Of a stretch of DNA of 64,000 nt, positions 1 through 64,000 are shown in pieces. Location of the stretch: NCBI RefSeq assembly GCF_040675875.1, contig NZ_JBEGII010000001.1, forward strand, positions 248,001-312,000, given 5' to 3'. The notes under the pieces were generated by a model. That model was not told the origin of the DNA, ran no database searches, and was given only the letters and a program-made list of their open reading frames with translations. Every line of letters begins with the position of its first letter. Positions within the stretch are counted from its first letter, which is position 1. Position numbers and translations under genes: made by a program. Origin of the DNA: Microbacterium sp. LWO12-1.2 (GTDB lineage: Bacteria > Actinomycetota > Actinomycetes > Actinomycetales > Microbacteriaceae).

Positions 1-19
1 TGTAGTCGCGGAGTTCCAC
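1..19 (-). CDS. Start of a Wzz/Wzc-like polysaccharide co-polymerase or kinase, cut by the window edge
   Basis: Only the first six codons lie in the window. A GTG at 19-17 is followed by Glu-Leu-Arg-Asp-Tyr, and a purine-rich AAGGAAAG ribosome binding site lies about 5 nt upstream. The peptide closely resembles the start of the BY-kinase at 36048-37508 (MELSDYF), which is the usual cytoplasmic start of Wzz-domain proteins. It would be the next gene of the minus-strand unit that begins with the kinase at 93-1472, 73 nt away. The identification rests on six residues and the context, so it is tentative. Confidence 0.4.
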
Positions 20-92
20 GTGGTCTTTCCTTCGTTCTTCTTCTCGCTCGTGGCGATGGTCAATAGGTTCTCGGGGCGGCAGCGGCTGCTGT

Positions 93-1472
93 TCAGCGTG
101 CGCCGTCGCCGTACCCGTAAGCGCCGACCAGCGTCTTGTCGGGTCCGCGGGCGGGCATCATGGTGACGACGGTCCCGAGGACCTTGGCGCCGACGTTCTC
201 GATATTGGTGACGGCGTCGCGAACCCGGGGGATCACGGACTTGCCGGCGGCTGTGACGAGGATCGCGCCGGACGTGCGCCGGGCGACCACCGCAGCATCC
301 GTCACGAGCACGACAGGCGGGGCGTCGATGAGGATGATGTCGAACGCCTCGCGGAGGTCGGCGAGGAGGCCGGCCATCTCGGATGATCCGAGGAGCTCTG
401 CCGGGTTGGGCGGCACGGTTCCGGAGGGCAGCACGAAGAGCGTGCCGCGTCCCCACCGCTGCAGCGCATCGGTGACGGCGAGACGACCCGCCAGCACCTC
501 GGTCAGGCCGACGCCTCCCTCGATGCCGAAGTAGTCCGCGATGCGGGGCAGGCGCAGATCGGCATCGATGAGGGCGACCGTGGCGCCTGTCTCGGCGAAG
601 GCCAGGGCGAGGTTGGCGACCGTGGTCGATTTGCCCTCGCCGGGGCCTGCGCTCGTGACCACGTACGACGGCGTCTCGCCGGCCGGTGAGAGGAATTGCA
701 CACTGGTGCGGAGCGACCGGTAGGACTCGGGGCGCGAACCGGTCGCTCCGCCCGACACGACCAGCGGCTGTGTACCTGCGGATGCGTCGAACGTCGTCGT
801 GCCGAGGACCGGCGCACCCGTCGCCTCCGCCGCATCCTCGATCGTGCGCACGCGCGCATCGAGGACGGTGCGGAGCACGATGATGACGATTCCGGCCGCC
901 AAGCCGAGCAGACCGCCGCCGATCAGGGCGACCGTGCGGTTCGGGGCGGAGGGGGCCGTGGGGACGACAGCCGGCTGGATCATGTCGATCCGCACGATGC
1001 TCCTACGGGTGTCGGACGGACGTTCGAGCTGCTCGGCGACAACCGTGGCGAAGCTGTCGGCCACGGCGTTGGCGATGCGCGCGGCGCGGCCCGGCTTGCC
1101 ATCGGTGACGCTGATCGAGATCGTGGTCGACCCCGGCGCTGCCGACACCGACACGAGGTCGGCGAGGGCGGCGGTCGTCTCTGGCAGCCCGAGCTCGTCG
1201 ATCACGGGCTGCAGGACGATCGAGCTGGGGATGATCGCCACGTAGCTGCCGACGGCCTGGAGAGCGTAGCTGCGTGCGAGGTTCAGCTCGGCGGTCGTGG
1301 CGGCGCCCTCGACGCTCTGAGCCTGGCCGATCACGAGAACTTCAGCGGTCGTCGAGTAGCGCACAGGAGCAGTGAGGCCGTAGAGCACGCCGGCGGACAG
1401 CCCGATCAGAGTGAGGGACACGAGCAGCACGATGTACTGTCGCAGTGCGCGCAACGACGACTGGACGTTCAT
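93..1472 (-). CDS. Polysaccharide co-polymerase / BY-type tyrosine kinase (Wzc/CpsCD-like)
   Basis: 459 residues. An N-terminal Wzz-like region has one membrane segment at about 13-33 and another at about 180-201, followed by a cytoplasmic P-loop kinase domain. The Walker A motif SAGPGEGKST is at about 273-282, the A' motif LIDADLRLP at 301-309 and the Walker B ILIDAPP at 380-386. This fused layout is known for actinobacterial BY-kinases that set polymer length in Wzx/Wzy export. The C-terminal tyrosine tail is short (GAYGYGDGAR). I chose the ATG at 1472 because it places a normal short cytoplasmic leader before the first membrane segment; the longer reading frame adds a basic stretch unlike the family. 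It is divergent from the gene at 1592. Confidence 0.85.
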   Translation of the reverse strand: MNVQSSLRALRQYIVLLVSLTLIGLSAGVLYGLTAPVRYSTTAEVLVIGQAQSVEGAATTAELNLARSYALQAVGSYVAIIPSSIVLQPVIDELGLPETTAALADLVSVSAAPGSTTISISVTDGKPGRAARIANAVADSFATVVAEQLERPSDTRRSIVRIDMIQPAVVPTAPSAPNRTVALIGGGLLGLAAGIVIIVLRTVLDARVRTIEDAAEATGAPVLGTTTFDASAGTQPLVVSGGATGSRPESYRSLRTSVQFLSPAGETPSYVVTSAGPGEGKSTTVANLALAFAETGATVALIDADLRLPRIADYFGIEGGVGLTEVLAGRLAVTDALQRWGRGTLFVLPSGTVPPNPAELLGSSEMAGLLADLREAFDIILIDAPPVVLVTDAAVVARRTSGAILVTAAGKSVIPRVRDAVTNIENVGAKVLGTVVTMMPARGPDKTLVGAYGYGDGAR

Positions 1473-1591
1473 GGCCCCCCACGAGTTCAGATACTCCGGC
1501 GATCGCCGTATCCTCGTTAGACAATACCTGTCACTTCTGCGGCGGCCTGTCGCGAAACGTCTCTCGATGCGGCGGGGAGAGGGGCTCACGC

Positions 1592-2743
1592 ATGGCGTTC
1601 GACGAGATCTTCGACCTCGACAAGACGCGCGACCGTTCGCTGTTGCGCGAGCCGGATGCGAAGTCGCTCGCCGGAGAGCTCGATGCGGTGGTCGGACGCC
1701 GACGGGGCACGCGGATCAGTGCCGGTGCCGGGCACGATGTGCCGCGACTGGTGGCGATGGTCGAGGCCGCAGCGGCCGACCGGGTGCCGGCGACCGTGTC
1801 GCCCGAACCGCGGACGACCCGGCGATCGCCTCGGCGTCTCGATTGGATGACGGTGGTCGCCGGGGGACTGGCGGTGGTCGCGGTCGCGATCGCCTCGACG
1901 CTCACGGCTGTGCAGATCGCGACAGCGAGTCCGGTCGGCGATGCCCTGGTGCTGCTCGAGTCGGATGAGGATGGGCTGGCCGCGGCGGAGCAGGCGCTCT
2001 CCTTCTCGCGCAGCCGCATCGAGCAGCAGATCGAGACCGGGCAGGCACGAGCGGCGGCTCTGCAGACGAACCTGGCGTCGCTCACTCCGGACCCCGATGA
2101 GAGGCCGTTCGTCGGGGAGGATGCGCTCATCGCGATGGCGACAGCCGCAGCCGCGTACCAGGCGGCGCTCGACGCCGCGACGTTGCCGGCGGCGCTTCCG
2201 GCGTGGACTCCCGCGAAAGTCGACGAAGGCTCGCTCGCGAGTGTCGCCTCAGCGCTCGATGAGGTGCAGGAGCGCTCGGCGCTCGTCGACGCGGCGACGA
2301 CGGAACTGCGCGGGGTGCGCACGGCCGTCGAGGGCGCCGACGCGGCGTTCGCTGCGGCCCTTGACGTCTTCGCGACAGCGCTCGCCAGCGGGGTCGAGGC
2401 GGAGCTCGATGCGTCGCCCGATCCGGATCAGGCTCTGCGCGATGCGGTGCAGGCGGCGAGCGCCCGCGCGGCCGCGACCGATCTCACCACCCCGGAAGGG
2501 GCAGTGGCGCTGCGCGCTTACGCCGACAGCGTGAGGGCGTTGCGCGCGGATCAGCTGCGTATCGCCATCGAGCTCGAGGAACGGTCTCGCCAGAACCAGA
2601 CATGGAACCCGGGGACAGGGAACGAGCCGACCGCGCCGACGAACCCGGGGACGGGCAATCCGGGAACAGGGAACCCGGGCCCGACCGACCCCGGTCCGAC
2701 GGATCCGGAGCCGACTGATCCGGAGCCCGATCCCGCCGGTTGA
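1592..2743 (+). CDS. Single-pass membrane protein with Pro/Gly-rich tail, unknown function
   Basis: 383 residues. I do not recognise a family. The first ~85 residues are polar and basic, then comes one membrane helix at about 86-110, an Ala-rich region of about 230 residues that looks helical, and a low-complexity tail (about 348-383) built from NPGTGNPGTG and PTDPGPTDPEPTDPEPD units. The expected topology is cytoplasmic N-terminus with an extracellular stalk and a wall-spanning tail. The ATG at 1592 follows the purine-rich GGGGAGAGGGG. It is divergent from the BY-kinase and just upstream of the polysaccharide operon, so a role in surface glycan assembly or display is plausible but only inferred. 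Confidence 0.7.
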   Translation: MAFDEIFDLDKTRDRSLLREPDAKSLAGELDAVVGRRRGTRISAGAGHDVPRLVAMVEAAAADRVPATVSPEPRTTRRSPRRLDWMTVVAGGLAVVAVAIASTLTAVQIATASPVGDALVLLESDEDGLAAAEQALSFSRSRIEQQIETGQARAAALQTNLASLTPDPDERPFVGEDALIAMATAAAAYQAALDAATLPAALPAWTPAKVDEGSLASVASALDEVQERSALVDAATTELRGVRTAVEGADAAFAAALDVFATALASGVEAELDASPDPDQALRDAVQAASARAAATDLTTPEGAVALRAYADSVRALRADQLRIAIELEERSRQNQTWNPGTGNEPTAPTNPGTGNPGTGNPGPTDPGPTDPEPTDPEPDPAG

Positions 2744-2904
2744 ACGCTGCGGCACGCGCGTTCTGTTGCGTTTTCTGACGTAAGTTGATGCGTTGTTCAG
2801 CCAATATCTCGATCGGGCCGCGTAATCGCGGCGCTTCGGCGTTTTCGTGGCGCGCTCCTGTGTCACGATGGAACCGATACATCGGTCACCATGTAGGAAC
2901 CAAC

Positions 2905-2936
2905 CCTCTCGTCGGGCCCCAGACCTGGGCGAGAGG
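2905..2936 (+). promoter_or_regulatory. Leader hairpin upstream of the polysaccharide operon
   Basis: In the 228-bp gap before the dehydratase gene, CCTCTCG (2905-2911) pairs with CGAGAGG (2930-2936), with CCAG/CTGG able to extend the stem inside. It ends 36 nt before the GTG start and has no T-run, so it could be a structured 5' leader rather than a simple terminator. The rest of the gap is comparatively AT-rich around 2760-2810 and is the likely site of the operon promoter; I cannot place -35 and -10 boxes with confidence. Confidence 0.35.
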
Positions 2937-2971
2937 ATCGGCGCGTTCACGCGCTCGCGGGGGGAATAGCA

Positions 2972-4828
2972 GTGCCATCGGGTTCTGATCTGAAAGAAGC
3001 GGTCTCAGTCGAGCAGAAGCGACGACGTCTCGCCGCGGCGATCGTCGACAGCGCCGCCTGGGCCGTCGGCATCGTGGTCGCCGTGATGGTCCGGTTCGAG
3101 TTCGACGCGTCGATCAACGGATGGATATCGATGGTCGTGCTGGCGGTGGTCGCCGCTGCGGGGCAGATCATCATCGGCTATTACCTCGCGTTCTACCGTG
3201 GCCGCTTCTCTTACGGGTCGTTCGATGAGGTGCGGGCGCTCGGGCTGGCAGTCACGGCGCAGGCGACCGTGCTGGCGGTGATCGTCATCGTCCTCGGACC
3301 GGTGATAGGCCTGCCTCGAGGTACGGTCATCGTCGCGTTCCCGTTCGTGCTGCTCCTGATGTTCGGCGTGCGCTACAGCGCCAGGCTCGTCATAGAACGG
3401 AGCCGGAAGCCACGTGACGAGGCGGAGCCTGCGTTGATCATCGGCGCCGGCCATGTCGGCGACATCCTGCTCCACAACATGACGACCGATCCTGCGTCGC
3501 CGCTGCGTCCGGTCGGCATCCTCGACGATGACCCGTCGAAGAAGAACCTGCGTCTGCGTGGCGTTCCGGTTATCGGCCGCACCACCGAGATCGTCGCGGC
3601 GGCGGAGGACACCGGCGCGACGACCGTCGTCATCGCCATTGGCCAGGCGGACAGCACTCTGCTGCGACGACTCACCGACGATGCGGAACGTGCCGGTCTA
3701 CGGGTGACGATCACTCCCACGCTGACGAACATGATCACGGGCGAGGAGTCAGCGCAGGATCTGCGCGACATCAGCATCGAGGACCTCATCGGCCGCCATC
3801 CGGTCGACACCAATGTCGAGCTGATCGCGGGATACATCACCGGTCGCCGGGTGCTGGTGACCGGCGCCGGAGGGTCGATCGGCTCAGAGCTCTGCAGGCA
3901 GCTGGCGAAGTACGGCCCCAGTGAGCTCATCATGCTCGACCGCGACGAGACCGGGCTGCAGATGGCGCAACTGGTCACATCGGGGAACGGCCTTCTCGAC
4001 TCTCGCGATGTGGTCCTCGCCGACATCCGTGAGGAGACGAATCTGGTCGCGATATTCGAGGACCGTCGCCCGGAGGTCGTGTTCCATGCGGCCGCGCTGA
4101 AGCACCTCCCGATGCTGGAGCAGTACCCCGACGAAGCCTGGAAGACGAACGTCCTCGGCACGCTGAACGTGCTCACTGCCGCACGTTCGGTGGGCGTCGA
4201 CACCTTCGTCAACATCTCGACCGACAAGGCCGCGAACCCCACCAGCGTGCTGGGGCACTCCAAACGTGTGGCGGAGAAGCTCACTGCCTGGGCCGGCGAA
4301 GAGACCGGCATGCGCTACCTGTCGGTGCGCTTCGGCAACGTGATCGGCAGCCGCGGGTCGATGCTGCCCACGTTCCAGACGCTGATCGAGGCAGGCGGGC
4401 CGATCACGGTCACGCACCCCGATGTCACCCGCTACTTCATGACCATCCCAGAGGCGTGCCAGCTCGTCATCCAGGCCGGTGGGATCGGTCGCACCGGCGA
4501 GGTGCTCATCCTCGACATGGGGGAGCCGGTGTCGATCCTCGAAGTCGCTAAGCGGATGATCGCGATGTCAGGCAAGAAGATCGAGATCGTGTTCACCGGG
4601 CTCCGCCACGGAGAGAAGCTGCATGAGGTGCTGGTGGGCACGCAGGAGAATCTCGAGCGTCCGTTCCACCCGAAGGTCTCGCATACCCGTGCCGACTCGA
4701 TCTCGCCTGAGCGTCTCGACAAAGCGGGGTGGGAAGCACGGATGTCGGCCGTTCCTCGGAACAACGACACCGCCATTCTCAACGCGGAGGAGCTCCGCGC
4801 CACAACACTCGCTAAGGGCTCGGAGTGA
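2972..4828 (+). CDS. Membrane-anchored nucleotide-sugar 4,6-dehydratase (WbpM/PglF/CapD-like)
   Basis: 618 residues, the usual size of the long WbpM/PglF class. About four membrane helices fill residues 20-135. A CoA-binding-like Rossmann fold starts at about 155 (LIIGAGHVGD), and the extended SDR domain begins with VTGAGGSIGSE at about 296-306. The active site is of the FlaA1/PglF type: ISTDKA at about 415-420 and LGHSK at 427-431. The known reaction of the family is conversion of UDP-GlcNAc to UDP-2-acetamido-2,6-dideoxy-hexos-4-ulose. The GTG start at 2972 follows GGGGGGAA. It overlaps the next gene by 4 nt (GTGA), so both are probably translated together; that next gene can use this product. 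Confidence 0.88.
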   Translation: MPSGSDLKEAVSVEQKRRRLAAAIVDSAAWAVGIVVAVMVRFEFDASINGWISMVVLAVVAAAGQIIIGYYLAFYRGRFSYGSFDEVRALGLAVTAQATVLAVIVIVLGPVIGLPRGTVIVAFPFVLLLMFGVRYSARLVIERSRKPRDEAEPALIIGAGHVGDILLHNMTTDPASPLRPVGILDDDPSKKNLRLRGVPVIGRTTEIVAAAEDTGATTVVIAIGQADSTLLRRLTDDAERAGLRVTITPTLTNMITGEESAQDLRDISIEDLIGRHPVDTNVELIAGYITGRRVLVTGAGGSIGSELCRQLAKYGPSELIMLDRDETGLQMAQLVTSGNGLLDSRDVVLADIREETNLVAIFEDRRPEVVFHAAALKHLPMLEQYPDEAWKTNVLGTLNVLTAARSVGVDTFVNISTDKAANPTSVLGHSKRVAEKLTAWAGEETGMRYLSVRFGNVIGSRGSMLPTFQTLIEAGGPITVTHPDVTRYFMTIPEACQLVIQAGGIGRTGEVLILDMGEPVSILEVAKRMIAMSGKKIEIVFTGLRHGEKLHEVLVGTQENLERPFHPKVSHTRADSISPERLDKAGWEARMSAVPRNNDTAILNAEELRATTLAKGSE

Positions 4829-6816
4829 CTGCACCCCTGTGGCTGGCCCTTCTGCTCGGTCTGGCGGTCACATCTCTGGCACTGCCTGCGGTGAGACCGA
4901 TGCTGACTCGATACGGTGTGATCGATGAGCCGAACCAGCGTTCCTCCCATGTGCGCGCCACACTGCGCGGGGGTGGCGTCGCGATTCTGCCGGCGTTCAT
5001 CTGCGGCGGTCTCGTCCTCACGTTCGTCTTCCCCGCGGCGGCAGTACCGGTAGCCGTCATCATCCTGGCGGCGGTCTCCGCCGGCGTGCTTGGGCTCATC
5101 GAGGACGTGCGAGGCGTCTCTGTGCCCGTCCGTGCAGTCCTGCAACTCGTGATCGGGCTCGGCGTAGCGGTGCCGCTCGTGATCGTCACCGGTAACAGTT
5201 GGGTGTGGGCCGCAGTCGCCGCTTTCTTCGTCATGGGCTACATCAACGTCGCCAACTTCATGGACGGCGTCAACGGCATCTCCGGCATGCATGGAGTCGT
5301 CGCAGGGGGTATGTACGCGGTCGTGGCCATGATCTACGGACTCGACTGGACCGCGGCGATCGGCTTGATGGTGGCGGGTGCCTACCTGGCCTTCCTCCCC
5401 TGGAATCTCAGCAGACCCGGTCTCTTCCTCGGCGACGTCGGAAGCTACCTGCTCGGTGCGAGCGTGGCCGCGCTCGGCGTCTGCTTGACACTCTTCGGTG
5501 TCTCGCCGTTGCTGACCATCGCCCCGGTAGCGATCTACCTGACCGACACAGGTGCGACCTTGGTGCGGCGGGCAGCCCGCGGCGAACCTGTCTTGCGCCC
5601 TCACCGCACTCACGTCTACCAACGGATGCTGGACACCGGGATGGGACATGTCGGTTCCGCCGCCCTGGTATCGCTCTTCACCGTCGGCGTGTTCGCGATC
5701 GCGCTTCTTCCGCAGCTCTCCGGGGTGGCCCCGGGGGTATCGCTCGTGGGAATGGTCGCGCTGTGCGCTGTCTACCTGGCGTTGCCGCGCCTACGCGGCC
5801 ACAAGCTCGCCCCAGTGCCCGCGTTGACGCTCGAGCCTTTCCACGCGCCGGCTCCGACGCGGACTCCGGAGGGTTTCTCTCCAGCGAGGTGGGCCGTGTT
5901 CGGCGCCAGCGGGTTCGTCGGCAGCGCTGTCGCTGACCGGCTCTTGGCGGAGGGGTTTGACGTGCTCCGCGTCCCTGGCCCACGGGTGACCCTCGCGCCG
6001 GATGTGGCCTCGCCTCAGACGATCGCGGAGCTCGCCCGAGAGGATGTCGCGGTGGCGTCGCTCGCCGATCGATTGGAAGGCATCGATGTCGTGATCAACG
6101 CAGCCGGACTGGCGAGTCCGGATGCCGCCGCCGACGACGTCCTCTACGGGGCGAACGCTCTTCTCCCAGCGATCATCCGCAGCGCTTCGTCTCGTGCCGG
6201 AGTCCAGAGAGTTGTGCACATCAGCTCGGCCGCTGTGCAAGGTCGTCGTGCAGTGCTCGATGAGACTGCCGACGCAGCGCCGTTCTCTCCGTACTCGCGA
6301 TCCAAGGCGCTCGGTGAACGGGCGTTTCTCGCGTCAGTGGACGACGTTCAGGCCATCGTCGTCAGGGCGACCAGCGTCCAGGGAACGGGACGGGGGACGA
6401 CCCGGAGCTTCCGACGGATCGCTGCTTCTTCGCTCGCAAGCGTGGCGGGCGACGGATCGCAGCCGACGGTCGTGAGCAGCATCGACGGTCTGTCTGACTA
6501 CATCAAGCACGTGGGGTCCGCTTCGACGGGAATCAGGTCCATCATGCTCCAGCCGTGGGAAGGATGCTCGGCTGAGGAGGTCCTTCGTGCGGCGGGGGGG
6601 AAGGCACCGTTGCGGCTGCCTCGCTGGCTGTGTCAAACCGCACTGGCTCTTGCACGAGGGGTAGGGCGAGTCGTCCCCGAGATCGCCGGGGCTGGACGCA
6701 GGCTGGAGTTGATGTGGCTCGGACAGGCGCAGATCGACGCCCCCGACGGGTACCGCCCGATCCCGAGATCTCATCTCATCGCGATACTCCAGGCAGACGG
6801 CGAGGGTCGCGCATGA
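4825..6816 (+). CDS. Fusion of a polyprenyl-phosphate sugar transferase (WbpL-like) and an SDR 4-ketoreductase (WbpV-like)
   Basis: 663 residues in two parts. Residues 1-325 are a multi-helix GT4 MraY/WecA/WbpL-type transferase, with NFMDGVNG at about 144-151, GDVGS at 203-207 and RPHRTHVYQR at 258-267. After a Pro-rich linker, residues 352-663 form an NAD-dependent reductase with GASGFVG at 360-366, a serine in HISSA at about 465-469 and YSRSK at 490-494 (YxxxK). In Pseudomonas O-antigen clusters WbpV and WbpL are separate neighbours that make and transfer a 6-deoxy-HexNAc (QuiNAc/FucNAc) to undecaprenyl phosphate. Here both steps sit in one chain right after the dehydratase. The initiating-sugar role is inferred; the exact sugar is unknown. 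Confidence 0.85.
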   Translation: MTAPLWLALLLGLAVTSLALPAVRPMLTRYGVIDEPNQRSSHVRATLRGGGVAILPAFICGGLVLTFVFPAAAVPVAVIILAAVSAGVLGLIEDVRGVSVPVRAVLQLVIGLGVAVPLVIVTGNSWVWAAVAAFFVMGYINVANFMDGVNGISGMHGVVAGGMYAVVAMIYGLDWTAAIGLMVAGAYLAFLPWNLSRPGLFLGDVGSYLLGASVAALGVCLTLFGVSPLLTIAPVAIYLTDTGATLVRRAARGEPVLRPHRTHVYQRMLDTGMGHVGSAALVSLFTVGVFAIALLPQLSGVAPGVSLVGMVALCAVYLALPRLRGHKLAPVPALTLEPFHAPAPTRTPEGFSPARWAVFGASGFVGSAVADRLLAEGFDVLRVPGPRVTLAPDVASPQTIAELAREDVAVASLADRLEGIDVVINAAGLASPDAAADDVLYGANALLPAIIRSASSRAGVQRVVHISSAAVQGRRAVLDETADAAPFSPYSRSKALGERAFLASVDDVQAIVVRATSVQGTGRGTTRSFRRIAASSLASVAGDGSQPTVVSSIDGLSDYIKHVGSASTGIRSIMLQPWEGCSAEEVLRAAGGKAPLRLPRWLCQTALALARGVGRVVPEIAGAGRRLELMWLGQAQIDAPDGYRPIPRSHLIAILQADGEGRA

Positions 6817-8069
6817 GAATCGGTATCCTCTCGCAGTGGTACGACCCGGAACCGGGACCCGCAGCGCTTCCCGCCATCTACGGGCGGGAGATGATCCGCC
6901 AAGGCCATTCGGTTCGCGCCCTCACGGGATTTCCGAACTACCCCGACGGCAAGGTTCATGACGGCTACCGCATCCGTCGCAAGACCGTCGAGAGACGCGA
7001 TGGAGTCGACGTGCATCGCGTCGCCCTGTACCCGCAGCACAGCCGCTCCGCAGTGGGACGGGTGCTCAACTATGCCTCGTTCGCGGCATCCGCAGCGCTC
7101 TCCGGCGGGGCTGCGTTGAAGAATGCGGATGGGGTGTGGGTGTATAACTCGCCCGTGACGGTGAGCCTGCCGCTGCTCATGCACACCCGGCGTGGCGCAA
7201 TCCCCTACTTCCTTCATGTGCAGGATCTCTGGCCGGATTCCCTTATCGCAAGCGGCATGGTCCCGGAAGGATGGATCGGCGACCGCGCGGCCGCGATGAT
7301 CCGCCGCATCGTGAAGGTCACCGAGCGGAAGGCGACGACGGTGGGAGTGATCTCGCCCGGCGTCCGGGAGCTCATTCTCGAGCGGCACACGCAATTGGAT
7401 CCAGCCAAGATCGTCTATGCTCCGAACCCGACGAACGAGCAGCTCTTTCGACCGGTCGGGGAGATCCGTCAGGAGCTCGGCGTCGAGCCGTCCTCCGATC
7501 AGACGATCGACTTCATGTATGCCGGGGCGATCGGAGATGTTCAAGGGCTCGACACCGTTCTGGATGCCGCCGCGCTGCTGCGCGATATCCCGGCCATCAG
7601 ACTGACCATCTACGGAGACGGGATCAGCCGTGAGCGACTCGAGCGACGCACAGCAGATGAACGTCTGGACAACGTGCGATTCATGGGACGTGTCGACCAA
7701 GATGAGATCCCGGAACTGATCGCCAGGTCCCACATCCAGCTGGTGAGTCTCGCTTCGAGCCCATTCCTTCGTTTCACGACTCCCAGCAAGATTCCGAGTC
7801 TGCTGGCGTCGGGAGTGCCGATCGTCGGCCAGATCGGCGGAGACGGCGCCGACCTGATCCGAGCTGCGGGCGCGGGCCTGGTCGTGGAACCCGGCGACGC
7901 CGCAGCGCTGGCCGGTGCGATCGCGCGGATGGCGGAGAGCGGGCCGGAGCAATGGCATGCTTTTGGGGAAAGCGGTCGACGCTACTACTCCTCACATCTC
8001 TCGGTCGCCTCCACCACGAGCATCATCCTGGACTCCCTCGGAGCCCCACAGCCGCACATTCAGGACTGA
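6813..8069 (+). CDS. GT4 glycosyltransferase, WbuB-like (candidate L-FucNAc transferase)
   Basis: 418 residues with the GT-B layout of family GT4. The N-terminal stretch SQWYDPEPGPAALPAIYGRE and the phrase TGFPNYPDGKVHDGYR are characteristic of WbuB-type enzymes of O-antigen loci, annotated as L-fucosamine transferases. The C-terminal donor half contains MYAGAIGDVQGLDTVL and TTPSKIPSLLASGVP. The ATG at 6813 overlaps the previous stop (ATGA). The gene sits beside capE-capF-capG, which make UDP-L-FucNAc, so transfer of L-FucNAc is a reasonable prediction. Acceptor and linkage are unknown. Confidence 0.82.
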   Translation: MRIGILSQWYDPEPGPAALPAIYGREMIRQGHSVRALTGFPNYPDGKVHDGYRIRRKTVERRDGVDVHRVALYPQHSRSAVGRVLNYASFAASAALSGGAALKNADGVWVYNSPVTVSLPLLMHTRRGAIPYFLHVQDLWPDSLIASGMVPEGWIGDRAAAMIRRIVKVTERKATTVGVISPGVRELILERHTQLDPAKIVYAPNPTNEQLFRPVGEIRQELGVEPSSDQTIDFMYAGAIGDVQGLDTVLDAAALLRDIPAIRLTIYGDGISRERLERRTADERLDNVRFMGRVDQDEIPELIARSHIQLVSLASSPFLRFTTPSKIPSLLASGVPIVGQIGGDGADLIRAAGAGLVVEPGDAAALAGAIARMAESGPEQWHAFGESGRRYYSSHLSVASTTSIILDSLGAPQPHIQD

Positions 8070-8079
8070 GGTATTACCT

Positions 8080-8295
8080 GTGTCAAACAACTACGACGGT
8101 GCACGTGTGCTGGTGGCGGACGGGTCCGTTCTGGTTCGTCGCACCGTCACAAGGAGGCAGGTCCGATCGAGCGAGACCGCGCCCGGCAGCGGGAACGCGG
8201 TGCGCGCAGCCGAACGCGACGGGGTCAGGCCCGTCGTCGCGCTCAGCGCAGGCAGGCCTGTCACGATGAGAAGGTTCGGTGAGGGCAATGACTGA
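8080..8295 (+). pseudogene. Decayed internal-deletion copy of capE
   Basis: A GTG-initiated 71-codon frame. Its first 25 codons align without gaps to the start of CapE at 9048 (SNNYDGARVLV against SKSYDGARVLV), but the Rossmann GGTGSFG is replaced by ADGSVLV. It then jumps to a segment matching CapE residues of about 105-130: GSGNAVRAAERDGVRPVVALS against GSENVVRAADRNGVKSVVALS. The DNA of that block is also visibly similar. About 80 residues are missing between the two blocks and everything after the second is lost, so it cannot be an active dehydratase. Its stop overlaps the ATG of the acetyltransferase, so the relic may still serve translational coupling. Confidence 0.75.
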
Positions 8296-8953
8296 GCGTG
8301 TCGTGGTCGTCGGGGGCGGCGGTTTCGGGCGTGAGACGCTCGATGTGCTCGAGGCGCTCATCGCCGCAGGAGAGCCGTTCGAGGCACTGGGTGTCCTCGA
8401 TGCCGCTCCCAGGGACGCCGATCTCGATCAGCTGAGGGCGCGAAGGATTCCTTACCTCGGCACCGACGCGGAGTGGCTCTCGGGAGCTGCGAAAGACGAG
8501 CTGTACGTCGTCGCAATCGGCGATCCTGCCATTCGTCGAAGTGTCGCTGACAGGTTCGCCGATGCTGGACTACGTGCGGCGACTCTGATCCACCCGAGAG
8601 CCACCATCGGATCCCAGGCCCGGATCGGGCAGGGTGTTGTCGTCACTGCTGGGGTGCAGATCTCGACGAACGTCACGATCGGTGATCACGTGCATCTGAA
8701 CCCCGCGAGTGTCATCGGGCATGATGCCGTGCTGTCGGACTTCGTGTCGGTGAACCCCGGGGCGATTGTGTCAGGCAACGTCACGGTCGAGGTCGGTGTT
8801 CTTCTCGGTGCCGGTTCAGTGGTGTTGCAGGGGCTCGCTGTGGGCGCCGGGGCCACGGTGGGGGCGTCGGCTTGTGTCACCAGAGATGTCTCACCTCGCC
8901 GAGTCGTGGTGGGAGTCCCCGCTCGCGAGATCACTCGTGGAGAAGCATCATGA
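8288..8953 (+). CDS. NeuD/PglD/PerB-like sugar N- or O-acetyltransferase
   Basis: 221 residues. An N-terminal Rossmann-like sugar-binding subdomain (VVVVGGGGFGRETLDVLEA) is followed from about residue 90 by hexapeptide repeats of a left-handed beta-helix (IGSQARIGQGVVVTAGVQIS, IGDHVHLNPASVIGHDAVL). This is the NeuD/PglD/PerB layout, using acetyl-CoA. Because gmd and a perosamine-synthase-like aminotransferase lie in the same locus, N-acetylation of GDP-perosamine is the best guess; acetylation of another 4-amino sugar is possible. It starts inside the end of the capE relic and ends in an ATGA overlap with a very small frame. Confidence 0.8.
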   Translation: MTERVVVVGGGGFGRETLDVLEALIAAGEPFEALGVLDAAPRDADLDQLRARRIPYLGTDAEWLSGAAKDELYVVAIGDPAIRRSVADRFADAGLRAATLIHPRATIGSQARIGQGVVVTAGVQISTNVTIGDHVHLNPASVIGHDAVLSDFVSVNPGAIVSGNVTVEVGVLLGAGSVVLQGLAVGAGATVGASACVTRDVSPRRVVVGVPAREITRGEAS

Positions 8954-9051
8954 GAGCGCACATCGTGACCTTCGCGTCGCACGAATCGGGCATCTCCAGC
9001 ATCGAAGAGCGGCTGACGGCAGCTGCACAGGAAGCGAGTAGTTCACTATGA
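8950..9051 (+). CDS. Micro-ORF of 33 residues, coupled on both sides
   Basis: The ATG at 8950 overlaps the stop of the acetyltransferase (ATGA) and its TGA at 9049-9051 overlaps the ATG of capE. The peptide begins MRAHIVTFASHESGIS and continues Ser-Ile-Glu-Glu-Arg-Leu-Thr. It has no signal peptide or membrane segment. The start vaguely recalls the first strand of small capsule glycosyltransferases or related proteins, so it could be the head of a deleted gene whose remaining frame preserves coupling. A real function as a peptide cannot be shown. Confidence 0.4.
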   Translation: MRAHIVTFASHESGISSIEERLTAAAQEASSSL

Positions 9052-10100
9052 GCAAGTCATATGACGGAGCGAGGGTCTTGGTGACAGGGGGGACCGGTTC
9101 ATTCGGTCATACCGTCGCGAAGAAGCTGCTTGAGCGCGATGTCTCCGAGATCCGGATCTTCAGCCGAGACGAGGCCAAGCAGGATCTGATGCGTCATGAG
9201 ATCCCCGACGCGCGTCTGCGGTTCTACGTCGGAGACGTGCGCGACTACGACAGCGTGGAACGGGCGACGCGCGACGTCGATTTCGTCTTCCACGCCGCAG
9301 CGCTCAAGCAGGTTCCATCGTGCGAGTTCTTCCCGATGGAAGCCGTGCGCACCAACGTGCACGGCAGCGAGAACGTCGTGCGTGCCGCCGACCGCAACGG
9401 CGTCAAATCCGTCGTCGCGCTCAGCACCGACAAAGCCGTGTACCCAGTGAACGCGATGGGAATGTCGAAGGCGCTCATGGAGAAGGTCGCGCAATCCCAC
9501 GGCCTCAACAACCCGAACACCGACACCACCGTCTCGTGCGTCCGCTACGGCAACGTGATGTACTCGCGGGGCTCGGTCATTCCCCTGTTCATCCGCCAGA
9601 TCAAGGCTGGCAACAACATCACCGTGACCAATCCCGAGATGACGCGCTTCATGATGTCTCTCGCGCACTCGGTCGACCTCGTGGAGTTCGCATTCCGCAA
9701 CGCGGAGCAGGGCGATCTCTTCGTGCGCAAGGCGAAAGCGACATCGATCGGTACGTTGGCCCAGGCGACGATCAACCTGTTCCACTCCGACGCGAAGGTG
9801 GACGTGATTGGCACCCGCCACGCGGAGAAGCTCTCCGAGGCGCTCGCCACTCGTGAGGAGCTGGCTCGCGCGCGCGACATGGGTGAGTACTTCCGGGTCG
9901 TTGCCGATAACCGCGATCTGAACTACAGCGTCTACTTCGAGGAGGGCAACGTCGGCCAGAGCCGCTTCGAGGACTACGACTCGCACACCGTGCAGCAGAT
10001 GTCGGTGGGTGAGGTGGAGGAGTTGCTGCTGACTCTGCCCGAGGTGCGTGCCGAGCTGCGGCAGGCGGGTCTCCCCGAAACGGCGGTCTCGGGATCGTGA
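9048..10100 (+). CDS. capE: UDP-GlcNAc 4,6-dehydratase (inverting) / 5-epimerase, CapE/WbjB-like
   Basis: 350 residues, normal for CapE/WbjB. The Rossmann motif is VLVTGGTGSFGHTVAKKLL. The active-site stretch ALSTDKAVYPVNAMGMSKALMEK shows the FlaA1-type TDK and the Met-containing MGMSK in place of the classical Tyr. HAAALKQVPSCEFFPMEAVRTN is also typical. The known reaction is UDP-GlcNAc to UDP-2-acetamido-2,6-dideoxy-beta-L-arabino-hexos-4-ulose, the first step towards UDP-L-FucNAc. It starts in an overlap with a micro-ORF and overlaps capF by 4 nt. A decayed partial copy lies 970 bp upstream. Confidence 0.92.
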   Translation: MSKSYDGARVLVTGGTGSFGHTVAKKLLERDVSEIRIFSRDEAKQDLMRHEIPDARLRFYVGDVRDYDSVERATRDVDFVFHAAALKQVPSCEFFPMEAVRTNVHGSENVVRAADRNGVKSVVALSTDKAVYPVNAMGMSKALMEKVAQSHGLNNPNTDTTVSCVRYGNVMYSRGSVIPLFIRQIKAGNNITVTNPEMTRFMMSLAHSVDLVEFAFRNAEQGDLFVRKAKATSIGTLAQATINLFHSDAKVDVIGTRHAEKLSEALATREELARARDMGEYFRVVADNRDLNYSVYFEEGNVGQSRFEDYDSHTVQQMSVGEVEELLLTLPEVRAELRQAGLPETAVSGS

Positions 10101-11191
10101 CCCGCTTCGCTGTCACCGGTGCCCGAGGGTTCCTCGGATGGCACCTGCGCGGTGCCGCACAGGAATCAGGCATCGTCGTCGATCCGATCGCGGTCGGTGC
10201 GGGTTTCGACCTTGCACAGGCGACGGCCGATGTGGATGGCGCGGCGCGCGCCATCCACATCGCTGGCATGAATCGCGGGAGCGACGAGGAGGTCACGGCG
10301 GGGAACATCGGGTTCGCCGAACAGCTGGCGTCCGCGCTGCGCGCCGCGGTGACGCCGCCACCCGTGGTCGTCTATGCGAACTCGACGCAATCCACAAACG
10401 GGTCCGTGTACGGCGAGTCCAAGGCGCGTGGCGCTGAAATCCTCGCTTCCGCCGCTTCGGACATCGGCGCCGATTTCATCGATGTCCAGTTGCCGAATCT
10501 CTTCGGGGAGCATGGTCGTCCGTTCTACAACTCGGTCACCGCGACATTCAGCCACCTCGTCGCCGCAGGCGAGACCCCGACCGTCGAGAACGACAAGGAA
10601 CTCACGCTCCTGCATGCGCAGAACGCCGTCGACCTGCTCACAGGGTTTGCGCCTCAGGACTCCCTCGGCCGTCTGCAGCGGGCCGAGACGGTGTCGGGCG
10701 TGCTCTCACGTCTCCAGGGATATGCCGAGCTCTACCGTCGCGGCGAGATACCGAGCGTCGCTGACACGTTCGACCGTGACCTCTTCAACACGTATCGTTC
10801 ATACACTTTCCCGGCTCAGGCCCCCGTCGATCTGGCTCGTCACGCCGATCCTCGCGGATCATTCTTCGAGATCATCCGCTCGCACGGCGGTCCGGGGCAG
10901 TCCTCGTTCTCTACGACGGTTCCCGGCGTCACTCGTGGGGATCACTATCACCGGCGCAAGATCGAGCGATTCACCGTACTCCAAGGCCGAGCCCGTATCG
11001 CGTTGCGGCGCCTGTACTCTGAGGACGTCGTGTCCTTCGAGGTCTCCGGTGACGCGCCAGGCGCTGTCGACATGCCGACGATGTGGGCCCACAACATCAC
11101 GAACATCGGTGACGACGTGCTCTACACCTCGTTCTGGACCAATGACATCTTCGATCCTGTGAACCCCGACACGATTGCCGAGGCAGTGTGA
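10097..11191 (+). CDS. capF: Bifunctional 3-epimerase/4-reductase of UDP-L-FucNAc synthesis, CapF/WbjC-like
   Basis: 364 residues. The N-terminal reductase domain starts FAVTGARGFLGWHL and has YGESK at about 112-116. The C-terminal ~120 residues are a cupin with GDHYHRRKIERFTVLQGRARIAL, carrying the paired histidines expected of the zinc-binding epimerase domain. CapF turns the CapE product into UDP-2-acetamido-2,6-dideoxy-L-talose. The GTG at 10097 overlaps the stop of capE (GTGA), as does the next start at the other end, so capE-capF-capG are translated as a unit. Confidence 0.92.
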   Translation: MTRFAVTGARGFLGWHLRGAAQESGIVVDPIAVGAGFDLAQATADVDGAARAIHIAGMNRGSDEEVTAGNIGFAEQLASALRAAVTPPPVVVYANSTQSTNGSVYGESKARGAEILASAASDIGADFIDVQLPNLFGEHGRPFYNSVTATFSHLVAAGETPTVENDKELTLLHAQNAVDLLTGFAPQDSLGRLQRAETVSGVLSRLQGYAELYRRGEIPSVADTFDRDLFNTYRSYTFPAQAPVDLARHADPRGSFFEIIRSHGGPGQSSFSTTVPGVTRGDHYHRRKIERFTVLQGRARIALRRLYSEDVVSFEVSGDAPGAVDMPTMWAHNITNIGDDVLYTSFWTNDIFDPVNPDTIAEAV

Positions 11192-12324
11192 CTATGGCCG
11201 ACAAGCTTAAAGTGATGACGGTCGTCGGAACCAGGCCGGAGATCATCCGCCTCTCCGCGACGATCAAGCTGCTCGATGAGCACACCGAGCAGGTTCTGGT
11301 GCACACGGGCCAGAACTATGACTACGAGCTCAATGAGGTGTTCTTCGAAGATCTGGGGCTTCGCCGTCCCGACTACTTCCTCAATGCCGACACGTCATCG
11401 CTGGGCACCGCGTTGGGCTCCATCCTCGCGAAGACAGAAGAGGTTCTTCTCGCCGAGCGGCCCGACGCATTCCTCATTCTTGGCGACACCAACAGCTGTA
11501 TCTCGGCTGTCATTGCCAAGCGCATGAAGATCCCCGTCTTCCATATGGAGGCCGGCAACCGCTCGTTCGATGAGAACGTCCCGGAGGAGACCAATCGGCG
11601 CTTGGTCGACCACGTCGCCGACTACAACCTCGTCTATACCGAGCACGCGCGTCGCAACCTCCTTGCGGAGGGGCTTCACCCTTCCAGAATCCTGCTCACG
11701 GGCTCGCCGATGCGCGAGGTGCTGGAGCAGAACCGCGAGCAGATCGAGGCGAGCTCGGCCGTCGAGCGCGTCGGTCTCACGCCGGGGGAGTACTTCCTGG
11801 TCAGCTTGCACCGCGAGGAGAACGTCGACAACCCGGGGCGGTTGCGGTCGGCCGTGAATGCGCTGCAGGCGCTAGGCGAGGAATACGGTCTTCCCGTTCT
11901 GGTCTCGACACACCCGCGCACTCGTAAGCGTCTCGAGGGTCTCGGCATCGCGGAGAGCGAAAACGTCCGGTTCCACCCTCCGTTCGGATTCCATGACTAC
12001 TGTAAGTTGCAGTTGGAGTCGAAGCTCGTCCTCTCGGACAGCGGCACCATAAGTGAGGAGTCGAGTCTGCTCGGGTTCCCTGCGGTGACCCTACGCGACT
12101 TCATCGAGCGCCCCGAATCGGTCGACACCGGCGCGATCATCACCGCCGGGATTGAACCTGCGCGAGTGCTCGCGGCTGTCCGAGTCGTGCTCGAGCAAAA
12201 GCGTCCTTCCTACACGCCTGCGGATTACCAGATTGACGACACCGCGCAGCGAGTCGTGAACTTCGTGCACGGCACCGTTCCCTCACACCGCCGGCGGCTG
12301 GGGCTGATCGGCCCGGAGAGCTGA
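11188..12324 (+). CDS. capG: UDP-HexNAc 2-epimerase, CapG/WbjD-like (UDP-L-FucNAc-forming)
   Basis: 378 residues, normal for the non-hydrolysing 2-epimerase family. Visible motifs are TVVGTRPEIIRLS, HTGQNYDYELNEVFF, GDTNS, FHMEAGNRSFDENVPEETNR and SDSGTISEESSLLGFPAVTLR. In this operon the expected reaction is C2 epimerisation of the talo sugar to UDP-L-FucNAc. The GTG at 11188 overlaps the capF stop; an ATG two codons later is an alternative. It is the last gene of the plus-strand block and faces wzx, 35 nt away. Confidence 0.9.
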   Translation: MTMADKLKVMTVVGTRPEIIRLSATIKLLDEHTEQVLVHTGQNYDYELNEVFFEDLGLRRPDYFLNADTSSLGTALGSILAKTEEVLLAERPDAFLILGDTNSCISAVIAKRMKIPVFHMEAGNRSFDENVPEETNRRLVDHVADYNLVYTEHARRNLLAEGLHPSRILLTGSPMREVLEQNREQIEASSAVERVGLTPGEYFLVSLHREENVDNPGRLRSAVNALQALGEEYGLPVLVSTHPRTRKRLEGLGIAESENVRFHPPFGFHDYCKLQLESKLVLSDSGTISEESSLLGFPAVTLRDFIERPESVDTGAIITAGIEPARVLAAVRVVLEQKRPSYTPADYQIDDTAQRVVNFVHGTVPSHRRRLGLIGPES

Positions 12325-12359
12325 GGGGAGTTCCGCAGCCAGGTGGCCTTGCAGACGCC

Positions 12360-13586
12360 TCACCCTACGTCGGGGGAGGATTCCGTGCGCGCTCGCCGGG
12401 ACAGATCGTAGTAGCTTCCCCACCAGAGAAGAGCATTCAGCGCTGCGAGGGCTGCCATCGACCACGCGGCGCCTTGAATCCCCCAGACCTGTGCGCAGAG
12501 GAGTACCACGAATGGTCTCGGTAGGCCGACTGACAGTCGAAGGGTGAGGCTTCTCGCGCCGGCGAAAGCGACTCGATGTCCAGAGTTTGCAACCGCGCTG
12601 ATGAGCGCGAGCACCGCTTCGAGGCTGAGCGGCAGCAACGCGAGACTGGCGAGGTCCCAGGTCTCTCCGAGGATCTGCCGCCCCCACGAAGCCGGGAGGA
12701 GCTGAAGCCCGACCAAGAAGGGCAGCAGGAACACCACTTGGAGTACGGCAACACGCAGAGCGGCTCGGATCTGTCCGCCCGAGGAGTTGTTCCGTCGGGA
12801 GAGGAACGGCAGCAGGAGCGATCGAACGGTTGTCGATACCAGATTGAGGGGACCGAGTAGCGTGCCGGCACCGCGTACGGCACCGAGGATACGCGCATTG
12901 TCGAGAAGTCCCAACAGGCCCGTGGTAAGGAGCGAACCGCCCGAACCCACAGCGAAATCGAGCGCGAAGAGTCCCGCGACTCGAGTGTCCTCGCGGTGCC
13001 GAGTCCACTTCGGGACCAGCGGAGTCCGTGCAGCCAGCATGAGAGCGTAGCCGCTGAGCGCTCCGGTCGCCGCCCAGACGACAAAGACCATGCGGGCATC
13101 GAGGACACCCGCGATCGACATGATCGATGCGCCGACCGTCAGCATCGACCAGATCGTCGTGGATGTCATCGCGCGACCCGCCACTCCAGCAGCTGAATCG
13201 AATGTTCTGATGAAATCGAAGCTCAAGAGGCCGTGGAAAGCGATGCCGAGCACGATGAGGAAGGCGTTATCTGCAAGGATTCCCCAGGCGATCAGAACGG
13301 CAGCGCCGAACAGGGAAACAAGCGAAGCTCTCTGGAAGCTCCGAACATATGTGTCGCGATCGGTCGGGCGCGAGAGTGCGGAGTCGGTCAACGCAGAACG
13401 AATCAGTCCTGACCCGAAGAGGTAGGCGACCATCGCGATCGAGAACGCAGCGAACACGGCGACGGACGATGCGCGCGCGATGGCGACCGAGAGCGCGAGA
13501 CTTGCCAGGCTCGCGAATCCGTTGCCGACGACAGCGAAGGAAAGCCGCTTGCTTCGAGCGAGCGCGGAAACCAGTCCTTTGCGCAC
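12360..13586 (-). CDS. wzx: Wzx-like polysaccharide repeat-unit flippase
   Basis: About 408 residues with 10-12 predicted membrane helices and few charged residues between them, as in the MATE/PST-type flippases that turn undecaprenyl-linked repeat units across the membrane. No strong sequence motif exists for the family, so the call rests on topology and locus. I prefer the GTG at 13586 because AGGGG lies 5 nt upstream; the GTG at 13643 has no ribosome binding site and overlaps the previous gene by 49 nt. It is the last gene of a minus-strand unit gmd-GT-aminotransferase-wzx. Confidence 0.78.
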   Translation of the reverse strand: MRKGLVSALARSKRLSFAVVGNGFASLASLALSVAIARASSVAVFAAFSIAMVAYLFGSGLIRSALTDSALSRPTDRDTYVRSFQRASLVSLFGAAVLIAWGILADNAFLIVLGIAFHGLLSFDFIRTFDSAAGVAGRAMTSTTIWSMLTVGASIMSIAGVLDARMVFVVWAATGALSGYALMLAARTPLVPKWTRHREDTRVAGLFALDFAVGSGGSLLTTGLLGLLDNARILGAVRGAGTLLGPLNLVSTTVRSLLLPFLSRRNNSSGGQIRAALRVAVLQVVFLLPFLVGLQLLPASWGRQILGETWDLASLALLPLSLEAVLALISAVANSGHRVAFAGARSLTLRLSVGLPRPFVVLLCAQVWGIQGAAWSMAALAALNALLWWGSYYDLSRRARTESSPDVG

Positions 13587-13594
13587 CACGGCCC

Positions 13595-14710
13595 CTACCC
13601 GACGAGCGAGGTTGGCGGTACCGCTCCTCTGAGTGCCACGCACACTGTCGCGATGTCGTCCCCGGAGAGTCGCGGGTAGGTCGGCAGGCTGATTCCCTCC
13701 CTTGAGATCTTCTCCGCGATCGGAGTGGAAGCGCGCTGGTTCGCCGGGACGAACGGCATGTCTTGGACCAGGGGGAAGACGGGCCGAGATTCGATCCCTT
13801 GAGAGGCCAGAGCATCGATGACCCGGTCGCGTTCCGCGCCGGATGCGCCCGTGATGCGCACGGAATAGATCCAGGGCGTCGGCACAGCGCCCGTCGCGAT
13901 CTGTTGAGGCTGCAGGCGTGGGTCGGGCCCGAGAAGTCGTTCGTAGTCGTCTACGACTCGTCGGCGCTGAGTGATCAGTTCACCCGCACGCTCGAGCTGA
14001 GCGGTGAGGATCGCCGCAGCGATGTTCGTCATTCGGTAATTGAAGCCCACGACCTCGTGGAAGTAGCGCTGAGTCGCGTGATTGCCCTGATTGCGCAACT
14101 GCTGAACACGCGTGTGGAAGTCCTCACGGTTGGTGGTGACTGCGCCGCCTTCGCCGCTGGTGATGACTTTGTTCCCGAAGAAGGAGAAAGTGCTGATGTC
14201 GGCGAGTGATCCGGCTGCAGCGCTGTGCAATGTGGCGCCGAGAGACTCGGCTGCGTCAGCGATCAGGAGGAGGCCGTGCTCATCCGCGATCCGACGAAGG
14301 GCGACGTAGTCCGCCGTCTGGCCATACAGATCGACAGCGAGGATCGCTGTCGTCCGGGAGGTGATCGCCGCTTCGACTGCGGCCGGGTCGATGCACCAGG
14401 TGCTGTCCAGAACGTCGACGATCACAGGAACCGCATCGACGTAGTAGACCGCGTTGAGGGTCGCGACGTAGGTCAGGCTCGGAATGATCACTTCGTCTCC
14501 GCGGGATACGCCAGCGGCGAGGAGCGCGAGATGCAAAGCGGTTGTCCCGTTGTTGCACACAGCGGCGTACGGTGCGCCGGTCAGCGATCCGAGTTGCCTT
14601 TCGGCTCGCTCAACGTATTCTCCGCGTGATGAGATCCACCCGCTGTCAAAGGCATCGAGGAGGTATTCTCGCTCGAGGGGGCCGAGGTCTGGCTCCGATA
14701 CGGGAATCAT
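13595..14710 (-). CDS. DegT/DnrJ-family sugar 4-aminotransferase, GDP-perosamine-synthase-like
   Basis: 371 residues. The start ISEP-like MIPVSEPDLGPLEREYLLDA and the PLP-lysine motif FSFFGNKVITSGEGG (Lys181) are typical of the Per/RfbE branch; ADAAESLGA supplies the cofactor aspartate. Per enzymes convert GDP-4-keto-6-deoxy-mannose, the product of Gmd, to GDP-perosamine with glutamate as amino donor. gmd is two genes upstream in the same operon, which supports this substrate. The ATG at 14710 forms an ATGA overlap with the preceding glycosyltransferase. A longer frame upstream is only read-through of that gene in another frame. Confidence 0.83.
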   Translation of the reverse strand: MIPVSEPDLGPLEREYLLDAFDSGWISSRGEYVERAERQLGSLTGAPYAAVCNNGTTALHLALLAAGVSRGDEVIIPSLTYVATLNAVYYVDAVPVIVDVLDSTWCIDPAAVEAAITSRTTAILAVDLYGQTADYVALRRIADEHGLLLIADAAESLGATLHSAAAGSLADISTFSFFGNKVITSGEGGAVTTNREDFHTRVQQLRNQGNHATQRYFHEVVGFNYRMTNIAAAILTAQLERAGELITQRRRVVDDYERLLGPDPRLQPQQIATGAVPTPWIYSVRITGASGAERDRVIDALASQGIESRPVFPLVQDMPFVPANQRASTPIAEKISREGISLPTYPRLSGDDIATVCVALRGAVPPTSLVG

Positions 14711-15918
14711 GCGTGGTTGCCTCTCATGAGATGCTCTGGCTTGTCGCCCCGTCCGAGGGACCAGGCAAACACGCTGTTGTACTCCTGGGCCATCTGCTTC
14801 CAGGTGCGGTCGCGAAGCTCTGCGCTCAGGGGGCGAAGCGAATCCACGAAGGTGTCGAAGCCGTCGACGGCGGCCCGAATCGCGGCGACCAGTTCGTCCG
14901 GAGAATCGCAATCGAACGTCGGAGAATCGAGGCCGAGCGTGTCGAGCTGAGCAGTGATCGGAGGGATCCTGCTGGCGACGAAAGGCAGCCCCCGGACAAT
15001 CGCCTCGAAGACGGGGCCGCTCGCTGCTTCCCACCTTGTCGGCATCACGAGCAAGTCCGCCGCTGCGTACTCGAGCTCCAATCGCGTTGTGTCGACGAAG
15101 CCGAGCCACTCGATCCGGTCGCCGACCTTGAGCTCGTCGGCAAGCGACCGGAGGTAGTCGCCGTGCTTCCCATCCTCTGAACCAGTGAAGACCGCGCGGG
15201 CAACGGGCAGCTGGGGAAGGGCTCGGATGAGAAGCTCATGGTTCTTGTGTGGGGTGACGAAGCCCGGCAGCAACAGTCGGAGCGCGCGATCGTTCGGCGC
15301 AGCCCGATCGGTCCATTCGCCGGTGTTGAGCACGGGGAGCGGGATCAGGAACGTCTTGCTCGCCGCTTCTGGGAAGCGTTGCAGCAGGCTGTCGTGCGGA
15401 TGCGCCCAGCTGCAGATGACCGCGCCAGCTTTGCGGACGTTCTCGGTGATGATGTCCTGATCCATCGGGGATGCAAGCTCGGGCTCGAAGACACGAAGAT
15501 CGTGCACGGTCACGACGCTGTTCGCGCCGGTGATCGGCACACGGTGAAAGGGCTGCCAGACGACGCCGTGCCCGACAGCATGAGAGGTCGAGCGCGCTCT
15601 GATCGTCCGAACACGTCCGATCAGATGCTGTATTGAACGCGACGATCGGGGAACCAATCGGCGGAGGGCCTGCTGCCAGGCGCTGGTCGCGCTCAGACGC
15701 ACGCTGATCGGTACAAGCTTGTCTGCCAATTCTGGGAGCTGCAACGACCATGCCGGGTAGGCATCCTCATTGACGAGACAACGCATCGGCACGCCTGAAG
15801 CGGCGAGGCCTTCGGCGACGCCAGCCGCGACGACTCCGACACCGCCCGATGTCGGACTGACCGAGGTGAAGTCAAGCGTGACAGCTTCCGTCAGCGGGTC
15901 CATCTGCGTGGAGGGCAC
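14707..15918 (-). CDS. GT4 glycosyltransferase
   Basis: 403 residues of GT-B type. SGGVGVVAAGVAEGLAASG near the N-terminus is the acceptor-side glycine loop; the donor half has LLPGFVTPHKNHELLIRAL, GSEDGKHGDYLRSLADELKV and MPTRWEAASGPVFEAIVRGL with the E-x7-E-like donor site. It lies between gmd and the perosamine-synthase-like gene, so it may transfer a perosamine or other GDP-linked residue, but specificity cannot be read from the sequence. The GTG at 15918 comes 2 nt after the gmd stop; an ATG at 15903 is an alternative. Confidence 0.8.
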   Translation of the reverse strand: MPSTQMDPLTEAVTLDFTSVSPTSGGVGVVAAGVAEGLAASGVPMRCLVNEDAYPAWSLQLPELADKLVPISVRLSATSAWQQALRRLVPRSSRSIQHLIGRVRTIRARSTSHAVGHGVVWQPFHRVPITGANSVVTVHDLRVFEPELASPMDQDIITENVRKAGAVICSWAHPHDSLLQRFPEAASKTFLIPLPVLNTGEWTDRAAPNDRALRLLLPGFVTPHKNHELLIRALPQLPVARAVFTGSEDGKHGDYLRSLADELKVGDRIEWLGFVDTTRLELEYAAADLLVMPTRWEAASGPVFEAIVRGLPFVASRIPPITAQLDTLGLDSPTFDCDSPDELVAAIRAAVDGFDTFVDSLRPLSAELRDRTWKQMAQEYNSVFAWSLGRGDKPEHLMRGNHA

Positions 15919-15920
15919 GC

Positions 15921-16931
15921 TCAGATGTCCACCCGCACATGCTTGCCGGCCTTCTCATCGCGTACCTGCTGCAGATCGGCATCAACCATCCGATGAACGA
16001 GCCCGGAGAAGGTGGTGCTGGGTGTCCATCCGAGCTGACGCTCAGCCTTCGAATAGTCGCCGATCAACGCGTCCACCTCAGAAGGACGTTCGTACCGGGG
16101 ATCTGTACTGACGTAGTCTTCCCAGTTCAGGTTCACCCGACCGAACGCCGCCTCCACGAACTCGCGAACCGTGTGCGCCTCGCCGGTCGCGATCACATAG
16201 TCGTCCGCGGTGTCCTGCTGCAGCATGCGCCACATGGCTTCGACATACTCGGGCGCGAATCCCCAGTCGCGGACCGCGTCGAGGTTGCCGAGCACGAGGC
16301 GATCCTGGACTCCCTCGACGATACGCGCCACCGCCCGCGTGATCTTGCGAGTCACGAACGTCTCGCCGCGGCGAGGGCTTTCGTGGTTGAACAGGATGCC
16401 GTTCGAGGCATGGATGCCGTAGGCCTCGCGATAGTTCACGGTCGCCCAGTAGCTGAACACCTTTGCGCACCCGTAGGGGCTACGCGGGTGGAACGGAGTG
16501 TCTTCGTTCTGCGGAGGGGGTGTCGAGCCGAACATCTCAGACGACGAGGCTTGATAGAAACGCGTGTCGACACCACTTGCCCGAATCGCCTCGAGCAGGC
16601 GGATCGTCGATACGCCGGTGACATCGGCCGTGTACTCAGGAATCTCGAAAGAGACGGCGACGTGGCTCTGGGCTCCGAGGTTGTAGATCTCGTCGGGCTG
16701 CACATCTCGGATGAGGTTCGTCAGAGAACCGGAATCAGAAAGGTCTGCATAGTGCAGAACGAGATCCGAGGGGCGGTGCCCGTCGGTCCGAGCAACGTCT
16801 TCGAGTCGTGAGGTGTTGAAAGAGGACGAGCGACGCTTCGTGCCGTGAACCTCATAGCCCTTCTGGAGAAGGAGCTCAACCAGGTAGCTGCCATCTTGTC
16901 CGGTCGTGCCTGTGACGAGCGCCTTCTTCAT
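15921..16931 (-). CDS. gmd: GDP-mannose 4,6-dehydratase
   Basis: 336 residues, normal for Gmd. The NADP-binding motif [19 protein letters not shown] is followed by [11 protein letters not shown], a Gmd hallmark that contacts NADPH. The catalytic region shows ASSSEMFG at about 128-135 and YGCAK with Tyr153 and Lys157. [19 protein letters not shown] is the conserved substrate loop. The enzyme makes GDP-4-keto-6-deoxy-D-mannose, feeding the aminotransferase two genes downstream. It heads a four-gene minus-strand operon; its promoter should lie in the 193-bp divergent gap shared with wzy, where TAGGAT on the minus strand (around 16997) could be a -10 box. Confidence 0.94.
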
Positions 16932-17124
16932 TCCAGTCCTCGATCAATAGTCGTGGTGGTGTCCGCGGTGGGGAGAGCGCGGATCTTGACTATCCTAGAG
17001 CGTGACAGAAAATTCGAGTCGCCAGGGACGCCATCGGTCGGCTGAGCTTCACAGTCGGATGACGATGTATGACACATCCTGTGGCAGATGAAATCTCCTG
17101 CACGATAAACGACAGGTTTCGTTG

Positions 17125-18444
17125 ATGAAGACAACTTCTGGGCTGCGCGGATCGGGTCCGCGACGCTCGGACCGTTCGACGCCGTCCTCATCGGACTCGG
17201 CTGTTCGGCCCGCGGGTGCCTTCGAGCGACTTTTTCGTCGCTATCCGGTATCCGTGGCTCTCGCAATGCCCTATCTGGTTCTGATCCTCCCGCAGGCGTT
17301 GTGGAATGAAAACGAGCACACCGGCTTCATTTTCGGAGTCTTCGCGATCGCCATCTGCGCCAGCCTCTTCGTTGAGATCTTCATCGATCTCATCCGAGCA
17401 TCGAAGCGCGGACACACACGGGGAGCGGGAGATGTCGCCGCAGAGGGCGCGAGATCACGGCTCAACGAGTACGGGCCCGGCCTTCGGCGGTCGGCCTATT
17501 TCGTCTCCACTGTGGGAGCGGTAGTCGGGGTCTTGTCGGCAGCTGTCGGTATCGGATCGATTCAGTCTCAGGTCGGCCTGCTCGTCGTGTCGGCCCCGCT
17601 CTCGATGGCGACGGCCCTCGTGGGTGGCTGGCCGGTCATCGGCGTTGCACTCCTGCTGGCAGCACGGCTCGCCGGACAGATCACCGGCCGACGATTTTGG
17701 CTGTGGATCGCTGCGATCACTTTCGGCCAGCTCATCGAGTCGTATCTCACTGCGATCACGGCGACTCTGATGGCTTTCGCGACCAGCCTGATGATGGTGT
17801 TGTTGCTCTTCGGCATGATCCGGATCCGGTCTGCGATCGTCGCAGTCATCGCGGTGCTTCTCGTGTGGCCGCTCGTATATGACATACGTAACGATGCTCG
17901 GCAATCGAGCGGTGTCTCGGTCAGCGCTGACGTGGGTGCCTTCGATCGACTTCGCCTTGACCAACAGGTTGCGCGTGCCGCCGAGATTCAGGAGGTGCCA
18001 CTCGATCTTGGACAACCGGGACCGGCTGAGATGGTCCGATTCGGTCTGATACCTCGATTCCTGGACCCGGACAGGCCAACGATCTCTACGGGTATCAAGA
18101 TCAATGTCTATCTCGGAGGAAGCTCCACATCCGGCTATTCCTTCCTGCCCGTGACGACTGCCTATGTTCTTGGGGGACCGCTGTATGTCGTCTTCTGGTA
18201 CGCATTCTGGGCGTTGTTCCTGTCGATCACGCTACGGGGTGGCAATAGGCTCACGGTGACGCGCATCGTGTTGGTCGCGCTTGTGCTGACTGGGCCGTTG
18301 GGATGGTTCTCCACTTTCCCGGACCGGACCATCAGCGTGATCCAGTTCTTCGTCTCCTTCCTCCCGATACTGCTCTTCCTCACCGTGGAACGAGCTTTGC
18401 GGCGTCGTCGTCTGCCCGCGACTGAACGAGCAGCGCAACGATGA
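17125..18444 (+). CDS. wzy: Wzy-like polysaccharide polymerase
   Basis: 439 residues with roughly 10 membrane helices and one larger extracellular segment (about 265-330) that is the usual periplasmic/external loop of Wzy polymerases. No catalytic motif can be named; the call rests on topology, length and place beside wzx in a locus with a Wzz/Wzc-like kinase. The first ~30 residues are Ser/Arg-rich and cytoplasmic. I use the ATG at 17125; a TTG directly before it is in frame. Its end overlaps the next glycosyltransferase (ATGA). Confidence 0.72.
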   Translation: MKTTSGLRGSGPRRSDRSTPSSSDSAVRPAGAFERLFRRYPVSVALAMPYLVLILPQALWNENEHTGFIFGVFAIAICASLFVEIFIDLIRASKRGHTRGAGDVAAEGARSRLNEYGPGLRRSAYFVSTVGAVVGVLSAAVGIGSIQSQVGLLVVSAPLSMATALVGGWPVIGVALLLAARLAGQITGRRFWLWIAAITFGQLIESYLTAITATLMAFATSLMMVLLLFGMIRIRSAIVAVIAVLLVWPLVYDIRNDARQSSGVSVSADVGAFDRLRLDQQVARAAEIQEVPLDLGQPGPAEMVRFGLIPRFLDPDRPTISTGIKINVYLGGSSTSGYSFLPVTTAYVLGGPLYVVFWYAFWALFLSITLRGGNRLTVTRIVLVALVLTGPLGWFSTFPDRTISVIQFFVSFLPILLFLTVERALRRRRLPATERAAQR

Positions 18445-19610
18445 CCTTGGCAGACAAGGCGCGAAGGGCCGTTGCGGTATTCGCCCCGCTGTACCCACCG
18501 GCCTTCATGGGTGGCGGGCCGATCCGATCCATTGCCGCGCTCGTCGCGACTGCACCTGCGTCGGCTCGAGCGGTCGTTCTCACGAAGGATACAGACCTCG
18601 GCGCGACGGAGCCGATGCCGGTCGTCCGCAACAGCTGGAGCCGTCGAGATGGCGACGACGTCTATTACGCGAGTATGCGATCGCCTCTCGCGTATTGGCG
18701 TTCACTCGTCTCGCTGCGGCGGACGAAACCATCACTGCTGCATTTCAACAGCTTCCTGAACCCGCAGCTGACGATCTTCCCGCTCATCTTGTGGCGCCTC
18801 GGGTTCTGGGGTGAAGCAAGAATTCTGCTGTCTCCCCGGGGCGAGTTCGGCGAGGGGGCTCTTCAGCGACGCTCAGCGAAGAAGCGCATCTATATGCGGT
18901 TCTTTCGGGCGCTCCGGCTGCACAACGCCGTCATCTGGCATTCGACCGCTGCGCACGAGACGAGCGACCTCCGTCAGATCTGGGGGGATACCGCCGTCAT
19001 CATCGAACGTGAGAACGACACGTTGCTCGCCGAATCGTCATCCCGACCGCGTCGCTTCAACGGACCTCTTCGCGCGGTTTTCCTCGGCAGAATCGTCGAG
19101 CACAAAGGTTTGCACGTCGCTCTGGAAGCTCTAGCTGACGTCACCGAACATGTCCGGCTCGATGTATACGGTTCGCGAGAAGATGCCGCATACGGGCTTC
19201 GGTGTGATTCGCTCGTCGCGACGCTTCCTCCCCACGTCTCCGTAGAGTTCCACGGTCCTGTTCGACCAGATCTCGTGGTCGATGTATTGAAAGAGCATGA
19301 GCTCCTTCTGATGCCGACGGCCGGGGAGAACTTCGGTCATGTCATTGCGGAAGCGTTGTCGGCTTCGTGTGTCGTCGCGGTCACACCGTTCACGCCGTGG
19401 ACGGAGGATCTGTCCGCGGGGGGCGGTTTCGTGCTGGACAGGGATGCCGAGTCGTGGTCGGGATGCATTGATCAGTTCGCCGCGGCGACAGGCGACGTGC
19501 GAATGTCGCACCGTGTGGCGGCCGGTGCGGCATACGACCGGTGGCTCTCTCGTCCGCGCCCACCACACCTCTGGGCCTCGGCTTTCGAGCTCATCGAACC
19601 GCCCAGGTGA
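18441..19610 (+). CDS. GT4 glycosyltransferase
   Basis: 389 residues. The N-terminus has APLYPPAFMGGGPIRSIAAL, the acceptor-side glycine loop of GT4 enzymes. The donor half includes FLGRIVEHKGLHVALEALAD and MPTAGENFGHVIAEALSASCVV with the conserved glutamates. LSPRGEFGEGAL in the middle recalls transferases that add hexoses in capsule loci. It is co-translated with wzy (4-nt overlap). The sugar is unknown. Codons here use more A and T at third positions than in the housekeeping half of the window, by eye. Confidence 0.82.
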   Translation: MTLADKARRAVAVFAPLYPPAFMGGGPIRSIAALVATAPASARAVVLTKDTDLGATEPMPVVRNSWSRRDGDDVYYASMRSPLAYWRSLVSLRRTKPSLLHFNSFLNPQLTIFPLILWRLGFWGEARILLSPRGEFGEGALQRRSAKKRIYMRFFRALRLHNAVIWHSTAAHETSDLRQIWGDTAVIIERENDTLLAESSSRPRRFNGPLRAVFLGRIVEHKGLHVALEALADVTEHVRLDVYGSREDAAYGLRCDSLVATLPPHVSVEFHGPVRPDLVVDVLKEHELLLMPTAGENFGHVIAEALSASCVVAVTPFTPWTEDLSAGGGFVLDRDAESWSGCIDQFAAATGDVRMSHRVAAGAAYDRWLSRPRPPHLWASAFELIEPPR

Positions 19611-19621
19611 TGCCCGAGGGC

Positions 19622-19653
19622 TCAGAGGCGGTGGACGTCAGAGGCGGTGGACG
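19622..19653. repeat. Perfect 16-bp tandem duplication over a stop codon
   Basis: TCAGAGGCGGTGGACG occurs twice in a row (19622-19637 and 19638-19653). The second copy contains the stop and last codons of the UDP-sugar dehydrogenase on the minus strand; the first repeats the stop and last codons just downstream. It looks like a recent slippage duplication with no effect on the protein. Confidence 0.9.
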
Positions 19654-20921
19654 CTTGCGTGCGGAATCCGGTTGCGAGTGTCGAACACGATGACGTCGCC
19701 GGCGGCTGCCTGCTGCTCGAGCAACGCGTAGTCGAAATCATCGTGGTCGGTGACCACGATGACGAGGTCCGCCTCTGACACTGCTGTCGCTGTGAAATCG
19801 CGGCGTTCGACGTTGCGGGGCCATCGGGCATCGACGACGAACGGGTCCGCTGCCTGAACGATTGCACCGTATCCGTTGAGGAGCTCGATGATTCGCAGTG
19901 CTGGTGACTCGCGACTATCGCCCGAGTTCTTCTTGTATGCGATTCCCGCGAGGAGAACGGTAGACCCGTTGAGCGACTTGCGCTCGTTGTTCAGCAACTC
20001 GATGACTCTCTGAACGACATACGCAGGCATGTTCTCGTTGACGTCGTTTGCGAGTTCGACGAATCGGAAGCTCTTCCCCAGGGTGCGGCGAACTTGCCAT
20101 GACAGGTAGCTCGGGTCCACCGGAAGACAGTGACCGCCCACTCCAGGCCCCGGGGTGAACTTCATGAACCCGAACGGCTTGGTTGCGGCGGCGTCGATCG
20201 ACTCCCACACGTTGACATCGAGCTCGTCGGCGAAGACCGCGAGTTCGTTCACAAGGGCGATGTTGACGTGCCGAAACGTGTTCTCGAGCAGCTTCGTGAG
20301 TTCCGCCTCTTTCGGGCTGGATACCGGCACCGTTCGCTCGACCAAGGAGGAATAGAACTCGTCGATTCGCTCGAGCGAGTTCGGGTCGATCCCAGACACA
20401 ACCTTCGGGGTGTTGACGAAGTTCCACCGGGGATTGCCCGGATCGATGCGCTCGGGGCTGTACCCGACAAAGAAATCGCTCCCAGCGCTGAGGCCCGATC
20501 CTTCTTCCAGCAGAGGCACGAGCAACTCTTCGGTCGTTCCCGGGTAAGTCGTCGACTCGAGGATCACCGTCGCGCCCGCCGTCAGAAGGGGAGCGAGAGA
20601 TCGTGCAGCCGATTCGATGAAGGAGAGGTCCGGAAGGGTCTCCTTCAGCGGAGTGGGGACAGTGATGACCGCCACTCCGAAGTTATGGGCGAGCTCATAC
20701 TCAGTGCTGGCTCGGTACTTGCCTGAGTCCAATGCTGCGTGAACCGTTGACCCCGCGATGTCCTCCACGAAGGAGCGGCCTGCGTTCAGGGCTTCGACTC
20801 GAACACCGTCGAGGTCGAGGCCCAAGACCTCGTAGCCCACTTCAACGGCGCGCATCGCGAGTGGAAGGCCTACGTAGCCCTGCCCGACAACGACGACGGT
20901 GCGTGAACGGTCAGACGACAT
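19638..20921 (-). CDS. UDP-HexNAc/UDP-glucose 6-dehydrogenase family (WbpA/WecC-like)
   Basis: 427 residues. The Rossmann motif is VVVVGQGYVGLPLAMRA. ESTTYPGTTEELL, GYSPERIDPGN and the catalytic GFMKFTPGPGVGGHCLPVDPSYL (Cys265) are those of the WbpA/WecC/TviB branch that oxidises UDP-HexNAc twice to the uronic acid, rather than of plain UDP-glucose dehydrogenases. The ATG at 20921 has GGAG at a good distance; the longer frame starting at 20951 lacks one. It stands alone in the minus direction, converging with the glycosyltransferase at 18441. Confidence 0.88.
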   Translation of the reverse strand: MSSDRSRTVVVVGQGYVGLPLAMRAVEVGYEVLGLDLDGVRVEALNAGRSFVEDIAGSTVHAALDSGKYRASTEYELAHNFGVAVITVPTPLKETLPDLSFIESAARSLAPLLTAGATVILESTTYPGTTEELLVPLLEEGSGLSAGSDFFVGYSPERIDPGNPRWNFVNTPKVVSGIDPNSLERIDEFYSSLVERTVPVSSPKEAELTKLLENTFRHVNIALVNELAVFADELDVNVWESIDAAATKPFGFMKFTPGPGVGGHCLPVDPSYLSWQVRRTLGKSFRFVELANDVNENMPAYVVQRVIELLNNERKSLNGSTVLLAGIAYKKNSGDSRESPALRIIELLNGYGAIVQAADPFVVDARWPRNVERRDFTATAVSEADLVIVVTDHDDFDYALLEQQAAAGDVIVFDTRNRIPHASVHRL

Positions 20922-21076
20922 CGGGGCTCCATTCGAAGGGCATAGCGACATATGCTTCGCATCGTCACGACATAGTCTTTCACGTGGCGGTCGGTTGGAC
21001 GCTCAGCGTGGGCGAAGTGAGCTTGTCTCGTGCGTCTTCCAGGCTGGGCCGGCTTGGCCGATTAGGCTGAACTGCC

Positions 21077-21148
21077 ATGGCGCTTGGTGGCCAGGGCGGG
21101 GTTTCACTGGGCTCGGCTACGGCGGTTTACACCGACAGGAACAGGTGA
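21077..21148 (+). CDS. Possible leader peptide ORF upstream of the nucleotidyltransferase
   Basis: ATG at 21077, 23 residues starting MALGGQGGVSLGSATAVY, stop 7 nt before the GTG of the next gene. A TAGGCT box at 21063-21068 lies 8 nt upstream, close to the spacing of the leaderless genes elsewhere in the window. It may be a translated leader or a chance frame. Confidence 0.22.
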   Translation: MALGGQGGVSLGSATAVYTDRNR

Positions 21149-21155
21149 GGGAATC

Positions 21156-22283
21156 GTGCCCGTGCATAGGTGGATCGCGGTGAGCAACGGCGCGGTCGAC
21201 GTGCGCGGGCTCGGACAGATGGTGGGTGAGTCCGAAAGCGAGATCGCCATCACCCCCACGATTCCCGGACAGCCACTCGCCATCGCGGGTGAGGTTGCGG
21301 TTCTCTGGCGCTCACTGTTTGGACCAGGTGTGCACGATGATCGTCTCTCGGACGAGGGACGTGAGCTGGTGCGAGAGTTTGCGAGCGCCGGAATCGCGGT
21401 TGCCGCGGAGGCGGATGAGCGGGGCATCGAGGGCATCGAACCCCTTTGGTTCGAGTCGCTTCTCCACGAGCTGGTCAGTGCGTTGGTCTGCCGGATCGCG
21501 CAGATCCACGAAATACGTTGCCTGGTCATCAAGGGCCCGACACTTCACGAACAGGGCCTTCGGAGCCGCATCCATTCCGGCGATGTAGATGTCTTGGTGG
21601 ATCCGGCGCGAGCAGCGGAATTGATCGATGCGATCGAGCAGTGGGGGTGGACCGCACGCCGGAATCCGATGAGCGGCACACCGCTTCCGCACTCGACCAC
21701 CATGGCACCCGAGTCGTGGGGCTGTGAGATCGATGTGCACTTCCGCTACCCGGGAATCGGTGTCGACCCACAGGCATCTTTCGACAGGCTCTGGAGCTGC
21801 GCGGAGCAGCGTTCGTTCGCGGGCGTCGTCGGCTTTACGCTCGCCACTCATGCGCATGCCCTCATCCAGGCGCTGACTCTCGCCCGACCGGCAGCAGGGC
21901 ACGTGCAGACGGCTCGCTACAGCGAGTCAGCCGCCGTATTGAAGAAGGGCGGGCCCGAGACGCTGCGTCTTGCAGACGAGCTCGGCGCGGTCGGAGCGCT
22001 TCGCCAGGAACTTGTCTCTGCCTTTCCCGAGGAGAACGTCTCCTCGGCCCGCCCTCCAGACGAGTGGATCTGGCTGTCGCAGCCGAACCCCGCGCTCACC
22101 TACCTGTACATGCTGAAGTCGGTTCCTGTTCGGCGCAAGCCCGCTGTGTTGTGGAAGATTCTCATCAGCCGACGACTGATGAGCGAAGATCGGCAAGAAT
22201 CGCTGATCCGGCGATGGAATCGGGGGATCAGGCAATTGATCAGCAGGCCGTCCGCTTCCGTGCGGGGGTCCAGGCCGAGATGA
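21156..22283 (+). CDS. Nucleotidyltransferase-family protein (NTP_transf_5-like)
   Basis: 375 residues. The motif HSGDVDVLVDPARAAELIDAIE matches the GD-D-hhV metal site of the uncharacterised nucleotidyltransferase family PF14907, and CLVIKGPTLHEQGLRSR just before it is also typical. Members occur beside HprK-like kinases and PqqD-like proteins in glycan and some RiPP clusters; here such a kinase-PqqD protein lies about 13 kb away. The target that would be nucleotidylated is unknown. I chose the GTG at 21156 for its GTGAGGGA site; the frame is open back to 21084. A DUF4012 gene follows in the same direction. Confidence 0.7.
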   Translation: MPVHRWIAVSNGAVDVRGLGQMVGESESEIAITPTIPGQPLAIAGEVAVLWRSLFGPGVHDDRLSDEGRELVREFASAGIAVAAEADERGIEGIEPLWFESLLHELVSALVCRIAQIHEIRCLVIKGPTLHEQGLRSRIHSGDVDVLVDPARAAELIDAIEQWGWTARRNPMSGTPLPHSTTMAPESWGCEIDVHFRYPGIGVDPQASFDRLWSCAEQRSFAGVVGFTLATHAHALIQALTLARPAAGHVQTARYSESAAVLKKGGPETLRLADELGAVGALRQELVSAFPEENVSSARPPDEWIWLSQPNPALTYLYMLKSVPVRRKPAVLWKILISRRLMSEDRQESLIRRWNRGIRQLISRPSASVRGSRPR

Positions 22284-22401
22284 CGGACGGGATGGCAGCG
22301 AGTGCTTTCGCTCCCATCCGAGTCGTCGTCTGGCCCCGATCGGCATCACGCCCGGTGGTGGACGCGCACAGCGCTCAGGGAACTGAGGTTGAATAGGACC
22401 G

Positions 22402-24258
22402 ATGCCTACCACACACCACAGCCGCGCCAGTCTGCGCGCAGAAGCCGAACGGAACGGCATGCGGCGACCGAATCGTCGTCGTGTGACGTGGATCATCGTC
22501 GGGGCACTTGCGCTGATCGTCGCAGCGCTCGTCGTCCTCTGCGCGGTCGTGGCGTCGAAAGCGCTGACGGTTCGAGATACGCTTGCGCCTGCGGTCCCGG
22601 TAGCGAGCGGCTTGCCCGCGAAGGTGGTGGCGGGTGACCTCGATGGCGCTGCAGAGGACGCTGCGCTCCTTCAGGAACTTGCCGCCAGAGCCGCAGATCA
22701 GACCGTCGGCCTGGACTGGCGCTTGGCCGAGTGGGTTCCGTTCATCGGACAGAACCTGTCGGCCATCCGTGCCGCAGCGGAGAGCGTGGACGAGGTTGCC
22801 GATTTTGCTGTGGTCTCCCTCCCACACCTCAATTTGACGGCGTTCCGTCCGAACGCAGGCGCCATCGATCTGGCCGCGGTGCACAACCTCGAAACCGTCG
22901 CCTCGGAGGGCGCAACGCTGTTCGCCGAAGTCAACCGGCGAATCGACGCGACGGATCGTACTTTCCTCCTGCCTCAGGTCGATACCGCGCTCTCGTCGCT
23001 CGACGACGCCGTCAACGGAGTGGACGACGCGCTCGGCACGCTCGCCCCGATCCTCAAGGTGCTTCCGGCTGCACTGGGCGAGGGTGCGCCTCGAACGTAT
23101 CTCTTGATGTTCCAAGGAAACTCTGAGTTGAGGGCATCAGGCGGCAATCCGGCGGCTCTGGCCCTCGTCACGGCCACTGACGGACGAGTTGAACTCACTG
23201 CGCAGGCGACGAGTGTCCAATTCGACAATGCGCGCCCCGAGAGCATCGCTCCTTTGGATCCGGAAACGGAGCATCTTTACTCCGACACGATTGGTCGCTG
23301 GATTCCGAATATGACGGCGACTCCCGACTTCCCGACCACGGTCGAGATAGTGCGCGCATGGTGGGCGGACGAGGGCCTCCCGCCGTTCGACGATGTGATC
23401 TCCACCGATCCGGTGGCTCTCAGCTACATCTTGCGGGCCACCGGGCCCATTCCGCTTGACACCGGAGAGACGCTGACAAGCGACAACGTCGTTTCCCTTC
23501 TCCTCAACGAGGTCTACTTCAACTACGGTGAGATCATCCCCGGTCGTCCCGCTGACGGCTCGCAGCAAGATCTCTTCTTCGCGTCGGCCGCGGCGAAGAT
23601 CTTCTCCACTCTCACAGCAGGTATCGACAGCCCCGGGGAGTTCCTGGAGGCGCTTCGCCAATCATCGATTGAGGGGCGGATGAAGGTCTGGTCGTCTAAC
23701 CCTGACATTGAGGCACTGGTCGCGGGAACGAAGATAGCGGGAACCCTTCCCGCTACAAACGAGGAACGAACGGTCGCGGGCGTCTTCTTCAACGACACCA
23801 CCGCAGCCAAGACTGACTATTACGCGGACGCGAGCATAACGTCCAGCACGGACCAGTGCACGGCCTCGGGCCCGCCGACCTTCCGACAGACCATCAAGTT
23901 CGCGAACAACATCACTCCTGAGCAGGCGGGAGCGTTGCCCTACTTCATCACGGGGCCGCACTACGCGCCGGGGTACATTGCCACCGATGTCGTGATATAC
24001 ACCCCCGTCGGCGCGACGATCGAGTCTTGGTCGGTAGAGGGCGCTGAGAGCAATTACCTGATGGCTGAGGGAACCCACCTTGGGCGGAACGTGGTGCGGA
24101 TCAGCGTGATAACCCCGCCGCAGACGACGGCCACCATCACGGTGGAAATGCAAGGCGGTGAAGGTTCCGTTGGGGCTGACTACGGGCCCTATGAGGTGTG
24201 GACAACACCCATGGTGCGCGCGACGCCGGTGACGCTTGACGCACCGGGCTGCGGATGA
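22402..24258 (+). CDS. DUF4012 domain protein, membrane-anchored extracellular
   Basis: 618 residues, the usual DUF4012 length. A basic N-terminus is followed by one membrane helix (about 28-52) and a long extracellular part. The block YLLMFQGNSELRASGGNPAAL resembles the NNAELR-type signature of this family. DUF4012 proteins are common in actinobacterial exopolysaccharide loci, but the biochemical role is not known; attachment of polymer to the wall or export are only suggestions. The start follows GGTTGAATAGGA. It converges with the transferase at 24292. Confidence 0.82.
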   Translation: MPTTHHSRASLRAEAERNGMRRPNRRRVTWIIVGALALIVAALVVLCAVVASKALTVRDTLAPAVPVASGLPAKVVAGDLDGAAEDAALLQELAARAADQTVGLDWRLAEWVPFIGQNLSAIRAAAESVDEVADFAVVSLPHLNLTAFRPNAGAIDLAAVHNLETVASEGATLFAEVNRRIDATDRTFLLPQVDTALSSLDDAVNGVDDALGTLAPILKVLPAALGEGAPRTYLLMFQGNSELRASGGNPAALALVTATDGRVELTAQATSVQFDNARPESIAPLDPETEHLYSDTIGRWIPNMTATPDFPTTVEIVRAWWADEGLPPFDDVISTDPVALSYILRATGPIPLDTGETLTSDNVVSLLLNEVYFNYGEIIPGRPADGSQQDLFFASAAAKIFSTLTAGIDSPGEFLEALRQSSIEGRMKVWSSNPDIEALVAGTKIAGTLPATNEERTVAGVFFNDTTAAKTDYYADASITSSTDQCTASGPPTFRQTIKFANNITPEQAGALPYFITGPHYAPGYIATDVVIYTPVGATIESWSVEGAESNYLMAEGTHLGRNVVRISVITPPQTTATITVEMQGGEGSVGADYGPYEVWTTPMVRATPVTLDAPGCG

Positions 24259-24291
24259 TCGAGAGGCCGCGGCGAGAGCAAGTAGTGCCTC

Positions 24292-25284
24292 TCAGGTCTC
24301 TCGGCTCAGTCGATTCCGGCGCAGTCGGCGCGCGGTCTCGATCTTCCTGATCAGATTGAACAACGGCCGTGAGCCGGGGATGCGCCAGAACGCGGATGGC
24401 GTGTAGTTCGGGTCGATATCCTCGCGTGGAAGGACCGTGGTCCCGGCCAGGTATAGCCTGCGTGCGTATCGGAACTCGCGAACATAGTGCGGATACATGA
24501 TCCAGAGTCGAGCGAGATCAAGGATGCTGCGTATCCGTTCTCTGAGATATCTCGTGCCAGAGACCGTGCGGCTGAACGCGAGCTCGAGATCGAAATCTGC
24601 TTCGTACCGTTCAGGGCGTACGCGCACCCCCCGGACCGAGTTCGCAATATTGGATCCATGGATGATCTGCATCCATCTGGGCGCTCCCACGACGTTGAGA
24701 ACGTCAGCGTTAGCGCGGCTCATGACGTGTCGCAGGCTGTAGAAGACGGTACGCGGCAGTCCGTGCTCCACTCGCTTCTCGACATAGGAGATGAACGGGT
24801 TCGAGGGCTCGTCGTACCGGTACACCTCGCCTGTGCGCTCCACCTGGATCCCGCAGAGCAGGTTGATGTAGAGCGACTCCTGGTGATCGAAGTGCGACTG
24901 CACGTCGGCGACGAACTGACGGGCGATCGCATCGTCACTGTCGATCCGTGTGGTGATGAGATACGGCGCGGAGGCGACCTCCGCGACGGCCTGCTGAGCG
25001 ATGAGGCTCGACCAGGAAGACACATACACGGGGGTGAAGAGCCCCGGACTCAAGGCATCGATCTCCTCCCTCAGCCAGGCGGGGGTCTCCACGTCGAAGA
25101 ACACCAGCCACTGGAAAGTGCGCACCGTCTGGCGAGCGACCGACGATGCGAGCGCATCGCAGAAGAACGCCCAGCGGTAGAAGAGCCAGTCGTCGTCGAC
25201 GACCGGAGGTGATCCCGGGAATCGCACGCTGAACCGAGTCAGGATGACGTGGTCGAAATCCGCTGCTGCGGGCGGATGAGTCAT
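24292..25284 (-). CDS. Putative rhamnosyltransferase-type glycosyltransferase
   Basis: 330 residues. The sequence LTRFSVRFPG near the N-terminus, WLVFFDVETPAWLREEI and TTRIDSDDAIARQFVADVQSHF match the family annotated as putative rhamnosyl transferase (PF11316), a GT-A-like fold in which DSDD is the metal/nucleotide site. No dTDP-rhamnose genes are in the window, so the donor would be made elsewhere or the sugar is different. It is the last gene of a three-gene minus-strand unit with an aminotransferase and an acetyltransferase, all joined by ATGA overlaps. Confidence 0.75.
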   Translation of the reverse strand: MTHPPAAADFDHVILTRFSVRFPGSPPVVDDDWLFYRWAFFCDALASSVARQTVRTFQWLVFFDVETPAWLREEIDALSPGLFTPVYVSSWSSLIAQQAVAEVASAPYLITTRIDSDDAIARQFVADVQSHFDHQESLYINLLCGIQVERTGEVYRYDEPSNPFISYVEKRVEHGLPRTVFYSLRHVMSRANADVLNVVGAPRWMQIIHGSNIANSVRGVRVRPERYEADFDLELAFSRTVSGTRYLRERIRSILDLARLWIMYPHYVREFRYARRLYLAGTTVLPREDIDPNYTPSAFWRIPGSRPLFNLIRKIETARRLRRNRLSRET

Positions 25285-26345
25285 GACGCGAGAACTTCGG
25301 TGATCGCATCGACATGCGCGGGCCGGACCCTGCCGTGGAGGGGCAGGGCGATGACGCTGCGTGAGAGTTGATCGGCGTCGTGGGCGGTCGAACCCGCCAC
25401 CGGCTGATCCGCATACCGTTCACCGTCGCCGCACAGCGCTGGGAATCTCCGTGCGATTACGTCGCGCGCGGCGAGCTCCTCGATGATGCGGGCCTGGTCT
25501 CGCGGGTCGCAGCGCACGACCTCCATGACGAGCGCGCGGGCGGTTCCGGGTGAGTGGGGCCGCACCCGAGATCCTCGCTCTGCTGCCGCGGTGTACGCCG
25601 CGCGCAGCGCTTCCCGCGCGGCCACCTCTGCGGCGACCTTCGGGAAGGTGGCCAGACCGACCGCTGCCGCCAGCTCGGACATCTTGCCGTTGATGCCGGC
25701 GTGCACGTCATGGGCTCGGTCGATGCCGAAGTTCACCGCATACCGCAGGCGCTGGTCGAGTTGTCCGTCGTCCGTCGCGACGAACCCGCCTTCCCCCGTG
25801 TGCAGCAGTTTGGTCGCGTGCAACGAGTAGGCCGTCGCCGTGCCGCGACCGACGATGTCGGCGAATCCGTAAGCATGTGCGGCGTCGTACACGACGGGCA
25901 GTGCGTGTGCCTCGCCCAGGGCGTCCAACGCCGGGTCGGCGGCTACCCCGAACAGGTGCACCGGAAGGATCGCGACGGTGCGCGCGCGTATCGCCTGCTC
26001 GACGGCGGAGGTGTCGAGCGTCAACGTCTCACGGTCTGAGGCGACGAACACCGGCGTCAGACCGGCCGCTTCGATCGCGAGGGGGGTCGCGCGGAATGTG
26101 AGGGCGGACGTGATGACCTCTCCTCCCCGGGGCAGCCCGAGCGCGAGCAGCGCGGTCGTCAGCGCGGACGTGCCAGAGGCGGTGGCCAGGACGTGCCCCC
26201 ATCCCTCGGCCTGCGCGAGTCGTTGCTCCAGCTCTGCGACGAGTGGCCCGCCGTTCGACCACCGAGCGCGTTCCCAGATGCCCTGGGCGAGGGTGCCGAA
26301 CAGTGCCGCGTCCGGCGCGAGCGGCTGGCCCAGCGTGACCGTCAT
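25281..26345 (-). CDS. DegT/DnrJ-family sugar aminotransferase, VioA/FdtB-like
   Basis: 354 residues. The PLP-lysine motif is AYSLHATKLLHTGEGG (Lys179), nearer to the HATK group that includes FdtB, QdtB and VioA than to the SFFGNK group of the other aminotransferase in this locus. VVYDAAHAYG carries the cofactor aspartate. It should aminate a 4-keto or 3-keto 6-deoxy sugar. No dedicated dTDP-glucose dehydratase is present, so its substrate might be the WbpM-like product, as for PglE, or come from elsewhere. The ATG at 26345 overlaps the stop of the acetyltransferase gene. Confidence 0.8.
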   Translation of the reverse strand: MTVTLGQPLAPDAALFGTLAQGIWERARWSNGGPLVAELEQRLAQAEGWGHVLATASGTSALTTALLALGLPRGGEVITSALTFRATPLAIEAAGLTPVFVASDRETLTLDTSAVEQAIRARTVAILPVHLFGVAADPALDALGEAHALPVVYDAAHAYGFADIVGRGTATAYSLHATKLLHTGEGGFVATDDGQLDQRLRYAVNFGIDRAHDVHAGINGKMSELAAAVGLATFPKVAAEVAAREALRAAYTAAAERGSRVRPHSPGTARALVMEVVRCDPRDQARIIEELAARDVIARRFPALCGDGERYADQPVAGSTAHDADQLSRSVIALPLHGRVRPAHVDAITEVLAS

Positions 26346-27016
26346 CGGGCTTCCGTGCCGCGCGGCTTCGCCGCCGCCCGCATCGCCTGCCACTCCGCGA
26401 TGCTGACCGCTCGCGGACTGACCACGGTTTCCCCTGGGGCGACGTCGCGGTCGACGACGGCACCCACGCCGATGATCGCGCCGTCGCCGATCACGATCGG
26501 CCGACGTGACGTACCGTTCTTGATCACCGCTCCGGCACCGACGAAGACATCGCGCCCGATGTTCACATGACCGAGAACCACGCTGCTGACCGCGAGGGTG
26601 CAGAACTCGCCGATGTTCACATCGTGCGCAACGATGTCCGACAGGACGATCGTGCCGCGTGCGATGGAGGTTCCGAAGCCGACACGAGCGGTGCACGTGA
26701 CGATCACTCCCTCACCGAGCTGTGCGCGCGGATCGGAGAGGTGGGGGGAACCAGCCGCTCCCAGGATCGGCACACCAGCGGAGGTCAATCGATCGAAGAC
26801 CGCTCGGCGTCCGGCAGGGTCGTGGATCGGCACGAAGACGGCCGTGTCGTCGAGCGCAGCGAGCTGATCGAAGTCGAGGATCGGAGTGCCGTCGGGATGC
26901 AGGTCGCGCGGATCATCATCCGCGACATATGCCACGAACTCGCTCACACCGCGCGCTTGAAACGCAAGGTCGAGAGCCACCTGCACACACGTGCCGCTCG
27001 CGCCGAAACATGCCAT
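26342..27016 (-). CDS. NeuD/PglD/VioB-like sugar acetyltransferase
   Basis: 224 residues from the ATG at 27016. The first strand MACFGASGTCVQVALDLA is the Rossmann-like substrate subdomain; from about residue 95 hexapeptide repeats form a left-handed beta-helix (GEGVIVTCTARVGFGTSIA, IGRDVFVGAGAVI, IGDGAIIGVGAVV). It is paired with the aminotransferase downstream, so it probably N-acetylates that product, as VioB or PglD do. A GTG at 27052 is an alternative start. It is divergent from the 920-residue glycosyltransferase with a 90-bp gap. Confidence 0.78.
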   Translation of the reverse strand: MACFGASGTCVQVALDLAFQARGVSEFVAYVADDDPRDLHPDGTPILDFDQLAALDDTAVFVPIHDPAGRRAVFDRLTSAGVPILGAAGSPHLSDPRAQLGEGVIVTCTARVGFGTSIARGTIVLSDIVAHDVNIGEFCTLAVSSVVLGHVNIGRDVFVGAGAVIKNGTSRRPIVIGDGAIIGVGAVVDRDVAPGETVVSPRAVSIAEWQAMRAAAKPRGTEAR

Positions 27017-27106
27017 CTTCGGCGGGACGGCAGACCTCCCCAGGACATACACTCTTGCAGTGTAGCGAGCAGTCCGTGGGGACATCGCGCAGGGAGAAAT
27101 CTGGGG

Positions 27107-29869
27107 ATGATCGTTCGTCGTGAACAGCGAGCGCGCGCGCTCGACGCGATACGCCCCGACGCGCTGTTCGATCCGCAGTGGTACCTCTCCGCGTATCCCG
27201 ATGTCGCGGCGGTCACGCAGAACGGCTGGGGGCATTTCGTCGCTCACGGAGAGCGCGAGGGGCGGGCGCCCGGCCCCTCATTCGATCCGGAGTTCTACCG
27301 ACGCACGCACCTCCCGTTGGAGGGCGAGCACCCGTTCACGCACTATGTGACACAGGGGCGTCTGCGCGGGCACGCGCCCCGGGCCGTGGCCGTCACTGCT
27401 GCACAATCGGCCTTCGCGATGCGGGCGGCGCTGCAGGGCCGCGTGAACCCCGTGCTCCTGGTCGGGAACGATGCACGATCAGCCGGCGGCCCCCTGCTGC
27501 TGCTCGAGGTCGCGCGCAGGCTCCGCGCCCGCGGGCGCTCGCCGGTGTTCCTGCTCAAACAGGGCGGCCCGTTGTTCGATCGGTTCGCCGCGCTCGGACC
27601 GACCATGATCGCCGACGAAGGGTGGGATCTCGCGGCTCTCGGCGCAGCGCTGCCTGTCGATCTGCCGATCCTCGCCAACACCGCCTGGGGAGCACTCCTG
27701 GTCGAGCGGCTCGGAGTCGCCGAGCGGTCGACGGTGCTCGTGCACGAGATGCCCGACTACCTGGTCGCCCAGGATCTGCTTGTGCCCGTGTCGCGGGCCC
27801 GGGTCGTGGTCGCCTCGATGCCCGTGATCGAGGCGGAACTGGCGCGGCTGCTCGCGCCGGCGCCACGGCTGGAGACGATCATCCCCGGTGTGCGCGCGCC
27901 CACTCCGTCGAAGCGTGGCGAGCGACGGGTACGTCGGCGACTCGCGGCAGAGTTCGGGCCGCCCTCTCGAGTGTTCCTGGGTGCCGGCTACGCCGATGAG
28001 CGCAAGGGTTTCGACCTCTTCCTCGACGCGGCGCAGAAGATCGCCGCGGGGGACCGGCACGCGACATTCGTCTGGTTGGGGGAGTTGAGCGGGTGGGCGC
28101 GCTCGCTGGCAGATGAGGCCCTCTCCGAGGGGTTGCGTCTCGCTCTTCCTGGTTTTCGCACCGATGCCGACGATTGGTATGCCGCGACCGACGTCTACCT
28201 GCTCACGTCGCGCCAGGACCCGGGCCCGACCACCGTCATGAATGCCGCCAGCGTCGGGGTGCCGTTCGTCGGACTTGACGCCGACATCGGACTTCGCGCG
28301 CTCGCCGACGTCATCGCGGCGACAGGCGAGTTCGTCGCCGACACCGACGCGCTGGCGGCACGCGCGCAGGACGTGGCGCGCGCGTCGTCGGTCGAATCGC
28401 GTGCCCGTCGTGCGTCTTTCGTCCGCTCCTACCAATCGCTCGACCGCTACGTCGATTCCCTGGAGGACGTCGTCGCTGACGGAGGTTCCGCGGACACGCG
28501 CATCGGCTTCGCCGGACGATTGCGCGTACACGTGCGACTCGCCTCGCTCCGTGTTCTGCACAGCAACGTGCTTCCACGCCTGGTGCATCGCGCAGGCTCT
28601 GCTGCCCTGCAAGCGATCCGGCTCGTCCGCCGACGTGTGCCGGTGGTCGCCGCGCATGCCGCCGCGCTGATCAAGCGCACGCTGGTCTCGGTGGCGGTCG
28701 TTCAGGCTCCCGGCCTGCGCGGAACGCTCGTGCAGCCTCCCGAGCTGGTGTGCGGCGATGCGAACACGATCGTGAGGCTGGTTCCTGGCGATCGCATCTG
28801 GGTGGAGAACTCCCGGCTCCTCGCGGTGATGCCGGAGCAGGCCGACCTGCACATCGTCCGCCGCGCGGGGGAGCCACCGTGGCCGCTGGTGCGGGAGCTC
28901 GAGTCATCGGCTCGCAGGATCGCACGTGTCACGCAGTACGACGCGGACGCTCCTCCGCGCTGGGCCCGCACCGGTGGCCGTCCCCCGCGTCCTCGGCGCG
29001 GCAGCGGAGTCGGAGGCGTGCCGCACCCCAGCGTGACACTCGCACCTCACGGGAGCATCCGTCTCTCCCGCAGCATCGGTGTGTTCGTGCATGCGTACTA
29101 CGTCGAGCTCGCTGTGCAGATCGCCGAGCGGCTCGCCGTCATCGACCACCCGTTCTCGCTGTATGTGTCGACGACGGACGAGAGCAGAGCAGAGCAGATC
29201 AGGAGCCTGCTACCTGCTGCGACCGTGCGGGTCTTCCCGAACCAGGGCCGAGACATCGCGCCGAAGGTGTTCGGCTTCGCGCCCGAGCATGCGGCCCATG
29301 ACGTCGTGCTGCACCTGCATACCAAGAGGTCACCGCACCGCAGCGACCTCAGTGGATGGCTGTCGCACATCCTCGACTGCCTGCTTCCGTCCCCGGAGGG
29401 CGTCGCGGCGATCCTCGCGCTGCTCACAGAGACCGATCGGGTCGGCATGGTCAGCCCGGCGCTGCACCCGTCCCTCGGAGAGACGGTGCAGTGGGGGCCC
29501 AACCGTGCCATCGCCGAAGTCGTCACCTGGGGAAAGGGGTGGCCGGCGCTGCCGGAGAGCGACCGCCTGGCCTTTGCGGCCGGTTCGATGTTCTGGGCGC
29601 GGTCGAGCGCACTCATCCCGGTACAACAGCTCGAGGTCCCGACATCGGCGTTCAGCGATTCGCCGGAGACCGACGGCACGCTGGCGCACGCGGTGGAGCG
29701 GCTGATCGGAGTCTCGTGCGGCGTCGCGGGCTACGACCAGGTCTTCGTCAACCCGGTCGCGGCGTCCGCGGGCGAGACCGCCGCGTCACGACCTCTGACG
29801 CCCGCCGAGGTCGAGCGCGTCCTGCGGCGGAGTCGCGGGTTCCGTCACGACGGGCGGCGGAACGTCTAG
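27107..29869 (+). CDS. Large multidomain glycosyltransferase with GT4 and RgpF-like domains
   Basis: 920 residues. The N-terminus has two copies of a short unit found in O-antigen/teichoic glycosyltransferases (LFDPQWYLSAYPDVA and SFDPEFYRRTHLPLEG, each ending in HF/HY-V-x-GxxxGRxP/GHAP-like sequence). A GT4 domain follows at about 105-470 (GAGYADERKGFDLFLDAAQ; LTSRQDPGPTTVMNAASVGV). The C-terminal ~280 residues are a rhamnan-synthesis RgpF-like domain (IGVFVHAYYVELAVQIAERL; NQGRDIAPKVFGFA; LHLHTKRSPHR). Such proteins are thought to transfer more than one residue. The ATG follows AGGGAGAAATCTGGGG; the frame is open further upstream but only as antisense to the acetyltransferase. Confidence 0.83.
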   Translation: MIVRREQRARALDAIRPDALFDPQWYLSAYPDVAAVTQNGWGHFVAHGEREGRAPGPSFDPEFYRRTHLPLEGEHPFTHYVTQGRLRGHAPRAVAVTAAQSAFAMRAALQGRVNPVLLVGNDARSAGGPLLLLEVARRLRARGRSPVFLLKQGGPLFDRFAALGPTMIADEGWDLAALGAALPVDLPILANTAWGALLVERLGVAERSTVLVHEMPDYLVAQDLLVPVSRARVVVASMPVIEAELARLLAPAPRLETIIPGVRAPTPSKRGERRVRRRLAAEFGPPSRVFLGAGYADERKGFDLFLDAAQKIAAGDRHATFVWLGELSGWARSLADEALSEGLRLALPGFRTDADDWYAATDVYLLTSRQDPGPTTVMNAASVGVPFVGLDADIGLRALADVIAATGEFVADTDALAARAQDVARASSVESRARRASFVRSYQSLDRYVDSLEDVVADGGSADTRIGFAGRLRVHVRLASLRVLHSNVLPRLVHRAGSAALQAIRLVRRRVPVVAAHAAALIKRTLVSVAVVQAPGLRGTLVQPPELVCGDANTIVRLVPGDRIWVENSRLLAVMPEQADLHIVRRAGEPPWPLVRELESSARRIARVTQYDADAPPRWARTGGRPPRPRRGSGVGGVPHPSVTLAPHGSIRLSRSIGVFVHAYYVELAVQIAERLAVIDHPFSLYVSTTDESRAEQIRSLLPAATVRVFPNQGRDIAPKVFGFAPEHAAHDVVLHLHTKRSPHRSDLSGWLSHILDCLLPSPEGVAAILALLTETDRVGMVSPALHPSLGETVQWGPNRAIAEVVTWGKGWPALPESDRLAFAAGSMFWARSSALIPVQQLEVPTSAFSDSPETDGTLAHAVERLIGVSCGVAGYDQVFVNPVAASAGETAASRPLTPAEVERVLRRSRGFRHDGRRNV

Positions 29870-30552
29870 GGACCGCCCCAGCGGCTGACCGGCCACAGGA
29901 TCGCCCCGGCCTTGCCGAACACATCGTCGCGGGTCATCCAACGGAAGCAGCCGTCGTCGGCGGCCGTATTCCCTCGGCACGGGAAGACGGAGTCCGCCGA
30001 GTTCGCCCGATTGTCGCCGAGTACCAGATACGAGTCCTCCGGCACGGTCACTGTCGGGAAGCACCGGGTCGACACCGGAGTCGTGTCGCAGTCCAGCTGA
30101 CCGGGGACGTAGGGTAGATTCTCGTCGACGTACGGCTCGTCGAGCGGTTCGCCGTCCACCACGACCGCTCCGTCGGCGTCGCAGCACTCGACCGTCTGCC
30201 CCGGACCCGCGATCACACGCTTGACGAGTACGTAAGGGCGGATGCCGGTGGTCTCGCCGGCCCAGTGCAGCGCCTCCGAGATCCAGTTGCTGCTCGGTGC
30301 CGGTCTCTCGCCCCAGTTCTCGTCAGGGCGGAACACGACGATGTCTCCCGGCTCCGGATCGGCGGCGACGTAGGCGAGGCGGTTCACGATCAACCGGTCT
30401 CCCGGCTGCAGCGTCGGTGCCATGGAGCCGGAAGAGGGCTGGCCGATGAAGGCGACGACGAGCAGAGTGAGCGCGAGGGCGAGCGCGACATGGAACCACA
30501 CGCTGCGGAACGGAGTACGGCGCCGTCGAGGTTCCTCGGTGGTGGTCATCAT
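29866..30552 (-). CDS. lepB: Signal peptidase I
   Basis: 228 residues. One membrane helix at about 17-37 is followed by the catalytic QPSSGSMAPTL (Ser43) and YVLVKRVIAGPGQTV (Lys111); the box E motif is GDNRANSADS. It has Cys pairs in its external part (ECCD, LDCD...RCFP, FPCRG...GCFRW), possibly disulfides. It would cut exported proteins, which may include those of the neighbouring gene group. The ATG at 30552 follows GGAGAA. Its stop and the stop of the large glycosyltransferase share the palindrome CTAG at 29866-29869. Confidence 0.92.
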   Translation of the reverse strand: MMTTTEEPRRRRTPFRSVWFHVALALALTLLVVAFIGQPSSGSMAPTLQPGDRLIVNRLAYVAADPEPGDIVVFRPDENWGERPAPSSNWISEALHWAGETTGIRPYVLVKRVIAGPGQTVECCDADGAVVVDGEPLDEPYVDENLPYVPGQLDCDTTPVSTRCFPTVTVPEDSYLVLGDNRANSADSVFPCRGNTAADDGCFRWMTRDDVFGKAGAILWPVSRWGGP

Positions 30553-30588
30553 GACGTTCTCCGGTCGCGCAGTCGGGGGCACACCCAA

Positions 30589-30594
30589 TAGTGT
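30589..30594 (+). promoter_or_regulatory. -10 box TAGTGT of a leaderless gene
   Basis: TAGTGT ends exactly 6 nt before the ATG at 30601 and no ribosome binding site is present, so transcription probably starts at the first codon. Confidence 0.6.
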
Positions 30595-30600
30595 CAAAGA

Positions 30601-31674
30601 ATGGGTCGAGAAGCCGATGTCGACGTGAAGCATGCCGACTCCGACGTGAAGCCGGCGCCGACTGCGGGCAGACTCGTCGTCCCGGACGTGCTCCGCGGGA
30701 TCGCGATCGTGGCGATGCTCATCGCACACGCGGCGCCGTTCGTGCCCTCGCGTCCGGGTGCGGTGTCGTTCGTCACCTCGATGTTCAGCGAGATGGCATC
30801 GCCGCTGTTCGCACTGGTCATGGGCCTGTCGGCACAGCTCGTCTGGAACCGTCGCCCCCGTATCGGAGTGACACTGCTGCAACAGACCCTGCGAGGACTG
30901 TTCCTGATCGCTCTCGGCGTGTGGATGGCGACCTGGGGTTCCTGGGTGGCGATCATCCTCGCGTACCTCGGGGTGCTGATCATCATCGGTGCTCCGATCC
31001 TGCTCGCGCGGACCCCGGTGGTGATCGCGATCGCCGCGGTGGTGCTCCTCATCAGCCAGCCGCTGCTCGCGGTGGCCCGCACCTGGGTCTGGATCTACAC
31101 GGCCCCCGAGCCGGTCCGCGAAGTGATGACCTGGATCTTTTTGGGGCCGCAATATCGGGTGGTGAACCTGCTGCCGTTCTTCCTGCTCGGCGCCCTGCTG
31201 GTGCGGCACGGCTTCCGTAGGGACGCACTGCTGTGGACGCTGGCGGGGATCGCGCCCGTCGCATACCTGACGTGGGGTATCACCGCCTTCACCGACCTGG
31301 TACCAACGCAATCCGGCAACTACACCGACACCGCGCGCGACATCGGCCTGGTGCTCGCGACATACGTGCTCGTCGTCGTCGCCGCGACGACGAAGCCGGG
31401 CGGCGCTCGCCGGGTCTGGGATGCCGTATTCATGCCGCTCCGCGCCTGCGGCCAGGTGGCGCTCTCGCTCTATCTGCTGCATGTCGGACTGATCGCGCTC
31501 TGGAACAACGCGTACGGACGCCCGGCGGAGAACCTCTACGTGGGATGGCTGGTGATCGTCCCCGGGGTGATGCTCGTGGGATGGCTCTGGTGGCGCTTCG
31601 TCGGCACAGGACCGGTCGAGTGGGTCATGGGCTGGATCACCGGGCGTCCGAAGCCGGTGCGTCGCCCCGCGTAG
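30601..31674 (+). CDS. Polytopic acyltransferase-like membrane protein (HGSNAT/DUF1624-DUF418 type)
   Basis: 357 residues with about nine membrane helices. VVPDVLRGIAIVAMLIAHAA at the start is the hallmark of heparan-alpha-glucosaminide N-acetyltransferase-like (DUF1624) proteins, where the following His is used in transmembrane acetyl transfer; the end, ALSLYLLHVGLIALW...GPVEWVMGWITGR, resembles DUF418. It might acetylate an extracellular glycan, but the substrate is unknown. It is transcribed divergently from lepB with 48 bp between the starts, and appears leaderless. Confidence 0.75.
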   Translation: MGREADVDVKHADSDVKPAPTAGRLVVPDVLRGIAIVAMLIAHAAPFVPSRPGAVSFVTSMFSEMASPLFALVMGLSAQLVWNRRPRIGVTLLQQTLRGLFLIALGVWMATWGSWVAIILAYLGVLIIIGAPILLARTPVVIAIAAVVLLISQPLLAVARTWVWIYTAPEPVREVMTWIFLGPQYRVVNLLPFFLLGALLVRHGFRRDALLWTLAGIAPVAYLTWGITAFTDLVPTQSGNYTDTARDIGLVLATYVLVVVAATTKPGGARRVWDAVFMPLRACGQVALSLYLLHVGLIALWNNAYGRPAENLYVGWLVIVPGVMLVGWLWWRFVGTGPVEWVMGWITGRPKPVRRPA

Positions 31675-31685
31675 AGGACGGCCCC

Positions 31686-32678
31686 TCAGGCCGTCGCCTC
31701 GTCTGCGACGGCGACGATGCTGCCGACCAGCTGAGCGATCTCCTCGGAGCCCAGCGCGAGAGGACCCGCCTGCGAACCGTCTGTGCCGATCAGCGCGGCG
31801 ACCGGCCGCGCGGGCCCGATCTCCAGTGCTCCGCCCAGCGAACCTCCGATGTCGAGCGCGAAGCGGGCCCCCGCTGGCAGTTCGTGGGTGGGAAGTGCAG
31901 TCGTGGAGCCGCTGGAGGCGCGCTGGAGGACGTAGATCTCGACGAGCGAGCCGAGGGCGCTCTGCGCGTGGATGAGGGTGTCGAGGGCCGTGGCGCACGC
32001 GTGACAGCCTGCCGACACGAACAGGAGCAACCGTGCGCGGGAGCCCGGTGCGAGAACGTCGACGACCTCAGAGGTCGCAGGGATGAGCACAGCACCATCG
32101 CCGCGCGCGATCGAGGAGGTGGCCGCCGGAGCGGTCGACGACGCGCGTGCGATCGACCAGACGCCGAGCGCGATCAGGATCGACGCCGCGAGCGCGCCGA
32201 AGGATCCGCTCGCCGCTGACTCCGAGCCCAGCAGCAGGGGCACACCCGTGGATCGGCCGGTGATGGCGAGGAAGAGCACGGCGGGAGTGAAGAGGAGGAA
32301 GGCCACGGACGTCAGAACGGCGTTGCGGACGATCAGGCGGGGGCCGATCGCTGCGGGAAGCCACTCGCCGAAGCATCCGCAATCCGCCGTGGCACCTATG
32401 CGGTGGGCGCGGATCACGGCGATCAGGAGACCGCTCGTGAGGAGGAGGGCCGCGCCGGACGCGGCGACGAAGAGCCACCCGGTCGTCACGACGAGCGCGA
32501 TCGCCACGATCGCCTCGAGAAGGATGAGCGCGGTGGCCGCGGCCTGTGTGCGGGCGATGGGGATCCGCAGCGCGTCGAAGGCGGCAGCCCCTCGGTCGGG
32601 AGCGCGGAGCTTGCCGATCGCGCTCGCGGCGAAGACCGCTGCGAGGAACACCGCCGCAGGGAGGAGGAACGCGCTCAT
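31686..32678 (-). CDS. MauE/DoxX-like membrane protein fused to a thioredoxin-like domain
   Basis: 330 residues. Residues 1-180 hold five to six membrane helices with the MauE signature ATADCGCFGEWLP at about 96-108. The C-terminal ~130 residues form a thioredoxin/TlpA-like part with LLFVSAGCHACATALDTLI, a CxxC active site. The MauE and MauD-like functions, electron transfer and disulfide chemistry outside the membrane, are separate proteins in methylamine utilisation but joined here. It is transcribed after the Tat-exported two-cysteine protein, though a hairpin stands between them, so a role in that protein's disulfide is an inference. Confidence 0.72.
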   Translation of the reverse strand: MSAFLLPAAVFLAAVFAASAIGKLRAPDRGAAAFDALRIPIARTQAAATALILLEAIVAIALVVTTGWLFVAASGAALLLTSGLLIAVIRAHRIGATADCGCFGEWLPAAIGPRLIVRNAVLTSVAFLLFTPAVLFLAITGRSTGVPLLLGSESAASGSFGALAASILIALGVWSIARASSTAPAATSSIARGDGAVLIPATSEVVDVLAPGSRARLLLFVSAGCHACATALDTLIHAQSALGSLVEIYVLQRASSGSTTALPTHELPAGARFALDIGGSLGGALEIGPARPVAALIGTDGSQAGPLALGSEEIAQLVGSIVAVADEATA

Positions 32679-32701
32679 GTGATCATCATCCTGGATTGCG
32701 A

Positions 32702-32733
32702 GAGCGGCCGGCCCCCGAGGGGCGCGGCCGCTC
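32702..32733 (-). terminator. Hairpin after the Tat-exported protein gene
   Basis: GAGCGGCC (32702-32709) pairs with GGCCGCTC (32726-32733), with GCCCC/GGGGC extending the stem inside. It lies 35 nt downstream of the stop of the minus-strand gene at 32768 and before the ATG of the MauE-like gene. There is no T-run. Confidence 0.55.
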
Positions 32734-32767
32734 CGTTGGCCCGAAGGCTCAGGTCGTGCGGGGTGGG

Positions 32768-33277
32768 TCAGGATGCGGAGCAGAGGATCAGCGTCGAGCT
32801 GACGGAGCCCGTGGTCTTCGCGCCGGTGGCGACGTAGCCGGCCGGCAGGCTGACGACCTCGTTGAGCGTGAACGCGACGGAGATCGACAGCGTGGTGCGG
32901 AAGTCGATCGTCGCTCCGGCCGGAAGCTCAGACGTCAGGGTGATCTGACGGCTGGTCGGCGACAGAACGGAGACGTTGGCGGTGCCGCCGGTGACGCTGA
33001 ACACACCGATGTTGGCGATGCCACTACCGGTGATAATGACGGTGGTGCCGACGGGCAGCGGCGCCGTGGCGCTCGCGGTGAGCGTGAAGCCCGGGCCGAT
33101 GAGGCCGAGGACGCCACAGGTACCCGCGGTGGTGAACGCGCCGAGCTCCACGTCGCCACCAGAAGCGGCAGCGAGCGGCGTCGCGACGGCGGCGGCGATG
33201 ACGGGGACGGACCAGGCTGCGCCCTTGACGATGGTGCGGCGCGAGAAGCCCTTGTCCTTCTGGATTTCTTCGGTCAT
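32768..33277 (-). CDS. Tat-exported small beta-rich protein, unknown function
   Basis: 169 residues. A twin-arginine signal is clear: FSRRTIVKGAAWSVPVIAAA, with cleavage expected near ATPLAAASGG (about residue 38-40). The mature part of about 130 residues is rich in Gly, Thr, Ser and Val, looks all-beta, and has just two cysteines (GTCGVLG and LILCSAS), which could form a disulfide. I know no function for the family. The ATG follows GAGGGAGAA. Its 5' region carries an operator, a -10 box and a conserved leader that are all duplicated 1.44 kb away before a decayed paralogue. Confidence 0.85.
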   Translation of the reverse strand: MTEEIQKDKGFSRRTIVKGAAWSVPVIAAAVATPLAAASGGDVELGAFTTAGTCGVLGLIGPGFTLTASATAPLPVGTTVIITGSGIANIGVFSVTGGTANVSVLSPTSRQITLTSELPAGATIDFRTTLSISVAFTLNEVVSLPAGYVATGAKTTGSVSSTLILCSAS

Positions 33278-33317
33278 TCGAGTGTTCTCCCTCTAGATGC
33301 AGATGCGGTTTCCCGCT

Positions 33318-33360
33318 GTGTCGTGAAGAGGCGACACGTTCGTCTGCATCCCCCAGGAGC
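33318..33360 (-). promoter_or_regulatory. Conserved 5' leader element, copy A (block plus hairpin)
   Basis: In the transcribed direction the leader has GCTCCTGGGGGATGCAGACG (33360-33341) then a hairpin GTGTCG-8 nt-CGACAC (33337-33318). The 20-nt block is identical in copy B at 34779-34798, where the hairpin arms are TGTCGT/ACGACA. The block ends exactly 64 nt from the start codon in both. It could be a structured regulatory leader. Confidence 0.65.
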
Positions 33361-33374
33361 CTCTCCGTGACCTC

Positions 33375-33380
33375 AAGTTA
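33375..33380 (-). promoter_or_regulatory. -10 box TAACTT of the Tat-exported protein gene
   Basis: TAACTT on the minus strand inside the shared block CTAACNTGAG. A start near 33368 would give a leader of about 90 nt. The same box (TAACGT) is at the same place in copy B. No good -35 hexamer is visible, as expected for an activator-dependent promoter. Confidence 0.5.
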
Positions 33381-33421
33381 GGTCGGGGAGAAGGGGCGAG
33401 AACATCGTTTTGAGGAACTCA

Positions 33422-33454
33422 GCGCAGTGTGCGCTCAACCTGCGCGCACTGTGC
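33422..33454 (-). promoter_or_regulatory. Candidate AraC-type operator, copy A (direct repeats)
   Basis: GCGCAGTGTGC (33422-33432) and GCGCACTGTGC (33444-33454) are direct repeats 22 bp apart, two helical turns, and an inner GTGCGC/GCGCAC palindrome is also present. Relative to the predicted start they lie at about -54 to -86, a usual site for an AraC-family activator. The AraC-type gene ends just beside it at 33472. Confidence 0.55.
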
Positions 33455-33471
33455 TTTTCGGCGACGATCCG

Positions 33472-34476
33472 TCAGGCGCGACGAGCGGCGCGAAGAGCGC
33501 GCGGAGTCGTCTCGTAGGCCTCATCGAGGGCTCGGCGCAGACTCATCGGAGAGTTGAATCCGGCACGCTGCGCGATCTGATCGATGCTGAGCACGTCGTA
33601 GCGGCTGTCGACGAGAAGGGAATGGGCGAGACGCGCCCGTTGCCGCCGGATCTCACCGGCGACGCTGTTCCCCGACTCTGAGAAGACCAGTTGCAGCTGG
33701 CGGAGAGAAGACTGCACCTCGTGTGCCACGCGGGACGGGTTGAGGCGAGGGTCGCCGCACTGCTGGGCGATCACGGCGATGGCGCGCTCCCGCAGCACGG
33801 TGCGCGGTGAGCCCTGTCCCGTGACGGCACCGATACGGTCGAGCAGCACGGCGCCACTCATCTCCATCACGAGCTGTTCGATCGCGTACTGCTCGATGGC
33901 GGATGCGCGGTTCTCGGTGTCGAGCAGGCTGCCGATGAACCTCTGCATCGACGAGTCGAGAAGTCGTCGATCGGCGTAGGTGCTCGCCTCGGCAGGCAGC
34001 GCGGGAACGAACGACGCGATCGCCGCCCGGGGGACGAGTGCGGCGATGAACCGCCACGTGCCCGACCAGCGCAGGCGACGGGTGATGCCCTGCGGGGCGA
34101 TGACCAGACCGCTCTCGGACTCGACCCAGGGCTCGTCGCCGAGCTTGGACCACAGGGCCTGCGCTTCGACGAACGCGAAGACCGCATGGTCGGGGTACGC
34201 CGAGGCGGTGTCGACATGGAGTTCCGCCGTGGAGCCGTTGAGTCCGAGGAGCAGGACTCCGCCCGATGTGCGTTCTCGCGAGCGGAGCCCGGGGCGGTCT
34301 CCGATCCGACGGATGCCGTGGCGGGACAGCTCCCGATCGTCGATCAGTCGAGCGTCTGAGTGATCCACGGGACCCCGTTCCTCAAGGTATCGGCGTACGG
34401 TAGCGGCGTCCGGTGCCGGCGGCGGATACCTGGTCTCCGATCCCCAGTGCCCATGACCTCGCGTGAGCGCTCCCAT
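33472..34476 (-). CDS. AraC-family transcriptional regulator
   Basis: 334 residues. The N-terminal ~210 residues resemble the AraC_binding_2 type sensor domain. The C-terminal ~105 residues are a double helix-turn-helix: NPSRVAHEVQSSLRQLQLVFSE and LSIDQIAQRAGFNSPMSLRRALDEAYETTPRALRAARR. It lies between two copies of the same direct-repeat operator and promoter module and is the natural candidate to bind them. The ligand is unknown; the sensor domain has no signature I can read. The start at 34476 follows a weak purine stretch and is the least certain end. Confidence 0.85.
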   Translation of the reverse strand: MGALTRGHGHWGSETRYPPPAPDAATVRRYLEERGPVDHSDARLIDDRELSRHGIRRIGDRPGLRSRERTSGGVLLLGLNGSTAELHVDTASAYPDHAVFAFVEAQALWSKLGDEPWVESESGLVIAPQGITRRLRWSGTWRFIAALVPRAAIASFVPALPAEASTYADRRLLDSSMQRFIGSLLDTENRASAIEQYAIEQLVMEMSGAVLLDRIGAVTGQGSPRTVLRERAIAVIAQQCGDPRLNPSRVAHEVQSSLRQLQLVFSESGNSVAGEIRRQRARLAHSLLVDSRYDVLSIDQIAQRAGFNSPMSLRRALDEAYETTPRALRAARRA

Positions 34477-34599
34477 GGCAATTCTGCTGGATTGAATGTC
34501 GGTTCAGTTCTGATTCTGAGGTGCGAGGCAGGGGCTGTCAACGCCCGGGCCTCCGTGCGTCGCATGAGTGCGTAGTCAACGAAACCCGCCGCCGGAGCC

Positions 34600-34715
34600 G
34601 CTGCGGTACGCGCGGCGGAGGTGTGTCGAGCATTGAGCCTGATCGGGAAGGAAAAGCGCGTATCGGCACTGGTACGGCGCGAGCTGCTCTTCGGCGTCGA
34701 GGCCTTTTCATTCAT
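34600..34715 (-). pseudogene. Relic of a second Tat-exported protein gene
   Basis: From the ATG at 34715 the first 15 codons read MNEKASTPKSSSRRT and align without gaps to MTEEIQKDKGFSRRT of the gene at 33277, including the twin arginines. Beyond this the hydrophobic core is lost: SADTRFSFPIRLNARH replaces IVKGAAWSVPVIAAA, with only FSFPI/WSVPV as an echo. The frame then drifts into unrelated sequence towards the AraC gene. The promoter, leader block and spacing upstream match those of the intact gene, so this is a paralogue that lost its body. The 3' limit given is approximate. Confidence 0.6.
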
Positions 34716-34754
34716 GCCGCGCTTCTCCGGGTCGGTATGCTCGCAGGTTCGAGA

Positions 34755-34798
34755 TGTCGTGGTGAAACGACACGATTCCGTCTGCATCCCCCAGGAGC
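34755..34798 (-). promoter_or_regulatory. Conserved 5' leader element, copy B
   Basis: The block GCTCCTGGGGGATGCAGACG (34798-34779) is identical to copy A and is followed by the perfect hairpin TGTCGT-6 nt-ACGACA (34772-34755). It stands 64 nt from the ATG of the relic, as in copy A. Confidence 0.65.
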
Positions 34799-34812
34799 TT
34801 CACCTGCCGCTC

Positions 34813-34818
34813 ACGTTA
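34813..34818 (-). promoter_or_regulatory. -10 box TAACGT of copy B
   Basis: Lies in the block CTAACGTGAG that matches copy A and again predicts a leader of about 90 nt. It would fire into the relic and the AraC gene, so it may now serve the regulator itself. Confidence 0.45.
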
Positions 34819-34859
34819 GAGGCGACGTCGGGGCAATGTGTATCGAACCACGATTTCGC

Positions 34860-34892
34860 GCGCTGTGTGCGTCAAATCTGCGCGGATTGTGC
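34860..34892 (-). promoter_or_regulatory. Candidate AraC-type operator, copy B
   Basis: GCGCTGTGTGC (34860-34870) and GCGCggaTTGTGC (34880-34892) repeat the half-sites of copy A, at the same -54 to -86 distance from the predicted start. The outer edge is 68 bp from the start codon of the divergent kinase-PqqD gene, so one operator could control both directions. No further feature is visible in the 34477-34959 gap beyond these and the relic. Confidence 0.5.
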
Positions 34893-34946
34893 GGAGCGCC
34901 ATGCGTGCGACGCGGACGGGTGACGGGGAGTTCGGCGGTTGCTGGC

Positions 34947-34952
34947 TAGGCT
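34947..34952 (+). promoter_or_regulatory. -10 box TAGGCT of a leaderless gene
   Basis: TAGGCT ends 7 nt before the ATG at 34960, with no ribosome binding site. Confidence 0.5.
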
Positions 34953-34959
34953 GAGAGCC

Positions 34960-36057
34960 ATGTCTGATCGCTTCCTCGTCAGCGCGGTCGGCGCGGTGGT
35001 CGCCGTCGATACCGCCTCACGCGACGGATCCTTCCAGCGTCGCGCGCGTGCGGCCTGGCGCGATGCGCTGATCACCGGGGACGCCACCCCGGATGCGACG
35101 GTCGCGGTGCGCGACGCGGTCAGCGACGATGAAGCACTGTCGTTGCTCTCGACCGACGTCACCCTGGCCGCGCTCTCGCACCGACAGGGAGAACAGGTCT
35201 GGATGCTGCACGCCGCGGGCCTCGCCGACGACTCCGGTCGGGTCGTCGTGCTGAGCGCGGCTTCCGGTACCGGAAAGACCACCGCGGCTCGCCACCTCTC
35301 GCGGCACTATGCGTACGTGAGCGACGAGACGGTCGCGATCGAGAGCTCCGGCGCGGTGGTGCCGTACCGCAAGCCCTTGTCGATAATCGAGCCGGATGCG
35401 GTGCACAAGGTGCAGACGGCGCTGTCGAGCATCGACGGCGGACGCGCGCTTCCCGATCGACTCAGAGTGGCGAAGATCGTGGTGCTCGATCGGACCGCCG
35501 ATGGCCCCCTCGAACCGGTGGTCGATGAACTGGATGTCGCGACAGCGCTCGAATTGCTGGCGCCGCAGAGCAGCTACCTCGGCCTTGTTCCCGCACCGCT
35601 GCAGCTCATCGACGCGCTTCTCACCGCGACGGGGGGAGCCGTGCGGCTGCGCTACCGGGAGGTGTCCACCCTGGACACCGTCATCGGCACACTGATCGCG
35701 GCCGAACCCGCAGCCGTTCCGCCGATCCCCTCGTCAGGCACCGAGATCGACCAGTCCGCGATCGACGCTCCGGGAGGGACATATGCGCGGGCGGCTGCCG
35801 TCGATGCGCTGGATCTGGGCGACGGCCTTCTCGCGGTGCTCCAGCAGTCCAGCGGGGGAGGGCGCGTCAACATCCTCGACGGCATCGGTCCCGCGATCTG
35901 GGCTGCGGCGAACGCCTCCGAACTCGACGAGATCGTGCGGGCCGTCATCGACGCGCACGGTGCACCCGAGGGGCTCGATGCGGCGCAGATGGTCGCCTCG
36001 GCCGCGCAACAGCTCGTCGACGACGGACTGCTGCGGCAGACGCCGGCTCAGGCCTGA
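34960..36057 (+). CDS. HPr-kinase-like P-loop kinase fused to a PqqD-type peptide-binding domain
   Basis: 365 residues. A kinase half (about 85-260) has the Walker A motif SAASGTGKTTAARHL at about 100-114 and YAYVSDETVAIE, which matches the acidic SDD/SDE motif of HprK. The last ~100 residues, from DLGDGLLAVLQQSSGGGRVNIL to a conserved AAQQLVDDGLL, look like a PqqD/RRE winged-helix domain. HprK-like kinases with separate PqqD partners are known near exopolysaccharide genes, and an HprK homologue phosphorylates a lasso peptide. The joined form suggests phosphorylation of a peptide or protein that the PqqD part binds. I chose the ATG at 34960 because of the -10 box 7 nt upstream; a TTG at 34939 is less likely. 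Its end overlaps the convergent BY-kinase by 10 nt. Confidence 0.72.
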   Translation: MSDRFLVSAVGAVVAVDTASRDGSFQRRARAAWRDALITGDATPDATVAVRDAVSDDEALSLLSTDVTLAALSHRQGEQVWMLHAAGLADDSGRVVVLSAASGTGKTTAARHLSRHYAYVSDETVAIESSGAVVPYRKPLSIIEPDAVHKVQTALSSIDGGRALPDRLRVAKIVVLDRTADGPLEPVVDELDVATALELLAPQSSYLGLVPAPLQLIDALLTATGGAVRLRYREVSTLDTVIGTLIAAEPAAVPPIPSSGTEIDQSAIDAPGGTYARAAAVDALDLGDGLLAVLQQSSGGGRVNILDGIGPAIWAAANASELDEIVRAVIDAHGAPEGLDAAQMVASAAQQLVDDGLLRQTPAQA

Positions 36058-37508
36058 GTGCCGCGGCGGCGCACCCCGGGCTCGGGGGTGGCGGTGGCCG
36101 ACGCGCCCTTGTCGGGATCCTGGCCGTAGCGCTCGTACGCGCCGTAGTACTCACGGCCGTAGTAGGCGGATTCGGCGCCCTTACGGGGGACCTTGTTGAG
36201 CACGACGCCCAAGACGCGGCCGGTGGTGCGGGTGATGCTGTCGATCGCGCGCTGCAGCATGTCGAACGTGGTCTTGCCGGAGGACACGACGATCAACACG
36301 CCGTCCGCGCCGGCGGCCAGCACAGCGGCATCCGTCACCGGCAGCACGGGTGGCGAATCCAGGATCACGATCGCCGACTTGCTGATGTCGGCCAGGAAAT
36401 CGCGCATGCGGTGCGAGCCGAGCAGTTCGCTCGGGTTCGGCGGAATGCGTCCGGCTCCGAGCACGGCCAGCGGCACATCGCCGCTGGGGCGGTGCGCGAC
36501 ATCCTGAAGCTCGGCCCGTCCGGCGAGGATGTCGGTCAGACCGACATCGCGGGAGATGCCGAAGATGTCGGCGATCACGGGGCGCCGGAGGTCGCAGTCG
36601 ATCAGGATCGCCCACTGGCCGGCAGCGGCGAGGCTCGAGGCGAGGTTGACGGCCACGGTCGACTTTCCGTCACCGGGGACAGAGCTGGTCACGACGATGA
36701 CGCGCGGCGGGTTGTCGACGTCGATGAACTGCAGGTTCGTGCGCAGTTCGCGCATCGACTCGATCGTGTGATGCGAGACGCCGTGCTGCGTGTCCAGCGA
36801 GAAGTCGATCACCTGACGCTCGCCGTCCATCGTCTTCTCCAGAGGGAGGGTTCCGATGACAGAGACACCGGTCTCGCGCTCGATGTCGCGCGGGTGGCGG
36901 ATGCGTCGATCCACCGTGTGCCGCACGAACGCGTAGATCAGGCCCAGAGCGAGACCGACGAGCGCGCCGATGATGAGGTTCAGTCGTGTGTTGGGGGAGG
37001 ACGGACTGGTGGGGAGCCTGGCCGAATCGCCCACGATCAGGCTCACGGCCGCCGGTGTCGATGCGGTGCCGCCCTCGAGCTTCTCGATCTCGACGGCCAT
37101 TCCGCGCATCCACGCTTCGGCGAGATCCTGGGCGGACTGCGGCGTCGCGCCGGTCGCTGTGACTTTCAGTGCCGTCGTGTCAGCGGGGTTGGTCACCGTG
37201 ACCCGAGCCACCAGGGACTCGGGGGTGGCGTCGAGGTCGAGGTCATCGATCGCGTGCTCGGCGACGGCGCGCCAGGAGCCGAGGTTGAGGTACGACTTCA
37301 CCCGGCTCTGCGCGAGCTGGTTGCCGACGAGTGCGCTGCCGGACGTGCCGTCACCGCCGACCGCCGTCACGATACCGGTCGTGTCGGCCGCATAGACGCG
37401 CGGCTGCAGCGCGCTCCATCCGAACGCGACGCCCGCGCCGAGCACGGTCGCTACCAGGATCACGACCCAGTGCGCACGAAGTATCCGGAAGTAGTCGCTC
37501 AGTTCCAC
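36048..37508 (-). CDS. Second polysaccharide co-polymerase / BY-type tyrosine kinase
   Basis: 486 residues. The Wzz-like part has membrane helices at about 15-35 and 175-195. The kinase domain carries TSSVPGDGKSTVAVN (Walker A), ILIDCDLRRP (A') and VILDSPP (B). The C-terminus has a clear tyrosine cluster, AYYGREYYGAYERYGQ, the autophosphorylation tail that is poorer in the first kinase at 93-1472. The GTG start at 37508 follows GAGGGG. A low-molecular-weight tyrosine phosphatase begins the next minus-strand unit upstream, a usual kinase-phosphatase pairing. It may control a second polymer or the same locus. Confidence 0.9.
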   Translation of the reverse strand: MELSDYFRILRAHWVVILVATVLGAGVAFGWSALQPRVYAADTTGIVTAVGGDGTSGSALVGNQLAQSRVKSYLNLGSWRAVAEHAIDDLDLDATPESLVARVTVTNPADTTALKVTATGATPQSAQDLAEAWMRGMAVEIEKLEGGTASTPAAVSLIVGDSARLPTSPSSPNTRLNLIIGALVGLALGLIYAFVRHTVDRRIRHPRDIERETGVSVIGTLPLEKTMDGERQVIDFSLDTQHGVSHHTIESMRELRTNLQFIDVDNPPRVIVVTSSVPGDGKSTVAVNLASSLAAAGQWAILIDCDLRRPVIADIFGISRDVGLTDILAGRAELQDVAHRPSGDVPLAVLGAGRIPPNPSELLGSHRMRDFLADISKSAIVILDSPPVLPVTDAAVLAAGADGVLIVVSSGKTTFDMLQRAIDSITRTTGRVLGVVLNKVPRKGAESAYYGREYYGAYERYGQDPDKGASATATPEPGVRRRGTQA

Positions 37509-37612
37509 CTGTGATTCCCCTCACATCTCCCGAGGACTCACTCACGGGAAGGCATTGAGAAAGAGCATACGGGGCTGGGCTCGCAGCCGAGTGCGCGAAG
37601 TGCCGTGCGTCG

Positions 37613-38359
37613 TCAGGCGAGTGCGGCCCTGACGACGCGTTCCACCTCATCGATAGCCGGGAGCAGCTGTGCCGCTGAGGCTTCGTACGTCGCCTGTGAC
37701 CGTCGATAGGGGTCGACCACATCGTCGTCCTCGGCCGCCGCGAGAGTGAGGCCGCGCTGGTCGCCGAGCACCCGCAATGCGGCCCCGAGCCGTGCGCGCG
37801 GGTCGGAACCGGCGGCGTCGGCCACCGTGCGCACCACGTCGTCGGTCAGAGTCGCAGCCAGGCGTGCGAACTCACGGGCGGTGAAGGTCTGGCGCAGCCG
37901 GCTCGGCATCATCTGCACCGCGTGTGAACGGTGCTCTCGTGCCATCGTGAGCACCAGATCCGACTCCGCGAGCATCGGCTCGACCAGGTACCGTGCGGCG
38001 TGACCGGCCGCAGTCGACGGGGCTGCCCCGGACCGCACCGCGATCTCCTGCGCCTGCTCCGTCATCCCATGTCCGACCATCGCGTGCGTGCCCGCGCTGT
38101 GCACACGCACGCCGAGCGGCTCGAGGCGCGCGCGCAGCAGCACCTCGGCCAGAGGAGAGCGACAGATGTTCCCCGTGCACACCGTGAGGATCGTGGGTGG
38201 CGTGTGGGAGACAGGGGCGGGTGCGGCGCTGCCGAGAAGGTCAGCGAGCGACTCCGGGGCGGCGGTGCGCGACGCCGGAGACGACGCGGCGGTGGTCCGA
38301 GCCCGCCATTCACGGCGGCTCACGCCGGGAGGTGGTCCGTCGTCGAAGGGGAAGCTCAT
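37613..38359 (-). CDS. Low-molecular-weight protein tyrosine phosphatase (Wzb-like)
   Basis: 248 residues, about 80 longer than usual because of a disordered Pro/Ala/Arg-rich N-terminus of ~55 residues. The catalytic loop TVCTGNICRSPLAE (Cys61, Arg67) is intact, and DPYRRSQATYE near the C-terminus supplies the general-acid Asp. It probably dephosphorylates the BY-kinase encoded downstream. The ATG at 38359 overlaps the vanZ-like stop (ATGA), so the two are co-translated. Confidence 0.88.
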   Translation of the reverse strand: MSFPFDDGPPPGVSRREWRARTTAASSPASRTAAPESLADLLGSAAPAPVSHTPPTILTVCTGNICRSPLAEVLLRARLEPLGVRVHSAGTHAMVGHGMTEQAQEIAVRSGAAPSTAAGHAARYLVEPMLAESDLVLTMAREHRSHAVQMMPSRLRQTFTAREFARLAATLTDDVVRTVADAAGSDPRARLGAALRVLGDQRGLTLAAAEDDDVVDPYRRSQATYEASAAQLLPAIDEVERVVRAALA

Positions 38360-38820
38360 GCCTCCACCGTAGAGGCTCGGAGTCGTCGGCCTGCGTGACT
38401 CATCTGCAGCACGGCATGCAGGGCGAGACAGCCGATGACGGTTCCCAGCGTGTTCGCGACGACATCCGAGATCGTGGGCACACGACTGGGAAGCAGCGTC
38501 TGGACGAGTTCGATCGTGGCGCTGGTCGCATAGCCGATGAGGATGATGAGCCACGGGCTCGTGCGGGGCCACGCCGCGGCGAGCAGGAGTCCGAACGGCA
38601 CGAACAGGGCGATGTTGGCGAGGAACTCGAACACCGTGTAGCTGGTCGACAGTGCGATCCCGAAGTTCTCCGACACGAAGCGGGCGATGCGGAAGGCGAG
38701 TCCGGTCACTCGCCCGGCGATGGACGCGGGCAGCCACACGATCAGGGCGACACCGAGCACGTACGGAACGAGGAGCGTGCGAGCGAGCATCGCGACGGTC
38801 GGGGTGCGAGGCGCGGGCAT
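38356..38820 (-). CDS. VanZ-family membrane protein
   Basis: 154 residues with four to five membrane helices. FEFLANIALFVPFGLLLAAAW and ATSATIELVQTLLPSRVPTISDVVANTLGTVIG are the VanZ-family blocks. The cellular role outside teicoplanin resistance is not known; many members sit near surface glycan genes. It is the first gene of a unit with the tyrosine phosphatase. Confidence 0.82.
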   Translation of the reverse strand: MPAPRTPTVAMLARTLLVPYVLGVALIVWLPASIAGRVTGLAFRIARFVSENFGIALSTSYTVFEFLANIALFVPFGLLLAAAWPRTSPWLIILIGYATSATIELVQTLLPSRVPTISDVVANTLGTVIGCLALHAVLQMSHAGRRLRASTVEA

Positions 38821-38826
38821 GGTCCG

Positions 38827-38832
38827 AGCCTA
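38827..38832 (-). promoter_or_regulatory. -10 box TAGGCT of a leaderless gene
   Basis: On the minus strand TAGGCT ends 6 nt before the ATG at 38820 of the VanZ-family gene. Confidence 0.6.
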
Positions 38833-38879
38833 GGGCGCGAGCCTGAGCATCCGATCAAGGCCCGACGCCCTCGTCGCGG

Positions 38880-39827
38880 TCAGCTTCCCTGCGAGCCGCT
38901 CCAGTTCAGCTGCTCGATGTAACGCAGCAGCACGCCTTCGCGCAGAGCCCACGGCGACACTTCGAGCTCCTCCACTCGCAGTGCGGTCATCGCCGCGTGC
39001 AACGACACGGCCGCAGCGACGATCTGGAACGTGCGGTCGGGCGTGATGCCGGGGAGTTCCTGGCGGGCAGAGGCGGGTAGCCGTGCCAGGCGGGGGATCC
39101 ATGACCCGAGCGATGCCCGGGGAAGGAGCATCCGCTCGGTGCCTGACCACCCCGGGGCCGGATAGCCCACGAGCCTCGCGAGCGAGCGGATCGCCTTCGA
39201 CGAACCCACGACATGATCGGGGCGGGGGAGAGCGGTGAACTGCGGCAGCACCTCGGCGAGCGTCGCGGCGGCGTGCGCACGCAGGCGCTCGACGTCGTCC
39301 TCTCCCGGCGGGTCATGGGGGAGGAACTGCACGGTCATCCGGCCGGCGCCCAGGGGGACCGAGGCGGCGGCGTCCGGCATCTCCTCGCCACCGGCGGCGA
39401 TCTCCAGCGAGCCGCCGCCGATGTCGAGAAGCAGCAGGCGACCGGCCGACCAGCCGAACCAGCGCCGCACGGCGAGGAACGTCAACTCCGCCTCGGTCTC
39501 GCCGTCGAGCACCTGCAGCGGCTGCCCCAGCGCGGCCTCGATACGGGCGATCACCTCTATGCCGTTTCGGGCGTCACGCACGGCACTCGTGGCGGTCGCG
39601 AGGAGAGCATCGACCCGCTCCTCGTCTGCCACGCGACGGGCCTGCGCGACGGCGGCCTCGAGGGCACGCACGCCCTCTTCCGAGATCGCGCCGTCGGGTG
39701 TCAGATAGCGCATCAGGCGCAGCACCGTCCGATCACTCGTCGTCGCCAGCGGCCGACCCCCTGGACGGACGTCGGCGGCAAGCATATGGACGGTGTTCGA
39801 TCCGATGTCGAGGACTCCCAAGCGCAC
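38880..39827 (-). CDS. ppx: Ppx/GppA phosphatase family (exopolyphosphatase-like)
   Basis: 315 residues, the short actinobacterial form. The ASKHA-fold phosphate loops are VLDIGSNTVHMLAADV at the start and LLDIGGGSLEIAAG around residue 134; FLAVRRWFGWS and GSSKAIRSLARL are also typical. It should hydrolyse polyphosphate ends or pppGpp; which one cannot be told. The GTG at 39827 comes 6 nt after a TAGTGT box and is divergent from coaA by 35 bp. Confidence 0.88.
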   Translation of the reverse strand: MRLGVLDIGSNTVHMLAADVRPGGRPLATTSDRTVLRLMRYLTPDGAISEEGVRALEAAVAQARRVADEERVDALLATATSAVRDARNGIEVIARIEAALGQPLQVLDGETEAELTFLAVRRWFGWSAGRLLLLDIGGGSLEIAAGGEEMPDAAASVPLGAGRMTVQFLPHDPPGEDDVERLRAHAAATLAEVLPQFTALPRPDHVVGSSKAIRSLARLVGYPAPGWSGTERMLLPRASLGSWIPRLARLPASARQELPGITPDRTFQIVAAAVSLHAAMTALRVEELEVSPWALREGVLLRYIEQLNWSGSQGS

Positions 39828-39833
39828 GGGACG

Positions 39834-39839
39834 ACACTA
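39834..39839 (-). promoter_or_regulatory. -10 box TAGTGT of a leaderless gene
   Basis: On the minus strand TAGTGT ends 6 nt before the GTG of ppx. It is back to back with the coaA box only 11 bp away. Confidence 0.6.
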
Positions 39840-39850
39840 CTCGTCCCCGA

Positions 39851-39856
39851 TACGAT
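39851..39856 (+). promoter_or_regulatory. -10 box TACGAT of a leaderless gene
   Basis: TACGAT ends 6 nt before the GTG of coaA at 39863. Confidence 0.6.
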
Positions 39857-39862
39857 GGACCC

Positions 39863-40807
39863 GTGACCACTGTCGACCCCACGCTGCCGCTGTCTCCCTA
39901 CCGGGAGATCGGCCGAGCGGAGTGGGCGCGCCTCGCGGCGGACCTCGATCAGCCCCTGAGCGAGACCGAGGTCGTCGAGGTCCGAGGCATCGGCGATCGA
40001 CTGAGCATGACCGAGGTCCGCGAGGTCTACCTGCCGCTGAGCCGGCTGCTGAGCCTCTACGCGACCTCGACCAAGCGGCTGGGTGCGGCCACCAGCGCCT
40101 TCCTCCAGGAAGACGACACGACGACCCCGTTCGTCGTCGGCGTCGCCGGCTCCGTCGCCGTGGGCAAGTCCACCATCGCCCGCCTGCTGCGTGAGCTGAT
40201 GAGCCGGTGGCCCGGCACGCCCCGCGTCGAGCTCGTCACGACCGACGGCTTCCTGTACTCCAACGCCGAGCTCGAGCGCCGAGGGCTCATGGAGCGCAAG
40301 GGCTTCCCGGAGTCCTACGATCGCCGTGCGCTGCTCGAGTTCCTGACCGAGGTGAAGAGCGGTGCCGCAGAGGTGCGCGCTCCCTTCTACTCCCACATGC
40401 GGTACGACATCGTGCCCGATGCCCACGTCGTCGTCCGCCGCCCCGACGTGGTGATCGTCGAGGGACTGAACGTGCTGCAGCCCCCGCCGGCGCCGAACGA
40501 TGTCGCCGTGAGCGACCTCTTCGACTTCTCGATCTTCGTCGACGCCGACACCGCGCACATCGAGAAGTGGTACGTCGACCGTTTCCTCGCGCTGCGTCAG
40601 GGGGCGTTCAGCAATCCTTCCTCGTATTTCAACGTCTTCGCGCACCTCACGGACGAGGAGGCGATCACGACGGCACTCGGGTACTGGAACGAGATCAACA
40701 TGCCCAACCTGATCGAGAACGTGATGCCGACCAAGCATCGCGCGCGGTTGGTGCTCCGCAAGGGGATCGATCACAACGTCGAGAGCGTGCTGCTGCGCAA
40801 GCTCTGA
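39863..40807 (+). CDS. coaA: Type I pantothenate kinase
   Basis: 314 residues, normal for CoaA. The P-loop is VVGVAGSVAVGKSTIARLL at about 91-109; LVTTDGFLYSNAELERRGLMERKGFPESYD is the pantothenate-binding region, and IFVDADTAHIEKWYVDRFL the conserved C-terminal part. It phosphorylates pantothenate as the first step of CoA synthesis. The GTG at 39863 is chosen from the -10 box spacing and from the family start; the frame is open further upstream across the ppx promoter. Confidence 0.94.
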   Translation: MTTVDPTLPLSPYREIGRAEWARLAADLDQPLSETEVVEVRGIGDRLSMTEVREVYLPLSRLLSLYATSTKRLGAATSAFLQEDDTTTPFVVGVAGSVAVGKSTIARLLRELMSRWPGTPRVELVTTDGFLYSNAELERRGLMERKGFPESYDRRALLEFLTEVKSGAAEVRAPFYSHMRYDIVPDAHVVVRRPDVVIVEGLNVLQPPPAPNDVAVSDLFDFSIFVDADTAHIEKWYVDRFLALRQGAFSNPSSYFNVFAHLTDEEAITTALGYWNEINMPNLIENVMPTKHRARLVLRKGIDHNVESVLLRKL

Positions 40808-40857
40808 TGCCCCCGGCATCCGCCATATTGTTCGGACGACTCGCAAAAAACGCGCCG

Positions 40858-40863
40858 TACCCT
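40858..40863 (+). promoter_or_regulatory. -10 box TACCCT of a leaderless gene
   Basis: TACCCT ends 7 nt before the ATG of glmS at 40871. No glmS ribozyme is possible in the 63-nt gap. Confidence 0.55.
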
Positions 40864-40870
40864 TGATCTC

Positions 40871-42718
40871 ATGTGTGGAATCGTCGGATACGTGGGCCCG
40901 CGCCCCAGCCAGGACATCCTTCTCGCCGGGCTCGCCCGCCTCGAGTACCGCGGGTATGACTCCGCAGGCGTCGCCGTCATCGACGGCGACGGAGCGCTGG
41001 GGATGCGCAAGAAGGCAGGCAAGCTCGCCGTGCTGCGCGACTCGCTCGCCGACGCCCCCCTCGCAGACGGCTCGACCGGCATCGGCCACACCCGGTGGGC
41101 CACGCATGGCGGTCCCACCGACGTCAACGCCCACCCGCACCTCGCCGATGACGACAAGCTGGCCGTCATCCACAACGGCATCATCGAGAACTTCTCCGCG
41201 CTGCGCGCCGAACTCCTCGCCGACGGCGTCGTGTTCCGCAGCGAGACCGACACCGAGGTCGCCGCGGCACTGCTCGGCCGCGCCTACGCCGAGAACGGCG
41301 GAGACCTGCAGCTCGCGTTCCGCAGCATCGTGAACCAGCTCGAGGGCGCGTTCACCCTTCTCGCGATGCACCAGGACCACCCGGGCCTCGTGGTCGGCGC
41401 TCGCCGCAACTCCCCTCTGGTCATCGGCCTGGGCGAGGGCGAGAACTTCCTCGGCTCCGACGTCGCCGCGTTCGTCGAGCACACGCGCAAGGCGCTCGCC
41501 ATCGGCCAGGACCAGATCGTCTCGATCACCCCCGACGCCGTCACGGTCACCGATTTCGCCGGCAGCCCGGTCGAGCCGGAGCCCTTCGAGGTCTCGTGGG
41601 ACGCCGCCGCTGCCGAGAAGGGCGGATGGTCGAGCTTCATGGCCAAGGAGGTCGCCGAGCAGCCCGAGGCCGTCGCGAACACCATCCGCGGCCGCATCCA
41701 GGACGGCCAGGTCGTCATCCCGGAGCTCGAAGGCCTCGACGAGCTCTTCGTCGGCATCAACCGTGTCATCATCACCGCGTGCGGCACGGCCTCATACGCC
41801 GCTCTCGTCGGCAAGTACGCGATCGAGCAGTGGGCACGCGTCGCGGTCGACGTCGAGCTCGCGCACGAGTTCCGCTACCGCGACCCGGTGATCGGTGCCG
41901 ACACGCTCGTCGTCTCGATCAGCCAGTCCGGCGAGACCATGGACACGCTCATGGCCGTCAAGTACGCCCGCGAGCGCGGTGCACGCACCCTTTCGGTGTG
42001 CAACACGCAGGGCGCCACCATTCCGCGCGAGTCGGATGCCGTCGTCTACACGCACGCCGGTCCCGAGGTCGCCGTGGCATCGACCAAGGCGTTCTCGGCA
42101 CAGATCACGGCGCTGCTGCTCCTCGGCCTGCACATGGGGCGTGTGCGCGGTGCGATCGCCGACGCATCGGTCGACGTCGCCGAGCTCGCGGCACTCCCGG
42201 AGAAGATCGCCAAGGTGCTCGAGAGCGAGCAGGAGCACGTCACGCAGCTCGCCGGCTGGATGGCCGACACCCGCTCCGTGCTGTTCCTCGGTCGCCACGT
42301 GGGCTACCCGATCGCGCTCGAGGGTGCGCTCAAGCTCAAGGAGATCTCCTACATCCACGCCGAGGGCTTCGCCGCCGGTGAGCTCAAGCACGGCCCGATC
42401 GCGCTCATCGAGCCCGGACAGCCGGTCTTCGTGCTCGTGCCGTCCCCGCGCCACTCCGCGCTGGTCCACTCGAAGGTCGTCTCGAACATCCAGGAGATCC
42501 GCGCACGCGGCGCCCGGGTGATCGTGATCGCCGAAGAGGGCGACGCCGCCGTGCTGCCCTTCGCCGACGAGGTCATCCACATCCCGCTCGCCGGCGCGAT
42601 GTTCGAGCCGCTCCTGGCGGTCGTCCCGCTGCAGATCTTCGCGATGGCGCTCGCCACCGCCAAGGGCCTCGACGTCGACCAGCCGCGCAACCTCGCGAAG
42701 TCCGTCACGGTCGAGTAA
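40871..42718 (+). CDS. glmS: Glutamine-fructose-6-phosphate aminotransferase (isomerising)
   Basis: 615 residues. The N-terminal glutaminase starts with the catalytic Cys2 (MCGIVGYVG). Two SIS isomerase domains follow: ACGTASYAALVGKYAIEQ and SQSGETMDTLMAVKYARERG in the first, LGRHVGYPIALEGALKLKEI in the second, ending KSVTVE as usual. It makes glucosamine-6-phosphate, the source of UDP-GlcNAc for the wall and for the UDP-linked sugars of the polysaccharide locus. It is a single gene followed by a palindromic repeat that may end transcription. Confidence 0.96.
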   Translation: MCGIVGYVGPRPSQDILLAGLARLEYRGYDSAGVAVIDGDGALGMRKKAGKLAVLRDSLADAPLADGSTGIGHTRWATHGGPTDVNAHPHLADDDKLAVIHNGIIENFSALRAELLADGVVFRSETDTEVAAALLGRAYAENGGDLQLAFRSIVNQLEGAFTLLAMHQDHPGLVVGARRNSPLVIGLGEGENFLGSDVAAFVEHTRKALAIGQDQIVSITPDAVTVTDFAGSPVEPEPFEVSWDAAAAEKGGWSSFMAKEVAEQPEAVANTIRGRIQDGQVVIPELEGLDELFVGINRVIITACGTASYAALVGKYAIEQWARVAVDVELAHEFRYRDPVIGADTLVVSISQSGETMDTLMAVKYARERGARTLSVCNTQGATIPRESDAVVYTHAGPEVAVASTKAFSAQITALLLLGLHMGRVRGAIADASVDVAELAALPEKIAKVLESEQEHVTQLAGWMADTRSVLFLGRHVGYPIALEGALKLKEISYIHAEGFAAGELKHGPIALIEPGQPVFVLVPSPRHSALVHSKVVSNIQEIRARGARVIVIAEEGDAAVLPFADEVIHIPLAGAMFEPLLAVVPLQIFAMALATAKGLDVDQPRNLAKSVTVE

Positions 42719-42734
42719 GGCTCTCCGCTCGGTC

Positions 42735-42815
42735 GCCGAGTGCACGACAACGTGCCGAGTGCACGGCATCCTCCCGCGAGGATGCCGTGCACTCGTCGGT
42801 TTCCGGTGCACTCGG
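42735..42815. repeat. Palindromic repeat with four GAGTGCAC-like units; likely glmS terminator
   Basis: GCCGAGTGCACG occurs at 42735-42746 and 42754-42765 and inverted at about 42785-42795 and 42805-42815. The inner part is a perfect 18-bp stem with a 4-nt loop (42756-42773 / 42778-42795). It looks like a REP-type element reused as a terminator. Confidence 0.7.
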
Positions 42816-42852
42816 TGCGGGCGTCCGCCGCAGTCGGGTCTCAGCGCGCGGG

Positions 42853-42858
42853 TAGGCT
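42853..42858 (+). promoter_or_regulatory. -10 box TAGGCT of a leaderless gene
   Basis: TAGGCT ends 6 nt before the GTG of acpS at 42865. Confidence 0.6.
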
Positions 42859-42864
42859 GAACGG

Positions 42865-43224
42865 GTGATCATCGGGACCGGCATCGACCTCGTGGACATC
42901 CCGCGGTTCGAGCGGACGCTGGAGCGGACCCCGCGCCTCCTGGAGCGGCTCTTCGCACCGTCGGAGCGTGGTCTGCGTCTCCCGTCGCTCGCTGCCCGTT
43001 ATGCCGCGAAAGAGGCGCTGATCAAGACTCTCGGCGGCTCGGACGGCGTGCACTGGACCGAGATCGAGATCGCCTCCGAACCGTCTGGGCGTCCTCACTT
43101 CGTGCTCTCCGGATCGACCGCGCAGGTGATCGAGGAGCGGGGGATCACTCGGCTCCACCTGACCATGTCCCACGATGCGGGGCTCGCCACCGCGTTCGTC
43201 GTCGCCGAAGGAGCACCGCTGTGA
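42865..43224 (+). CDS. acpS: Holo-[acyl-carrier-protein] synthase
   Basis: 119 residues, normal for AcpS. The motif IIGTGIDLVDIPRFER holds the metal-binding Asp, and FAPSERGLRLPSLAARYAAKEALIKTL holds the second site with Glu and Lys. It moves phosphopantetheine from CoA to acyl carrier protein. The leaderless GTG starts an operon acpS-alr-tsaE; the stop overlaps alr by 4 nt. Confidence 0.93.
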   Translation: MIIGTGIDLVDIPRFERTLERTPRLLERLFAPSERGLRLPSLAARYAAKEALIKTLGGSDGVHWTEIEIASEPSGRPHFVLSGSTAQVIEERGITRLHLTMSHDAGLATAFVVAEGAPL

Positions 43225-44327
43225 CCGTCCCGTTCCGTGAGGCGACCATCGATCTCGATGCGATCGCCGACAACGTGCGCCATTTCCGCCGACTCACCGG
43301 CGTCGAGGTGATCGCTGTCGTCAAGGCCAACGCCTATGGCCACGGAGCGGCGGCATCGGCCGTCGCTGCTCTCTCCGGGGGAGCGACACGGCTCGGTGTG
43401 GCGGAGATCCCCGAAGCGCTCGATCTGCGTCGACAGGGGATCACCGCACCGATCATGGCCTGGCTGCACGCGCCGGGGGAGACGTTCGCGCAGGCGGCCG
43501 CGGAGAACATCGAGCTCGGTATCTCCTCTTTCGACCAGTTGGAGGCCGCCGCTCGTGTGGCCAGCGTCGATCGTCCGGTCGGAGTGCATCTGAAGTTCGA
43601 GACCGGCCTCTCGCGCAACGGCATCGCTCCGGCGGACTGGCGCCGGGTGCTGGCGGAGGCGGCGCGCCTGGAGCGGATCGGAAGACTTCGCGTCATCGGG
43701 CTCTTCAGTCACCTCTCCAACACCTCGCTCGATGACGACCGTGCGGCGCTCGAGAAGTTCGAGGAGGGTGTGGCCGTCGCGGCCTCGTTCGATATCCGAC
43801 CCGAGATCCGCCACATCGCCGCGACCGCTGCCGCGATCGAGCGGCCGGAGATGAGGCTCGACGCGGTCCGCGTCGGCGTCGGGATCTACGGCCTGTCGCC
43901 CTTCGATGACCGCAGTTCCGCCGAGCTGGGGCTGCGCCCGGCGATGACACTGCGTGCGGCGGTCGCCGCTGTGCGTCGAGTTCCTGCCGGTACCGGAGTC
44001 TCCTACGGCTACGACCACCGCACCGACCGCGACACGACGCTCGTTCTCGTGCCACTGGGATATGCGGACGGCGTTCCCCGTCACGCTTCGGGGAAGCTGC
44101 CGGTGAGCATCGCCGGCCGCCGCTTCACCAATGTCGGACGCATCGCGATGGATCAGTTCGTGGTCGACGTCGGCGACACTCCGGTCTCGATCGGTGATGA
44201 AGTCGTGCTGTTCGGCGATCCCACGCTCGGAGTGCCGTCGGCCGCCGACTGGGCCGAGGCGGCGAGCACGATCAACTACGAGATCGTCACGCGCATCGGT
44301 GCTCGGGTCCCGCGGAGATCGTCGTGA
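43221..44327 (+). CDS. alr: Alanine racemase
   Basis: 368 residues. The PLP lysine is in VIAVVKANAYGHGAAA (Lys35) and the second catalytic residue, Tyr, in GTGVSYGYDHRT. RIAMDQFVVDVGD is the conserved C-terminal strand. It supplies D-alanine for peptidoglycan. The GTG overlaps acpS (GTGA) and the end overlaps tsaE in the same way. Confidence 0.94.
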   Translation: MTVPFREATIDLDAIADNVRHFRRLTGVEVIAVVKANAYGHGAAASAVAALSGGATRLGVAEIPEALDLRRQGITAPIMAWLHAPGETFAQAAAENIELGISSFDQLEAAARVASVDRPVGVHLKFETGLSRNGIAPADWRRVLAEAARLERIGRLRVIGLFSHLSNTSLDDDRAALEKFEEGVAVAASFDIRPEIRHIAATAAAIERPEMRLDAVRVGVGIYGLSPFDDRSSAELGLRPAMTLRAAVAAVRRVPAGTGVSYGYDHRTDRDTTLVLVPLGYADGVPRHASGKLPVSIAGRRFTNVGRIAMDQFVVDVGDTPVSIGDEVVLFGDPTLGVPSAADWAEAASTINYEIVTRIGARVPRRSS

Positions 44328-44809
44328 GCCTCGATCCCGCGTTCCTCGGGCGCTCGGAGGTCGCGACCGCCGAGGCGATGGAAGAGCTCGGTCTGCGCAT
44401 CGGCGAGCAGCTCGAGGCCGGCGACCTGCTGATCCTGACCGGACCACTCGGCGCCGGCAAGACCACGTTCACGCGCGGCCTGGCAGAAGGACTCGGCGTG
44501 CGCGGTCCGGTGCAGAGCCCGACCTTCGTGATCGCGCGTACGCATCCGTCGTTGGTCGGCCGGGCGCCGCTGGTTCATGTCGACGCCTATCGGCTGGGCA
44601 CCGGCGCAGAGCTCGACGACCTCGACCTCGATCTCACGCGATCGGTCGTGGTGATCGAGTGGGGCCGCGGCATGGCCGAGGACCTCGCGGACTCCTGGTG
44701 GGACATCGAGTTGGAGCGTCCGGTCGGAGCGACCGGCGACGACATCGACCCCTCCGAGCTGGATTCCGATGCCCCGCGCATCGTGACCATCACGCGCGGC
44801 GTGCGCTGA
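44324..44809 (+). CDS. tsaE: tRNA threonylcarbamoyladenosine biosynthesis ATPase
   Basis: 161 residues. The Walker A motif is LTGPLGAGKTTFTRGLAEGLG and VQSPTFVIARTH is the typical TsaE switch region; VHVDAYRLG and VVVIEWGRGMAEDL follow. It powers the TsaBDE complex that makes t6A37 in tRNA, with tsaB and tsaD just downstream. The GTG start overlaps alr. Confidence 0.93.
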   Translation: MSLDPAFLGRSEVATAEAMEELGLRIGEQLEAGDLLILTGPLGAGKTTFTRGLAEGLGVRGPVQSPTFVIARTHPSLVGRAPLVHVDAYRLGTGAELDDLDLDLTRSVVVIEWGRGMAEDLADSWWDIELERPVGATGDDIDPSELDSDAPRIVTITRGVR

Positions 44810-44819
44810 GCAGCGCGTC

Positions 44820-44910
44820 CACAACTCAGGAGCAGTTCCCTGCACGCCTCGCGTGCGCCACTGATTCCGGCGAGCCGGACAGCCGCGCGACACAGACGTC
44901 CTGAGTTGTG
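44820..44910. repeat. Imperfect palindromic element with 12-bp terminal inverted repeats
   Basis: CACAACTCAGGA (44820-44831) and TCCTGAGTTGTG (44899-44910) are perfect inverted copies that flank about 67 nt in the gap between tsaE and tsaB. The inner part contains GTGC/GCAC and GCCGGA/TCCGGC complementary patches. No coding frame is convincing. It looks like a REP- or MITE-like intergenic element; it ends 10 nt before the tsaB -10 box. Confidence 0.6.
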
Positions 44911-44919
44911 AACGCCGAC

Positions 44920-44925
44920 TACCCT
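44920..44925 (+). promoter_or_regulatory. -10 box TACCCT of a leaderless gene
   Basis: TACCCT ends 6 nt before the GTG at 44932, which fixes the tsaB start. Confidence 0.6.
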
Positions 44926-44931
44926 GGAGAG

Positions 44932-45555
44932 GTGATCCTCGCCGTCGACACTTCTCTGGGAACAGCTGTCGCTGTCGTCGATCCCGACGGCTCTTCATGG
45001 TCCGAAGCCGCGGCGGTCGACCCGCTCGGCCATGCCGAGGTCATCGGCGACCTGCTCGTGCAGGTGCTCGACGACACGGGCGACGCGGCGATCGGCCAGG
45101 TCGTCGCCGGCATGGGGCCAGGCCCTTTCACCGGACTTCGCATCGGCATCGCCGCCGCCCGCGCGTTCGCTCTGGGACGTGGCATCCCGGTCGTCCCTGT
45201 CCCCAGCCATTACGCGGCCGCGCTCACCGCGATCGAGACAGACGGCGTCGAGGGCCCGTTCGCGGTCGTGACAGATGCACGCCGCCGCGAGGTCGCGATC
45301 ACGGTCTTCGACGGGACGGATGCCGACGGCATCCCGAAGGTCGTCGCCGAGACGCAGCTCGTGCCGCAGGCCGAATCCGATGCGCAGCTCGGTGGCATCC
45401 GCCGGCTCGACGTCGCGTCGCTCTCGGCGGTCGACCTCGCGAAGGTCGGCGCCAGGGCCGTGGCTGCGGGGCGCGGGCTCGGGGATTCCGAACCGTTGTA
45501 TCTGCGTCAGCCGGACGTGCGCGTCCCCGGGGTGCCCAAGCGGGTGGGTTCATGA
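44932..45555 (+). CDS. tsaB: tRNA threonylcarbamoyladenosine biosynthesis protein, dimerisation partner
   Basis: 207 residues. VILAVDTSLGTAVAVVD is the ASKHA-fold start usual for TsaB, and GMGPGPFTGLRIGIAAARAFALGRGIPV is its most conserved block. It holds TsaD in the t6A complex. The GTG at 44932 is favoured over one at 44908 because of the leaderless box and because the family begins at this residue. It overlaps rimI (ATGA). Confidence 0.9.
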   Translation: MILAVDTSLGTAVAVVDPDGSSWSEAAAVDPLGHAEVIGDLLVQVLDDTGDAAIGQVVAGMGPGPFTGLRIGIAAARAFALGRGIPVVPVPSHYAAALTAIETDGVEGPFAVVTDARRREVAITVFDGTDADGIPKVVAETQLVPQAESDAQLGGIRRLDVASLSAVDLAKVGARAVAAGRGLGDSEPLYLRQPDVRVPGVPKRVGS

Positions 45556-46043
45556 CCCTCCGCTCGGCGACGCCGGCCGACCTCGACGCGATCATGCTCA
45601 TCGAGAACCGCTCGTTCCCGAGCGATGCATGGAGCGCCGAGAGCATGGCGGCCGAGCTTGTCAGCCCGCACGGACGCTATCTCGTCGACGAGCACGACGG
45701 AGTCATCATCGGCTACGGCGGGGTGCGAGCCCTGCAGGGGAGCGCGGATGCCGACATCCAGACCATCGCGCTGGATGCGGACCACCGCGGCACCGGCCGG
45801 GGGCGTGCCCTCCTGCGCGCACTGCTGGATGCGGCTGCGGAGCGGGGCGCGCGTGAGGTGTTCCTCGAGGTCCGTGCCGACAACCCGTCAGCGGAGGGTC
45901 TCTATGTCTCGGAGGGATTCGAGGAGATCGGACGCCGCCCGCACTACTATCAGCCGGACGATGTCGACGCTGTCGTGATGCGCGTCGATCTGCGGCGCCG
46001 CGCGATGCGGCCGTCCGAGCCGGCCAAGGAGGCGAACGCATGA
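45552..46043 (+). CDS. rimI: Ribosomal-protein-S18-alanine N-acetyltransferase family (GNAT)
   Basis: 163 residues. The GNAT core shows [27 protein letters not shown] (acetyl-CoA loop) and [32 protein letters not shown], with the Asn and Tyr of RimI. The target could be S18 or other N-termini. It sits between tsaB and tsaD as in many Actinobacteria, with ATGA overlaps on both sides. Confidence 0.88.
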
Positions 46044-47107
46044 GCGAGCCGCTGGTGCTCGGAATCGAGACGAGCTGCGACGAGACCGGTATCGGCATCG
46101 TCCGCGGCCGTACGCTGCTGTCCAACACGATCGCCTCGAGCATGGACGAGCACGCCCGTTACGGCGGCGTCGTTCCGGAGGTCGCTGCTCGCGCGCACCT
46201 GGAGGCGCTGCAGCCGTCGATCGAGGCCGCGCTCGCCGAGGCGGGTGTCGGGCTCGACGATCTCGACGCCGTGGCCGTGACCAGCGGCCCGGGTCTTGCC
46301 GGCGCGCTCATGGTCGGGGTGGGGGCGGCGAAGGGCCTCGCCGTCTCGCTCGGCAAGCCGCTCTACGCCGTCAACCATCTGGTGGGGCACATCGCGGCCG
46401 ACATCCTGACGGCCGATTCCGATCCTCTCGAGTACCCGACGATCGCGCTGCTCGTGTCGGGCGGACACACGTCGTTGCTGCACGTGCGGGACCTGACCAC
46501 CGACGTCGAGCTGCTCGGCGAGACGATGGATGACGCGGCAGGCGAGGCGTTCGACAAGGTCGCACGCCTGCTCTCCCTCCCGTACCCCGGGGGGCCCGAG
46601 ATCGATCGCGCCGCGCTCGACGGAGACCCGAACGCCATCCGGTTCCCCCGTGGGCTCTCGCGCGCGTCCGACCTGGCCGCGCATCGCTACGACTTCTCGT
46701 TCTCCGGACTCAAGACGGCCGTCGCGCGGTGGGTCGAGCGATGCGAAGCCGACGGAATCGAGGTCCCTGTCGCCGACGTCGCCGCCAGCTTCCGTGAAGC
46801 GGTCGTCGACGTGCTCGTGACGAAGGCTCTCGCCGCCTGCGCCGATCTGGGAGTGCCCCGGTTGCTTCTCGGTGGTGGCGTCATCGCCAACCGTCGCCTG
46901 CGCGATGTCGCCCTGGAGCGAGCCGAAGCCGCCGGAGTGACCGTACGCATTCCGCCGCTCTCGCTCTGCACCGACAACGGTGCGATGATCGCGGCGCTCG
47001 CCGCGGAGTTGATCTCGGCGGGTCGGCAGCCGTCCACGCTCGCCTTCGGTGCGGATTCGACGCTGCCGGTGACCGAGATCCAGGTCGGAGAAGCGGTGCG
47101 GGCATGA
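46040..47107 (+). CDS. tsaD: tRNA N6-adenosine threonylcarbamoyltransferase
   Basis: 355 residues. [16 protein letters not shown] at the start and the metal site [12 protein letters not shown] are diagnostic; [13 protein letters not shown] and [15 protein letters not shown] complete the fold. It transfers the threonylcarbamoyl group to A37 of tRNAs. Co-translated with rimI and with the membrane protein downstream (ATGA at both ends). Confidence 0.95.
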
Positions 47108-47598
47108 GCGATCCGCACGCCGACGCGCGGAGGGATCCCACGGCGGATGCCTCGCCCACTCCCACGAGCATCGATCGACCGAGCGATGAGGTGGAGCGCC
47201 CCGTGGGCGATGCACGGCTGCCCGGCGCGCGGCGTGACGGCTACACGAAGCTCCCGACGGGTCCCGTCGGGATCGAGCCTGTCGTGGCCACCGGTCCGGT
47301 GATCGACGCCGACTCGGAGACCGGGTGGGAGCCGTCGACGGGGGCGACCGGCGTCGATGACGCCCGGTTGGCGCCCTGGGCGCTGCTCGCCGCGATCGTC
47401 GCCCTTGTGGCGTCGTTCTTCGTCGGCTGGGGCGTGCCGCTCGCGATCGTCGCGGTGATCGCGTCGATCATGTCTCTGCGTCGTCCGGTCGAGAGCCGCG
47501 CGATCGCGCGATGGGCGCTCGTGCTGAGTCTCTGCGCCACGGTCTACAGCCTGGGCTGGCTGGTCTGGGCCGGCATGCAATTCGAGAGGCTGGGATAG
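47104..47598 (+). CDS. DUF4190-like small membrane protein
   Basis: 164 residues. The first ~85 are polar and disordered; two membrane helices follow (about 93-125 and 135-158) around [22 protein letters not shown]. The layout resembles DUF4190 proteins. The function is unknown. It overlaps tsaD by 4 nt and precedes two larger membrane proteins. Confidence 0.7.
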
Positions 47599-47602
47599 GT
47601 GG

Positions 47603-48712
47603 ATGCCGGATGACGACGAGGTCATCGAACTGCGGGCCCTGCAGGCGCGTGCCTATGGGCGCGGCGGTGGACTGACCGCGGCGGATGCCGCGCGATTGGA
47701 TCAGCTGGCGCGGCGCCGGGCCGAGCGGGCCGCGCAGGAGGTCGTCGCGGACTTCGCGGCTCCGGAGCCGGTGATCTCCGAAGTGCCGGACGACGGCGGG
47801 CATCACATCGGCGCTGCGCGACGCGACTCCGAACCGATGGATGTCGTGTCACCGGCTGCCGCGTCGCCCACCGACCCGCCGCACGACGATGACCACTCTC
47901 TACGCTCGCCGGGCACCAGGGCTCTCCTGCGCGAGCGCTGGCGTCCGATGCTGATCGGGGTAGCCGCCGTGCTCGCCATGGGCATCGGCCTCGGGTGGTT
48001 CCTGTTCGGGCGAGGAGGAGCCGAAGCGGTGGCGCTCACGCCCGCGCAGCAGGAATGGCAGCGCGAGATCATCGGCGAGGCGATCTACGACCAGGGTTCG
48101 CTGCGCGCGGTCGCCGTCGAGGCGGGCATCGTGCTGTGGATCGCGACGAAGAACGACGGTGACCTGACGTGCCTCGTGCTGGGGGACGGGGCGCACACGA
48201 CCTCGGAATGCGACACCACCGACGCCGTGCGGGACAGTGGGCTGTACGGCAACCTGATGGTCGAGCGGGGTGAGAACCAGACGGAGGTCACAGCACAGGT
48301 GATCCTCACCGCAGCCGGCGAACCGGCGGTGGTCTCGGACAGCTACGAGCACGGCCCTGACGCGCTGATGAGCTCGTATGCGAACGAGGAGGAGAAGCGC
48401 TTCGCCGAGACGCTCGTCGAGCAAGGGTTCGATCCCAGAGCTGTCTGGGTCGTCGGATACGACGACGAGATCCCGATCTGGACGGCTGTGCGCACGGGCG
48501 AAGCGGCGCAGTGCCTGATCTACGGCGCGACCGAGGGCACGGCCGACATCCGCTGTGAGGACCCCGTTGCGGGGGAGGGGCTCTGGGTCGAGCACGTCGA
48601 TCCGGTGTCGGCGCAGAAGACGCGAGTCGAATGGGGATTCACCTCGAACCACGGCACCAACCTGGTGATCACTCGGGAGGGTGGGCTCGATCGTGGCGCC
48701 GTCGAAGAGTGA
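47603..48712 (+). CDS. Single-pass membrane protein of unknown function, first of two tandem paralogues
   Basis: 369 residues. The N-terminus DEVIELRALQARAYGRGGGLTAADAARLDQL is a short helical domain shared with the next gene. A disordered stretch leads to one membrane helix (about 113-134), then QQEWQREIIGEAIYDQGSLRAVAVEAG and an extracellular region with paired cysteines (TCLVLGDGAHTTSEC; CLIYGATEGTADIRC). I do not recognise a function. The ATG at 47603 follows TAGGTGG, 4 nt after the previous stop. Confidence 0.75.
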   Translation: MPDDDEVIELRALQARAYGRGGGLTAADAARLDQLARRRAERAAQEVVADFAAPEPVISEVPDDGGHHIGAARRDSEPMDVVSPAAASPTDPPHDDDHSLRSPGTRALLRERWRPMLIGVAAVLAMGIGLGWFLFGRGGAEAVALTPAQQEWQREIIGEAIYDQGSLRAVAVEAGIVLWIATKNDGDLTCLVLGDGAHTTSECDTTDAVRDSGLYGNLMVERGENQTEVTAQVILTAAGEPAVVSDSYEHGPDALMSSYANEEEKRFAETLVEQGFDPRAVWVVGYDDEIPIWTAVRTGEAAQCLIYGATEGTADIRCEDPVAGEGLWVEHVDPVSAQKTRVEWGFTSNHGTNLVITREGGLDRGAVEE

Positions 48713-49961
48713 GCGGGTCGAGCTGCGCGAACTGCAGCGGAAGGCCTATGGCCGCGACGGCGGGCTGACGGATGCGGAGGCGCGACGGCTGCGGGAGCTG
48801 GAGCACGTAGCAGCACCAGCGGCAGTGGCGGCACCAGCGGCAGTGGCGGCACCGGCGGCACCGGCGGAGACGAGCACTGATGCCCCGCTTGCGGCGAAGC
48901 GTTCGCTTGCGGACGGTGCAACGGTCACGGAGGAGCTCGGACTCCCCGACGTGGACACCGCCGCGGGATCTGCAGTGCCGTCCGTGGAGGGTGTCTCGGT
49001 GTCGCGCGAGCGCGTCGAGGACGCGCGAGGCGGCGCGGGCCACGTCCGCGCGATCCTGAGGACGCAGTGGCGCCTCCTCACCGCGGCCGCTGTCGTGCTC
49101 CTCGCGATCGGTGTCGGCGCCGGGTGGGCGCTGTTCGGAAACCGGAGCGACGACATCCCTTTGAACGAGGCCCAGCAGCAGCGCAAGCTGGAGCTCTACG
49201 AGAAAGGCGGGTACGACGAGGGCTCGGTGCGTGCCATCGGCCAGGACGACGACGCACTGGTCTGGTACGGCACCAGGAACGACGGCGAGAACGTGTGTCT
49301 CGTGCTCGATGTCGGCGCAGAGACCGGCCAGAACTGTCAGCGCAGTGACGACCTGGGCGCGAACACCTTCGGGCTCTCGGCCATGACGATGATTCCCGGA
49401 GAGGGGGATTCCCCCGCGGCCAGCGTCCTGGCCTACCTGATGTATTCGACCGCGGGCGTGCCGCTCGTCAGCATCCAACGCTGGGATCAGTCCAACGGCG
49501 TCGTCGAGCAGTTCGCCGGCGAGGATCGCGCGAGGGCCGAGGAACTGATGGATGGTGCCGAAGTCATGAACCTCACGATCGTGGGGTACTTCCGCGACCA
49601 GCCGGTCTGGCTCCTGGATCGGTGGAACGGCGACGGCGCGGAGACCTGCCTCATCGTCGACGGCGCGGCGGGGCAGTCGACGTGCCGCCCGAATGATGAT
49701 GCACTCTCCGATGGCATCGCCGTGTACGTGTCGGATGACGAGGTCGTGCCGGGCGAGGAGATCGATGCGCTCACCATCTGGAGCCTGGAGGTCGGGTACA
49801 CGCCGAGCCAGACGCCCTATCTGACGATCATCCGCGATCCCGAATCGGTGTCGGTGACAACGGACGGCGACATGTGGATCGACGGCTCGAAGATCGAGCT
49901 CGGAGGCGAGTACGGCGACCCGATCGAGGTCGTCCCGCCCACCACCGACTCGACGGGCTGA
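48693..49961 (+). CDS. Single-pass membrane protein of unknown function, second of two tandem paralogues
   Basis: About 422 residues. ERVELRELQRKAYGRDGGLTDAEARRLREL parallels the preceding protein, as do the membrane helix (about 130-152), QQRKLELYEKGGYDEGSVRAIG and paired cysteines (VCLVLDVGAETGQNC; TCLIVDGAAGQSTC). An APAAVAAPAAVAAPAA repeat forms the linker. I prefer the GTG at 48693, because GGGAGGG is too close to the GTG at 48681; both overlap the first gene slightly. A tandem duplication is the simplest origin. Confidence 0.72.
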   Translation: MAPSKSERVELRELQRKAYGRDGGLTDAEARRLRELEHVAAPAAVAAPAAVAAPAAPAETSTDAPLAAKRSLADGATVTEELGLPDVDTAAGSAVPSVEGVSVSRERVEDARGGAGHVRAILRTQWRLLTAAAVVLLAIGVGAGWALFGNRSDDIPLNEAQQQRKLELYEKGGYDEGSVRAIGQDDDALVWYGTRNDGENVCLVLDVGAETGQNCQRSDDLGANTFGLSAMTMIPGEGDSPAASVLAYLMYSTAGVPLVSIQRWDQSNGVVEQFAGEDRARAEELMDGAEVMNLTIVGYFRDQPVWLLDRWNGDGAETCLIVDGAAGQSTCRPNDDALSDGIAVYVSDDEVVPGEEIDALTIWSLEVGYTPSQTPYLTIIRDPESVSVTTDGDMWIDGSKIELGGEYGDPIEVVPPTTDSTG

Positions 49962-49969
49962 GTGCGGCT

Positions 49970-51187
49970 CTACGCGGCGGGCGGCACCCGGTCGGCGAGG
50001 ATGGCGCGGCGTTGGTCGCCGATCCTGGCGAGGATCAGGGTGGCACTGCGGTCCCCGCGTAGCGTGAGCTTCTTGCGGAACGCCGCCGGGTCGATGTCGA
50101 CTCCGCGCTTCTTGATCTCCAGAGTGCCGATGCCCTCAGCCTTCAGCACCGCGCTGATCGCCTTGGGGTTCGCGGCCATGGTCTCGCGCACCCGGAACGT
50201 CTGCACGAACGGACTGGTGACCGCGGCGTCCGAGGTGAGATAGGCGATCCGCGGGTCGAGCATCCCGGCATCCAGACTCCGTGCCACGTCGCCGATCAGG
50301 CGAGCGCGGATCACGGCGCCGTCGGGCTCGTGCAGGAAAGCGCCCAGCTCGCGAGCCGGCTCGTCCTCCGCGTCTGCGCTCGCCGTCAGCTCGTGCGACC
50401 GGTCGCCTCGCATCACCAGCGCCGCGCGTCTGACGCCGGTGCGGGCCAGCGCTCCTGTCCAGACCACGAGCTCCACGACGCTCCCGTCGGCACTCACCCA
50501 CTGTGCTTCTGCGTCGCCGGGGAGGGCATCGCGGTCGTGCGCCGGACCGAGTTTGATGCCGGTCGGGACGCGGGAGGCGAGGTCGAATGCCCAGTCCAGC
50601 GAGGGGGAGTAGTCGTCGGCGGAGACGCGCCTGGTCTCGCTGTGTCCGGAGGTGCGGCGTGCGGGGTCCATCCACACTGCGCCGCTGGTCGACAGGTCGG
50701 CCTCTTCGGCGGTGCCGTGCCGCACGACGGCTCCCGAGCCTTCGCCCTCGACGGGACCGAAGGGCGCGAGGTTGTACGCGGCGATGGCGGCCGTGACCTC
50801 GTCCGCGTCGACCGCGAGCACGTCGAGGCCCGCCCCGGCGAAGGCGAGCGCATCGCCGCCGATGCCGCAGCCGAGATCAGCGACGTTCGTGATACCGGCC
50901 CGGCGGATGCGCTGGGCGTGACGCACCGCGACCGGCAGACGGGTGGCCTGTTCGAGCCCGGCGCGGGTGAACAGCATCCGCGCGGCGAACGCGCCGAACT
51001 TCGCGGATGCCTTCGCACGCAGATGCGCTTGGCCGACGACCGCGGAGACCAGATCGGGAGAGTGGCCTGCGGCGCGCAGCCGCGACACGGCACGGGTGAC
51101 CTCGGCGGTGGAGTCGATCGGTCCGAGGCCGTCGAGCAGCTCCAGACCGTCGGGGGTCAACAGGGCCTGCAGTTCGGACATCTCCAC
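49970..51187 (-). CDS. Class I SAM-dependent methyltransferase with THUMP-like domain
   Basis: 405 residues. The SAM-binding motif I is NVADLGCGIGGDALAFA, followed by VLAVDADEVTAAIAAYN (motif II) and AVWMDPARRT, close to the DPPR-type substrate motif. The C-terminal ~90 residues (SPFVQTFRVRETMAANPKAI to LTLRGDRSATLILARI) form the THUMP-like domain of this actinobacterial family. An RNA base target is likely, but not known. The GTG at 51187 is 6 nt after TAGGCT, so it is leaderless; an ATG two codons in is an alternative. It converges with the gene at 48693. Confidence 0.85.
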   Translation of the reverse strand: MEMSELQALLTPDGLELLDGLGPIDSTAEVTRAVSRLRAAGHSPDLVSAVVGQAHLRAKASAKFGAFAARMLFTRAGLEQATRLPVAVRHAQRIRRAGITNVADLGCGIGGDALAFAGAGLDVLAVDADEVTAAIAAYNLAPFGPVEGEGSGAVVRHGTAEEADLSTSGAVWMDPARRTSGHSETRRVSADDYSPSLDWAFDLASRVPTGIKLGPAHDRDALPGDAEAQWVSADGSVVELVVWTGALARTGVRRAALVMRGDRSHELTASADAEDEPARELGAFLHEPDGAVIRARLIGDVARSLDAGMLDPRIAYLTSDAAVTSPFVQTFRVRETMAANPKAISAVLKAEGIGTLEIKKRGVDIDPAAFRKKLTLRGDRSATLILARIGDQRRAILADRVPPAA

Positions 51188-51193
51188 GTGCCC

Positions 51194-51199
51194 AGCCTA
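51194..51199 (-). promoter_or_regulatory. -10 box TAGGCT of a leaderless gene
   Basis: On the minus strand TAGGCT ends 6 nt before the GTG of the methyltransferase. Confidence 0.6.
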
Positions 51200-51240
51200 G
51201 GCTGCCGGCGCCGCGGCGGAGGTGCTCCGCACGACCCGGA

Positions 51241-51267
51241 TTGGCACTCGCATTGCATGAGTGCCAG
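51241..51267 (+). promoter_or_regulatory. CIRCE operator 1 (HrcA site)
   Basis: TTGGCACTC, 9 nt, GAGTGCCAG: close to the CIRCE consensus TTAGCACTC-N9-GAGTGCTAA. It overlaps the -35 region of the groES promoter. Confidence 0.8.
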
Positions 51268-51282
51268 CGGAACGCATAGACT
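51253..51282 (+). promoter_or_regulatory. groES promoter
   Basis: A -35 hexamer TTGCAT (51253-51258) and a -10 TAGACT (51277-51282) are 18 bp apart, placed between and over the two CIRCE sites. Confidence 0.7.
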
Positions 51283-51285
51283 GGA

Positions 51286-51312
51286 TTAGCACTCTCGGGT
51301 TGAGAGTGCGAA
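51286..51312 (+). promoter_or_regulatory. CIRCE operator 2 (HrcA site)
   Basis: TTAGCACTC, 9 nt, GAGTGCGAA: nearly perfect CIRCE just downstream of the -10 box. Two sites around one promoter imply tight HrcA repression. Confidence 0.9.
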
Positions 51313-51352
51313 CAAGTCTTTCGTGTCAGCGTCAAGAAAGAAGAGGTAGACC

Positions 51353-51649
51353 GTGTCGGTTTCCATCAAGCCGCTCGAGGACCGCATCGTCATCAAGCAG
51401 GTCGAGGCCGAGCAGACCACCGCCAGTGGCCTGGTCATCCCCGACACCGCCAAGGAGAAGCCCCAGGAGGGTGAGGTCGTGGCGGTCGGCCCCGGTCGCA
51501 TCGACGACAACGGCAACCGTGTTCCGCTCGACGTCGCCGTGGGCGACCGCGTGCTCTACAGCAAGTACGGCGGCACCGAGGTGAAGTTCGGCGCAGACGA
51601 GTTCCTCGTCCTGTCGGCCCGCGACGTCCTCGCGGTCGTCGTTCGCTGA
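51353..51649 (+). CDS. groES: Co-chaperonin GroES
   Basis: 98 residues, normal for Gro[19 protein letters not shown], the mobile loop [25 protein letters not shown] and [14 protein letters not shown] are clear. It caps GroEL in protein folding. No groEL follows; a transporter gene comes next after a terminator, so groEL must be elsewhere. The GTG start follows AGAAGAGGTAG. Confidence 0.96.
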
Positions 51650-51662
51650 ACCAGCGTTCCTC

Positions 51663-51698
51663 GAAGGGGCTCGGGTGCTACGGCACTCGGGCCCCTTC
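51663..51698 (+). terminator. Terminator of groES
   Basis: GAAGGGGCTCGGGTGC pairs with GCACTCGGGCCCCTTC (one G-T pair aside) around a 4-nt loop, 13 nt after the stop codon. Confidence 0.85.
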
Positions 51699-51804
51699 TG
51701 CGTTCCCGGGGATGCCCGGTAGCGCGCACGGCCAGGCGGCATCCGTTTCCTGCCAAACTCGGCGCCCTCGCTGACACCCGCCCCAGAGAGGCTCAGCGCG
51801 GGCA

Positions 51805-51810
51805 TAGGGT
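51805..51810 (+). promoter_or_regulatory. -10 box TAGGGT of a leaderless gene
   Basis: TAGGGT ends 6 nt before the GTG of rarD at 51817. Confidence 0.6.
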
Positions 51811-51816
51811 TGTGCG

Positions 51817-52752
51817 GTGACCCCCGATACGACCAACCGCGCGACGCAGACGGCCGGGGTCGGATTCGCCGGTGCCGCCTACCTCCTCTGGGGTGTCCTT
51901 CCCCTCTACTTCCTCCTTCTCGCGCCCACCGGGCCGTGGGAGGTCGTCGCCTGGCGCGTGCTGCTCTCCTTCGTGTTCTGCCTGCTGCTGCTCACGGCGA
52001 TGCGCGGATGGGCGGCCTTCCACGCGATCATCCGTCAGCCGAAGCTGCTCGGATGGACCGCACTGGCCGGGCTCCTGATCTACGTCAACTGGCAGGTCTT
52101 CCTCATCGGCACGCTGAACAACAACGTCGTCGAGACCAGCCTCGGCTACTTCATCAACCCGATCACCACGGTGCTGCTCGGAGTCTTCGTGCTGAAGGAG
52201 CGCATCCGCCGCCTCCAGTGGGCTGCCATCGCCATCGCGGCGATCGCCGTCATCGTGATCGTGGTCGCCCACCGCTCGTTCCCGTGGATCGCGCTCTCAC
52301 TGACGGCATCCTTCGGCATCTACGGCCTCATCAAGAAGAAGATCGGCCCCGCGGTCGATGCCGTCAGCGGACTGACGCTCGAGTCCTTCTGGCTGATCCC
52401 GATCGCGATCGTGCAGCTGATCATCGTCGCGCAGACCCCCGCCGGCCTGACGATGGGAACCCAGGGTGGATGGCACGCGACCCTGCTCGCCCTGGCCGGC
52501 GTCGCCACTGCGGTGCCGCTGCTGCTCTTCGCGGCGGGCACGCGACGTGTGAACCTGACCGTGATCGGGATGATCCAGTTCATCACCCCGGTGATGCAGT
52601 TCATCATCGGGGTCGCGGTGCTGAACGAACCGATGCCGCCGGAGCGCTGGGCAGGGTTCATCATCGTCTGGATCGCCATCACGGTCTTCCTCGTCGACCT
52701 GGTTCTCGCCACCCGCCGCGGCCGTCTGATCGCGCAGGCCGAGTTCATCTGA
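51817..52752 (+). CDS. rarD: RarD-type EamA-family transporter
   Basis: 311 residues with ten membrane helices in two EamA repeats. AAYLLWGVLPLYFLLLAPTG, NWQVFLIGTLNNNVVETSLGYFINP and TVIGMIQFITPVMQFIIGVAVL match the RarD subfamily. The substrate of RarD is not established. It is a single leaderless gene. Confidence 0.88.
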   Translation: MTPDTTNRATQTAGVGFAGAAYLLWGVLPLYFLLLAPTGPWEVVAWRVLLSFVFCLLLLTAMRGWAAFHAIIRQPKLLGWTALAGLLIYVNWQVFLIGTLNNNVVETSLGYFINPITTVLLGVFVLKERIRRLQWAAIAIAAIAVIVIVVAHRSFPWIALSLTASFGIYGLIKKKIGPAVDAVSGLTLESFWLIPIAIVQLIIVAQTPAGLTMGTQGGWHATLLALAGVATAVPLLLFAAGTRRVNLTVIGMIQFITPVMQFIIGVAVLNEPMPPERWAGFIIVWIAITVFLVDLVLATRRGRLIAQAEFI

Positions 52753-52897
52753 TTCCGAGGTCCAGAGCGGCAGGAACCCGGTGTCGGATCGTTAACGCAC
52801 CGAGATACTTGCGACCCCTCAGCGCGCGTCTCACGCCCTAGGGTTAGAGCACCCGACCGTGGTCTCGATCCACGTTCAGTTACGCAAGGGAGCACCA

Positions 52898-54154
52898 ATG
52901 AACGCATTGAAGGGTTCGCGTACCGCGAAGGTCTTCGCAGGGATCGCGCTGCTCAGCGCGTCCGCCGTCGTCGTCGCTGGTTGTAGCAGCACACCCTCCG
53001 ACGAGGGGACGGGTGGCGAGAAGCCGGCCGCCGACCTCACACTCAAGCTCGGCTCGCTGCTGCCCCAGACGGGTTCGCTGGCGTTCCTCGGACCGCCCAT
53101 GGAGTCCGGCGTCGGCCTGGCCGTGCAGGAGGTCAACGATGCGAAGGCCGGCGTCACGATCGAGCTGACCGCCGAAGACGAGGGCGACACCGACACGAAG
53201 GCGTACGAGACGTCGATCACCAAGCTCCAGGGCGCTGGCGTCTCCGCGATCGTCGGCGCTGCCGCATCCGGTGTCTCCAAGCTGATCCTCGACGGCAACG
53301 TGAGCGCGGGGATCCTCCAGATCTCGGCGTCGAACACGTCGCCGGACTTCACCACGTGGGACGATGACGGACTCTACTTCCGCACCGCGCCCAGCGACCT
53401 GCTGCAGGGCGAGGTGCTCGGCAACCTGATCGCCGAGGACGGCGCCAAGACGCTCGGCATCATCTACCAGAACGACGCCTACGGCACCGGTCTGTTCGAC
53501 GCCATCAAGACCACGTTCGAAGGTACCGGCGGCGAGGTCGTCGCAGATGCATCGTTCAACGTCGGTGACGCGCAGTTCGACGCACAGGTCGAGACCATCA
53601 AGGCGCAGAACCCTGACGCCGTCGCGATCGTCTCGTTCGACCAGTTCAAGACCATCGCGCCGCTGCTGGTGAACGCCGGCATCTCGGCCGACAAGTTCTA
53701 CATGGTCGACGGCAACCTGTCCGACTACGGTGACGAGATCCCGGTCTCGCTCGAGGGCGCACAGGGAACCAAGGCAGGTCCCGTGCTCGAGGACGACTTC
53801 ACCGATCGTCTCCAGACGTACTGGACGGGTGAGGGCAACCCCGAGGTCAAGGACTTCACGTACGCGGCTGAGGCGTACGACGCCGTTGTGCTGGTCGCCC
53901 TGGCTTCGCTTGCTGCCGGCTCCACGGAGGGCGCGGACATCGCGGCCAAGATGCAGGAGATCTCGGGTGGTTCCGGCGAAGGTGAGAAGTGCACGAGCTT
54001 CACCGACTGCGCCAAGATCATCAACGACGGTGGTACGGCCGACTACGACGGCTACTCCGGCGAGGTCACGTTCGACGAGAACGGCGACCCGCAGGGTGCC
54101 ACGATCGGTATCTACAAGTACGGCGCGGACAACATGATCGCCCGTACCAACTGA
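52898..54154 (+). CDS. livK: Branched-chain amino acid ABC transporter, substrate-binding lipoprotein
   Basis: 418 residues. A lipoprotein signal ends in SASAVVVAGC (Cys29). The Peripla_BP_6 fold follows: LGSLLPQTGSLAFLGPPMESGVGLAVQEVN, AIVGAAASGVSKLILDGNV and GIIYQNDAYGTGLFDAIK. It binds the substrate, probably leucine-type amino acids, and hands it to the permease encoded on the opposite strand just beyond. The ATG at 52898 follows AAGGGAG. It ends at a strong terminator. Confidence 0.92.
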   Translation: MNALKGSRTAKVFAGIALLSASAVVVAGCSSTPSDEGTGGEKPAADLTLKLGSLLPQTGSLAFLGPPMESGVGLAVQEVNDAKAGVTIELTAEDEGDTDTKAYETSITKLQGAGVSAIVGAAASGVSKLILDGNVSAGILQISASNTSPDFTTWDDDGLYFRTAPSDLLQGEVLGNLIAEDGAKTLGIIYQNDAYGTGLFDAIKTTFEGTGGEVVADASFNVGDAQFDAQVETIKAQNPDAVAIVSFDQFKTIAPLLVNAGISADKFYMVDGNLSDYGDEIPVSLEGAQGTKAGPVLEDDFTDRLQTYWTGEGNPEVKDFTYAAEAYDAVVLVALASLAAGSTEGADIAAKMQEISGGSGEGEKCTSFTDCAKIINDGGTADYDGYSGEVTFDENGDPQGATIGIYKYGADNMIARTN

Positions 54155-54186
54155 TCACAAGATCCGATCGCATGATCTGATCCCCA

Positions 54187-54219
54187 CGAAGGCCCCGGAT
54201 GCTGCATCCGGGGCCTTCG
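54187..54219 (+). terminator. Terminator of livK
   Basis: CGAAGGCCCCGGAT pairs perfectly with ATCCGGGGCCTTCG around GCTGC, 33 nt after the stop. Confidence 0.85.
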
Positions 54220-54234
54220 TCATGCCCGTGGGCC

Positions 54235-54316
54235 CTTCGACAAGCTCAGGGGCTGAGGGTGGTCGGGACCGACAGCCCTGCGGCTCCACCCTGATGGGTC
54301 GCTGAGTCTGTCGAAG
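54235..54316. repeat. REP-like inverted repeat (CTTCGACA...TGTCGAAG)
   Basis: CTTCGACAAGCTCAG (54235-54249) and CTGAGTCTGTCGAAG (54302-54316) are inverted copies with two mismatches. This sequence type is a frequent intergenic repeat in high-GC bacteria. Confidence 0.6.
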
Positions 54317-54327
54317 CGCCAGCGAAC

Positions 54328-54365
54328 GCCAGAGGGGCGGATGCCGCAGCATCCGCCCCTCTGGC
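54328..54365 (-). terminator. Terminator of the livHMGF operon
   Basis: A perfect 17-bp stem GCCAGAGGGGCGGATGC / GCATCCGCCCCTCTGGC with a 4-nt loop, 11 nt beyond the livF stop. Confidence 0.85.
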
Positions 54366-54375
54366 GAAGACGTCC

Positions 54376-55131
54376 TCAGGCCGCGTCCGTGCCCAGTGTG
54401 CCGAGGTACAGGCCGATGACCTTGGGATCGTTCAGCAGATCGCGTCCCGTGCCCTCGTAGGCGTCCTTGCCCTGGTCGAGCACGTAGCCGCGGTCGCAGA
54501 TCTGCAGGCAGCGCCGTGCGTTCTGCTCGACCATGATGGTCGTGACGCCGGCCTTGTTGATGTCCGAGACGCGGATGAACGCGTCGTCCTGCCGCACAGG
54601 GGAGAGGCCTGCGGACGGCTCGTCCAGGAGCAGGACGGACGGGTCCATCATGAGCGCTCGTGACATCGCGACCATCTGCCGCTCGCCACCCGACAACGAG
54701 CCTGCGCGCTGCTTGAGACGCTTGCCGAGTTCGGCGAAGATCCCCGTCACGAACTCGAGACGCTCCGTGTAGATCTTGGGGTTCTGGTAGAGCCCCATCT
54801 GCAGGTTCTCCTCGATGGAGAGCGACGGGAAGACGTTGTTCGTCTGAGGGACGAAGGCGACACCGCGCTTGACGAGCTTGTCGGCCTTGAGCCCGACGAT
54901 GCTCTCGCCCTTCACGGTGATGTCGCCGCTGCGCACGTTCACGAGTCCGAAGATCGATTTCAGCAGCGTCGACTTGCCTGCGCCGTTGGGGCCGATGATG
55001 CCGATCAGTTCGCCCTGGCGGGCGACCAGATTCGCGCCGTTGAGGATGTTGACCCCGGGGAGGTACCCGGCGTGGACGTCCTTCAGCTCGACGACGATGT
55101 CATCGGCTGCGGGGGCCGTTTCCGCACTCAT
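54376..55131 (-). CDS. livF: Branched-chain amino acid ABC transporter ATP-binding protein LivF
   Basis: 251 residues. Walker A IIGPNGAGKSTLLKSIFG, signature LSGGERQMVAMSRALM and Walker B VLLLDEPSAGLSP are intact. VKRGVAFVPQTNNVFPSLSIEENLQMG is the LivF-type Q-loop. It overlaps livG by 4 nt and ends the operon. Confidence 0.93.
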   Translation of the reverse strand: MSAETAPAADDIVVELKDVHAGYLPGVNILNGANLVARQGELIGIIGPNGAGKSTLLKSIFGLVNVRSGDITVKGESIVGLKADKLVKRGVAFVPQTNNVFPSLSIEENLQMGLYQNPKIYTERLEFVTGIFAELGKRLKQRAGSLSGGERQMVAMSRALMMDPSVLLLDEPSAGLSPVRQDDAFIRVSDINKAGVTTIMVEQNARRCLQICDRGYVLDQGKDAYEGTGRDLLNDPKVIGLYLGTLGTDAA

Positions 55132-56171
55132 GCGTTGCCCTTCTCGTCGGGGCCGGGGGTGCTCGTCGCTTCGAGTTCTGCCTCGGCCTCTGCTTCGATC
55201 TTCTCGCGGAGTCGTCGGGCGGCGTCGTTCTCGATCACGGGGATGCGACCGGTCACGGCGCCGAGGTCGACGTCCTGGTGGGCGCCGAGATAGGCGTCGA
55301 TGACCGCGGGGTCCTCCATGACCTCGTCGGGCGGACCTTCCGCGACGACGCGGCCTTCTGCCATCACCACGACCCAGTCCGCGATATGACGGACCATGTG
55401 CATGTCGTGCTCGACGAACAGGACCGTCATGCCCAGGCCCTTGAGGTCGAGGATGTGGTCGAGGAGCGACTGGGTGAGAGCCGGGTTGACGCCGGCCATC
55501 GGCTCATCGAGCATCACGAGGGTCGGATCGCTCATGAGCGCTCGCGCCATCTCGAGCAGCTTGCGCTGGCCACCGGACAGCGAGGCGGCGAAGTCCTTCT
55601 CCTTCGCATCGAGCTTGAAGCGCGCGAGCAGTTCGCGTGCCTTCCCCTCGATTTCGGTGTCCTGGGTGCGCCACAGGAAGGGGAAGAGGCTCGACCAGAA
55701 CTTCTCGCCCCGCTGGTGAGGAGCGCCGAGCTTCATGTTCTCGAGCACGGTGAGCAGTGACAGCGACTTGGTCAACTGGAACGTGCGCACCTGGCCCATG
55801 CGGGCGACCTTGAAGGAGGGAACACCGGAGAGGCTGTTGCCGTCGAACGACCAGGTGCCGCTGTTGGGCTTGTCGAACCCGCAGAGCAGGTTGAACAGGG
55901 TCGTCTTGCCGGCGCCGTTCGGGCCGATCAGTGCGGTGATCGCGCCGCGCGGGATCTCGAGGTGATCGACGTCGACGGCGGTGAGACCGCCGAAGCGTCG
56001 CTGTACGGCGTCGACGACCAGGATCGGATCGACCTTGGCGACGCCTGGCTTCACGTCGCCCTTCGTCAGACCGGTGGTCTTCGGGCGTCGGATGCTCCCT
56101 GTCGTGGGGGCGGCGGGCGCCGCTCCCTCTGCGGAGGCGGGGACCGGTTCGGGATTCAGTTCATTTGACAA
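55128..56171 (-). CDS. livG: Branched-chain amino acid ABC transporter ATP-binding protein LivG
   Basis: 347 residues, longer than usual because of a Pro/Ala-rich N-terminus of ~45 and a charged C-terminal tail of ~40. Walker A LIGPNGAGKTTLFNLLCG, signature LSGGQRKLLEMARALM and Walker B LVMLDEPMAGVNP are intact. The start is a TTG at 56171 with GGAG 7 nt upstream, overlapping livM by 11 nt. Confidence 0.92.
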   Translation of the reverse strand: MSNELNPEPVPASAEGAAPAAPTTGSIRRPKTTGLTKGDVKPGVAKVDPILVVDAVQRRFGGLTAVDVDHLEIPRGAITALIGPNGAGKTTLFNLLCGFDKPNSGTWSFDGNSLSGVPSFKVARMGQVRTFQLTKSLSLLTVLENMKLGAPHQRGEKFWSSLFPFLWRTQDTEIEGKARELLARFKLDAKEKDFAASLSGGQRKLLEMARALMSDPTLVMLDEPMAGVNPALTQSLLDHILDLKGLGMTVLFVEHDMHMVRHIADWVVVMAEGRVVAEGPPDEVMEDPAVIDAYLGAHQDVDLGAVTGRIPVIENDAARRLREKIEAEAEAELEATSTPGPDEKGNA

Positions 56172-57138
56172 AGGTCATCTCCCTCTTGTCTCCGAGGATG
56201 CCCTGAGGGCGGAAGATCACGAGCAGCATGAGCGCGACGCCGACGAAGATGAACACCAGCGTCGACGCCTGGCTGTCGGACATCGGCAGGATGCCCGCCT
56301 TGGCCATCGACGGGAGCAGGTTCGCCATGAACGCGAACACGACCCAGAAGAGGATCGCGCCCAGCGTCGGACCGAATACCGTGGCGGCGCCGCCGAGGAG
56401 CAGAACAGTCCACAGGAAGAAGGTCAGCGAGGTCGAGTAGCTGCCGGGGACGACGGCAGAGGGGAGCACGAAGATGATCCCACCGGCCGCTCCGATCACA
56501 CCACCGACGACGAGAGCCTGCATCTTGTAGGCGAAGACGTTCTTGCCGAGCGAACGCACGGCGTCCTCATCCTCGCGGATGCCCTTGAGCACGCGGCCCC
56601 AGGGGCTGCGCATCAACGACCACACCAGGAGGATGGCGACGAGCAGCACGATCAGGCCGAACACGCGGTTCCACAGGTCGTTGGCGCTGTACGTCCACGG
56701 GCCGAAGCCGTAGGTGCCAGGGGGGAACGGGTTCGCGTCGCGGAAGCCGCCGTTGTACTGGGCGAGACCGTCGGCGGAGTTGGTGAACTCGTCGAAGACC
56801 TGGGTCGTGAACAGCAGGCGCACGATCTCGCCTGCGGCGATGGTCGCGATGGCGAGATAGTCGGCGCGCAATCGCAGCGTGGGGATACCCAGCAGCACGG
56901 CGAAGAGTGCTCCGCCGAGCAGGCCGATCAACATGCCGACCCACCAGGGCAGGCCGAAGCTCAGCACGGAGATGGCATAGCCGTAGCCGCCGATGGCCAT
57001 GAAGGCCGCCATACCGAAGTTGAGCAGTCCGGCATAGCCGAAGTGCACAGCGAGTCCGGTGGCCGCCAGCGCGTAGGCCAGCGTGACCGGGCTGAAGAGG
57101 TAGACGGCGGTGTTGGAGAAGATGCTTCCGAAGTCCAT
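56161..57138 (-). CDS. livM: Branched-chain amino acid ABC transporter permease LivM
   Basis: 325 residues with eight to nine membrane helices. VHFGYAGLLNFGMAAFMAIGGY and the cytoplasmic loop SPWGRVLKGIREDEDAVRSLGKN are the LivM landmarks that contact the ATPases. The ATG at 57138 follows the livH stop by 5 nt. The much longer frame upstream is antisense-like read-through of livH in another frame. Confidence 0.92.
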   Translation of the reverse strand: MDFGSIFSNTAVYLFSPVTLAYALAATGLAVHFGYAGLLNFGMAAFMAIGGYGYAISVLSFGLPWWVGMLIGLLGGALFAVLLGIPTLRLRADYLAIATIAAGEIVRLLFTTQVFDEFTNSADGLAQYNGGFRDANPFPPGTYGFGPWTYSANDLWNRVFGLIVLLVAILLVWSLMRSPWGRVLKGIREDEDAVRSLGKNVFAYKMQALVVGGVIGAAGGIIFVLPSAVVPGSYSTSLTFFLWTVLLLGGAATVFGPTLGAILFWVVFAFMANLLPSMAKAGILPMSDSQASTLVFIFVGVALMLLVIFRPQGILGDKREMTFVK

Positions 57139-57143
57139 GGTGA

Positions 57144-58493
57144 TCAGCCCAACCTTTCCCTGCGTCCCAAAAGCCCTTGTGGTCTGACGAGAAGGATCAC
57201 GATGAGGACGACCAGCGCGCTCGCGTACTTCAGGTCGGACGGGATCCACAGCGTCGAGACCTCGACCGCGATCCCGACGATGAGCGAACCGACGAGTGCG
57301 CCGAACGCCGTGCCGAGACCGCCGAGGGTGATCGCGGCGAAGATCAGCAGCAGCATCTGCATGCCCATGTCCCACTTCACACCGGGGCGGAAGTACGCCC
57401 ACAGGATGCCGGAGATCGCGGCCAGCGTGCCGGAGAGGATCCAGACGTACCGGACGACCTTGTCGACGTCGATGCCGGATGCCGCGGCGAGCTGCGGGTT
57501 GTCGGAGATGGCGCGTGTGGCCTTGCCGATGCGGGTGCGGGTGAGGAAGAAGGCCACCCCGAGGATCACGATGATGCTCACTCCCATCGCGATCAGGTCG
57601 ATGTAGGAGAGGGAGATCGGCCCGAACTGGATCGGTGCGGGGCTGGCTCCGGGAAGCTGCCGGGTGCCGCCGCCGATCAGGTACTGGAATGCGTAGCGCA
57701 GTGCGAGCGAGAGACCGATGCTGACGATCATCAGCTGGACGACGCCGAGTCCTCGCCGTCGCAGGGGGCGCCAGAGCCCCGCGTCCAGTGCCCAGCCGAA
57801 GAGTCCGCCGCCGATCACGGCCGCGGCGATGCCGAGCCAGAGCGGAAGATGCCAGAAGGTCGTCGTGACCAGAGCCACCAGGCCGCCCCAGGTCACCATC
57901 TCGGCGTGCGCGAAGTTCGACAGCCGCGTCGTGCCGTAGATCAGCGCGGCGCCCATCGAGGCGAGCGCGAGAAGAAGCCCGAAGTTCAGGCCGCCCACCA
58001 GACGGGACAGCAGCTGGTCGATGAAAGAGACCGTGATCCGCTCGCCCTCGCCGAGGAACAGGTTCATGATCTTCGTGCCGGTGAGACCGAACTCGACCTC
58101 GAACGAGGCCGTCGTTCCGGCGATGGGCTGCGTACCCGGGGGCAGCAGGCTCGCATCGACGATCACCCCGTCGGGAAGAGTCGACTCGTCGACCGTCAGG
58201 GTGTACTTGTCTTTCTCGGGGACGTACAGACGCCACTTGCCCTCGGCGTCCGTCTCGGTCTCGCCCTTGAAGCCGTTGCCCTCGATCGTCATGACGACGC
58301 CTTCGACGGGATCGTCATCGAAGGTGATGACACCGGCGAAGTAGAAGTCGGTGACCTCCTGGCCGTCATCCGTCGTCTCGGCAGACGCCGAGGCGGGAGG
58401 TTGCAACAGGAAAGCGGATAGAGCGATCAGGATGCCGAGGAAAGCGACGACCCAGGGGCGCCTTCTCTGCACGGCGAGTGTTGTGGGTCCCAC
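57144..58493 (-). CDS. livH: Branched-chain amino acid ABC transporter permease LivH with an added exported N-terminal domain
   Basis: 449 residues, about 150 more than usual. A signal peptide (about 12-38, ending PASASAETTDD) is followed by an extracellular beta-sandwich-like domain at about 45-135 (GVITFDDDPVEGVVMTIEGN; GETETDAEGKWRLYVPEKDKYTLTV), like the carboxypeptidase-regulatory or Cna-B folds. The permease then starts at about 155 with LNFGLLLALASMGAALIYGTTRLSNFAHAEM and shows GIDVDKVVRYVWILSGTLAAI. The GTG at 58493 has GGAGG 4 nt upstream, so the extension is translated. First gene of livHMGF. Confidence 0.9.
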   Translation of the reverse strand: MGPTTLAVQRRRPWVVAFLGILIALSAFLLQPPASASAETTDDGQEVTDFYFAGVITFDDDPVEGVVMTIEGNGFKGETETDAEGKWRLYVPEKDKYTLTVDESTLPDGVIVDASLLPPGTQPIAGTTASFEVEFGLTGTKIMNLFLGEGERITVSFIDQLLSRLVGGLNFGLLLALASMGAALIYGTTRLSNFAHAEMVTWGGLVALVTTTFWHLPLWLGIAAAVIGGGLFGWALDAGLWRPLRRRGLGVVQLMIVSIGLSLALRYAFQYLIGGGTRQLPGASPAPIQFGPISLSYIDLIAMGVSIIVILGVAFFLTRTRIGKATRAISDNPQLAAASGIDVDKVVRYVWILSGTLAAISGILWAYFRPGVKWDMGMQMLLLIFAAITLGGLGTAFGALVGSLIVGIAVEVSTLWIPSDLKYASALVVLIVILLVRPQGLLGRRERLG

Positions 58494-60271
<1,778 letters not shown>

Positions 60272-60284
60272 CAGCAGGCCGACG

Positions 60285-60329
60285 GATCACGGCTCGCACC
60301 CGAAGCACTCTTGGGCTCGAGCCGTGATC
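60285..60329 (+). terminator. Terminator of guaB
   Basis: GATCACGGCTCG pairs perfectly with CGAGCCGTGATC, with further pairing inside (CACCC/GGG), 13 nt after the stop. Confidence 0.75.
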
Positions 60330-60333
60330 GGCC

Positions 60334-60339
60334 TACCCT
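60334..60339 (+). promoter_or_regulatory. -10 box TACCCT of a leaderless gene
   Basis: TACCCT ends 7 nt before the ATG at 60347. Confidence 0.55.
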
Positions 60340-60346
60340 GGCAGGC

Positions 60347-60661
60347 ATGTGCCGCAACATCGTTCCGCTGAACAACTTCGAGCCCGCCGCGACCGACGAC
60401 GAGTGCCACGACGCCGCGCTGCAGTTCGTGCGCAAGATCTCGGGGACCACGAAGCCCTCGAAAGCGAATCAGGCCGCATTCGACGAGGCGGTCGAGCAGA
60501 TCGCGCGCGCCACGCGTCAGCTGGTGGACAGCCTCGTCACCACGGCTCCGCCGAAGAAGCGCGAAGACGAGGCGGCCAAGCGCCGGGCGCGCTCGGCGGA
60601 GCGGTACGAGGCCATCCGGGTCTACCAGCAGGAGAAGCGCGCTGCGCGTACGGCGTCCTGA
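60347..60661 (+). CDS. DUF2277 protein
   Basis: 104 residues. MCRNIVPLNNFEPAATDDEC, AALQFVRKISGTTKPSKANQ and the basic C-terminal helix are those of DUF2277, a small cytosolic family of unknown function. The ATG at 60347 gives the family start (MCRNI) and has a leaderless box. Confidence 0.88.
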   Translation: MCRNIVPLNNFEPAATDDECHDAALQFVRKISGTTKPSKANQAAFDEAVEQIARATRQLVDSLVTTAPPKKREDEAAKRRARSAERYEAIRVYQQEKRAARTAS

Positions 60662-60887
60662 GACGGAATGCCCCGTGCGCCGCTCCGGCACGGCACGCGT
60701 TCTCACCGTTGCGCGCACACGCGGAAGAGTCGCGATGGAGCACTGCGCCGCGCGGGATCATGCCTATGCCAGAATCGACTCACAACCCCGCTCGACTTTC
60801 CCTCTGAGCTCCCGATGTTGAAGGGCACCGTGAGCTCGACGTCGGCTTCACCGCCGACAGGGAATTTCCCCAAGGAGAGCTGAACAT
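60662..60887. other. Intergenic region before the receiver-deacetylase gene
   Basis: 226 bp with no gene or clear repeat. It should contain the promoter of the downstream cluster; AAGGAGAG at its end is the ribosome binding site. Confidence 0.4.
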
Positions 60888-61931
60888 ATGCCTGAGGATG
60901 CACCCCGCGTTCTCGTCGTCGACGACGACCCGGATGTCGCCCTGCTCGTGAAGACCGTGCTGGAGAGGCGCGCCGGCTGCGTCGTCGACCTCGCAGCCGA
61001 CGGCCGAGCAGCGATCGAACGGGTCACTGCCGTGCGCCCGGATCTCGTGATCACCGATATCGAGATGCCGGGACTGAGCGGGCTCGAACTGCTCGCCGAG
61101 CTGCGTCGACTGATCCCCGCTGTGCCTGTGGTGGTGATGACGGCGCACGTCTCCGTCGACTACGCGGTCTCCGCTCTGCGGGCGCAGGCCGACGAGTTCC
61201 TCACCAAGCCGCTCGACAACGTGCGCCTCGTGGAGACGGTCGGACGCCTGATAGAAGAGGGGCGACTCCGCAAGGAAGCGAGCCGGCCGAGGGATGTCGT
61301 CCTCGCGATTGGCGCGCACCCCGACGACGTCGAGATCGGTGTCGGCGGTCTCCTCGCGGCGCATGCGCAGGCCGGTGACGACGTCACGATCCTCACCCTC
61401 TCGCGCGGGGCGCGCGGAGGGGACGCGGACAGCAGGCAGAACGAGTCCCTCGCCGCCGCGGAGATCCTCGGAGCGCGGCTCTTCCTCAAGGACCTGATCG
61501 ACACCGAGATCTCCGGGGGCGGTGCGACCGTCCGCCTGATCGAGGATGTCGTGCGCGAGATCCAGCCGACCATCGTCTACACGCACTCGCAGAACGACCG
61601 CCATCAGGATCACCGCGCGGTGAGCGAGGCCACGATCGTCGCGACCCGTCGCGTCGGCACGGTCGCGTGCTACCAGAGCCCGTCTTCGACCATCGACTTC
61701 CGGCCGACGCGGTTCGTGCGGATCGACAAGTACCTTCCGCAGAAGCTGCGACTGCTGGAGTGCTTCCAGTCGCAGACGGCGAGCCGTGACTACCTCGACC
61801 CCGACTTCGTCAGTGCCACCGCACGCTACTGGTCCCGCTTCGGCGGGGGCATCGCCGTGGAACCCCTCGAGGTCATCCGCGAGACGGCCGAGTTCGTCGG
61901 CGCGCACGAACTTTCACGACGGGAGAGCTGA
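60888..61931 (+). CDS. Response-regulator receiver domain fused to a PIG-L/LmbE-type deacetylase
   Basis: 347 residues. Residues 6-120 are a receiver: VVDDDPDV, phospho-acceptor Asp57 in VITDIEMPGLSG, Thr85 in VVMTAHV and Lys107 in LTKPLD. Residues 134-347 are a PIG-L deacetylase with IGAHPDDVEIGVGGLL (144-147 HPDD) and THSQNDRHQDHRAV (239-242 HQDH), the zinc ligands. PIG-L enzymes de-N-acetylate GlcNAc-type sugars; the fused receiver suggests that phosphorylation tunes the activity. No histidine kinase is in the window. The ATG follows AAGGAGAG. Its end overlaps the next gene by 1 nt (TGATG). Confidence 0.88.
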   Translation: MPEDAPRVLVVDDDPDVALLVKTVLERRAGCVVDLAADGRAAIERVTAVRPDLVITDIEMPGLSGLELLAELRRLIPAVPVVVMTAHVSVDYAVSALRAQADEFLTKPLDNVRLVETVGRLIEEGRLRKEASRPRDVVLAIGAHPDDVEIGVGGLLAAHAQAGDDVTILTLSRGARGGDADSRQNESLAAAEILGARLFLKDLIDTEISGGGATVRLIEDVVREIQPTIVYTHSQNDRHQDHRAVSEATIVATRRVGTVACYQSPSSTIDFRPTRFVRIDKYLPQKLRLLECFQSQTASRDYLDPDFVSATARYWSRFGGGIAVEPLEVIRETAEFVGAHELSRRES

Positions 61932-62920
61932 TGACCACGCGCGTTCTGGTGACGGGAGCCGGGGGACCGGCAGGAGTCGCGGTCATCAGGTCTCTGCTGC
62001 GTCGTTCCGACCTCACGGTGTTCGCGGCCGACATGGACGGCTGGGCGAGTGGCCTGTACCTGGTACCGGCAGAACAGCGGCGGCTGGTGCCGCCCGGACG
62101 AGACGAGGACTTTGTGCCCGCGCTCGTGCGCCTCGTGGCGGAGGACGCGCTCGACCTCGTGATCTCCACCGTCGACGTCGAACTCGTAGCCGTCGCCGGA
62201 CGTCGCGAGGAGCTGGCTCCGGCCGTGTTGGCGGCGCCGTCCGCCGAGACGCTGCACACCGCGCTCGACAAGCTGTCTCTCGCCGAGCGCTGCGCGCCGA
62301 CAGGGTTCGCTCCGCGCACTGTCCTCGCAGGGCCCGATGCGCAGAACGTGGACTGGGAGTTCCCTGTCTTCGCCAAGCCTCGTCAGGGTGCGGGCAGTCG
62401 CGGGGTGCGCCTGGTCCCTGATCGCGCCGCGCTCGACGCACTGCCGTTGGACGAGGGCCTCATCGTGCAGGACTTCCTCCCCGGTGAGGAGTACTCGGTC
62501 GACGTGATCGCCGATGCCGAGGGCAACATCGTCGCCGCGGTGCCTCGCACGCGGGCCCGAGTGGACTCGGGTGTCGCGATCGCCGGACGTACCGTGCGCG
62601 ACCCCGAGCTCGAAGGCACTGCTGCGGCGCTCGCACGCGCCATCGGTCTCGTCGGCGTCGCCAACGTCCAGCTGCGACGGGATCGCTCGGGCCGTGCGGT
62701 GCTGCTCGAGATCAACCCGCGGTTCCCGGGTGCGCTGCCGCTGACCATCGCCGCCGGTGTCGACATCCCGTCCCTGGTGGTCGACCTGTTCCTCGGGCGC
62801 GAGCTTCCCGCTCTGGTGCCGTTCCGCGAGGTCGCCTCGGTGCGCTTCTTGGAGGACATCATCGTCGAGGTGGAGGACGTGCTTGTCTCGGCGCATGCCG
62901 GGCATCAGGAGGAGTCGTGA
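61931..62920 (+). CDS. ATP-grasp domain protein
   Basis: 329 residues. A Rossmann-like N-terminal part (VLVTGAGGPAGVAVIRSLL) precedes the ATP-grasp fold with FPVFAKPRQGAGSRGVRLV (nucleotide loop) and VLLEINPRFPGALPLTIAAG (metal-binding Glu and Asn). It is like the carbamoyl-phosphate-synthase-type short proteins of glycan clusters. It should activate a carboxylate and join it to an amine or other nucleophile; an amine freed by the upstream deacetylase is an attractive but unproved acceptor. Overlaps both neighbours. Confidence 0.82.
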   Translation: MTTRVLVTGAGGPAGVAVIRSLLRRSDLTVFAADMDGWASGLYLVPAEQRRLVPPGRDEDFVPALVRLVAEDALDLVISTVDVELVAVAGRREELAPAVLAAPSAETLHTALDKLSLAERCAPTGFAPRTVLAGPDAQNVDWEFPVFAKPRQGAGSRGVRLVPDRAALDALPLDEGLIVQDFLPGEEYSVDVIADAEGNIVAAVPRTRARVDSGVAIAGRTVRDPELEGTAAALARAIGLVGVANVQLRRDRSGRAVLLEINPRFPGALPLTIAAGVDIPSLVVDLFLGRELPALVPFREVASVRFLEDIIVEVEDVLVSAHAGHQEES

Positions 62921-63630
62921 GCCACGAGGCGCTGCGCGGTGACCACCACGTGCACTCCACGTTCTCCGACGACGCCGTCTCCACCCTGGTCGAGAACGTC
63001 GCTGCGGCTGCGGCGATCGGGTTGACCACGCTCAGGCTCGTGGACCACGTGCGCCAGAGCACGACCTGGGTGCCCGAGTATCTCGAGGCCGTGCGCGCCC
63101 TCGAGATCCCGGAGGGGCTCACGGTGCTCACGGGCGTGGAGGCCAAGATCCTGAATGCGGCGGGCGACCTCGACATCCCGGCCCTGCCTGCGGGGATCGA
63201 CCGCATCCTGATCGCCGATCACCAGTTCCCCGGGATCGATGGTCCCCTCGGTCCCACCGCGGTGCGCGAGCGCATCGCGGACGGATGGGGGAAGGCCGAC
63301 GTGCTCGATCAGTTCGTCTCGGCGCTCATCGCCGTGATGAGGCGGTATCCGGGCAACCAGCTCGCGCACTGCTTCTCGCTCCTCCCCAAGATCGGGCTCG
63401 CCGAGAGCGAGCTCGGCGCCGAGCGGGTGGAGGCGTGGGCACGCGCTGCAGCCGAGAGCGGAACCCTGGTCGAGGTGAACGAGAAGTGGGGATGCCCCGA
63501 GGCCCCGACGCTTGCGGCGCTGCGCTCCGCAGGGGTCGAGATCGTCGCCTCCACCGACAGCCACGTGGCCTCGGATGTCGGACGCTACCGCCGCGTCACC
63601 GCACTGTTGGCGGGGGAATCCGGATCCTGA
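62917..63630 (+). CDS. PHP-domain phosphoesterase
   Basis: 237 residues. DHHVHSTFSDDA at the start, a central Glu in LTGVEAKIL, ADHQFPG, AHCFSL and STDSHVASDVGRY near the end are the metal-binding motifs of PHP hydrolases of the histidinol-phosphatase type. The substrate is unknown; in this cluster a phosphorylated sugar or sugar-linked compound is possible. The GTG start overlaps the ATP-grasp gene by 4 nt. Confidence 0.84.
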   Translation: MSHEALRGDHHVHSTFSDDAVSTLVENVAAAAAIGLTTLRLVDHVRQSTTWVPEYLEAVRALEIPEGLTVLTGVEAKILNAAGDLDIPALPAGIDRILIADHQFPGIDGPLGPTAVRERIADGWGKADVLDQFVSALIAVMRRYPGNQLAHCFSLLPKIGLAESELGAERVEAWARAAAESGTLVEVNEKWGCPEAPTLAALRSAGVEIVASTDSHVASDVGRYRRVTALLAGESGS

Positions 63631-64000
63631 TGGCAGACCTCACCTGGCTCGAGACCGCCTTCGTCGTCTTCCTGCTGATCTGCGTGTTCGTGGGCACCCT
63701 GCCCGTGATCAACACCGGTCTGCAGTTCCTGTCGCTGCCGCTGCACGCGTTCCGCAACCACTACGCCAAGGCCGCGCCGTACCACCCGCGCGTGGCGGTG
63801 CTGATCCCGGCGTGGAACGAGGGCCTGGTCATCGGGCCTGCGATCGAGCGGCTGCTCCAGCTGGAGTACCCCGCAGATCGTCTGCGCGTCTTCGTCGTCG
63901 ATGACGCCTCGACCGACGACACACCGGACATCGTCACCGCGAAGGCGGCCGCCTATCCTGGCCGAGTCGTGCATCTGCGGCGCGAAGTCGGCGGCGAGGG
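63630..64000 (+). CDS. GT2 family glycosyltransferase, cut by the window edge
   Basis: The first 123 codons. One membrane helix at about 10-35, then the GT-A start VAVLIPAWNEGLVIGPAIERLL and VFVVDDASTDDTPDIV, the nucleotide-binding part of processive GT2 enzymes such as poly-GlcNAc synthases. The ATG overlaps the stop of the PHP gene (TGATG). A deacetylase upstream fits with a polymer of N-acetylated sugars, but the specificity cannot be read from the fragment. Confidence 0.85.
   Translation, partial: MADLTWLETAFVVFLLICVFVGTLPVINTGLQFLSLPLHAFRNHYAKAAPYHPRVAVLIPAWNEGLVIGPAIERLLQLEYPADRLRVFVVDDASTDDTPDIVTAKAAAYPGRVVHLRREVGGE

Follow-up and report, generated by a model that had tools for sequence, protein, structure and literature searches.

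Translational riboswitches such as those of the SAM-III/SMK and preQ1 classes act by hiding the Shine-Dalgarno sequence, and the lcrF thermometer pairs it. At the DNA level, regulators of the AraC/XylS family bind tandem direct-repeat operators, whose two half-sites are separated by two helical turns and lie before a poor -35; for AraC proteins it is ordinary to find such repeats at a spacing of 22 nt ahead of a weak -35. The lcrF RNA thermometer of Yersinia is a regulatory RNA linked to an AraC-type gene (PMC3280987). An actinobacterial leader motif, ilvB-II of Corynebacterium, came from a comparative search in one genus and is ascribed to a leader peptide (PMC10272879).

The locus described here belongs to Microbacterium sp. 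LWO12-1.2 (GCF_040675875.1, NZ_JBEGII010000001.1 positions 248,001 to 312,000; this whole stretch of 64,000 nucleotides is called the window, and coordinates refer to it). All its features are on the minus strand. It contains a leader RNA of which an open-access literature search found no description: as far as searched it is previously unrecorded, and it is found only in Microbacterium. Its arrangement suggests a second, RNA-level switch on a Tat-signal gene, as the first bases of the transcript seem to mask the ribosome-binding site in part.

A duplicated module around an AraC-type regulator

The genes and DNA sites of the module are as follows:

31686..32678, minus strand: MauE-domain membrane protein (PF07291), downstream of the Tat-signal gene
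32768..33277, minus strand: Tat-signal protein, 169 aa, mature domain predicted all-beta
33341..33360, minus strand: 20-nt block of copy 1, identical to 34779-34798
33375..33380, minus strand: -10 box TAACTT of copy 1, a TAnnnT element
33415..33454, minus strand: AraC-type operator of copy 1, two direct-repeat half-sites 22 nt apart, exact match to the consensus
33472..34374, minus strand: AraC-type regulator, HTH_18, GTG start aligned across relatives
34813..34818, minus strand: -10 box TAACGT of copy 2, a TAnnnT element
34853..34892, minus strand: AraC-type operator of copy 2, 3 mismatches to the consensus

The duplication proposed from the sequence alone is present: tandem AraC-type operator, TAACNT -10 box and the 20-nt block GCTCCTGGGGGATGCAGACG occur in both copies, the block being identical at 33360-33341 and 34798-34779 (minus strand). 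No further exact copy of it exists in the 4.1-Mb genome, where a relaxed search (at most 3 mismatches) gave 3 other places, all with 3 mismatches. By a rough estimate, the chance of an exact 20-mer common to both copies in 5 kb is ~1e-5. The start codon is found 64 nt past the block in both window copies (ATG at 33277 and 34715), as had been noted, but across relatives this spacing is only roughly kept, the start codon lying at +82 to +85 from the block start in copy 1 and at +73 to +83 in copy 2.

Copy 1 has the half-sites GCGCANTGTGC without mismatch at 33422 and 33444 (33422-33432 and 33444-33454 on the plus strand); those of copy 2, at 34860 and 34882, have 1 mismatch each and the same 22-nt spacing. 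Their placement at about -54 to -86 holds, given a start expected a few nt past the -10. The operator alignment comprises 11 sites. A site with 0 or 1 mismatch was found at the araC/tat locus in all 20 genomes that carry the leader, and the window's own genome has only its two operator sites within 3 mismatches. These tandem direct repeats upstream of a promoter, co-occurring with the regulator, form a candidate AraC/XylS site that looks ordinary for AraC proteins, so that the new operator type once envisaged loses its ground. The regulator has a C-terminal AraC-type helix-turn-helix (PF12833 above cut-off, PF00165 just below) and an orthologue in 20/20 leader genomes.

At the sequence level operator and leader are separable, since one relative (G060, contig 15) carries operator and -10 box without the leader. 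Three of the 4 genomes read that lack copy 2 show the same before araC, so that an indivisible module is not supported.

The Tat-signal gene, which follows the leader in each of the 20 genomes, is probably under control of the nearby AraC-type regulator. Its product has no match in Pfam or NCBIfam. Export is predicted from a twin-arginine signal peptide, SRRTIVKGAAW...ATPLAAAS, whose two arginines are invariant across 37 aligned sequences. Downstream, an ORF of 329-351 aa with a similar N-terminus is present in 7 of the 8 listed genomes, including the window's own (in G088 the mechanical ORF is longer); the MauE-domain gene is possibly co-transcribed with the Tat-signal gene.

Predicted fold and distribution of the leader RNA

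The predicted elements of the copy-1 leader are as follows:

33287..33292, minus strand: AGGGAG, the Shine-Dalgarno of the Tat-signal gene, 9 nt ahead of its ATG and by prediction paired in part with CUCC
33296..33350, minus strand: enclosing stem of the MFE fold, GAUGCAGA / UCUGCAUC (outer ends), arms 33350-33343 and 33303-33296
33305..33316, minus strand: hairpin GCGG-GAAA-CCGC with a GNRA loop kept across relatives, copy 1 only
33318..33337, minus strand: hairpin GUGUCG-CCUCUUCA-CGACAC, whose loop holds the 3' pseudoknot strand
33356..33359, minus strand: anti-Shine-Dalgarno CUCC, adjoining the pseudoknot strand, predicted partner 33290-33287
33360..33366, minus strand: 5' pseudoknot strand GGAGAGG, pairing with loop bases 33331-33325

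The small hairpin of the sequence-only reading exists, but it belongs to a bigger fold. That description lacked the pseudoknot, the Shine-Dalgarno pairing and the GNRA hairpin, which emerged in the follow-up.

The pseudoknot joins the predicted mRNA 5' end to the hairpin loop by 7 bp. Its 5' strand is predicted to begin within a few nt of the transcript end, a TAnnnT element lying 7-9 nt before it in 33/33 leaders. Over these 33 leaders (20 of copy 1, 13 of copy 2), 224 of 231 cells are paired, compared with 157/231 in the best of 12 wrong registers; for the 14 distinct strand pairs the score is 92/98, where shuffling gives 84.3 on average (p 0.0018, with shuffles that ignore relatedness). Strands match their own copy (6.9 and 6.6 of 7) better than the other copy (5.3 and 5.7). 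The pairing is imperfect in 6 leaders: both copies in G088, and copy 2 of G541, G542, G465 and G475. Compensatory, both-sided changes are seen at 4 of the 7 positions, and also at one pair of the GNRA hairpin (GC to AU in 2 of 8 leaders), while the other helices hardly vary. The pseudoknot signal leans on the split between copy 1 and copy 2 plus a few independent changes.

In 29/33 leaders CUCC is predicted, at P>0.9, to be paired with the purine tract of the Shine-Dalgarno. Paired anywhere downstream at that threshold, it is found in 30/33 leaders versus 92/660 when the middle is shuffled. Copy 2 of G088 and of G358 lacks this pairing, and in copy 2 of G425 it is weaker (0.68). As in an expression platform, the Shine-Dalgarno is thus predicted to be paired, with the tract covered in part: on average about 42% of it is unpaired in copy 1 and 30% in copy 2. 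The first 15 bases of the block, GCTCCTGGGGGATGC, are the same in all 33 leaders, whose collection had allowed no more than 3 mismatches to the block. There is also a fixed unpaired UGGGG stretch, for which Shine-Dalgarno pairing does not account.

The copy-1 fold has a minimum free energy of -39.6 kcal/mol, with a mean z of -4.1 over the 20 genomes, all below -2.3. The GNRA loop is present in 19/20 copy-1 leaders, in four versions. The enclosing stem shows no variation in the 8 copy-1 leaders counted, and this stem, the CUCC helix and most of the main hairpin vary so little in copy 1 that there is little room for covariation; the covariation score of these 8 leaders alone is not above shuffles (77/500 at least as high). 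No terminator-like site was found inside either leader, a weak one at 34670-34655 falling in the relic gene described below. Rfam 15 gave 0 matches at E<=5 for 32000-36000 and 0 at gathering for the whole window. The view of the leader as a structured RNA element without Rfam match is supported.

The copy-1 leader was found in 20 of 366 Microbacterium genomes (E<1e-20), each time beside an orthologous araC, and copy 2 lies upstream of araC in 13 of these 20, being absent in 7. The refutation named beforehand, that relatives might lack the block, the hairpin and the spacing, was thus put to the test, and copy 1 was kept in these 20. As in cis-regulatory RNAs, many species conserve sequence and fold directly before one and the same gene. 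At two remoter araC loci a diverged leader precedes the Tat gene: G096 (P 0.62, pseudoknot 6 of 7) and G114, which folds differently (P 0.21, pseudoknot 4 of 7). Two others, G500 and G004, have araC and a Tat gene and no evident leader; of these four loci, G500 alone has a match to the operator pattern (3 mismatches).

In 199 family genomes searched for the block with at most 2 mismatches, exact copies were found only in the window's own genome; 8 others have one 2-mismatch place each, about the control frequency (7 genomes). The covariance model, run on 299 family genomes, gave strong matches only in the own genome and G066, and weak ones in G608 and G257. Five weak model matches (G082, G468, G491, G084, G125) were set aside, a simple pattern check finding no block, Tat or AraC gene nearby. 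Over GTDB r220 species the pattern occurs in 23 stretches, 14 in Microbacterium and 9 outside. The 9 outside, serving as control, form 1-6 of the 7 pseudoknot pairs (mean 3.3); inside the genus 5-7 are formed, with all 7 at 15 of 19 places. The two non-Microbacterium frames flagged by a loose RR filter do not resemble Tat signals. A looser pattern matched 41 of the 366 genus genomes, namely the 20, G096 and G114, and 19 others, which exceed the control since this matched only 5 genomes. Of 30 looser-pattern loci listed, 16 lie away from araC/Tat. In 14 of these an open frame spans the site; by the filter used, a Tat-signal gene follows none of the 16, and 0-6 of 7 pseudoknot pairs are formed. 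They were taken as mostly coding.

The second copy and its relic gene

Upstream of araC, the following features were found:

34344..34715, minus strand: relic of a second Tat-signal gene, open frame ending 22 nt inside araC
34513..34541, minus strand: separate sigma70-like promoter for araC, TTGACA-N17-CAGAAT, 10/12 match
34725..34804, minus strand: leader copy 2, pseudoknot GGUGAAG / UUUCACC kept, remainder partly decayed

Duplication together with a second Tat-signal gene is the best explanation for the origin of copy 2. The first 15 codons of the relic do align with the Tat-signal gene free of gaps, as reported, but only 7 of the 15 residues are identical (counted). An intact second Tat-signal gene stands behind copy 2 in G475, in agreement with the relic reading, and the even distribution of substitutions over codon positions relative to G425 (39/44/35) indicates a relic without coding constraint. 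The window's copy 2 retains 7/7 pseudoknot pairs and a P(CUCC-SD) of 0.98, with a fold z of -1.2; over all copy-2 leaders fold z is weak (mean -1.6; +1.6 in G088, +0.4 in G358).

As the gene is a relic and the leader only partly intact in the window, the present role of copy 2 is uncertain. The chances are about even that copy 2, as distinct from copy 1, is a decaying leftover without present role, and that araC runs from its own TTGACA promoter. That promoter (34541-34513) is the sole promoter-like site found in 32650-35000 (shuffles, mean 0.2), the same motif is also visible in G425 and G358, and the unconstrained relic, the weak fold scores and the absence of this leader from 7/20 genomes all agree with decay. 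Against it, the pseudoknot partners still match (7 of 7 in the own genome, G425 and G358), and the block is intact. In addition, 6 of the 13 genomes have a GTGA overlap where the copy-2 frame meets the araC start. Such an overlap would fit coupled translation, but five of the six genomes seem to belong to a single lineage. In 3 genomes the stop is 22 nt inside araC, G541 and G542 overlap only in the GTG-start frame, and G465 and G475 do not overlap. This arrangement of frames suggests that the copy-2 frame may be translationally coupled to araC.

Proposed regulation and its alternatives

Our main reading, to which we give a probability of about 0.65, is that of two layers: AraC sets transcription, and the leader restrains translation until a signal opens it. 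The AraC-type protein would bind the tandem repeats and set transcription of the Tat-signal gene, perhaps of the MauE neighbour, and of its own gene region. The transcript would begin a few bases from the pseudoknot strand and fold into the conserved RNA, its seven 5'-end bases pairing with the hairpin loop and the CUCC just after with the Shine-Dalgarno. Since CUCC directly follows the pseudoknot strand, one 5' strand would make two adjoining helices, which the closed stem and, in copy 1, the GNRA hairpin would hold in place. Such a closed leader would restrain translation, and a signal (ligand, protein, small RNA or RNA processing) that disrupts the pseudoknot or the CUCC pairing would expose the ribosome site. 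From the computed conservation, pseudoknot covariation, predicted pairing and co-occurrence with araC and operator, we infer the start site, AraC binding and its sign, coaxial stacking and translational repression. A bolder version is possible, though we think it doubtful: a translational switch of a new class that senses a ligand or other signal. Here the loop pseudoknot closed by the 5' end of the mRNA would run on into the anti-Shine-Dalgarno helix, so that one 5' strand senses and represses, in series with AraC.

The partial cover of the Shine-Dalgarno takes some weight from the switch reading and lends it to a passive cap, in which the pseudoknotted 5' end and the stem guard the mRNA from decay and no switch is involved. 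This is improbable, at roughly one chance in five: the pseudoknot uses the predicted extreme 5' end, the fold is very stable (about -40 kcal/mol) and a good part of the tract is predicted unpaired, but protection would need neither the CUCC pairing seen in 29/33 leaders nor the fixed UGGGG. Still less probable is a role of the block as DNA, either bound by a second protein or belonging to the AraC site, and not as RNA. The 15 constant bases exceed what pairing demands, and the third operator locus (G060, contig 15) works, if at all, without a leader. However, the pseudoknot partners, some 30-40 nt apart, co-vary, GNRA loops and Shine-Dalgarno pairing are kept, and operator and block are separable. 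A thermometer is very unlikely. An AraC-linked leader with its Shine-Dalgarno paired does resemble lcrF, but no U run faces the Shine-Dalgarno; the U-rich or imperfect pairing of fourU and ROSE elements is replaced by CUCC-GGAG in a fold of -39.6 kcal/mol, with a GC-rich stem and a multi-part pseudoknot with fixed unpaired bases. That the ATG inside GGGGGATGCAG opens a regulatory short ORF is hardly credible: by eye the window frame reads MQTNVSPLHDTAGNRICI and stops just before the Shine-Dalgarno, but one-base insertions shift it between species, in some running it into the main gene, so that the conserved short frame of a leader-peptide attenuator is lacking. We conclude that the leader behaves as an RNA, not as a DNA site or a short ORF.

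If the switch reading is true, Microbacterium holds an RNA family of unusual layout, its 5' end common to loop pseudoknot and anti-Shine-Dalgarno, with a clear target gene and an apparently small regulon (two operators within 3 mismatches in the own genome). Natural variants, with leader, with decayed leader or leaderless, make testing easy. The new class, if real, would give a two-input gate for an exported protein. Our data also suggest that leader and signal peptide move as a cassette before different mature domains.

Compared with known systems, the operator is like the AraC/XylS type in its half-site spacing of two helical turns, its poor -35 and its closeness to the regulator's own gene, with nothing unusual. 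The short frame of the leader is unconserved, in contrast to the leader peptide of ilvB-II. Compared with lcrF, the leader is GC-rich and pseudoknotted, without U-run pairing, and it is the target gene rather than the regulator that stands behind the better-kept copy. With SAM-III/SMK and preQ1 it shares a leader RNA with a pseudoknot or multi-way core and an anti-Shine-Dalgarno strand governing ribosome access. Unlike them, it has no Rfam match, it sits at an AraC/Tat locus rather than at a metabolic gene, and its 5'-end strand is common to the loop pseudoknot and the anti-Shine-Dalgarno.

The duplicated module and its leader RNA

The sequence-only reading had described a duplicated ordered module, and both copies were recovered on the minus strand: in each stretch tandem half-sites come first, then a TAACNT box and the identical 20-nt block, with the start codon 64 nt past the block. 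Copy 1 precedes the intact Tat-signal gene and copy 2 lies upstream of araC. The exact block occurs twice in the genome. Within 3 mismatches, the two window sites are the only operators found there (a control gave one match), so the AraC-type regulator, which would act through them, looks local. The operator itself looks ordinary.

In the fold predicted for copy 1, CUCC forms a helix with the Shine-Dalgarno tract; the other elements are the stem GAUGCAGA/UCUGCAUC and two hairpins, one with the arms GUGUCG/CGACAC and one with a GNRA loop. Fold z was −5.2 for this 91-nt leader and −1.2 for copy 2 of the window, with means of −4.1 over 20 copy-1 leaders and −1.6 over 13 copy-2 leaders. The GNRA loop is present in 19/20 copy-1 leaders, as GAAA, GGAA, GCGA or GCAA. 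Covariation in 8 copy-1 leaders alone does not beat shuffles, and most helices are invariant; the shuffles ignore relatedness. CUCC is predicted to pair within the Shine-Dalgarno tract in 29 of 33 leaders (P>0.9; copy 1, 19/20; copy 2, 10/13), with about 42% (copy 1) and 30% (copy 2) of the tract predicted to stay unpaired. CUCC is paired anywhere downstream at P>0.9 in 30/33 leaders, versus 92/660 with the middle shuffled.

The 7 nt immediately 5′ of CUCC, near the putative mRNA start, can pair with the loop of the main hairpin. Over the 33 leaders, 224 of 231 cells are paired in this register; 12 other registers reach at most 157/231. Four positions of this pseudoknot show both-sided changes (GC/AU; AU/GC; AU/UA/CG; GC/AU). 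Leaders were collected by block similarity (≤3 mismatches), and strand pairing was not demanded; the covariance model and the DNA query do contain both strands as sequence. As controls, 16 genus loci away from araC and Tat genes pair 0 to 6 of the 7 positions, and 9 pattern matches outside the genus pair 1 to 6. Because CUCC adjoins the pseudoknot strand without any gap, the two helices could stack coaxially.

Distribution, araC linkage and separable operator

DNA matches to the copy-1 region (191 nt) were found in 9 of 149 genus genomes, our own included, and seven others match nearly all of it at 79-84%. One match (G054:C1:1583569-1583593, 96%) covers 25 nt of the operator part only, in a genome without the leader; a simple check saw no Tat or AraC gene nearby. 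Applied to 366 genus genomes, a covariance model built from 8 copy-1 leaders detected 25 (E≤0.01), 20 strongly (E<1e-20) and five weakly (E 8e-4 to 8e-3). At that threshold it aligned 32 of the 33 leaders, missing the window's own copy 2. Among 299 family genomes, strong matches were confined to our own and G066, both Microbacterium, with 2 weak ones. Scanning GTDB r220 species with a pattern gave 23 stretches, 14 of them in Microbacterium (M. oxydans, M. sufflavum, M. paraoxydans and further strains); the 9 others, from other phyla, show no Tat-signal gene and pair 1-6 of the 7 pseudoknot positions.

All 20 strong-leader genomes carry an AraC orthologue directly upstream of leader and Tat-signal gene, with 67-96% identity to the window's in the other 19 (96% in G425). 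Copy 2 lies upstream of araC in 13 of them and is absent in 7. Four loci of these 7 were read, and three (G005, G066, G116) have operator-like repeats and a -10 box upstream of araC, without leader. Fourteen further genomes have remoter AraC homologues only. Twenty remoter loci were examined, from 13 of these 14 and from paralogues in leader genomes. A Tat-signal gene lies just downstream of araC in four, with a diverged leader at G096 and G114 and none found at G500 and G004; two more, the second loci of G096 and G425, have a Tat-signal gene 1.2-1.6 kb off on the opposite strand. At a third locus in G060 (L188, C15:235012-235110), a Tat-signal gene begins, with GTG, directly after operator and -10; it is probably a leaderless third target. 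Tat-gene homologues elsewhere in G096, G111 and G075 show neither operator nor leader. Operator and leader are thus separable parts. Left out of this comparison was the homologue of G053, whose location could not be assigned.

Copy 2 and the putative araC promoter region

The proposed relic of a second Tat-signal gene was confirmed through a relative still carrying the gene. In G475, copy 2 heads an intact Tat-signal protein of 214 aa; in G541 and G542, it heads a frame of 64 aa whose start is Tat-like, and in the remaining copy-2 genomes a relic or fusion. Compared with G425, substitutions by codon position are 39/44/35 in the window relic, showing no coding constraint, and 9/3/82 in araC. 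The copy-2 leader of the window lineage has kept the pseudoknot and partly lost the enclosing stem. Two features lie upstream of araC:

34541-34513, minus strand: near-consensus promoter-like site TTGACA-N17-CAGAAT (10/12 match), between relic and araC
34512-34497, minus strand: palindrome TGAAYnnnnTTCAAT, at a distance of about 105-141 nt from araC

Within 3 mismatches, the palindrome is present in 12 of 13 copy-2 genomes (exception G088), and none of the 7 genomes that lack copy 2 yielded it; another regulator may bind there. With this promoter-like site and palindrome between relic and araC, araC could do without copy 2. A weak terminator-like hairpin lies in the relic (34670-34655, minus strand), between copy-2 leader and araC; the stretch holds 3 terminator-like sites, versus 0.7 in shuffles.

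Passenger proteins and kind of leader

The Tat-signal protein has no Pfam or NCBIfam match. Its family is wide, with 393 matches at E≤0.001 (best 120 listed), in Microbacteriaceae and beyond. The mature domain is predicted all-beta (mean pLDDT 76; signal peptide <50), and fold matches are weak, the best being a Thermus protein of unknown function (E 4e-4, TM 0.42). Different mature domains stand behind the common leader and Tat signal peptide at L032, L028, L071, L067, L070, L074 and L076 (the last a copy-2 gene), as in the G060 group and G431, so leader and signal peptide appear to act as a 5′ cassette with passenger swapping. Between the Tat-signal and MauE genes, a GC-rich inverted repeat without T run was seen by eye (32678-32768, minus strand).

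The computations show conservation of the leader, covariation of its pseudoknot, a predicted pairing with the Shine-Dalgarno tract and linkage to araC. From these we infer the transcription start, the action of AraC and a repression of translation, which a releasing signal would lift by opening the ribosome site. No search made in this analysis turned up an earlier record of the leader RNA. It is of a known general kind, a leader hiding the Shine-Dalgarno sequence, with a layout of its own.
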